Assembly (NCBI GenBank): GCA_017694495.1
Contig: JADIMU010000018.1
Location: forward strand, 1 to 32,504
Origin: Candidatus Aphodenecus pullistercoris
GTDB lineage: Bacteria; Spirochaetota; Spirochaetia; Sphaerochaetales; Sphaerochaetaceae
DNA length: 32,504 bases
Reading direction: 5' to 3'
The notes beneath the pieces were generated by a model. It was not told the DNA's origin. It saw nothing but the letters and a program-made list of their open reading frames with translations, and did no database searches. Positions 1 to 32,504 of the stretch are shown in pieces; positions within the stretch are counted from its first letter, which is position 1, and every line of letters starts with the position of its first letter. The position numbers and the translations under genes were made by a program.

Positions 1-324
1 AAGGAGGCGGGCGACAGGGCCCACCTCATCGCCGTCCTTTACAACTCCGTCGCGCGCTACGTCGCCGGCGCCGCGACCCTCCTCGAGGAGCTCGGAGGCG
101 ACAGGGCGGACGAGATCTTCGTCTTCGGCCAGGCGGCCAAGGACCAGCACCTCAACAGCCTCGTGTGCATGATGACGGGCCGCCGCCTGATCACATCGAC
201 AGGCTTCACGGCCTCGGCCCTCTCCTCGCTCGCCCTCCTCGTCCACGAGGGGGAGTGCGACAGGCAGGACTGCCTCGACCTGATCCGCAAGGCATCGGGA
301 GTGTCGACCTACAGCCGCGCGTGA
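1..324 (+). CDS. FGGY-family carbohydrate kinase (rhamnulokinase-like), C-terminal fragment
   Basis: The reading frame is open from the first base and ends at TGA 322-324, giving 107 residues of a protein that starts outside the window. It fits the last part of the C-terminal actin-fold domain of FGGY sugar kinases. A helix (NSVARYVAGAATLLEEL) leads into a strand and a FGQAAKDQHLNSL segment, in the place where the family has its GGG-x-(K/R)-(N/D)-xLxQ nucleotide-binding loop. MTGRRLITST and a run of small residues follow, as in rhamnulokinases. The usual GGG is FGQ here, so either this is a divergent member or the substrate is unusual. Family members phosphorylate a sugar in the cytoplasm with ATP. 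The substrate cannot be read from this fragment. Its stop overlaps the GTG start of the GtrA gene (GTGA), so the two are probably co-translated. Confidence 0.72.
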   Translation, partial: KEAGDRAHLIAVLYNSVARYVAGAATLLEELGGDRADEIFVFGQAAKDQHLNSLVCMMTGRRLITSTGFTASALSSLALLVHEGECDRQDCLDLIRKASGVSTYSRA

Positions 325-746
325 ACGGACGTGTCATCGATCTGGTCAGGGAGTACTCCGACTTCCTGACCTATTGCATCTTCGGCGCCATGGCGACGGG
401 TGTGAACATGCTCTCATACGAGCTCTTCTACCGCATCCTGGGCTGGCCCAATGTGCTTTCAACGGCATTGAGCTGGCTGAGTGCGGTGAGCTTCGCCTTC
501 GTGACCAACCGCCTCATCGTCTTCAGGGCGAAGAAGGGCGAGGCGCGCCGCCCCATCATCCAGGAGCTGGGATTCTTCTACCTGTGCCGGGCGCTGAGCG
601 GAGTGCTTGACATCATCGTCATGTTCATCGCAGTCGACCTCATGGCCTGGAACCACACGCTGTGGAAGTTCATCTCGAACCTTCTGATGGGACTGTGCAA
701 CTATCTTGCCGGAAAGTTCCTGATCTTCCGTCAGAAGGCGAGATAG
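321..746 (+). CDS. GtrA-family four-helix membrane protein
   Basis: This is a 141-residue hydrophobic protein with about four membrane segments: FLTYCIFGAMATGVNMLSY, VLSTALSWLSAVSFAFVTN, LCRALSGVLDIIVMFIAVDL and LWKFISNLLMGLCNYLAGKF. The signatures FVTNRLIVFR and NYLAGKFLIFR match the (F/Y)xxN(R/K)xxxF repeats of the GtrA/DPMS family. Members help move or use undecaprenyl-phosphate-linked sugars at the inner membrane for cell-surface glycans. I chose GTG 321 because it overlaps the kinase stop by four bases and places the first helix directly after a short N-terminus. An upstream in-frame ATG at 165 would lie inside the kinase gene in another frame. The 3' end overlaps the end of the opposite-strand gene by 16 bases, so there is no room for an ordinary terminator. 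The sugar and acceptor are unknown. Confidence 0.85.
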   Translation: MNGRVIDLVREYSDFLTYCIFGAMATGVNMLSYELFYRILGWPNVLSTALSWLSAVSFAFVTNRLIVFRAKKGEARRPIIQELGFFYLCRALSGVLDIIVMFIAVDLMAWNHTLWKFISNLLMGLCNYLAGKFLIFRQKAR

Positions 747-1297
747 ATCCTCGTGCCGCAGGTGGGGCAGGTGATGTACCGCCCTTCCGGCGTTCCGTCG
801 ATGACTGTGACGCCGTCCTCACTGATCTGGAGGATGGAGCCTGAGGAGACTTCGTGGGAGGGTATGCCCTCACGTCTGAGCATGGCGCGCACCGTGTTCG
901 ACAGGCCACCGGTCGCAAAGATCTCCGTCGGCCCGAGCTCCTCCACAAGGGCCATCGTGAGCGGGGTGCCCACCGCTATGAGGATGGGCCCGTTTGTGGA
1001 CCTTGTCAGGGACGTCAGCTGCATCTCCACTTCGCTTTGCGGACTGGAGAGCATGACGATGGCCTGCCTGTCTCCGTGCTCCCCATAGCTCAGCAGCGTG
1101 ATCGTGTCGCTGAAGCGCTCTGCGAGGACGGTTCCGTCGAAGGCCGTCTTGTAGAAGACTGAGTCGTCGACAGTGAAGACGTCATCACCATCGAGGAGGC
1201 TGTAGGAGACCTCTCCCACCTCAGGCAGGACGAGGTCGAAGGCGTAGGCTGTGCACGCAAAGGCCGCCAGAAGCAGCAATGCAAGAACCTTTCTCAT
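731..1297 (-). CDS. Small secreted protein with C-terminal CxxC, unknown function
   Basis: I do not recognise this 188-residue protein. It starts with a clear signal peptide: MRK, a hydrophobic run LALLLLAAFA, then a likely cleavage site after CTAYA. The mature part is mixed alpha/beta and acidic. A region around residues 115-150 (PILIAVGTPLTMALVEELG, then IFATGGLSNTVRAMLRREG) looks like a small alpha/beta fold. The C-terminus carries CPTCG, half of a zinc or disulfide motif, close to the last residue. Its ATG overlaps the TGA of the hybrid kinase (ATGA, 1294-1297), with an AAAGGGA ribosome site just upstream. It is therefore the last gene of the phosphorelay operon. A periplasmic partner of the kinase sensor domain is a reasonable inference but is not shown. 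Confidence 0.75.
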   Translation of the reverse strand: MRKVLALLLLAAFACTAYAFDLVLPEVGEVSYSLLDGDDVFTVDDSVFYKTAFDGTVLAERFSDTITLLSYGEHGDRQAIVMLSSPQSEVEMQLTSLTRSTNGPILIAVGTPLTMALVEELGPTEIFATGGLSNTVRAMLRREGIPSHEVSSGSILQISEDGVTVIDGTPEGRYITCPTCGTRIYLAF

Positions 1298-3798
1298 TGG
1301 ATTTCCCTTTCTTGGGAACCATTGTCGTTCCGGCGGGGGACTTTGTCCAGAGTCGACATGAGCTGTGCTATGTCTATGGGCTTGGTCAGGTGGCCGTCCA
1401 TGCCGGCCTCGCGGCAGCGGGCCAGGTCCTCGGCGTAGGCGTTGGCGGTCAGTGCGTAGATTGGAATCGTGCATCCTGCCTCCCTCATCTTCCGCGTCGC
1501 CTCCAGACCGTCCATCACTGGCATCTGCATGTCCATGAGGATGCAGTCGTAGGTCGTCCTTGCGCCGATGACCTTGAGCACGGCCTCCTCGCCGTTCCAG
1601 GCCTGGTCGACTGCGACGCCCTCCATCTCCAGCAGCTCGCTGACGATCTCCATGTTCAGTTCGTTGTCCTCCGCGACGAGGACGGACAGGCCCTGGAGGT
1701 CGGCCTTGGCCCCGTCTTCAGCCTCCTCCTTCCGCTGCGGCTCGCCGCTCCTCTCAAGTGGGAGGGTGAGGGTGAAGGTGGTGCCTTCCTTCAGACGGCT
1801 GTTGACTGTGATGCTGCCTTCCATCTCGCCGACGAGGGCGTGGACGATGGGCATGCCCAGACCGGTGCCGGCGATCTGTCGGCTTGAAAAGCGCGTCTCG
1901 CGCGCATAGGGCTCCCAGATGTGGCTGAGGAAGTCCTCGCTCATGCCAAGTCCGTTGTCCGAGATTGTGAAGACGTAGAGCGGAATGCTGCTTCCCTTGT
2001 CCTTCTCCTCCAGGGTGAGGCTTATGACACCGACCTCCTCGTCCGTGAACTTGAAGGCGTTCGAAAGGAGGTTGTTGAGGATCTGGGCGAGGCGGAAGGC
2101 GTCGGCCTTGACGGGGGCGCTCTTCGGCTCGATGGTGAGCTTGAAGCTCTTCCTCTGGGCCTCGGCCATGGCCTGGAAGGGCCGTGCGATGTCCCTCACC
2201 GTCTCCACTAGGTCGAGCTCGCTGCGCTGCAGCCTTCCGCCTCCCTGCTCGAGGCGGCCCATCTCGAGGATGTCGTTGACGAGGTCCAGCAGCTGGTTGG
2301 CGCTGTAGCCGATAGCCTTGAGGTGGGACAGGAGCTTCTTCCTGTCGTCGAGGCTCCGCTCGGCCAGGGCCGCCGAGCCCATGATGGCGCCCAGCGGGGT
2401 GCGCATGTCGTGCGACATCGTGCTGAAGAAGAGCTCCTTGGCCTTCTGTCCCTTCCTCGCGCTCTCAAGCGCCGACTCGAGGAGGCGGTGCTCCCTCAGC
2501 TGCCTCTGCCTTTCCTTCTCGACGATGCGGAAGCACAGGATGACCTCTCCGTCGAGGGACTCGTCGAAGACGAGGAGGACGTTGACCGGGGTGGGGTGGC
2601 CGTCGAAGACGCGCATGATGTCGCCGCCGAAGTCCTTGACGCCCCTGTCGACGAGGCGCTGGATGTTGGCAAGGCTGAAGGTCTGGCGGAAGTCGTGAGC
2701 GCTGGAGGCGTCAAGCAGCTTCTCCATCTGGTCGAGGAAGAGCTCGTAGGCGCCCGTCTGCGGCACGGCCTGCCTCATCTCGCGGCTGCCCTTGAGCATC
2801 TCGTAGGTCCCCTTCCTCCAGTCGATGCGGTAGAGTGCGTAGTAGAGCCCGCTTATGATCTTCAGCGTCTGGGCCAGGCGGCGTTCCTGGCTGTGGGCCC
2901 TTCCGTCCCTGATGATGAAGGTGACGATCATGATGAGGCCCAGGACGAAGACGAGGGCGAAGAAGGCGTAGAGGTTGTACAGGTCGCCGAGGATCTCGTC
3001 GATGGGGACGGTGACGATCGTGTACCATCCGCTTGCCAGCCGGCTGTAGTGGAGGTTGCGCCTGAGGCCGTCGATGCCGATGACGCTGTCGGTGTTGGGG
3101 TCGTAGCCGGCCTCCAGCGTCTGCATGAGGACATGGGTGTAGTCGTCGAGCTGGTCGACTGTGAAGCTCGCCTCCCAGTTGGCGTCGAAGGCGATCAGGG
3201 AGCCTGTCTGGTCGACGATGAAGATGCTCGTGCCTTCGTTCAGGCGGTCAAGGGAGGAGCTGAAGCTCAGGTCGTCCAGCGGGATGACGCAGGCGGATAC
3301 TGCCTGGCCATCTGCCGAGGCGCATGAGATCGCCACGCGCCGCTGGCCCGTCGCCTGGTCGATGTAGACGGGGCTGTAGACGATGTCCCCTCCGCCTGAG
3401 AGGGCCAGGTCGTACCAGGGTGCCGTGACACGGCCGTCGACGGCCCCTTCCGCTGTGACGGTCACATCGCCGTAGGAGAGGAGGTAGTGGGCCCCCTCGT
3501 CCTGGAGGTGGGCCTGCTGGAAGAAGCGCTGGGCCCAGATGTCGATCTGCTCGCCGCTCCAGCCTTCGCCGACGCGCTGGTCTATGCTGCTCGCCGCGAA
3601 GGCGACGAAGCTCTCGCGCAGGGCGTTGATGCCGTCGATCTCCTGGGCGTAGGCCGAGGTCACCGAGGAGCCCAGAGCGTTGGCGTTGCCCATCAGAGTG
3701 CCTCGCAGGACTGCGAAGCACAGCGTCGAGATCAGAAGATAGAGGACGAGGAGGAAGACGACAATCGTCACACTGCGCCGGCTCTCACCATCCCTCAT
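1294..3798 (-). CDS. Hybrid sensor histidine kinase with extracytoplasmic sensor and C-terminal receiver
   Basis: This 834-residue membrane kinase has a first membrane helix at about residues 9-31, then a periplasmic region to about 272 that resembles a double Cache ligand-binding domain, and a second helix at 273-296. A PAS-like segment follows (about 313-425). The HisKA helix has the phospho-acceptor H463 in MSHDMRTPLG. The HATPase domain has N580 (NLLSNAFKF), the D614-containing SDNGLGM, and GTGLGMPIV. The receiver domain at about 703-820 has acidic residues E710 and D711, phospho-acceptor D756 (LMDMQMPVMDG) and K806. All catalytic residues are present. The arrangement (kinase, fused receiver, separate HPt gene, receiver on HD-GYP) is a full phosphorelay. 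The ATG overlaps the HPt stop by four bases. The periplasmic ligand is unknown. Confidence 0.95.
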   Translation of the reverse strand: MRDGESRRSVTIVVFLLVLYLLISTLCFAVLRGTLMGNANALGSSVTSAYAQEIDGINALRESFVAFAASSIDQRVGEGWSGEQIDIWAQRFFQQAHLQDEGAHYLLSYGDVTVTAEGAVDGRVTAPWYDLALSGGGDIVYSPVYIDQATGQRRVAISCASADGQAVSACVIPLDDLSFSSSLDRLNEGTSIFIVDQTGSLIAFDANWEASFTVDQLDDYTHVLMQTLEAGYDPNTDSVIGIDGLRRNLHYSRLASGWYTIVTVPIDEILGDLYNLYAFFALVFVLGLIMIVTFIIRDGRAHSQERRLAQTLKIISGLYYALYRIDWRKGTYEMLKGSREMRQAVPQTGAYELFLDQMEKLLDASSAHDFRQTFSLANIQRLVDRGVKDFGGDIMRVFDGHPTPVNVLLVFDESLDGEVILCFRIVEKERQRQLREHRLLESALESARKGQKAKELFFSTMSHDMRTPLGAIMGSAALAERSLDDRKKLLSHLKAIGYSANQLLDLVNDILEMGRLEQGGGRLQRSELDLVETVRDIARPFQAMAEAQRKSFKLTIEPKSAPVKADAFRLAQILNNLLSNAFKFTDEEVGVISLTLEEKDKGSSIPLYVFTISDNGLGMSEDFLSHIWEPYARETRFSSRQIAGTGLGMPIVHALVGEMEGSITVNSRLKEGTTFTLTLPLERSGEPQRKEEAEDGAKADLQGLSVLVAEDNELNMEIVSELLEMEGVAVDQAWNGEEAVLKVIGARTTYDCILMDMQMPVMDGLEATRKMREAGCTIPIYALTANAYAEDLARCREAGMDGHLTKPIDIAQLMSTLDKVPRRNDNGSQEREIQ

Positions 3799-4142
3799 GT
3801 ACGCTCCTTGAGGAAGGTGGCCAGACGCTGTGCCTCGGCCACCAGACCATCCTTCAGCGCCATGGCCTCGTCACTGTGGCCCTCCCTGAAGAGGGTGCAC
3901 GCCTGGCCGCTGAGCTCTGAAAGCTTCGTGAAGCCCAGGTTGGCCGCCATGCCCTTGAGGCTGTGGGCGAGGCGGAAGGCCTCATCAGGCTGTGTGCATG
4001 AGGCCAGCTGGGCGGCGGTCCCGTCCGCCGCGAAGCGGGAGAGCATGCGCTCGTAGAGGGCATCCATCCCGCCAAGGCGCCCAAGCGTCCCCTGTACGTC
4101 GATTCCCTGCGCGATGCATGCGCTCCTGAAGTCTTCGGTCAC
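3795..4142 (-). CDS. Stand-alone HPt phosphotransfer protein
   Basis: This 115-residue cytoplasmic protein is an HPt four-helix bundle. The signature FRLAHSLKGMAANLGF carries the phosphorylatable H60 with the usual following K-G and A-x-x-(L/I)-G. It is expected to carry phosphate from the receiver of the hybrid kinase (D756) to the receiver of the HD-GYP protein (D56), which are encoded on either side of it. I chose GTG 4142 because it overlaps the TGA of the HD-GYP gene (GTGA, 4139-4142) and gives a normal HPt length. A longer reading to 4229 would only add residues read out of frame through the HD-GYP gene. The stop overlaps the kinase ATG by four bases. The gene sits exactly between its two presumed partners, which strengthens the pathway assignment. 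Confidence 0.9.
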   Translation of the reverse strand: MTEDFRSACIAQGIDVQGTLGRLGGMDALYERMLSRFAADGTAAQLASCTQPDEAFRLAHSLKGMAANLGFTKLSELSGQACTLFREGHSDEAMALKDGLVAEAQRLATFLKERT

Positions 4143-5182
4143 TGCTTCCCTCCTGTCTCGAAGATGGCATACAGCCCGTCCTCGACCTTGAGGAAGGCGT
4201 CGAGGAGGGCCGGGTTGAAGGCGCCGCACTTGCCGCCCACGATCATGTCGACGGCCTCCTGGCGGCTGAATGCGTCCTTGTAGCAGCGTCTGCTCTGTAG
4301 TGCGTCGTAGACGTCTGCCAGGGCGACAATCTGGGAGGGGACGGAGATCCCATCGCCCTTCAGACCCTCGGGGTAGCCCCTCCCGTCCCAGCGCTCATGG
4401 TGGTGCAGCGCGATGTCCCTGGCATGGGCGTAGGCTTCGAGCTCGCGGAACTGCGGTATGCTCTCCAGCAGGTGGGCACCCTGGACCGTGTGGCCCTTCA
4501 TGATCTCGAACTCCTCCTCGCTCAGCCTTCCCGGCTTCTTCAGTATGGCGTCCGGGATGGCGATCTTGCCCACGTCGTGCATGATGGAGGCCAGGGCGAT
4601 CTGCTCCTTCTCTCCGCTGGCAAGTCCATCGCCGAAGCTCGTCTCCTCGAGCATGAAGAGTGTGATGTCGTGGATGCGCCTGACATGGTCGCCCGACTCC
4701 AGCGAGCGGAACTCGATCGCGCTCGTCAGGGCCTCGATCATGCCCCGGCTGAGGGCTATGATCTTCTCCGCCTGGCGGTCGACGGTGCGCGAAAGGCGCC
4801 GCCGGCCTTCGAAGAGCTCTATGACGCTTTCGATCCTCCGGCGCACGATGAAGGGGACGACGGGCTTCTGTATGACGTCCATGACGCCCATGCCGTAGGC
4901 GGCGCGGACGAGCTCGACGTCGTCCTCTGCCGTGATCAGGAAGACGGGGATGTCTGCGGCCAGGCCCGCTTCCGTCCTCAGGAAGCCCAGGCCGTCGAGG
5001 CGTGGCATCATGTAGTCCAGGAGGATGGCCGCGATGTCGCCCCTCCTTTCCCTCAGTACGGCACGCCCCTCTTCGCCGTCACCGGCCTCGAGGATCTCGT
5101 AGCTGTCCTCGAAGATCTGCGACAGGAGGATGCGGTTGACCGCATCGTCGTCGATGATGAGTATGGCCCTGTTCCTGTCCAT
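4139..5182 (-). CDS. Response regulator with HD-GYP cyclic-di-GMP phosphodiesterase output
   Basis: This is a 347-residue two-domain protein. Residues 5-120 are a receiver: acidic pocket D11-D13, phospho-acceptor D56 (ILLDYMMP), T84 and K106. Residues 145-345 are an HD-GYP domain: H202-D203 in IMHDVGKI, the metal-binding HHHE at 260-263, then RWDGRGYPEGL with the diagnostic G-Y-P, and D290/D293 in ALADVYDAL. HD-GYP proteins hydrolyse cyclic di-GMP to pGpG or GMP, controlling motility, adhesion and similar traits. The metal and GYP residues are intact, so I expect an active enzyme. ATG 5182 starts just before the first receiver strand. It is preceded by a 38-base gap after the MATE gene, the only non-overlapping junction in this operon, which leaves room for a separate ribosome site (GGAAG, weak). 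Confidence 0.94.
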   Translation of the reverse strand: MDRNRAILIIDDDAVNRILLSQIFEDSYEILEAGDGEEGRAVLRERRGDIAAILLDYMMPRLDGLGFLRTEAGLAADIPVFLITAEDDVELVRAAYGMGVMDVIQKPVVPFIVRRRIESVIELFEGRRRLSRTVDRQAEKIIALSRGMIEALTSAIEFRSLESGDHVRRIHDITLFMLEETSFGDGLASGEKEQIALASIMHDVGKIAIPDAILKKPGRLSEEEFEIMKGHTVQGAHLLESIPQFRELEAYAHARDIALHHHERWDGRGYPEGLKGDGISVPSQIVALADVYDALQSRRCYKDAFSRQEAVDMIVGGKCGAFNPALLDAFLKVEDGLYAIFETGGKQ

Positions 5183-5220
5183 GCTTCCATCATAATGGCA
5201 TGGCTCGGAAGATGCCAGAG

Positions 5221-6588
5221 TCAGATGCCCAGTCCCTTCTGCCTTTGTCTGAGGACGCGCGGCAGCATGATGGCCAGCGTCGTCGTCGACACGAGGCTTG
5301 CGATGAGATCGCTTGCCGGCTCGCTGAGGAAGGCCGAGCCCGCCTCCTTCGTGATGAAGGGGAAGAGGAAGACGCACAGCGTGAAGCACAGCTTGCGCCA
5401 CAGCGAGAGGGGCAGCGAGATGCCCGCCTTGCCCAGGGCTGTGAAGGTGTCGACAGTGTTGTACTGGAAGGAGAGCGGGATGATCATGGCGGTGAAGACC
5501 TTGAGGTAGTGGTCAGTCAGCGCGACGAGGGCGCTGTCCGACGTGAAGAGCCGGATGAAGAGGTCGCCCGCACTCCAGGCGAGGACCATCATGAGGGTGG
5601 TGTAGAGGGTCGCCAGGACCTGGACGCGCTTCCAGGTGCCCAGGACACGGTCCGTCCGTCCGGCGCCGTAGGAGTAGCTCAGCAGGCCCTGGCTGCCACC
5701 GGTGATGCCTCCCAGAGGGTTCATCACCAGGAGGTGGAAGCTCTGGATGATCGTCGAGGCGCTGATCAGGGCGTCTCCCATGCCCTCTCCGCCGTAACGC
5801 TGGAGCACAGTGTTGAGGACGATCATGATCATGCTGTCCGTGGCGATGATGATGAAGGGCGACAGGCCGAGGGTCAAGGTGCGCCTCAGTATGCGCGCCT
5901 TCGGAGACTGGAGCGTCAGTCTGATGCGTGCCGAGCGGGAGCATAGCGAGGTGAGTGTTATGGCGGCGCTGGCCGCCTGGCTGATGACTGTCGCCACTGC
6001 GGCTCCGGCGACGCCAAGGTCGAAGGTGAAGATGAAGATGGGGTCGAGGACGAGGTTCATGAGGGCCCCCGCCATGACCGAGACCATGGCGCGCCGGCTC
6101 ATGCCCTGGTTGATCAGGAAGCTGTTCATGCCTGTGGACAGGAGGGCGAAGGGCGTGCCCATGAGGTAGACCGTCAGGTATTCGTCGGCGTAGGGGAAGG
6201 TGGCCGCTGACGAGCCGAAGAGCATTAGGAGCGGATCCTTGACGAGGAAGCACAGAGGCATGATGACGAAACTTATCACGACAAGGCTCACGAAGCCTGT
6301 CGAGAGGATGCGCACGGCCTCCTCGTGTTCCCTGTGGCCCTCCCTCATCGCCATGATGGGGCTGCCGCCCAGACCGATCAGGACGGCGAAGGAGCCGATC
6401 AGCGTCGTGATCGGCGCGCTGACACCGACCCCTGCCAGGGCCACGTCGCCGACAAGAGGGATGTTGCCTATGAACATCCTGTCGACGATGGCGTAAAGGA
6501 CGTTGACGGCCTGGGAGAGGCAGGTGGGAATGCTGAGCGAGAGCGTCAGCCTCCACAGGCCCTCGTTGTCGAAGTCGTGGCTCCTCAT
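5221..6588 (-). CDS. MATE-family multidrug/sodium antiporter
   Basis: This is a 455-residue inner-membrane protein with about twelve hydrophobic segments in two homologous halves. MATE hallmarks are visible. The N-terminal half has a polar start (IPTCLSQAVNVLYAIVDRMF), then GVGVSAPI and the GLGGSPIMAMREG loop. The centre has MNLVLDPIFIFTFDLGVAGAAVATVISQ, shown here only as the well-known NxxLDPIFIF and GVAGAAxAT segments. The second half has PLGGITGGSQGLLSYSYGAG. Such proteins export cationic drugs or metabolites using a sodium or proton gradient. The substrate cannot be read from sequence. The ATG overlaps the TGA of the upstream oxidoreductase gene (ATGA, 6585-6588), so it is translationally coupled to it. 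Confidence 0.93.
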   Translation of the reverse strand: MRSHDFDNEGLWRLTLSLSIPTCLSQAVNVLYAIVDRMFIGNIPLVGDVALAGVGVSAPITTLIGSFAVLIGLGGSPIMAMREGHREHEEAVRILSTGFVSLVVISFVIMPLCFLVKDPLLMLFGSSAATFPYADEYLTVYLMGTPFALLSTGMNSFLINQGMSRRAMVSVMAGALMNLVLDPIFIFTFDLGVAGAAVATVISQAASAAITLTSLCSRSARIRLTLQSPKARILRRTLTLGLSPFIIIATDSMIMIVLNTVLQRYGGEGMGDALISASTIIQSFHLLVMNPLGGITGGSQGLLSYSYGAGRTDRVLGTWKRVQVLATLYTTLMMVLAWSAGDLFIRLFTSDSALVALTDHYLKVFTAMIIPLSFQYNTVDTFTALGKAGISLPLSLWRKLCFTLCVFLFPFITKEAGSAFLSEPASDLIASLVSTTTLAIMLPRVLRQRQKGLGI

Positions 6589-7871
6589 TTCAGGTATTCG
6601 GCCATGCCTCGGGCGGCGCGGATTCCGCTGGCCCAGGCCCCTGTGATGCCCCGGCTCGTTCCGGCTCCGTCCCCGGCGAAGAAGACGCCCTCGGCGACCT
6701 GGAAGTGGTCGTCGCGGTACAGCGGCTTGTTCGCGTAGAGCTTTATCTCCGGGTAGTACATGATCGTGCTCGGATGGAGTATGCCGGGCACGATGGTGTC
6801 GAGGTTCTTCATCGCCGACCAGATGTACCTCAGGATCTTCGAGGGCATGGCCAGCGAGATGTCCGAGGGGCTCGCTCCGGTCAGCGAGGGTTTGAAGTCG
6901 TAGAGGTCGCCGTTGAAGGTCGCGCTCTTGGAGCGGCGGCCCAGGCGGAAGTCGCCCACCCGCTGCATCAGGGGCTTGCCGCCGCCCATCAGGGCGGCCA
7001 TGAGGCCCAGGTGTTCCGCGAACTCCTGACCACTGGCCAGCGGCTCGGTGAAGCGCACCGTCTTGAGGAGGGCGAAGTTCACCAGTCCGTTGGACGTTCC
7101 CTCCTTCGCCGCGAAGGCGTGGCCGTTGACCGAGTACCAGATGTCACCCCTGGGCGTGGCGTACTTCTCCCTCACGACGTGGGCGTTGCCGCTGTTCGTG
7201 CAGAAGGTGCGCACCTTCTCCTTGAAGTAGAACTTCGGGTCGTAGTAGTCCTTGACGATGGGGTAGTGCTCGATCCTCGTCTCGACGCGGATGCCCACAT
7301 CGAGGATGTTGTCGACGAAGGGCACGTCCAGGCTGTGCATGACGTCCTGGAGGAAGTGGAAGCCCTGGCGGCCCGGCGCGATGAGGACGGCCTTGTAGCT
7401 GATCGTGCGGCGGTCCGTGATGACGGTCTTCGCCCTGTTGTCGACCGAGAGCATCGTCTCGCCCAGCGAGAGCTCGACCTGGGCCTGGCGCAGCTTCTCC
7501 TGCAGCTCTTTGATAAGCTCGAGGCCTCCGTCCGTGCCCAGATGGGTCTGGCGGATCTCCAGGAGGGAGCAGCCCAGCCTCGTCGCCCTGGCCTGGTAGG
7601 TGGCTATGTTGCTCTTGGGCATGATGGCGGGCTTGAGGAAGCGCATGACCTCGTCCAGGCAGCGGTTGGCCTCGTCCTCGTCCCAGTACTCCTGCGGGAA
7701 GCCGATGGGATAGGTGAAGTTCATCTTGCAGTCGTTCCTCATGCCTCCGGTGGAGTAGGGTGCCTTGTCGATCATGATGATCCTGGCATCCTTGTGCCTT
7801 TCGATGAGGGAGAATGCGGCGCCCATGCCCGCAGGTCCGCTTCCTACAATGAGAAAATCGCAGCTGTCCAT
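6585..7871 (-). CDS. FAD-dependent oxidoreductase (COG2509-like), function unknown
   Basis: This 428-residue flavoprotein has the Rossmann FAD-binding motif at its N-terminus (FLIVGSGPAGMGAAFSL, glycines at 10, 12 and 15) and E/D-type ribose contact in IIMIDKAPYSTGGM. A C-terminal FAD closing motif reads FFAGDGAGTSRGITGAWASG. The middle part (VGIRVETRIEH, STPRGDIWYSVNGHAF-type segments, then the PSTIMYYPEIKLYAN stretch) matches the uncharacterised COG2509 dehydrogenases rather than thioredoxin reductase or GidA. No redox-active CxxC is seen near the flavin site. I chose ATG 7871 because a perfect GGAGG lies six bases upstream and the Rossmann fold starts four residues in. A longer frame to 7919 has no such support. 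It is the first gene of the minus operon and divergent from the Fic-like gene. Confidence 0.82.
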   Translation of the reverse strand: MDSCDFLIVGSGPAGMGAAFSLIERHKDARIIMIDKAPYSTGGMRNDCKMNFTYPIGFPQEYWDEDEANRCLDEVMRFLKPAIMPKSNIATYQARATRLGCSLLEIRQTHLGTDGGLELIKELQEKLRQAQVELSLGETMLSVDNRAKTVITDRRTISYKAVLIAPGRQGFHFLQDVMHSLDVPFVDNILDVGIRVETRIEHYPIVKDYYDPKFYFKEKVRTFCTNSGNAHVVREKYATPRGDIWYSVNGHAFAAKEGTSNGLVNFALLKTVRFTEPLASGQEFAEHLGLMAALMGGGKPLMQRVGDFRLGRRSKSATFNGDLYDFKPSLTGASPSDISLAMPSKILRYIWSAMKNLDTIVPGILHPSTIMYYPEIKLYANKPLYRDDHFQVAEGVFFAGDGAGTSRGITGAWASGIRAARGMAEYLK

Positions 7872-7877
7872 CTCACG

Positions 7878-7882
7878 CCTCC
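7878..7882 (-). promoter_or_regulatory. Shine-Dalgarno site of the FAD oxidoreductase
   Basis: On the minus strand GGAGG lies six bases before ATG 7871. It decides the start in favour of the MDSCDF reading over an upstream in-frame ATG at 7919. Confidence 0.8.
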
Positions 7883-7927
7883 GGCTGAGGAGTCTTGCAA
7901 AAAGAGGGAAATCTTGCAAGCGGCCCT

Positions 7928-7955
7928 TTGCACCGGCTCCTCTTTGTCTTAGAAT
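7928..7955 (+). promoter_or_regulatory. Sigma-70-type promoter for the Fic-like operon, predicting a leaderless mRNA
   Basis: TTGCAC (7928-7933) and TAGAAT (7950-7955) are separated by 16 bases. Transcription would start near 7961-7963, at most a few bases before ATG 7964. No Shine-Dalgarno sequence precedes that ATG, which fits a leaderless or nearly leaderless message. The same 92-base gap must also hold the promoter of the divergent minus operon, for which I see no convincing boxes. Confidence 0.55.
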
Positions 7956-7963
7956 CTGTCTAT

Positions 7964-8860
7964 ATGGTGAAGTATATAGGAAGCAAAGAGGCTGCGGCCA
8001 AGTGGGGGCTCACGGACCGCCAGGTCCGCATCCTGTGCGGCAAGGGCTATGTCATCGGAGCCATACAGACGAACAAGTGGGTCTGGTGCATTCCCGATGA
8101 CGCCCCACGCCCCGTCGACGGGCGCATGGCGCGCCGCTATGAGCAGCGCAACATCCGTCTGGGAAGCATAGACATCACACTGCTGAACGCACTCAGGGCG
8201 GGCAACGGGCTTGGCGACAAGCTCTTCACCAACCAGGCCTTCCAGGGCCAGCTGGCCTCGCTCTTCAGCCTGGGAAGCGCCCTGGACAAGAACCACATCA
8301 GCCAGAAGGAGGCCCTCTCGGCCCTCAGCGGGGAGCCTCGGCGCATCTCCTTCCTCGACGCCGTCAAGGTCCTCGACTTCCGTGCGGCCATCCTCGGCCA
8401 GTGCGGCAAGGGGACGGGCTATGACATCGTGTCGCTCCTGTCCTTGCACCGCATCTTCTGCCAGGGCTGGAACGACCGGGGCGGCGGCATGGTCAGGGAG
8501 GATGGAGTGGAGGAGGGCAGGCTCAGCTGCGAGGCCGAGCTGGTGGCCTTCTTCCGCAACTACGATTCCAAGTGGTCCTCCGTCCATCCGATCTTCAAGG
8601 CCTGCCTCCTCATGGGACAGCTGGCGAAGCTCAATCCCTTCCCATCCGACAACGGACTCTTCTGCATCCTCGCCGTCAGCGCCTGGCTTGTGGGGGAGGG
8701 CTTCCTTCCTCCCTACCTCGAGGCCGACGACATGGCGGAGATCTCAGCGGACCTCGCCCTGGCCCTGGGCAAGGGCAACTACCAGGATCTGGCCCGCACC
8801 TTCGAGCGCACGATGAAGGACGCCTACAGAAAGGTCTTCCAGGTGGCAGGCAATGTATGA
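7964..8860 (+). CDS. HTH protein fused to a degenerate Fic domain
   Basis: This is a 298-residue protein. Residues 1-60 form a small excisionase-like DNA-binding domain (IGSKEAAAKWGLTDRQVRIL, then a wing ending in WCIPDDAPRPVDGR). Residues 100-245 have the layout of a Fic domain. The core helix reads HPIFKACLLMGQLAKLNPF, followed by PSDNGLFCILAVSAWL. The family catalytic motif is HPFx(D/E)GNGRxxR. Here the histidine is N224, the acidic residue is S228, and both arginines are L232 and I235. Transfer of AMP is therefore not expected. The protein is more likely a regulator or binding protein built on a Fic scaffold. Its start has no ribosome site and lies right after a promoter. It overlaps the next gene by eight bases. 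The role is unknown, and autoregulation of the operon is a guess. Confidence 0.72.
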   Translation: MVKYIGSKEAAAKWGLTDRQVRILCGKGYVIGAIQTNKWVWCIPDDAPRPVDGRMARRYEQRNIRLGSIDITLLNALRAGNGLGDKLFTNQAFQGQLASLFSLGSALDKNHISQKEALSALSGEPRRISFLDAVKVLDFRAAILGQCGKGTGYDIVSLLSLHRIFCQGWNDRGGGMVREDGVEEGRLSCEAELVAFFRNYDSKWSSVHPIFKACLLMGQLAKLNPFPSDNGLFCILAVSAWLVGEGFLPPYLEADDMAEISADLALALGKGNYQDLARTFERTMKDAYRKVFQVAGNV

Positions 8861-10430
8861 CCTTCTGATCAGCGATGTGAAGCTCGTGGACGGAAGCGGG
8901 GATGAGGCCCGCCGTACCAGCATCGCCACGATAGGCGACTCGATCGCCCTGGTGGGCTGCGGCAAGGTCCGCGCCCGCCGCCACATCGATGCGCGTGGCC
9001 TCACGCTGACCCCGGGCTTCATCGACATCCATGCGCACAGCGAGTTCTACGCCCTCTCGGGGTCCCCCGGCGACCTCCGCCTGGGCCAGGGGATCACGAG
9101 CGGCCTGTCGGGAAACTGCGGCATCGGTCTGTGGCCCCTTGACGGCGACAGGAAGCTCCTCGAGCCGCTTTGCGCCGACGTCCTCGGCCGCTGCCCCAGC
9201 TGGGACTGGACGGACTTCTCCTCCTTCGCTTCACACCTCGAGTCCGTGGGCTTGCACAACAATATGGCCTTCCTCCAGGCCCACTCTCCGCTGCGCCTGG
9301 CCGTCATGGGCGCCGACTTCGACCGCGCTGCCAGTGATGAGGAGATCCGTGCCATGTGCGCCCTCCTCGACAAGAGCCTCAGCCAGGGCTGCCTCGGCTT
9401 CTCCACCGGCCTCTACTACCAGCCGTGCGTCTCTGCCGACAGGAGGGAGCTTGCCGCCCTCCTTGCCGTCGTCGCCCGCCATGATGGCATCTTCAGCGTC
9501 CACATGCGCAGCGAGGGCGACGACATCCTCTCTGCCGCCGAGGAGGTCCTATCCCTGGCCCTGGAGGCTGGAGTCAGGCTCGAGATCAGCCACCTCAAGG
9601 TCATCGGACGGGCAAACCAGGACAAGCTTGGCCCCCTGCTCGAGCTCATACACGGCTACCGCGACAGGGGACTCGACGTCGCCTTCGACCAGTACCCCTA
9701 CAGCTACGGCTCGACGAGCCTCTTCTCGCTCCTGCCTCCCCAGGCCCTGGCGCTGAGCCGCCAGGAGCTGCGCTTCGCCCTCCAGCTGGACGACATGAGG
9801 AGGGACTACCGCCAGGCCATGCTCCACCCGGTCGGCTGGGAGAGCATCTACAGCCAGGAGGGGCCCGAAGCGGTCACGATCCTCCATCTGGACAGCCGTG
9901 ACGACCTGGACGGACTGGACCTGGTCCAGCTTGGAGAGAGGCTGGGCTCAGACCCGATCGACGCCCTCTTCGACGTGCTCTCGGAGGAGGCGGGCGCCGC
10001 CATCATGAAGGACGTGACGGAGGACGAGAAGAGTCTGCTCACGATCATGGCCGATCCTCTGATGAGCTTCTCCACCGACGCGCTCTACTCCTCGCCCCAT
10101 ACCCATGAGCGCTCCCATTCGGCCGCCATCCACCTCCTCTCGCTGTGCCGCTCGCATGGCGTCATGAGTCTGGAGGACTGCGTGCGCCGCATGAGCGCGG
10201 AGAACGCGCGCCGCCTGAACATCACAGACCGCGGACTCGTCGCCGAGGGCCACAGGGCGGACCTCGTCCTCCTGGATGAGACGAGGCTCGACGAGGAGTG
10301 GAATGGGAGCAATCCCGCCCTCGTCATGACGATCGTCAATGGCAAGGTCGCCTACGAGGGGGGCAGGGGCACGGGAGAGGCCGCAGGCCGCATATTGTTG
10401 AAAAAGCCGATGGGCTGTGCTAAAAGGTGA
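8853..10430 (+). CDS. N-acyl-D-amino-acid deacylase (D-aminoacylase family amidohydrolase)
   Basis: This is a 525-residue cytoplasmic amidohydrolase. An N-terminal beta-sandwich strand precedes the TIM barrel. Metal ligands are visible: H60 and H62 in GFIDIHAHSE, C89 in SGNCGIG (the bridging cysteine typical of D-aminoacylases), H217 in SVHMRSEGDD, H247 in EISHLKV, and D409 in FSTDALYS. The C-terminal segment (GLVAEGHRADLVLLD, then VMTIVNGKVAYEGG) closes the sandwich. Family members remove the acyl group from N-acyl-D-amino acids or act on related N-acyl or carbamoyl substrates, often from cell-wall material. The length is normal. The start is ATG 8853, overlapping the preceding stop, with AGGTGG upstream. 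The exact substrate is uncertain. Confidence 0.88.
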   Translation: MYDLLISDVKLVDGSGDEARRTSIATIGDSIALVGCGKVRARRHIDARGLTLTPGFIDIHAHSEFYALSGSPGDLRLGQGITSGLSGNCGIGLWPLDGDRKLLEPLCADVLGRCPSWDWTDFSSFASHLESVGLHNNMAFLQAHSPLRLAVMGADFDRAASDEEIRAMCALLDKSLSQGCLGFSTGLYYQPCVSADRRELAALLAVVARHDGIFSVHMRSEGDDILSAAEEVLSLALEAGVRLEISHLKVIGRANQDKLGPLLELIHGYRDRGLDVAFDQYPYSYGSTSLFSLLPPQALALSRQELRFALQLDDMRRDYRQAMLHPVGWESIYSQEGPEAVTILHLDSRDDLDGLDLVQLGERLGSDPIDALFDVLSEEAGAAIMKDVTEDEKSLLTIMADPLMSFSTDALYSSPHTHERSHSAAIHLLSLCRSHGVMSLEDCVRRMSAENARRLNITDRGLVAEGHRADLVLLDETRLDEEWNGSNPALVMTIVNGKVAYEGGRGTGEAAGRILLKKPMGCAKR

Positions 10431-10433
10431 GAC

Positions 10434-10814
10434 ATGCAGAAATCGGGTGAAGACTATCTTGAAGCCATCCTCGTGCAGGAGATAAAGCACGACAGTCCCT
10501 GCGTCAGGTCGACGGACATCGCGCGCCATCTGGGCGTGAGCAAGCCCTCCGTCTCGAGGGCCATGTCGAACCTCAAGGCCGCAGGCTACATCGAGATGGA
10601 GAGCTATGGAGAAGTCCGCCTCAGCGTCAAGGGACGCGCCGTCGCCGAGGAGGTCTACGAGAGGCACAGGATGCTCACGCGCTTCCTGCGCGACATCCTT
10701 GGCGTGGATCCGGCCATAGCCGAGCACGACGCCTGCCTGATCGAGCACGACATCTCGAGCGAGAGCATGAAGTGCCTGACCGACTTCATCCGGAGGCAGT
10801 GCCCCAATGAGTGA
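10434..10814 (+). CDS. DtxR/MntR-family metal-dependent regulator, short form
   Basis: This is a 126-residue regulator with an N-terminal winged helix (STDIARHLGVSKPSVSRAM recognition region, then GYIEMESYGEVRLSVKG wing) and a dimerisation and metal-binding domain. Likely metal ligands are D7, E10, H78 (ERHRM), C101, E104 and H105 (DACLIEHDIS). A cysteine stands where MntR has glutamate, as in the iron-sensing DtxR/IdeR group, so iron is somewhat more likely than manganese. It lacks the C-terminal SH3-like domain of DtxR. It starts at ATG 10434, three bases after the previous stop, with AAAGGTGAG upstream. No iron or manganese transporter gene lies in the window, so the target is unknown. Confidence 0.87.
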   Translation: MQKSGEDYLEAILVQEIKHDSPCVRSTDIARHLGVSKPSVSRAMSNLKAAGYIEMESYGEVRLSVKGRAVAEEVYERHRMLTRFLRDILGVDPAIAEHDACLIEHDISSESMKCLTDFIRRQCPNE

Positions 10815-11379
10815 TCTCGTCATCTTCGACCTTGGCGGCGTCCTGGTGCGCGGCATCGGGATAGTCGACCGCATGGCCGACGAGCTCGCTGTGGACAGGC
10901 AGGCCCTCAAGGCCGACTACCTCCTCCACCTGGATGCCATGATGGCCGGCCTCTTTCCCGTCGAGGCCTACTACCGCCACCTCGAGGAGCGCTTTCATGT
11001 GAAGGTCGAGGGCGACCTCTTCCGCCGCGCCTTCAAGCCCACCGTGAACGGAAAGATGGTGGAGCTTGCCGACACGCTCTGCGGCGATGGCATGCGCTGC
11101 GCCATCGGCTCGAACACCTACCTCAGCCACTGGCACATCATAGACGAGGAGGGTATCAGGGAACACTTCGACGCCGCCTACGCCAGCTTCGAGCTGGGCA
11201 CTGTCAAGCCCTACGCCGCCTTCTGGGCGACGATCATGTGCCTCGAGGGTGTGGATGCCTCCCATACCCACTTCATAGACGACAGTCCTGCCAACGTCGA
11301 AGGCGCCGCAAGGCTCGGCATCGACGCCTGGCTCTACGACGGCGACGACGAAGCCCTGTGGAGGCACTTTGGCCACTAG
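10807..11379 (+). CDS. HAD-superfamily hydrolase, subclass IA
   Basis: This is a 190-residue haloacid-dehalogenase-fold phosphatase. Motif I is VIFDLGGVLV with nucleophile D8. The position usually held by the acid/base aspartate is G10, as in the FDLGGVL subgroup that includes YihX-type sugar phosphatases. Motif II is IGSNTY (S102), motif III is K134 in GTVKPY, and motif IV is FIDDSPANVEGA (D158, D159). A small helical cap lies between motifs I and II. The likely role is dephosphorylation of a small phosphorylated metabolite. The substrate is unknown. Its ATG overlaps the DtxR-type gene by eight bases and its stop overlaps the next gene by eleven, so it is part of one transcript. Confidence 0.87.
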   Translation: MSDLVIFDLGGVLVRGIGIVDRMADELAVDRQALKADYLLHLDAMMAGLFPVEAYYRHLEERFHVKVEGDLFRRAFKPTVNGKMVELADTLCGDGMRCAIGSNTYLSHWHIIDEEGIREHFDAAYASFELGTVKPYAAFWATIMCLEGVDASHTHFIDDSPANVEGAARLGIDAWLYDGDDEALWRHFGH

Positions 11380-13015
11380 ACGGCCCACGACGAGCTTCTT
11401 CACCAGGATTGTCCTCGCGATCATCCTGACCTGCGTCATCGCCATCCTTCCTGTGGCGGTCTTCATCTACATCTACGGCGACGAGCTGACGAGGGACAAC
11501 CTCTACGACCAGCTGTCCGTCTCCATGGACGACATCCGCATCCGCTTCACCGAGACCTTGGACGGCTACAGCGGGGCCCTGGAGGCCTATGCGGCGCTTC
11601 CTGAGGTCGTCTCGGGTGACAGCCTGGCACTGGCGAAGGCGGGCCAGCTCGTCTTCGGCTCACTGCTGCGCACCTGCCAGATCGCCGTCGTCGACGAGGA
11701 CGGAACCGTCCTCTACGCCAGCCGGGACTACATGTACGACATGGGCTTCGAGGACCGTCCGCGTGGCGGCGGCCAGGATGCCGTCTCCTACTCGACCTCC
11801 TACCGCTACCTCTCCTACAACGGGGACCAGGTGGTCATCAACCTCGAACGTGATGCCGGAGAGAGGCACATCTTCCTGGACGTCATCGGCAGCCAGTTCA
11901 TCCGCTACGCCGACCCGGCCCTGGTCAACGAAGTGTGCCTGCTCGACGAGGAGGACGGCATGGTCTCCTCGCTGATCCATCTGGACGACTACCGTCCACT
12001 GTCCTCGGGCTGGGTCTTCTCCTACACGCTGAACCAGAGGGGAGGGGACGTCCTGATCGCCAGCCGCGCCCTTCCCGAGTACGGCATGAGCCTGGTGGGC
12101 TATCTGGACATCTCTCCATACATGACGAGCCTCAACAGGTTCTACGCCCTCCTCGTCGTCGTCCTCTTATCCGCCTTCCTGATCTCGGCGGCCCTGGCAG
12201 TCATCCTGGCCCGCTCGCTGGTCAGGCCGATCCATGAGCTCGTGGCCGCGATGGACGAGGTCAGGGGAGACGACCTGGCGCCGCGCAGCTTGCACAGCCA
12301 CATCAGGGAGATGGACCAGCTGGACGGACGCTTCAGCCAGATGCTCACCCGCATCGGGATGCTCGTGCGCCAGAGCGAGGAGGAGAAGGAGAGGGTCCGC
12401 GACGCCGAGCGCAAGGCCCTCGAGGCCCAGATGAACCCCCACTTCCTCTTCAACACGCTCAATGTGATCCGCTCGATGGCGAGGATGGCCGGAGAGAAGG
12501 ACATCGAGGACATCACGACGCGTCTGGGCCGCCTGCTGCGCTACGCCGTCGACAACAGACAGAGCACGGAGCGCCTCGAGACGAGCTGGATCATGGTCGA
12601 CAGCTACCTCGGCATCCAGAAGGTGCGCTTCGCCGACCGCCTCGAGACCGCATGCTCCTTCGACCCTTCGCTGAAGGACGTCGTGACGCCCAAGCTCATC
12701 ATCCAGCCCCTGGTCGAGAACGCGATCATCCACGGCCTTGAGCCCAAGGCCGGCTCCTGGCACCTCACGATCGACGTCCATAGGGAGGGACAGGAGGCCG
12801 TCATCCTGGTCGAGGACGACGGTGTGGGCTTCGACGACTCGATCCTTGGCGACATCCAGGCCCTGGAGGCGGCGGGCCACACGGGACTGTACAACGTATA
12901 CAAGCGGCTTGAGCTGTATTATGGCAAAAATGTCAGCTTCCAGATAGAATCTGTCAGGGGAGCGGGGACGAAGGTATCTCTGCGCATACCCCTTGAGAAG
13001 GGAGGAGAGGAATGA
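11369..13015 (+). CDS. YesM/LytS-type sensor histidine kinase
   Basis: This is a 548-residue membrane kinase. Helix 1 is at about residues 12-36, an extracytoplasmic double-Cache-like sensor follows to about 255, helix 2 is at 258-284, then a HAMP linker and a coiled stretch (336-352). The His_kinase domain has acceptor H358 in EAQMNPHFLFNTLN. The ATPase domain has N451 (PLVENAIIHGL), D484 (VEDDGVGFDD) and GHTGLYNVYKRL. The start is TTG 11369. GGAGG lies five bases upstream, it overlaps the HAD stop, and membrane helix 1 follows at once with no usable ATG. In this family the ligand is often a sugar or a sugar-transporter binding protein. No transporter gene is adjacent, which is unusual. Confidence 0.92.
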   Translation: MATRRPTTSFFTRIVLAIILTCVIAILPVAVFIYIYGDELTRDNLYDQLSVSMDDIRIRFTETLDGYSGALEAYAALPEVVSGDSLALAKAGQLVFGSLLRTCQIAVVDEDGTVLYASRDYMYDMGFEDRPRGGGQDAVSYSTSYRYLSYNGDQVVINLERDAGERHIFLDVIGSQFIRYADPALVNEVCLLDEEDGMVSSLIHLDDYRPLSSGWVFSYTLNQRGGDVLIASRALPEYGMSLVGYLDISPYMTSLNRFYALLVVVLLSAFLISAALAVILARSLVRPIHELVAAMDEVRGDDLAPRSLHSHIREMDQLDGRFSQMLTRIGMLVRQSEEEKERVRDAERKALEAQMNPHFLFNTLNVIRSMARMAGEKDIEDITTRLGRLLRYAVDNRQSTERLETSWIMVDSYLGIQKVRFADRLETACSFDPSLKDVVTPKLIIQPLVENAIIHGLEPKAGSWHLTIDVHREGQEAVILVEDDGVGFDDSILGDIQALEAAGHTGLYNVYKRLELYYGKNVSFQIESVRGAGTKVSLRIPLEKGGEE

Positions 13016-13791
13016 GCTGCACCGTCTTGATAGTCGAGGATGAGGCCCCCAGCAGGAAGGAGCTGGCCGAGACGACGCCCTGGGCCGAGCTGGGATGCTC
13101 TCTTGTGGGCGCCGCCGCCGACGGTCTGGAGGGGGAGGCGATGATCCGCTCCCTGGAACCGGACATCGTCATCACTGACATCAGGCTGCCGGGCCAGGAC
13201 GGATTGGAGATGCTCTCGCGCTGCTGCGTCAGCCATGCGATCATCCTCTCAGGCTACACGGACTTCGGCTACACGCGCCGCGCCATCCAGCTGGGCGTGT
13301 GGGACTACCTCGAGAAGCCCGTCTCAAGCGAGGAGCTGAACGAGGCCATACGCTCCCTGGTCAGACAGCTGGACAAGGAGGAGGAAGGCCTGGGCGCCCT
13401 GCGTGGGGACAACGCCCTGATCGAGCTGCCGCACAGCGTGGGCAACCACATCATCAACTCCGTGATCGCCTACATCGCCTCCAACTACGCCAGGCCCATC
13501 GGACTGCAGGAGGCGGCCAGCTACTTCGAGCTCTCCGAGAGCCACCTGTCCCGCCTCTTCAAGGAGGAGACGGGCCTGAACTTCCTCCAGTACCTCAACG
13601 CCTGGCGGATCAACAAGGCCAGCCAGCTGATGGCTGACCCCAGGAGGAACATCAGCGAGGTCGCCGCCGAGTGCGGCTTCCCGTCCCCCGGCTACTTCGC
13701 CAAGATCTTCAAGCGCTTTTCCGGCATGACGCCGAGCCAGTGGCGCGACAAGGCGAGCTGCAAGGAGTGGGATGGCGCTTCTTTCTCATGA
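13012..13791 (+). CDS. YesN-type response regulator, receiver plus AraC DNA-binding domain
   Basis: This is a 259-residue cytoplasmic regulator. Residues 4-118 are a receiver with acidic E9-D10, phospho-acceptor D56 (IVITDIRLPGQDG), S80 and K102. Residues about 150-248 are an AraC-type pair of helix-turn-helices (IGLQEAASYFELSESHLSRL, then ISEVAAECGFPSPGYFAKIF, and FSGMTPSQWR). It is the partner of the kinase just upstream, whose stop its ATG overlaps (ATGA, 13012-13015), with GGGAGGAGAGG as ribosome site. Family members activate genes for uptake and breakdown of glycans. The target genes are not visible here. The gene ends the plus-strand cluster, and I see no clear terminator between it and the ilv promoter. 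Confidence 0.94.
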   Translation: MSCTVLIVEDEAPSRKELAETTPWAELGCSLVGAAADGLEGEAMIRSLEPDIVITDIRLPGQDGLEMLSRCCVSHAIILSGYTDFGYTRRAIQLGVWDYLEKPVSSEELNEAIRSLVRQLDKEEEGLGALRGDNALIELPHSVGNHIINSVIAYIASNYARPIGLQEAASYFELSESHLSRLFKEETGLNFLQYLNAWRINKASQLMADPRRNISEVAAECGFPSPGYFAKIFKRFSGMTPSQWRDKASCKEWDGASFS

Positions 13792-13801
13792 GAGGTGCAA
13801 G

Positions 13802-13814
13802 AAAATTCAATTTT
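13802..13814. promoter_or_regulatory. Palindrome upstream of the ilv promoter, possible operator
   Basis: AAAATTCAATTTT is a perfect 13-base palindrome centred on 13808. It is flanked by TGCA on both sides at slightly unequal distance (13796-13799 and 13816-13819). It ends 13 bases before the -35 box of the branched-chain amino acid operon. The A/T content is unlike the surroundings. It could bind a regulator or be part of a weak terminator. Confidence 0.3.
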
Positions 13815-13827
13815 GTGCATATCTTGA

Positions 13828-13857
13828 TTGACACGCTCAGGGAAAAAGAAGTAAGAA
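13828..13857 (+). promoter_or_regulatory. Promoter of the ilv-leu operon
   Basis: A perfect -35 box TTGACA (13828-13833) is followed after 18 bases by TAAGAA (13852-13857), a weak -10. Transcription would start near 13864, giving a leader of about 190 bases before ilvN that contains the leader peptide and attenuator. Confidence 0.5.
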
Positions 13858-13895
13858 GACGGCATCAAGGAAGAAAAAGGGAGGTTTTGCCGAAG

Positions 13896-13979
13896 ATGTC
13901 AGCTCCATTCGTACCGTATGCGTCCGGTCCCTCCCTTTCAGCAGCAAGCATCCTTATCGTCCTACTCATTAGAGGCTAG
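13896..13979 (+). CDS. ilv leader peptide (attenuation), 27 residues
   Basis: This is a short frame from ATG 13896 to TAG 13977-13979, preceded by GGGAGG (13879-13884, 11 bases away). Codons 19-25 (13950-13970) read Ile-Leu-Ile-Val-Leu-Leu-Ile, seven branched-chain codons in a row. They include CTT, CTA and ATT, which the neighbouring genes seldom use. Two codons and the stop follow, and then the hairpins at 13979-14041. Ribosome stalling at these codons when charged Ile, Leu or Val tRNA is scarce would favour the antiterminator. The peptide itself probably has no other function. The arrangement is that of known ilv leader peptides, placed directly before an ilv operon. Confidence 0.88.
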   Translation: MSAPFVPYASGPSLSAASILIVLLIRG

Positions 13980-14015
13980 ACCACGGTTTAGTTCGCTTCT
14001 GTGTAGCCCGTGGTC
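13979..14015 (+). promoter_or_regulatory. Antiterminator hairpin of the ilv attenuator
   Basis: GACCACGG (13979-13986) pairs perfectly with CCGTGGTC (14008-14015). The second arm overlaps the 5' arm of the terminator (14006-14014), so the two structures exclude each other. The first arm starts at the last base of the leader peptide stop codon, the right place to be affected by a terminating or stalled ribosome. Confidence 0.75.
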
Positions 14016-14041
14016 AAGTTGGAACCGCGGGCAGATTTTTT
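14006..14041 (+). terminator. Intrinsic terminator of the ilv attenuator
   Basis: GCCCGTGGT (14006-14014) pairs with ACCGCGGGC (14024-14032), nine pairs with one U-G, around a nine-base loop. AGA and six T residues follow (14036-14041). It lies just before the ilvN ribosome site (GGGAGG, 14045-14050), so it would control the whole nine-gene operon. Confidence 0.88.
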
Positions 14042-14057
14042 ATAGGGAGGTTGAAAG

Positions 14058-15597
<1,540 letters not shown>

Positions 15598-15623
15598 GGC
15601 CATAGCCGGGAAAAGGAGGAGAT

Positions 15624-17219
15624 ATGGCAGAAAGAGTCTATGTGTTCGACACGACGCTGAGGGATGGTGAGCAGGCCCCTGGCTATTCCATGAATCTGGA
15701 TGAGAAGATCAAGATGGCCAAGGCGCTCGAAGCCCTGGGCGTCGACATCATCGAGGCGGGCTTCGCCATCTCCTCCCCAGGGGATTTCGAGTCCGTCAAG
15801 GCCATCGCCGAGAGCGTCGAGAACGTCGTCGTCGCCTCTCTGGCGAGGGCCCTGAAGAAGGACATCGACGCCGCCTGGAATGCGGTCAAGGGGGCGCGCC
15901 GCCCCCGCATCCACCTCTTCCTCGCCACGAGCGACCTCCATCTGGAGTACAAGCTCAAGATGACGAGGGCGGAGGCGCTGGAACGCATCCGCGAGAACGT
16001 CACCTATGCGCGCAGCCTATGCGACGACATCGAGTTCAGCCTCGAGGACGCCTCGCGTACCGACCTGGACTACATGTGCCGCGTCGTCGAGACGGCCATC
16101 GAGTGCGGGGCGACGACTGTCAACCTGCCCGACACGGTCGGCTACGCGACCCCTGACGAGATCAGCCGCATGGTCCACTACGTGCGTGACCACGTGCCCA
16201 ACATCGACAAGGCCATCATAAGCATGCACAACCATGACGACCTGGGTCTGGCCGTGGCAAACACGATCAGCGGCATCGAGGCCGGAGCCCGCCAGGTCGA
16301 GTGCACCCTGTGCGGCATCGGAGAGAGGGCGGGCAACGCCGCCCTCGAGGAGATCGCGATGATCCTCAAGACCCGTCAGGACCACCTGCCGTACGAGACG
16401 GGCATTGTGACGACTGAGATCACCCGCGCCTCACGCCTGCTGGCGACCACGACAGGCATCAAGCCCTATCCGAGCAAGGCCATCGTCGGCGCCAACGCCT
16501 TCGCCCACGAGTCCGGCATCCATCAGCATGGCATGATGGCCAACAGCCAGACCTACGAGATCATGACGCCAGAGAGCGTCGGCGTGAGCCAGACGAGCCT
16601 CGTGCTTGGCAAGCACTCCGGCCAGCACGCCTTCTCAAAGAAGCTCGTCGAGCTGGGCTACAGCGTGGGCAAGGAGGACGAGGACAGGCTCTTTGCCGAG
16701 TTCAAGCGGACCTGCGACCGCAAGAAGACGATCACGGACCGCGACATCATCGCCCTGGTCGAGAGCACGGAGGAGAAGGAGTCCCAGATCTGGACCCTCG
16801 AGTCCTTCGTCGTCAACAGCGGCAACCATATGGACTCCACTGCGTGCATCAGCCTGAAGAAGGACGGCAAGGTCTACAAGGATGTCGCCATCGGCACCGG
16901 ACCGGTCTACGCCTCCCTCAGGGCCGTCGAGAAGATCATCCGCCATCCCTTCAGCCTGGACGACTACCAGCTGTCCGCCGTCACGGAGCACCGCGACGCC
17001 CTCGGAGAGGTCCTGGTCAAGGTCTCCGACGCCAGCGGCACCTACCGTGGACGCGGCGTGAGCACCGATGTCATCGAGGCGAGCATCCTCTCGACGCTGG
17101 CGGCGGTCAACCGCATGCTCTCCGGCGCAAAGGGGACGATGGGGCAGGGCCAGAGCGCCAGCGCGATGAGCTTCGAGAACGACATGCTCACCGGCCACAC
17201 GGACAAGTCGGAGGCCTGA
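15624..17219 (+). CDS. leuA: 2-isopropylmalate synthase
   Basis: This 531-residue enzyme condenses acetyl-CoA with 2-oxoisovalerate, the first step of leucine synthesis. The catalytic TIM barrel starts with DTTLRDGEQAPGYSM (R13, D14) and has the metal ligands H202 and H204 in SMHNHDDLGL and N238 in GERAGNAALEE. The second signature region is HESGIHQHGMM. The C-terminal part from about residue 385 is the LeuA regulatory domain (DASGTYRGRGVSTDVIEASI-type strands), which normally binds leucine for feedback inhibition. The length fits the long bacterial form. AAAAGGAGG lies just before the ATG. The stop overlaps the next start by one base (TGATG). Confidence 0.96.
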   Translation: MAERVYVFDTTLRDGEQAPGYSMNLDEKIKMAKALEALGVDIIEAGFAISSPGDFESVKAIAESVENVVVASLARALKKDIDAAWNAVKGARRPRIHLFLATSDLHLEYKLKMTRAEALERIRENVTYARSLCDDIEFSLEDASRTDLDYMCRVVETAIECGATTVNLPDTVGYATPDEISRMVHYVRDHVPNIDKAIISMHNHDDLGLAVANTISGIEAGARQVECTLCGIGERAGNAALEEIAMILKTRQDHLPYETGIVTTEITRASRLLATTTGIKPYPSKAIVGANAFAHESGIHQHGMMANSQTYEIMTPESVGVSQTSLVLGKHSGQHAFSKKLVELGYSVGKEDEDRLFAEFKRTCDRKKTITDRDIIALVESTEEKESQIWTLESFVVNSGNHMDSTACISLKKDGKVYKDVAIGTGPVYASLRAVEKIIRHPFSLDDYQLSAVTEHRDALGEVLVKVSDASGTYRGRGVSTDVIEASILSTLAAVNRMLSGAKGTMGQGQSASAMSFENDMLTGHTDKSEA

Positions 17220-18805
17220 TGGAAAGGCGTGTCGCGATCTTCGACTCGACCTTGCGCGACGGCAGCCAGGGCGAGGGGCTGAGCTTCTCCGTCGACGACA
17301 AGCTGCGCATCGTCCAGCTGCTGGACGAGCTGGGCGTCGCCTACATCGAGGCGGGCAATCCTGCAAGCAATGTGAAGGATTTGTCCTTCTTCCAGCGCCT
17401 GGGCTCGCTGAGCCTGCGCACTTCCCAGGTCGTCGCCTTCGGCTCGACCCGCCGGGCGGGAATCAGCTGCGACGAGGACAGGAACCTCCAGTCCCTGGCC
17501 TCCTGTCCCGTGGATGTCGTCGCCATCTTCGGCAAGTGCTGGACCTTCCAGGTCACGGACATCCTGCGCATCAGCCTGGAGGAGAACCTCGAGCTGATCC
17601 GCTCCTCCGTCGCCTGGCTCGTAGGCAAGGGCAAGAGGGTCTTCTTCGACGCCGAGCATTTCTTCGACGGCTGGAAGGAGGACAGGGACTATGCCATGCG
17701 CTGCCTGGAGGCGGCGAAAGAGGCGGGAGCCGAGGTCCTCGTGCTGTGCGAGACGAGGGGAGGACGCCTTCCCGACGAGGTCGAGGAGGCTGTGCGCGAC
17801 GTCGTCGCCACCTTCCCTGAAGACGGCATCGCCATCCACGCCCACAACGACTCGGGCTGTGCCGTCGCCAGCTCCCTTGCGGCCGTGAAGGCTGGGGCCA
17901 GCCAGGTCCAGGGGACGCTGCTTGGCATCGGGGAGCGCTGCGGCAACGCCGCCCTGAGCACCCTGATCGCCGACCTGGAGCTGAAGATGGGCATCAGGTG
18001 CATCTCCGGCCGGCTGGAGCAGCTGGGGGGAATATGCAAGGCTGTGGCCGCGCTGTGCAACATCAACATCGCGCCGCGCAGTCCCTACATAGGAGCTTCC
18101 GCCTTCGCCCACAAGGGAGGGATGCACATCGACGGTGTCCTCAAGGACCCGAAGAGCTTCGAGCATGTGAGGCCCGAGCTCGTCGGCTCGAGCCGCCGCC
18201 TCCTGATGAGCGAGGTCGCAGGACGGGCCCTCCTGATGCGCCGCATCGAGGCGGTCATGCCAGGTCTGGGCAAGGACAGCGAGCCTGTGGTCGCGCTCAC
18301 CGAGCTGTTGAAGGCGAAGGAGGCGGAGGGCTACCAGTACGAGGGCGCCGAGAACAGCTTCGACGTCCTGATCTACAAGGAGCTCTTCCACAGCGAGCCC
18401 TTCTTCACCTTGATCCACTACCAGACGATAGGCTCGCTTCCCTACGCCGATCCCGGCAGCGGAGCCAGCCATACGGCCCTGGTCAAGGCGAGCGTCAGGG
18501 GCGAGAGCGCCATCGCCGCCGCCGAGGGCAGGGGACCTGTGAACGCCCTGGACAAGGCCCTTCGCGGCGTCCTGGAGCAGTTCTACCCCTCGCTCAGGAC
18601 GGTCCACCTCGTCGACTACAAGGTCCGCGTCCTGGATGGGGCCGACGCTACGGCCAGCCGTGTGCGCGTCCTGATCGACTCCTCGGACGGCCAGGACTCC
18701 TGGTCGACGATAGGCGTCAGCAGCGACATCATCAAGGCCAGCTTCCTGGCCTTGTCGGACAGTATGGAGTACAAACTCTTCAAAGATAGGAACAGAAGGA
18801 GATGA
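17219..18805 (+). CDS. cimA: (R)-citramalate synthase
   Basis: This is a 528-residue relative of LeuA, in the group that condenses pyruvate with acetyl-CoA to citramalate, the threonine-independent entry to isoleucine. The CimA-type start is [17 protein letters not shown] (R13, D14). Metal ligands H207 and H209 lie in [14 protein letters not shown], followed by [11 protein letters not shown] and the [12 protein letters not shown] signature. A C-terminal regulatory domain follows ([14 protein letters not shown], then [14 protein letters not shown]). One oddity is that the barrel motif usually read as CDTNGG is CETRGG (177-182) here. Downstream citramalate is processed by LeuCD and LeuB, encoded next to it. 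No threonine deaminase gene is in the window, consistent with this route. The ATG overlaps the leuA stop by one base. Confidence 0.92.
18796..18801 (+). promoter_or_regulatory. Shine-Dalgarno site deciding the leuC start
   Basis: AAGGAG ends directly before ATG 18802 (no spacer) but six bases before the in-frame ATG 18808, so 18808 is the better start. A third ATG at 18817 has GGGAGG only one base away. Confidence 0.6.
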
Positions 18806-18807
18806 GA

Positions 18808-20088
18808 ATGGGAGGAATGACATCCACCGAGAAGATTCTGGCCCGCGCCGCCGGCCTTGAGGCCGTCCATGCGGGACAGCTCATAATGGCGGACCTGGAC
18901 CTCGTGCTTGGCAACGACATCACAAGTCCGGTCGCGATCGCCGAGTTCGAGAAGTTCGGCCTGGACCATGTCTTCGACAAGGACCGCGTGGCCCTCGTGC
19001 CGGACCACTTCGCGCCGAACAAGGACATCAAGGCTGCGACGCAGTGCAAGTGCGTGCGCACCTTCGCCCGCAGGATGGACATCACGAACTACTTCGAGGT
19101 GGGCCAGATGGGCGTCGAGCACGCCCTGCTGCCGGAGAAGGGCCTGGTGAGCGCCGGGGACGTCGTCATCGGAGCCGACAGCCACACGTGCACCTACGGA
19201 GCCCTCGGCGCCTTCTCGACCGGCGTCGGCTCGACCGACATGGCCGCCGGAATGGCGACGGGCAAGGCCTGGTTCAAGGTGCCCTCGGCGATCAGGTTCA
19301 ACCTCACCGGCTCCCTGAGGCCCTACGTCTCGGGCAAGGACCTCATCCTCCACATCATAGGCATGATCGGCGTCGACGGCGCCCTCTACAGAACGATGGA
19401 GTTCTCTGGTCCCGGCGTCGCCTCCCTCTCGATGGACGACCGCTTCACCATATGCAACATGGCCATCGAGGCCGGTGGCAAGAACGGCATCTTCCCCGTC
19501 GATGAGCAGACGCTGGCCTACCTGAAAGCCAGCGGCGCGAAGGAGCCGAGGATCTACGAGAGCGATCCGGACGCCAGCTATGAGCGCGTCATCGACATCG
19601 ACCTGTCGACGATAGAGAGCACTGTCGCCTTCCCCCATCTGCCTTCGAACACAAGGACGATAGGCGAGTGCGGCCACGTCGAGATCGACCAGGTCGTCAT
19701 CGGCAGCTGCACGAACGGCCGCATCAGCGACCTGCGCCAGGCGGCTGACATCCTCCGTGGCCGCCATGTCGCCGAAGGCCTGAGGTGCCTCATCATACCG
19801 GCGACGCAGAAGATCTGGCGCCAGGCGATGGACGAGGGCCTCTTCGACATCTTCATGGATGCCGGCTGCGTCATAAGCACGCCGACATGCGGACCTTGTC
19901 TTGGCGGCTACATGGGCATCCTGGCCGAGGGTGAGCGCTGCGTGTCGACGACGAACCGCAACTTCGTCGGCCGCATGGGCCATGTGGGCAGCGAGGTCTA
20001 TCTTGCCAGCCCGGCGGTCGCCGCGGCTTCTGCCGTGGCCGGATGCATCGCCGACCCGGCGGCTCTGGAGAAAGGAGGAGAGAGATGA
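18808..20088 (+). CDS. leuC: 3-isopropylmalate dehydratase large subunit
   Basis: This is the 426-residue aconitase-family subunit holding the [4Fe-4S] cluster. Ligands are C301 ([12 protein letters not shown]), C361 and C364 ([10 protein letters not shown]). Other signatures are [20 protein letters not shown] (124-143) and the N-terminal [13 protein letters not shown]. With LeuD it isomerises 2-isopropylmalate to 3-isopropylmalate. In this operon it must also isomerise citramalate through citraconate to methylmalate. The form is the short type found in archaea and many anaerobes, with LeuCD separate. The start is chosen by the ribosome site. ATG 18802, overlapping the cimA stop, would add two residues. 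The stop overlaps the leuD start by four bases. Confidence 0.95.
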
Positions 20089-20579
20089 AAGCACACGGAA
20101 GCGTCTTCAGGTACTACGACAACGTCGACACTGACGTCATCATCCCGGCCCGCTATCTGAACACCTCGAGCGCCGCCGAGCTTGCCTCCCATTGCATGGA
20201 GGACATCGACAAGGACTTCGTCAAGAAGGTCCGTAAGGGCGACATCATCGTGGCGGGGGCCAACTTCGGCTGCGGCTCGAGCCGCGAGCACGCACCTCTG
20301 GCCATCCGCGAGAGCGGGGTCGGCTGCGTCATCGCATCGAGCTTTGCGCGCATCTTCTACCGCAACTCGATCAACATCGGCCTGCCCATCCTCGAGTGTC
20401 CTGAGGCCAGCCGCCGCATCAAGGCCGGCGACGAGGTGGAGGTCGACTTCGACAGCGGCCTGATCCACGACCTCACAAGTGGTGAGAGCTTCAAGGCAGA
20501 ACCCTTCCCGCCCTTCATGCAGGAGATCATCAAGGCGGGCGGTCTGGTCGAATACCTCAAGAAGGAGGAGGGAAGATGA
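20085..20579 (+). CDS. leuD: 3-isopropylmalate dehydratase small subunit
   Basis: This 164-residue swivel-domain subunit completes the LeuCD isomerase. The N-terminus reads [17 protein letters not shown] and the substrate loop [14 protein letters not shown] (61-74) carries the conserved [27 protein letters not shown] follows, as in all LeuD and aconitase swivel domains. The start is ATG 20085, overlapping the leuC stop (ATGA) with AAAGGAGG upstream. The upstream in-frame ATG at 20043 lies inside leuC and is not needed. The stop overlaps leuB by four bases. Confidence 0.96.
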
Positions 20580-21643
20580 AACTCGAGATCGCATTGATTC
20601 CCGGCGACGGCATCGGACCCGACATCGTCCGCGAGGCCGTCAAGGTGCTCCAGACCGTCTGCGACAAGGCTGGGCACAGTCTGAAGACGAAGAGCCTGCT
20701 TGCCGGTGGCGCCGCCATCGACGCGACAGGAAAGCCGCTGCCTGAGGAGACCCTTGAGGAGGCCAAGGCCTCCCAGAGCGTCCTCCTGGGCGCAGTCGGT
20801 GGCCCGAAATGGGATGCCGTGCCCGGCGAGCTCAGGCCGGAGAAGGCCCTCCTGGGACTGCGTGGGGGCCTGGGCCTCTTCTGCAACCTCCGCCCGGCGC
20901 TGCTCTACAGCCAGCTCGCCGACGCCTGCCCGCTGAGGCGGGAGAGCGTCGAGGGCGGTCTGGACATCATGGTCGTGCGCGAGCTCACCGGAGGCATCTA
21001 CTTCGGCGAGCGTGGACGCACTGCAGATGGCGCCTACGACACGATGAGCTACACTAAGGGCGAGGTCGAGCGCATCGCACGCAAGGCCTTCGAGATTGCG
21101 ATGAAGCGTTCGAAGAGGCTGACGAGCGTCGACAAGGCCAACATCCTCGAGACGAGCCGCCTGTGGAGGGCGACGGTGGACGAGGTCGCGCGCGACTATC
21201 CCGAGGTGGCCGTCAACCACCTCTACGTCGACAACGCCGCCATGCAGCTCGTGCGCAATCCCCGCCAGTTCGACGTCATCCTCACCGAGAACATGTTCGG
21301 CGACATCCTCTCCGACGAGGCGAGCATGGTCACAGGTTCGATCGGCATGCTTCCCTCGGCCTCGCTGAGGGCTGACTCCTTCGGCATGTACGAGCCCATC
21401 CACGGCTCGGCTCCCGACATCGCGGGACAGGACAAGGCCAACCCTCTGGCGACCGTCCTCTCCGTGGCCATGATGCTGCGCTACAGCCTGGGCATGGGCG
21501 AGGAGGCCAGCCTTGTGGAGAAGGCTGTCGACAAGGTCCTCGACGAGGGTCTGAGGACGGCCGACATCTACACTGAAGGCACGAAGCTGTGTGGAACCAG
21601 GGCCATGGGGGACGCTCTCGTCCAGGCCGTCAAGGAGGCCTGA
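20576..21643 (+). CDS. leuB: 3-isopropylmalate dehydrogenase
   Basis: This 355-residue enzyme oxidises and decarboxylates 3-isopropylmalate to 2-oxoisocaproate with NAD+. It can also serve methylmalate in the citramalate route. Signatures are [14 protein letters not shown] at the start, [34 protein letters not shown] with the substrate arginine, and [14 protein letters not shown]. The metal-binding [19 protein letters not shown] and the NAD-binding [20 protein letters not shown] follow. All are typical of LeuB rather than isocitrate dehydrogenase. The ATG overlaps the leuD stop (ATGA) and has GGAGGAGGGA upstream. Confidence 0.97.
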
Positions 21644-21644
21644 G

Positions 21645-23315
21645 ATGAGGAGCGATGTGATGATGAGGGGCGTCGAGAGGGCGCCCAACCGCTCCCTGAT
21701 GAAGGCCCTCGGCTGGAGTGAGAGGGAGATGGACATGCCAGTGATAGGCATCGTCAGCGGCCAGAACGAGATCATCCCGGGCCACGTCCAGATCCAGCGG
21801 ATCGTCGACGCCGTAAAGGCGGGCGTGAGGGAGGCGGGTGGAAATCCCGTCACCTTCCCCGTGATCGGAGTGTGTGACGGAATCGCCATGGGCCACCAGG
21901 GCATGAAGTACTCCCTGTGCTCCAGGGAGCTGATCGCAGACAGCATCGAGGTCATGGCCCAGGCCCATCCCTTCGACGCCCTCGTCATGGTCCCCAACTG
22001 CGACAAGATCGTGCCTGGCATGCTCATGGCGGCATGCCGGCTCAACCTGCCCACCGTCTTCATCTCCGGCGGCCCCATGCTCTCGGGCCACATCAAGGGG
22101 GTGAAGGACCGCAGCTTCTCACTATCCTCGATGTTCGAGGCCGTGGGCCGCTACAAGGCCGGCACGATGGACGAGGCCGAGCTCAAGGTCTGGGAGGACA
22201 GCGTCTGTCCGACATGCGGCTCATGCTCCGGCATGTATACGGCCAACAGCATGAACTGCCTTTGCGAGGCGATCGGAATCGCCTTGCCCGGCAACGGGAC
22301 GGTGCCCGCCGTCTACGCCGAGCGCGAGAGGCTGGCCAAGGAGGCAGGCTACGCCATCATGGACATGCTCAGGAATGGAGTGAGGGCCCGCGACATACTG
22401 ACGAAGGACGCCTTCTGGAATGCGCTGACCGTCGACATGGCCCTCGGCTGCTCGACGAACACGATGCTCCATCTGCCGGCCATCGCCCACAGCGCTGGAG
22501 TCGAGCTGGACATCTGGGACGCCAACGAGCTCAGCTCGAGGACGCCCAACCTCTGCCACCTGGCTCCGGCGGGACCGGCCCACATCGAGGACCTCTACCA
22601 GGCGGGCGGCATCATGGCCGTGATGAAGGAGCTTGACAAGAAGGGCCTTCTGAAGCGTGACCTCATGACGGTGACGGGGCACAGCATAGGCGAGAACTAC
22701 GCCGATGCGACCAACTGGAACGAGGAGGTCATAAGGCCGGTCGACAGGCCCTACGACCAGACGGGCGGCATCGCAGTCCTGAAGGGCAACCTCGCTCCCG
22801 AGGGCGCCGTCGTCAAGCGTTCCGCCGTCGCGCCCGAGATGCTGGTCCACCGTGGTCCTGCCCGCGTCTTCGACAGCGAGGAGGAGGCCATAGCGGCCAT
22901 CTACGAGCGGCGCATCGTCAAGGGCGACGTCGTCGTCATCCGCTACGAGGGACCCAAGGGCGGGCCCGGCATGAGGGAGATGCTCAACCCGACCTCCGCC
23001 ATAGCCGGAATGGGACTGGACAAGGATGTGGCATTGATCACGGACGGACGCTTCTCCGGAGCGACCCGTGGCGCCTCGATCGGCCATGTATGTCCGGAGG
23101 CCGCCGCCGGTGGCCTGATCGCTCTGGTCGAGGATGGCGACATCATAGAGATAGACATCCCCGCATGCCGCCTCAGCCTGTGCGTCGACGAGAAGACGCT
23201 GGCTGACAGGAAGGCCAATTTCAAGGCGAGGGTGAACGAGTGTACCGGCTACCTGAAGCGCTACCGCGACAACGTCACGAGCGCGAGCAGGGGAGCCGTC
23301 TTCAAGGAGGATTGA
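21645..23315 (+). CDS. ilvD: Dihydroxy-acid dehydratase
   Basis: This 556-residue iron-sulfur enzyme makes 2-oxoisovalerate and 2-oxo-3-methylvalerate from the IlvC products. The cluster and metal residues are visible: C77-D78 ([16 protein letters not shown]), C119 with D120-K121 ([12 protein letters not shown]), and C191 and C194 ([17 protein letters not shown]). The C-terminal half has the [12 protein letters not shown] and [16 protein letters not shown] signatures. The start is ATG 21645, two bases after the leuB stop. AAGGAGG lies six bases upstream, which outweighs an in-frame ATG at 21591 inside leuB. The stop is directly followed by the TTG start of ilvB. Confidence 0.97.
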
Positions 23316-25001
23316 TTGACTCTCACAGGTGCTCATGCAATCATGGAAGTGCTCAAGGAGCAGGGCGTCGACCTGGTCTTCGGCTACCCCGGTGGACAGG
23401 TAATACCATTGTATGACGCCCTCTATGAGCAGAAGGGCAGGATCAGACACATCCCGACGGCGCACGAGCAGGGCGCGAGCCACGCCGCCGACGGCTATGC
23501 CCGCTCGACGGGCAAGGTCGGCGTGTGCATCGCGACCTCCGGTCCCGGTGCGACGAACCTGGTGACGGGACTCGCCACAGCCTACATGGACTCGTCTCCC
23601 GTCGTCGCGATCACGGGCAACGTCCCGATCAGCCTCCTGGGCAAGGACAGCTTCCAGGAGGTCGACATCACGGGCGTCACCATGCCTGTGACGAAGCACA
23701 ACTACATCGTCAAGCGCAGCGAGGATCTCGTCGACACCTTGCGCGAGGCCTTCCACATCGCACGCTCCGGCCGCCCCGGCCCCGTCCTCGTCGATGTTCC
23801 CAAGAACGTCCAGACGGAGATGGTCGAGTATGAGTACAGGGAGCCGCAGCCAGTATTGCGCGACACGAGCCGGCTGCGCCAGGAGGATCTGGAGAAGGCT
23901 GTGGAGATGCTCTCACAGTCCAGACGCCCGATGTGCTACATCGGAGGCGGAGTCGTCCGCTCAGATGCCAGTGGTGAGCTCATGACCTTCCTCGAGAAGA
24001 CGGACAGCGCAGTGTGCTCCTCCCTGATGGGTCTTGGTGCCGTCAGGGCCGACAGTCCACGTTTCACCGGCCTGGTCGGCATGCATGGCACGAAGCTGTC
24101 CAACATGGCGGTAAACGAATGCGACCTGCTCGTCGTCATCGGAGCCCGCTTCTCCGACAGGGTCATCAGCAAGGGCTCGACCTTCGCCCGCCAGGCGAGG
24201 ATACTCCAGCTCGACATCGATCCGGCCGAGTTCGACAAGAACGTCATAAGCAACCTCCATGTCGTCGGTGACGTCAGGGAGATCCTCAGCCGGCTGAACG
24301 CCATGCTCCCCGACGGTGCGGACCACAACGAGTGGCTCGAATGGGTCGCCGTCAACCGCCGCCGCTATCCGGTGAAGGTCACAAGCGAGTCGAGGAGGGC
24401 ACGCGAGATCATCCGCGCCCTGGACAAGGAGCTTGCCAGGATCGGGGACGCCTATGTGACGACCGAGGTCGGTCAGCACCAGATGTGGGCCGCCCAGTTC
24501 CTGAAGCACAGCCAGCCGAGGCACTTCATAACCTCCGGTGGTCTGGGCACGATGGGCTTCGGCACCGGAGCCTCGATCGGCACCCAGCTGGCCCATCCCG
24601 ACAGGAGGGTGTGCAACATCGCAGGTGACGGTTCCTTCCGCATGAACTGCAACGAGCTGGCGACGATAGCGCGCTACCGCCTGCCCATCGTCATCCTGGT
24701 CTTCAACAACCACTGTCTGGGCATGGTCCGCCAGTGGCAGACCCTCTTCTACGAGGGACACTACAGCGAGACCACGCTTGACACGCCCCTGGACTGGGTG
24801 ATGCTGGCGAACGCCTACGGAGTGGAAGGCATGAGGATGGGAAGGGACGACGACCCGGCCGCCGTCATCCATGAAGCCTTCAGCCGCAACCGTCCCGTAG
24901 TCGTCGACTGCGAGATTCCGATCGACGACAAGGTCCTGCCCATGGTCGCTCCCGGAGCCTCCATCGACGACATGATGGGCTTCGTCGAGGAGCCGATGTG
25001 A
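23316..25001 (+). CDS. ilvB: Acetolactate synthase large (catalytic) subunit
   Basis: This 561-residue thiamine-diphosphate and FAD enzyme joins two pyruvates, or pyruvate and 2-oxobutyrate. Visible are FGYPGGQVIPLYDAL at the start, catalytic E51 in AHEQGASHAADGYAR, and TSGPGATNLVTG. The C-terminal TPP motif runs from GDGSFRMN (437-444) to FNN (463-465), followed by MVRQWQTLFY. The start is TTG 23316, immediately after the ilvD stop, with AAGGAGG five bases upstream, and gives the usual N-terminus. It is the last gene of the operon, about 9 kb from its regulatory subunit ilvN, which is the first. Hairpins follow at 25010 and 25069. Confidence 0.97.
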   Translation: MTLTGAHAIMEVLKEQGVDLVFGYPGGQVIPLYDALYEQKGRIRHIPTAHEQGASHAADGYARSTGKVGVCIATSGPGATNLVTGLATAYMDSSPVVAITGNVPISLLGKDSFQEVDITGVTMPVTKHNYIVKRSEDLVDTLREAFHIARSGRPGPVLVDVPKNVQTEMVEYEYREPQPVLRDTSRLRQEDLEKAVEMLSQSRRPMCYIGGGVVRSDASGELMTFLEKTDSAVCSSLMGLGAVRADSPRFTGLVGMHGTKLSNMAVNECDLLVVIGARFSDRVISKGSTFARQARILQLDIDPAEFDKNVISNLHVVGDVREILSRLNAMLPDGADHNEWLEWVAVNRRRYPVKVTSESRRAREIIRALDKELARIGDAYVTTEVGQHQMWAAQFLKHSQPRHFITSGGLGTMGFGTGASIGTQLAHPDRRVCNIAGDGSFRMNCNELATIARYRLPIVILVFNNHCLGMVRQWQTLFYEGHYSETTLDTPLDWVMLANAYGVEGMRMGRDDDPAAVIHEAFSRNRPVVVDCEIPIDDKVLPMVAPGASIDDMMGFVEEPM

Positions 25002-25009
25002 GACCCGTG

Positions 25010-25046
25010 ATGGTCGTCCTTCCCTCTGTAGGCGAGGGACGACCAT
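25010..25046 (+). other. Hairpin after ilvB without a T-run
   Basis: ATGGTCGT (25010-25017) and CCCTC (25022-25026) pair with GAGGG (25034-25038) and ACGACCAT (25039-25046). That is 13 pairs with a four-base bulge and a seven-base loop. No run of T follows on either strand, so it is more likely an RNA-end stabiliser or pause site than a terminator. Confidence 0.55.
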
Positions 25047-25067
25047 AGCCTTGCAAGCGGCAAGGGA

Positions 25068-25109
25068 AGGGCATCCGGACGCTTCGGCTGAGGATGCCCT
25101 CCTGTTCTT
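25068..25109 (+). terminator. Probable terminator of the ilv-leu operon
   Basis: AGGGCATCC (25068-25076) pairs with GGATGCCCT (25092-25100), nine perfect pairs. The interior contains a GC-UUCG-GC mini-hairpin. A T-rich but broken tail follows (CCTGTTCTT). The tail is poor for a classical intrinsic terminator, so the call is tentative. Confidence 0.5.
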
Positions 25110-25173
25110 GACGGAAGGTTGAGAGCAGGGCTGAAGTGAAAAAGAGAGGCGTTGCCGATGGACGGTAGCCTCG

Positions 25174-25320
25174 TAATTAAAATGCGAAAGCCGCCCTAGA
25201 ATACGAGTGCAGGGCGGCTTGTCCCATAGTGGCAATGGTCATTGCACTGATGATGGGAATCCAGTTTCCAGAATGCCCGGATCTGCGATGTGGAACAGAT
25301 CCCTTCGCCTCATTTGGGGC
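25174..25320. ncRNA. Structured intergenic element, candidate non-coding RNA
   Basis: Four separate stem-loops follow one another. (A) AAGCCGCCCT 25188-25197 pairs with AGGGCGGCTT 25211-25220. (B) 25222-25258 has 14 pairs with bulges: TCCCAT/ATGGGA outside, AGTG-CAAT/ATTG-CACT inside. (C) GGATCTG 25279-25285 pairs with CAGATCC 25296-25302. (D) GCCTC 25307-25311 pairs with GGGGC 25316-25320. On the plus strand, TTGCCG (25152-25157) and TAATTA (25174-25179) could be a promoter starting at stem A. On the minus strand stem A followed by TTTCGCATTTT could be the terminator of an RNA starting near 25350. The strand is therefore open. No convincing protein frame lies here. Confidence 0.4.
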
Positions 25321-25360
25321 TGGAAGTGGAGGAAAGAATCGGTCCGGCCCTGAGTACGTG

Positions 25361-25388
25361 TTGACTTGACCTTGCAGTATGGTAGAAT
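25361..25388 (+). promoter_or_regulatory. Upstream promoter of the rpmF-acpP-rnc cluster
   Basis: TTGACT (25361-25366), 16 bases, TAGAAT (25383-25388). Transcription would start near 25395, about 120 bases before rpmF. Confidence 0.65.
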
Positions 25389-25439
25389 TGACCTGTTGGC
25401 AGAGATTGCATTCTCGTGACGAAAGCTTTTTGCACATTA

Positions 25440-25469
25440 TTGACCAAGGTAGGCCTTTGGGGGTAATAT
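25440..25469 (+). promoter_or_regulatory. Downstream promoter of the rpmF-acpP-rnc cluster
   Basis: TTGACC (25440-25445), 18 bases, TAATAT (25464-25469). Transcription would start near 25476 and give a short A/T-rich leader ending in the GAGAGG ribosome site (25504-25509) of rpmF. Confidence 0.6.
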
Positions 25470-25517
25470 CCGGAAAGTGTCTTGTTTCGAGATAACAATT
25501 TTTGAGAGGTTATAGTA

Positions 25518-25703
25518 ATGGCTACTCCAAAGTATAAAACATCAAAATCCAAGGCTGCTTCCCGCAAGGCTGCCAACATGAAGCTCGCTGCTCCTACCCT
25601 TTCTCCTTGCCAGACCTGTGGTAACCTTGTTCCGTCCCACCAGGTGTGCCCGAAGTGCGGATACTACAATGGCAAGCAGGTCGTCGAGAAGGACGCCGAG
25701 TAA
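25518..25703 (+). CDS. rpmF: Ribosomal protein L32
   Basis: This is a 61-residue basic protein of the large ribosomal subunit. The N-terminus has the usual lysine-rich TPKYKTSKSKAASRKAANM, followed by a zinc ribbon with C31 and C34 (CQTCGNLVPSH) and C44 and C47 (CPKCGYYNGKQV). The four cysteines make this the zinc-binding form, not the cysteine-free form some bacteria use under zinc shortage. The ATG has GAGAGG eight bases upstream and two promoters in front. It starts a three-gene cluster with acpP and rnc. The fapR, plsX and fab genes that often follow rpmF elsewhere are absent. Confidence 0.97.
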   Translation: MATPKYKTSKSKAASRKAANMKLAAPTLSPCQTCGNLVPSHQVCPKCGYYNGKQVVEKDAE

Positions 25704-25718
25704 ACAAGGAGAGAGAAG

Positions 25719-25961
25719 ATGACAGAAGCACAGGTTCTTGAGAAGGTTAGGGATCTCGTGGCGGAGAAGCTTTCCGTCGATCCTGCGAAGATTGTGCCCA
25801 GCGCCTCCTTCAGGAAGGATCTGGGAGCTGACAGCCTCGACACCTACGAACTGGTCTACGCCATCGAGGAGGAGCTCGGTGTCACGATTCCCGATGACAT
25901 GGCAAACGAGTTCGAGACAGTCGGTGACGCTGTCAAGTACCTTGCCTCCCAGCTTGGTTGA
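25719..25961 (+). CDS. acpP: Acyl carrier protein
   Basis: This is an 80-residue acidic protein with the four-helix ACP fold. The phosphopantetheine attachment serine is S39 in RKDLGADSLDTYELV, followed by the recognition helix EEELGVTIPDDMANEFETVG. It carries growing acyl chains in fatty acid synthesis in the cytoplasm. The length and motif are those of the housekeeping ACP rather than a polyketide carrier, and its place between rpmF and rnc supports that. AAGGAGAGAG precedes the ATG. The stop is three bases before the rnc start. Confidence 0.97.
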   Translation: MTEAQVLEKVRDLVAEKLSVDPAKIVPSASFRKDLGADSLDTYELVYAIEEELGVTIPDDMANEFETVGDAVKYLASQLG

Positions 25962-25964
25962 AGC

Positions 25965-26705
25965 GTGTTGACCAATCATCCAAAGGCTCCTTCAGCTGAA
26001 CGTCTGGAGGAGCTTTCTGTTTTCTCCCAGACCCTTGGAGTGAGCTTCAAGGACATCCAGCTGCTCGAGCATGCCCTGACCCATACCTCCTATGCGAACG
26101 AGACGGGAAGGAAGAGCAACGAGAGGCTGGAGTTCCTCGGCGACTCCGTGCTCGGTCTGGTCTGTGCGGACTATCTCTATTCCTTCCTGCCTGAACATCA
26201 GGAAGGCGACCTGTCACGGGTCAAGGCCATGGTCGTCTCAGAGGAGAGCCTGGCCGAGGTGGCCCACAAGCTTGACCTGCCACGATACATACATATCGGC
26301 CATGGTGAGGAGCTCAATGGTGGCCGTGGAAAGAAGGCCATCCTCGCAGATGCCATGGAGGCCATCATCGCGGCGATCTACCTCGACCAGGGCTTCGTCG
26401 CCGCCCAGGAATACGTCCTTTCCTGGCTGAAGGGGCAGGTCGACAACGTCCTCAGAGGACGCAACACGAACAAGGACTACAAGAGCATGCTCCAGGCCTA
26501 CGCCCAGAAGACCAGGGGAAAGGTGCCCGAGTACTTCCTCGACAGGGTCAAGGGGCCTGAGCACCATCCGACATTCTACGTCAAGGTCTTCATCGGACCC
26601 AAATGCTTCGGCCCCGCCAGCGGCGGCAACAAGAAGCAGGCGGAGCAGTATGCGGCACGCCTCGCCTTGAGCGAGCTCAACCTCATCCACGAAGAAGAGG
26701 ACTAG
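25965..26705 (+). CDS. rnc: Ribonuclease III
   Basis: This is a 246-residue double-strand-specific endoribonuclease that processes rRNA precursors and structured mRNAs. The nuclease domain has the signature NERLEFLGDSVLGL with catalytic E53 and D60, and the second pair D129 and E132 in ILADAMEAIIAAIYLDQG. The double-stranded RNA-binding domain follows from about residue 170 (DYKSMLQAYAQKTRGKVPEY, and SGGNKKQAEQYAARLAL near the end). The start is GTG 25965, with TTG as second codon. No real ribosome site is visible, so translation is probably coupled to acpP, which stops three bases earlier. Confidence 0.96.
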   Translation: MLTNHPKAPSAERLEELSVFSQTLGVSFKDIQLLEHALTHTSYANETGRKSNERLEFLGDSVLGLVCADYLYSFLPEHQEGDLSRVKAMVVSEESLAEVAHKLDLPRYIHIGHGEELNGGRGKKAILADAMEAIIAAIYLDQGFVAAQEYVLSWLKGQVDNVLRGRNTNKDYKSMLQAYAQKTRGKVPEYFLDRVKGPEHHPTFYVKVFIGPKCFGPASGGNKKQAEQYAARLALSELNLIHEEED

Positions 26706-26733
26706 GGCAAGACCTCCGGCTTTTCGACTTGTA

Positions 26734-26825
26734 CTGTGGCAAAGGAAGGATACTTCTGCCATAGTCCGCTTAGGCGCTTTTTCCTGATGTTGGTGTGGCA
26801 ACTTGATATTGGGATCCAGCGCCTA
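26734..26825 (+). terminator. Hairpin region after rnc with a T-run
   Basis: CTGTGGCA (26734-26741) pairs with TGCCATAG (26757-26764). Then CGC-TTAG-GCG (26767-26776) is followed by CTTTTT (26777-26782). An alternative long-range stem competes with the second: TAGGCGCT (26771-26778) with AGCGCCTA (26818-26825), eight perfect pairs, enclosing GTTG/CAAC (26789-26792 with 26799-26802). Some of this probably ends the rnc transcript. The stem directly before the T-run is short, so efficiency is doubtful. Confidence 0.4.
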
Positions 26826-26906
26826 TTCTGTTCTATCCCGTGCCCTCCACTTTCCAGTGTCTTTGCTTGCGGTCATCCAGATCCCGACACTTTTGCATAG
26901 GAGCCC

Positions 26907-26949
26907 AAAAAAAGTGGCTGGTTCAATCAAGGGGGTTGATGAGCCAGCC
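26907..26949 (-). terminator. Strong intrinsic terminator on the minus strand
   Basis: Read on the minus strand, GGCTGG (26949-26944) and GCTCATCAA pair through a CCCCC loop with TTGATTGAACC-AGCC. That gives about 14 pairs with one U-G and one bulged base, followed by AC and seven T residues (26913-26907). It would end transcripts coming from the activase operon (stop at 27125) or a small RNA that starts in between. Confidence 0.8.
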
Positions 26950-26990
26950 TAAGGAGGTGCAAACCAAACGGGTTCACAGGAATTACAATT
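26907..26990 (-). ncRNA. Candidate small RNA with anti-Shine-Dalgarno motif
   Basis: Just before the minus-strand terminator the sequence reads GCACCTCCTTA (26960-26950), an exact complement of an AAGGAGGTGC ribosome site. The terminator loop is CCCCC. C-rich single-stranded motifs next to a terminator are typical of small RNAs that block ribosome sites. A weak promoter is possible: TTGACT (27021-27016), 18 bases, AAGAAT. On the plus strand the AAGGAGGTG has no start codon at usable distance. It could equally be the 3' untranslated part of the activase message. Confidence 0.35.
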
Positions 26991-27124
26991 TATTCTTGTC
27001 CTTAAACTTGCAATCAGTCAAGGAAAATCGCTCAAGGTAAGTGACTTTTTTCTCCCTTTCTTGAGTTAATTCTAGAAAAAGTCAAGTTTTATGGCCAAAA
27101 ATGTCCGTTTCGAGGAGGAAGGCC

Positions 27125-28393
27125 TCAGCGGGCCTCCTTCCTCTGTTCCTCATCCAGACGTTCACGGGCGACGGAGAGCATGAGCTTGATCCTGTTCTCC
27201 TGGTTGACCCTGGACTGTGAGGGGTCGTAGTCGATCGGAACGATGTTGCTCTCAGGATACTTCTCCTTCAGGGGGCGGATCATGCCCTTGGCGCAGATGT
27301 GGTTCGGCAGGCAGCCGAAGGGCTGTGTCGTAATGATGTTCGAGTAGCCTTTCTTGATGAGCTCGACCATCTCGGCCGTCAGCAGCCAGCCTTCGCCCAT
27401 CTTGCACCCTGTGTCGATGATTCCTTCGGCGTAGGATTGCAGCTCCTTGAGAGTGGCGGGAGGAACGAAGCCGTTCTTCGAGATCGCCTTCTCCAGAAGA
27501 TGCTCATAGCGGGCGAGGAAGGGCAGTCCGAAATGCTTCATGAGGAATGCGTAGCGCTTGCCCCTGCCATAGTATTCCGCGTCCTTGATGCCGTTGGAGA
27601 AGCCGTAGAGGACGAAGCCGAGCATGGCGGGCACCATGACCTCGCAGCCTTCGCTTTCGAGGAAGTCCTCGAGGTTGTTGTTTCCCAGCGGCGCGTACTT
27701 CAGATAGATCTCACCGACGACGCCGACCTTGACGCGGGCTTTGGTCCTGTCCATCGGGATGGAGGCGAAGTCGTCGCTCATCGCATAGAGGTTCTTCTTC
27801 AGCCAGCGGCCGAGGTAGTGCCTGTTCTGCTTGAAGCATGAGTCGATGTAGTCCGTCCACTTCGCGATCATGCGGTCCGTGTCGCCCTTGTTGACCTCGT
27901 AGGGCCTCGTCTGGTGGCTGAGCATCATGAGCATGTCGCCGTAGATGAGGCCGCTGAGGGCCTGGACGATCATTGAGGCCGTGATCTGGAAGCCCGGGTT
28001 CGAATTCATGCCCTGGAGGTTCAGCGAGATGACGGGAATCTGGGGATAGCCAGCCCTCTCGAGGGCCTTGAGCAGGAGGAAGTAGTAGTTGCTCGCGCGG
28101 CAGCCTCCGCCCGTCTGTGTGATCACCAGGGCGCACTTGTCCGGGTCGCAGATGCCACGGTGCAAGGCGTCGATCATCTGTCCGATGACGAGGAGGGCAG
28201 GGTAGCACATGTCGTTGTGCACGTACTTCAGACCTTCCTCGATGACGGTGTGGGAGGAGTTCTCCAGCAGTATGATCCTGTAGCCATGGAGCTCGAAGGG
28301 GCGCTTCATGACGTTGAAGTGTATGGGACTCATGTTGGGGATGAGGATGGTGTAGTCCTTCTTCATCTCCTTCGTGAAGGGAACCTTAGGCAT
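27125..28393 (-). CDS. 2-hydroxyacyl-CoA dehydratase D-component-like protein (COG3581-like)
   Basis: This 422-residue protein corresponds to the last third of the giant activase-related proteins of anaerobes. It resembles the cluster-binding subunit of 2-hydroxyacyl-CoA dehydratases. Cysteines in likely cluster positions are C63 (HNDMCYPALLVIGQ), C82, C87, C98 (VITQTGGGCRASNYYF), C330 and C361/C367 (TTQPFGCLPNHICAKG). The C-terminal IVPIDYDPSQSRVNQENRI is a family signature. I chose ATG 28393: it overlaps the upstream stop by eight bases and has GAGGAG eight bases before it. An upstream in-frame ATG lies inside the other gene. The function of this group is not established. It probably works with the activase encoded just before it. 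Confidence 0.82.
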   Translation of the reverse strand: MPKVPFTKEMKKDYTILIPNMSPIHFNVMKRPFELHGYRIILLENSSHTVIEEGLKYVHNDMCYPALLVIGQMIDALHRGICDPDKCALVITQTGGGCRASNYYFLLLKALERAGYPQIPVISLNLQGMNSNPGFQITASMIVQALSGLIYGDMLMMLSHQTRPYEVNKGDTDRMIAKWTDYIDSCFKQNRHYLGRWLKKNLYAMSDDFASIPMDRTKARVKVGVVGEIYLKYAPLGNNNLEDFLESEGCEVMVPAMLGFVLYGFSNGIKDAEYYGRGKRYAFLMKHFGLPFLARYEHLLEKAISKNGFVPPATLKELQSYAEGIIDTGCKMGEGWLLTAEMVELIKKGYSNIITTQPFGCLPNHICAKGMIRPLKEKYPESNIVPIDYDPSQSRVNQENRIKLMLSVARERLDEEQRKEAR

Positions 28394-31304
28394 CTTTCTT
28401 CTCCTCAAGGGCCGCGAAGAGGCTGCGCAGGCGGATCTTCACAGCTCCGACGTTGGTGATCTCGTCGATCTTCACCATCGTGTATATCTTGTCCTTCTCG
28501 CGCAGTATCTCGCGCACCTCGTCGCTCGTGACGGCATCCAGACCACAGCCGAAGGAGATGAACTGGACGAGGTCCATGTCATCCCTTTCCCTCACATGGT
28601 AGGCGGCGTCGTAGAGGCGGGCGTGGTAGGTCCACTGGTTGAGGACGTTGACCTCATGCCTCTTCTCCTTGTAGCTGATGCTGTCCTCGCTGATGACGTA
28701 GGCGCCCAGGGAGAGGATGAGGCGGTCGATGCCGTGGTTCGTCTCCTCGTCCACATGATAGGGCCTGCCGCACAGGACGATGATCCTCTTTCCATCCCTG
28801 TGGGCCTTCTCGACGATCTCCTCTCCCTTCCTGATGACCTTCTCATGGTAGTTGTGGAGCTCCTGGAAGGCGAGGCGGACCGCCTTGAGCACTTCCTTCT
28901 TCGGGATGCCGAAGGTCTCGGAAAGCCTCTTTGAAAGGTGCTTCTCGTCCTCGAGGCTGAGGTAGGGGTGGTAGAACTTCACCTTGCCCAGGTCCATGTT
29001 CGACTTCACGACTTCGCCGTAGTAGGCGACGACGGGACAGTTGAAGTGGTTCGTGCCCTTCTCCTCGTCGACGTTGTAGCTGGAGCATGGCAGGAAGATG
29101 GAGTCGACGCCCTTTTCGACGAGGGCCTCGATGTGGCCGTGCATGAGCTTGGCGGGGAAGCAGACTGTGTCCGATGGGATGCTGCCCTGTCCTTTGACGT
29201 AGAGCTCCCTGTTGGACTTTCCCGAGACGACGACATCCCAGCCGAGCTGGGTGAAGAGGCGGTGCCAGAAGGGCAGCAGCTCCCAGATGCCGAGGGCCAT
29301 GGGAAGGCCCATCGTGCCGCGCGTCGCCTCAGGATTGCGCGCTGCGGCGTACTCGTCGAAGAGCTTCTGCTTGTAGGCGTAGATGTCGATGTCCTCGGCT
29401 GCGGTGACCTTCGTCTTCGTCACAGGCCGCTCGCAGCGGTTTCCGCTGATCAGACGGCGTCCTCCGGCGAAGGTGTTGATTGTGAGCAGGCAGTGGTTCG
29501 TGCAGCCCTGGCACTTGGTGGAGCGCACCTCGTGGGTGAACTCGCGCACTTCACCCTCGCTGAGGATCGTGCTCTGGTCCCGTCCCTCGCCCTGACTCTT
29601 GCGCCTGGCGTAGAGGGCGGCGCCGAAGGCTCCCATCAGGCCTGCGATGTTGGGCCTTATGACGTCGGCCTTGATCTCCTTCTCGAAGGCGCGCAGGACC
29701 GCGTCGTTGAGGAAGGTTCCTCCCTGGACGACGATGTGACGGCCGAGCGACTCGGCGCTCGAGGCCCTGATTACCTTGTAGATCGCGTTCTTCACGACCG
29801 AGATCGCAAGACCGGCCGAGATGTCCTCAAGTTTCGCGCCGTCCTTCTGTGCCTGCTTGACGGAGGAGTTCATGAAGACTGTGCACCGGCTGCCAAGATC
29901 GACCGGGTGGCGGCTGTCCACCGCCTCGCGGGCGAAGTCGCTCACGCTCTCGCCGAGGGCGACGGCGAAGGTCTGGAGGAAGGAACCGCAGCCGGAGGAG
30001 CAAGCCTCGTTGAGGAAGATGTCGTCTATGTTTCCGTCGCGGATCTTGAAGCACTTCATGTCCTGTCCACCGATGTCGATGATGAAGTCGACGTCGGGTA
30101 GGAAGAAGCGGGCGCCGATCAGGTGGGCCTGGGTCTCGACGAGGGACCAGTCCAGGCGGAAGGCCTCCTTCATGAGGTCTTCACCGTAGCCTGTCGAGGC
30201 GGCGCCTGCCAGGTGGATGTAGGGGAAGTCCTCGTAGAAGCCCATGAGGAAAGACTGGACGGCCTGGATCGGGTTGCCGTTGTTGGGCGAGTATCTGGAC
30301 ACGAGCAGCTCGCCATCCTCGCTGATGATGCACATCTTGATTGTGGTCGAGCCGGAGTCGATGCCCAGATAGGCCTTTCCGACATAGCTTGTGGGGTCTA
30401 TGGCCTTGACGCAGTCCCTGTTGTGGCGCTCCACGAAGGCCTTGTACTCCTCCTCATCCTTGAAGAGGGGCTCGAACTGGACGTACTTCCCCTCTCCACT
30501 GTAGGCCTCAACGCGCTCGATGCACTCACGGATCGTCAGGCGCTCGCTGTTGCTCGTCAGTGCGGCGCCCAGGGCCACGTAGTAGAGCGAGTTCTCCGGG
30601 CAGAGTCCTGTCGTGTGGAGGGCCTCGTCGAACTTCCTCCTCAGTGTGGGCATGAAGGTGAGCGGTCCACCGAGGTAGACGACCTTTCCTGTGATCCTGC
30701 GTCCCTGTGCCAGACCTGCGATGGTCTGGTTGACGACGGCCACAAGGATCGATGCGGCGATGTCCTCGACCTTGGCGCCCTGGTTGATCAGGGGCTGGAC
30801 GTCGGTCTTGGCGAAGACGCCGCAACGGCTTGCGATCGTGTAGGTCTGGGTGGCTCTGGAGGCGTAGTACTCCATGTCGTCACGACCGATGCCCAGAAGG
30901 GTGGCCATCTGGTCGATGAAGGCTCCGGTGCCACCTGCGCAGCTGCCGTTCATCCTCACCTCAAGGCCATTGGTCAGGAAGAGGATCTTCGCGTCCTCTC
31001 CGCCAAGCTCGATGATGGCGTCGGTGTCGGGGATGTAGTGCTTGGCGGCATTGCGGGTGGCGTATACCTCCTGCACGAATGGAATTGAGCAGTCTGTCGC
31101 CAGTCCCATGCCTGCCGAGCCTGAGATGGCTATGGCGAGCTTGTCGTCGCCAACGACGGGGAGTACTGCCTCGAGCATCTCCTTTGTCTTGTCTATGATC
31201 TGTGATAAGTGTCTTTCGTATCGGCTGAAGACGATTGCGCCGTCCTCATTCAGGACCACAGCCTTGATGGTTGTGGAACCAATGTCTATTCCAACGCGGT
31301 ACAT
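28386..31304 (-). CDS. Double BadF/HgdC-type ATPase with DUF2229-like region (dehydratase activase-related)
   Basis: This is a 972-residue cytoplasmic protein. ASKHA ATPase domain 1 (1-255) has VGIDIGSTTIKAV, cluster cysteines C122 (NGSCAGGTGAFID) and C161 (SRCGVFAKTD). Domain 2 (311-567) has LGIDSGSTTIKM, IDIGGQDMK, C435 (NEACSSGCGSF) and C474 (SRCTVFMNSSVKQ). In HgdC such cysteine pairs hold a [4Fe-4S] cluster at a dimer interface, and ATP hydrolysis drives low-potential electron transfer. A further cysteine set, C598, C601, C605 and C624 (KCQGCTNHC ... NRCERP), could bind another cluster. The rest (about 660-960) is the DUF2229-like part. MYRVGIDIGS is the usual start. No ribosome site precedes ATG 31304. 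The electron acceptor is unknown. Confidence 0.9.
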   Translation of the reverse strand: MYRVGIDIGSTTIKAVVLNEDGAIVFSRYERHLSQIIDKTKEMLEAVLPVVGDDKLAIAISGSAGMGLATDCSIPFVQEVYATRNAAKHYIPDTDAIIELGGEDAKILFLTNGLEVRMNGSCAGGTGAFIDQMATLLGIGRDDMEYYASRATQTYTIASRCGVFAKTDVQPLINQGAKVEDIAASILVAVVNQTIAGLAQGRRITGKVVYLGGPLTFMPTLRRKFDEALHTTGLCPENSLYYVALGAALTSNSERLTIRECIERVEAYSGEGKYVQFEPLFKDEEEYKAFVERHNRDCVKAIDPTSYVGKAYLGIDSGSTTIKMCIISEDGELLVSRYSPNNGNPIQAVQSFLMGFYEDFPYIHLAGAASTGYGEDLMKEAFRLDWSLVETQAHLIGARFFLPDVDFIIDIGGQDMKCFKIRDGNIDDIFLNEACSSGCGSFLQTFAVALGESVSDFAREAVDSRHPVDLGSRCTVFMNSSVKQAQKDGAKLEDISAGLAISVVKNAIYKVIRASSAESLGRHIVVQGGTFLNDAVLRAFEKEIKADVIRPNIAGLMGAFGAALYARRKSQGEGRDQSTILSEGEVREFTHEVRSTKCQGCTNHCLLTINTFAGGRRLISGNRCERPVTKTKVTAAEDIDIYAYKQKLFDEYAAARNPEATRGTMGLPMALGIWELLPFWHRLFTQLGWDVVVSGKSNRELYVKGQGSIPSDTVCFPAKLMHGHIEALVEKGVDSIFLPCSSYNVDEEKGTNHFNCPVVAYYGEVVKSNMDLGKVKFYHPYLSLEDEKHLSKRLSETFGIPKKEVLKAVRLAFQELHNYHEKVIRKGEEIVEKAHRDGKRIIVLCGRPYHVDEETNHGIDRLILSLGAYVISEDSISYKEKRHEVNVLNQWTYHARLYDAAYHVRERDDMDLVQFISFGCGLDAVTSDEVREILREKDKIYTMVKIDEITNVGAVKIRLRSLFAALEEKKDA

Positions 31305-31445
31305 ACAATTGTAAGATAATGTAAAACCGAGGGACGTGGAAAGTGACTTTGCGACATGTTTCAAGATTTGTCCAGCAAAGTCCAACATTGCTCAGCATCT
31401 GGGAGCCGTGTGCGTCCCCGGATCGGCTGATGCCACAGCACTGCC

Positions 31446-32504
31446 TCAGCCTTCCAGAACCTTCACCAGAGCTTCTTTGTGGTAGAATGCGACACCATAG
31501 CCGACCACCTTGTCGTAGCCTTCAAGGTCGCTGCCATACTCCCTGTCCTTCAGCTGTTCCAGAGCCTGGATCGCAAGCTTCTCCAGCTCATCACGGCTGT
31601 GCGCCCTCTTCACTTCAATGACGGCCGCCCGACATCTGTCCTCATCCTGGACGATGATGTCAGCCCTCCCTGTTCCGCTCTCCCGGTTCGACTCCACGAG
31701 GTAGTCGTCATCCGACAGCAGGCCAGCAAGAAATGCATGGTAGTAATCTTCCTTGTAGTCGTAGTAGCTGATGGTCCTGAAAAGGTATTGCGAGATGATC
31801 CTGGACAGCGCGTCGGCATCACATGTCCACAGGGCTTCGAAGAGCTCCTTCCTGTCGCTTGTCCTCACCCTGTCCCTGAACCATTCGTCCACGCATCTGG
31901 CGAAAAGGCTTCTGACCTCCTCGTTGGGCAGGCGGAGCTCCGTCTCTCCGTTTGGCTTCCACTTTCCGGCGAGCGTCAGATAGCCCGTCATGAAGAGCAG
32001 GCTCCAGATGTTCTCCGCACTCGAGTAGAGATTGCCGTATGTCAACGTCTCTACTACATGCTTCCTTATGGCTTCGCCGTTGATGAGAGTGGAGTATTCT
32101 TTTCCAACCCTCGCATCCGTCATGTCTATCAGCCGTCTGACGACTTCGCTGCCGCTCGAGTTTGCCCAATAGTTCTCGGGTTCTGCATCTCTGTCTGCGA
32201 GTAGGATGTCGACGTAGGAGACGACATCCCAGGGCGAGTAGAGACTCACCCCACCGATTGAATATCCATCGTACCACTGTCTGACGACAGACGCCTTGTC
32301 CTCGAGTCCTGTGTCTTTGAGCAGACGGGCAACTTCCTCCTCCGTGAAACCGAAGAGGGAACTGTACTTGCCACTGGTCACCGAGTAGACGGCCAGATTG
32401 TTCAGGCCCGTGAAGAGGCTTTCCTTCGAGACTCTGAGGCAACCTGTGAGTATGCCCTTGTGCGTGTATGGGCAGTCCTTGAGCACCGAGAGGAGCATCG
32501 CCCT
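31446..32504 (-). CDS. AAA-ATPase-like protein with PD-(D/E)XK nuclease domain, N-terminus outside the window
   Basis: The frame runs in from the right edge, and 352 residues are visible up to TGA at 31446. The first visible part (YTHKGILTGCLRVSKESLF, GLNNLAVYSV, then WYDGYSIGGVSLYSPWDVV) is the end of the AAA-ATPase-like domain (PF09820 type). The Walker motifs must lie beyond the edge. The C-terminal part is a PD-(D/E)XK nuclease-fold domain (PF08011 type) with the acidic GTGRADIIVQDE and the E-x-K in AAVIEVKRA. Such proteins are very common, often in many copies, in Bacteroidetes, Treponema relatives and some Clostridia. Their function is unknown, and defence or mobile DNA has been suggested. 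Base composition is less GC-rich than the housekeeping genes, which would fit transfer. Confidence 0.88.
   Translation of the reverse strand, partial: RAMLLSVLKDCPYTHKGILTGCLRVSKESLFTGLNNLAVYSVTSGKYSSLFGFTEEEVARLLKDTGLEDKASVVRQWYDGYSIGGVSLYSPWDVVSYVDILLADRDAEPENYWANSSGSEVVRRLIDMTDARVGKEYSTLINGEAIRKHVVETLTYGNLYSSAENIWSLLFMTGYLTLAGKWKPNGETELRLPNEEVRSLFARCVDEWFRDRVRTSDRKELFEALWTCDADALSRIISQYLFRTISYYDYKEDYYHAFLAGLLSDDDYLVESNRESGTGRADIIVQDEDRCRAAVIEVKRAHSRDELEKLAIQALEQLKDREYGSDLEGYDKVVGYGVAFYHKEALVKVLEG

What the first reader, a model, noticed from the sequence alone, without database searches (positions are those of the whole stretch)
13864..14041. Complete ribosome-mediated attenuator with an unannotated leader peptide before the ilv-leu operon
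A 27-residue leader frame (13896-13979) has seven consecutive Ile/Leu/Val codons (13950-13970). It ends at the first arm of an eight-pair antiterminator (13979-13986 with 14008-14015). That hairpin's second arm overlaps the 5' arm of a nine-pair terminator followed by six T residues (14006-14041). The ilvN ribosome site follows at once. This design is well known in Proteobacteria and Actinobacteria. For a spirochaete-like organism it would be a noteworthy case. One leader appears to sense all three branched-chain amino acids.
Basis: partly seen in the sequence, partly recalled or inferred. Interest (0 to 1): 0.75.

Follow-up and report, generated by a model that had tools for sequence, protein, structure and literature searches.

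The report
Ribosome-sensing attenuator before ilv-leu operon
Ahead of a spirochaete's genes for making isoleucine, leucine and valine lies a conserved RNA switch that almost certainly uses a ribosome's progress through a tiny Ile/Leu/Val-rich peptide to decide whether those genes are transcribed; the design is classic, and what is new is finding it conserved through this bacterial group.

Summary
The window has a 27-codon leader frame (13896-13979) with seven consecutive Ile/Leu/Val codons (13950-13970), an antiterminator, an overlapping terminator with six U, and then ilvN of a nine-gene ilvN-ilvC-leuA-cimA-leuCDB-ilvD-ilvB operon. Thirty-six related spirochaete loci carry the same leader before ilvN, with an ATG, the Ile/Leu/Val run, near-invariant antiterminator arms and a terminator. 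A model of it hits all 20 sampled genomes of two genera that have a detectable ilvN. I add three parts: a conserved stop-codon hairpin (13974-13993) that competes with the antiterminator, a conserved promoter (TTGACA at 13828), and a fixed rare Leu codon, CTA. Other spirochaete families have independent-looking versions before ilvD-ilvB. A Leptospira ilvB leader was already proposed as a branched-chain attenuator (PMC10272879), so this is a new member of a known kind. No expression data were available, and equilibrium folding alone does not favour antitermination.

The parts
13828..13856 (+). Likely promoter: TTGACA (13828-13833), 17-nt spacer, GTAAGA (13851-13856); transcript predicted to start near 13863
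   Evidence: TTGACA found upstream of the leader in all 35 loci examined, with a conserved GTAAGA/GTATAA-type second hexamer 17 nt on. The consensus scan did not score it because the second hexamer is weak. Start site inferred.
13879..13884 (+). Ribosome-binding site of the leader peptide (GGGAGG, 11 nt before ATG)
   Evidence: Sequence. A purine-rich site precedes the leader ATG in the relatives.
13896..13979 (+). Leader peptide frame, 27 codons and TAG stop
   Evidence: The frame and C-terminal run are conserved in 36 relatives. The N-terminal half is free to vary.
13950..13970 (+). Control codons Ile-Leu-Ile-Val-Leu-Leu-Ile, including the conserved rare Leu codon CTA at 13962-13964
   Evidence: CTA at this position in the window and all nine closest relatives (10 of 10), against 2 of 257 Leu codons in the operon.
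13974..13993 (+). Stop-codon hairpin (13974-13981 with 13986-13993, loop CACG): anti-antiterminator
   Evidence: Folds in 36 of 37 leaders by per-sequence folding. Own partners beat swapped partners in 1999 of 2000 permutations.
13979..14015 (+). Antiterminator hairpin (13979-13986 with 14008-14015)
   Evidence: Core arms nearly invariant in 37 sequences.
14006..14041 (+). Intrinsic terminator (14006-14014 with 14024-14032, U tract 14036-14041), overlapping the antiterminator's 3' arm
   Evidence: No permutation of 2000 reached native stability.
14045..14588 (+). ilvN ribosome site (14045-14050) and gene (GTG 14058 to 14588), first gene of the operon
   Evidence: Acetolactate synthase small subunit, NCBIfam above cut-off.
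14605..25001 (+). Rest of the controlled operon: ilvC, leuA, cimA, leuC, leuD, leuB, ilvD, ilvB
   Evidence: Each best matched by the named NCBIfam family above cut-off. Same strand with short or overlapping junctions.

Best explanation
This is a ribosome-mediated transcription attenuator for the whole branched-chain amino acid operon. RNA polymerase starts near 13863 and a ribosome begins the 27-codon peptide. If charged Ile-, Leu- or Val-tRNA is short, the ribosome stalls in 13950-13970. Its front edge then lies at or before about 13980, so CCACGG (13981-13986) is free and pairs with CCGTGG (14008-14013) as soon as that emerges. This uses up the 5' arm of the terminator, and transcription goes on into ilvN. 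If all three are plentiful, the ribosome reaches the TAG at 13977, covers to about 13989 and blocks CCACGG. The terminator then forms and transcription ends near 14041. After release, the stop-codon hairpin helps to keep CCACGG occupied. Shown here: the anatomy, its conservation, the fit between arms, the association with the operon. Inferred: the start site, the ribosome footprint, stalling, termination and read-through.
For: All parts are present in the right order and overlap. The leader is conserved in 36 relatives, always before ilvN. The frame keeps Ile/Leu/Val while third codon positions change most in the closest group (0.42 against 0.22 and 0.16 per codon comparison). CTA makes up 48 of 149 Leu codons in the leader ends, against 4 of 638 in the relatives' ilvN, which matches the CUA preference predicted and tested for the enteric leu attenuator (PMC1183508). 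Arms fit their own partners better than swapped ones. Model hits in 20 of 393 phylum genomes, all in two genera, and the two genomes of those genera without a hit also lack a detectable ilvN. In RNA ending at 14022 the antiterminator forms with probability 0.99-1.0 if CCACGG is free; with the ribosome at the stop codon it cannot form and the terminator follows. The operon makes all three sensed amino acids.
Against: No transcript or ribosome data were available. At equilibrium, RNA to 14035 favours the terminator in every state, so the switch must be kinetic. The antiterminator core hardly varies, so it has little compensatory evidence of its own. On the plain alignment the stop hairpin is not above shuffles; its support comes from per-sequence folds and the swap test, and relatedness of the sequences inflates swap tests. 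The leader's own ribosome site is predicted to be mostly paired, which could lower translation.
Confidence: 0.93

Rival explanations
1. A T-box riboswitch that binds uncharged tRNA directly. The stretch AAGTTGGAACCGCG near 14016-14029 resembles the T-box sequence.
For: 12 of 14 bases resemble the T-box motif recalled from memory (sequence).
Against: No T-box match even at E 10 with permissive filters. The resembling loop is not conserved in relatives. A conserved peptide frame is not expected in a T-box.
Confidence: 0.01
2. A metabolite- or protein-binding leader (for example a ppGpp-type riboswitch) in which the small frame is incidental.
For: Such elements control ilv genes in some bacteria (PMC10272879, PMC8632094).
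Against: No Rfam match. Conserved features are the frame, the Ile/Leu/Val codons and the switch helices; no further conserved aptamer-like domain is evident in the alignment.
Confidence: 0.02
3. A constitutive weak terminator or an RNA stability element without amino acid sensing.
For: The terminator is stable in every state at equilibrium.
Against: It would not explain the conserved codon run, the enrichment of CTA, or two further conserved hairpins of which one is exclusive with the terminator.
Confidence: 0.03

Closest known systems
ilvBNC attenuator of Corynebacterium glutamicum (three-hairpin model, PMC11857589) and ilvB-II motif (PMC10272879)
   Same: Small frame rich in branched-chain codons before acetolactate synthase genes; terminator, antiterminator and anti-antiterminator hairpins.
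   Different: Different phylum and gene order (ilvN first here); [quoted passage not shown] No sequence relation was tested.
Leptospira ilvB motif (WRC-14-1, PMC8632094; reread as an upstream-frame attenuator in PMC10272879)
   Same: Also a spirochaete; upstream frame rich in branched-chain codons before ilvB; attenuation proposed.
   Different: [quoted passage not shown] The leader here is before ilvN in another spirochaete group, with 37 sequences and a defined switch.
leu and ilv attenuators of enteric bacteria
   Same: Control codons for branched-chain amino acids, use of the rare Leu codon CUA (PMC1183508), competing hairpins.
   Different: The enteric operons are separate (from general knowledge); here one leader precedes all nine genes, citramalate synthase included.

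Membership tests
Ribosome-mediated (leader-peptide) transcription attenuator | Short translated frame with codons for the amino acids made by the operon | tested here: met
   Conserved frame with Ile/Leu/Val run in 37 loci. Translation itself not shown.
Ribosome-mediated (leader-peptide) transcription attenuator | Intrinsic terminator between leader frame and first gene | tested here: met
   Stem plus U tract in all 37 aligned loci; stability beats all 2000 swaps.
Ribosome-mediated (leader-peptide) transcription attenuator | Antiterminator exclusive with the terminator, 5' arm placed so that a ribosome at the stop codon covers it and one at the control codons does not | tested here: met
   Shared bases 14008-14014; geometry and folding with masked ribosome positions. 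Footprint length assumed.
Ribosome-mediated (leader-peptide) transcription attenuator | Read-through rises when the cognate amino acids are short | not testable with these tools
   Needs transcript data or reporters.
T-box riboswitch | Match to the T-box covariance model | tested here: not met
   No match at E 10.
Any Rfam leader family | Score above the curated threshold | tested here: not met
   No match in the window.

The most novel reading that the evidence does not exclude
The leader is ancestral to this spirochaete family. In the Sphaerochaeta-like sister genera it has changed its output: the peptide and the CCACGG/CCGTGG hairpin are kept, but most of these leaders replace the intrinsic terminator with a CCCC/GGGG hairpin without a U tract, followed by a conserved TTATACCCA. 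They would therefore work by another route, such as Rho-dependent termination or control of translation.
Probability: 0.25. Interest if true: 0.5.

Novelty: new member of a known kind. Interest (0 to 1): 0.36.

Why it matters
It gives a well-defined regulatory RNA, with no Rfam family, to a group of mostly uncultured spirochaetes, and suggests that leader-peptide attenuation of branched-chain synthesis is a common spirochaete strategy rather than a Leptospira oddity. The alignment would serve as a seed for a new RNA family. The differing versions in sister genera offer a natural series for studying how attenuators change their terminators. The fixed CTA codon gives another test of the theory of control-codon choice.

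Tried and rejected
T-box: suggested by TTGGAACCGCG near the terminator loop; no model match at E 10 and the loop is not conserved. Rfam leaders: none. Consensus promoter/terminator scan: no sites in the region; the terminator lies outside the scan's loop and spacer limits, and the second promoter hexamer is weak. Pair counts on the plain MAFFT alignment: little covariation for the antiterminator because its core is invariant, and the stop hairpin is misaligned by indels, so I used per-sequence folding and arm swaps instead. A second copy of the switch in the genome: one other pattern match (C44:6632) is a near-palindrome and gives no sign of being a leader. A search for older work on Spirochaeta aurantia trpE found nothing in the held library. 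The broad survey by Lopatovskaya et al. 2010 is cited in held papers but was not read here, so earlier mention of spirochaete cases cannot be excluded.

Full report
WHAT IS THERE. The window (contig 69 of a 2.07 Mb genome) carries ilvN-ilvC-leuA-cimA-leuC-leuD-leuB-ilvD-ilvB on the plus strand, 14058-25001. Each gene is best matched by the expected NCBIfam family above its cut-off. Between the upstream response-regulator gene (ends 13791) and ilvN lies the leader. All coordinates of the finding check out: frame 13896-13979 (MSAPFVPYASGPSLSAASILIVLLIRG), Ile-Leu-Ile-Val-Leu-Leu-Ile at 13950-13970, antiterminator 13979-13986/14008-14015, terminator 14006-14014/14024-14032, T6 at 14036-14041. Each hairpin folds to -17.9 kcal/mol with no shuffle as stable.

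CONSERVATION. A search with IlvN brought 80 loci, about 40 of them from spirochaetes. Thirty-six of these, plus the window, have the same leader directly upstream of ilvN. The peptides are mostly 19-30 residues, variable at the N-terminus, and end in runs such as SLIIVLLIRN, ALLLSVLVITC or SLLVLVLLITC. In the alignment (A1, 37 rows) the CCACGG arm, CCCGTGG and several control-codon bases are invariant or nearly so. In the closest ten leaders, changes fall mostly at third codon positions (0.42 per codon comparison, against 0.22 and 0.16 for positions 1 and 2). In the other 26, first positions change as often as third, because Ile, Leu and Val replace each other, and second positions are held (0.36, 0.08, 0.35). 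A covariance model of A1, run on 393 spirochaete-phylum genomes, hit 20, all in the window's genus (5 of 6) and one sister genus (15 of 16). The two genomes without a hit have no detectable IlvN. These 20 overlap with the loci, so they are not independent sequences.

A THIRD HAIRPIN. The stop codon sits in a further hairpin, 13974-13981 with 13986-13993, with CACG in its loop. It shares bases with the antiterminator and cannot coexist with it. Per-sequence folding finds a corresponding hairpin in 36 of 37 leaders although stop codon and spacing differ. Examples are CTAGAC/GTTTAG here, CTAGGC/GCTTGG in L009, ATACTG/CAGTAT in L016 and CTTGAC/GTCGAG in L038. Pairing each 5' arm with 3' arms from other leaders makes it weaker: only 1 of 2000 permutations reached the native mean, and none of 2000 for the terminator. 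Relatedness of the sequences inflates such tests. On the plain alignment the stop hairpin does not exceed shuffles, because indels put its arms out of register, and the antiterminator core varies too little to covary. The design thus has terminator, antiterminator and anti-antiterminator, as proposed from mutational analysis for C. glutamicum ilvBNC (PMC11857589).

CONTROL CODONS. CTA is 2 of 257 Leu codons in this operon and 4 of 638 in the relatives' ilvN, but 48 of 149 in the last 12 codons of the leaders. It is fixed at one position in the closest ten and present in 22 of 26 at another position in the rest. For the enteric leu attenuator CUA was predicted to be the most suitable control codon, and replacing it with CUG lowered sensitivity (PMC1183508).

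MECHANISM. With a footprint of about 15 nt ahead of the P site (assumed), a ribosome stalled at the last Ile codon leaves RNA from 13981 on free, and one at the stop codon hides everything to about 13989. Folding RNA that ends at 14022, before the terminator's 3' arm, gives the antiterminator with probability 0.99-1.0 in the stalled states, and it cannot form with the ribosome at the stop codon. Folding to 14035 gives the terminator in all states. The switch must therefore be kinetic: an antiterminator formed early has to persist while polymerase passes 14041. With no ribosome at the leader end the antiterminator also wins in RNA to 14022, so basal expression depends on how fast the stop hairpin yields; this was not computed.

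WIDER DISTRIBUTION. Their next hairpin, CCCC...GGGG, does not overlap that one, and only a few (L167, L169) have a clear U tract; most have TTATACCCA instead. Two further families (f24, f42) have Ile/Leu/Val frames followed by U runs before what look like ilvD-ilvB (gene identity there inferred from length and position), and one f29 genome has a candidate. The Leptospira ilvB motif has been reread as a branched-chain upstream frame with attenuation (PMC10272879). I found no published account of the leader described here in the held library; an unread 2010 survey could contain one.

VERDICT. The finding is confirmed in detail and its interpretation stands. It is a new member, conserved in a spirochaete group, of a long-known class.

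Noticed in passing
L104-L107, L163-L181 (upstream of ilvN): Sphaerochaeta-like leaders keep an Ile/Leu/Val peptide and the CCACGG/CCGTGG hairpin, but the following CCCC/GGGG hairpin does not overlap it and usually lacks a U tract; a TTATACCCA element is conserved instead. How a ribosome signal would be passed on is unexplained.
   Followed up: partly
L143-L146, L162: Other spirochaete families have short Ile/Leu/Val-rich frames with U runs before what look like ilvD-ilvB genes (L143-L146), and a candidate lies before the gene just upstream of ilvN in L162; these look like independent branched-chain attenuators.
   Followed up: partly
window 13876-13884 with 13930-13938: AAAGGGAGG, which holds the leader's ribosome site, is perfectly complementary to CCTCCCTTT inside the leader frame. 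Across 29 leaders the site is predicted more paired (mean unpaired 0.16) than in synonymous recodings (0.25 and 0.29). This might limit repeat initiation on the leader.
   Followed up: partly
window 13796-13827: Upstream of the -35 hexamer, many relatives share short repeats such as TGCA...ATGCA...TGCAT, possibly an operator for a DNA-binding regulator.
   Followed up: no
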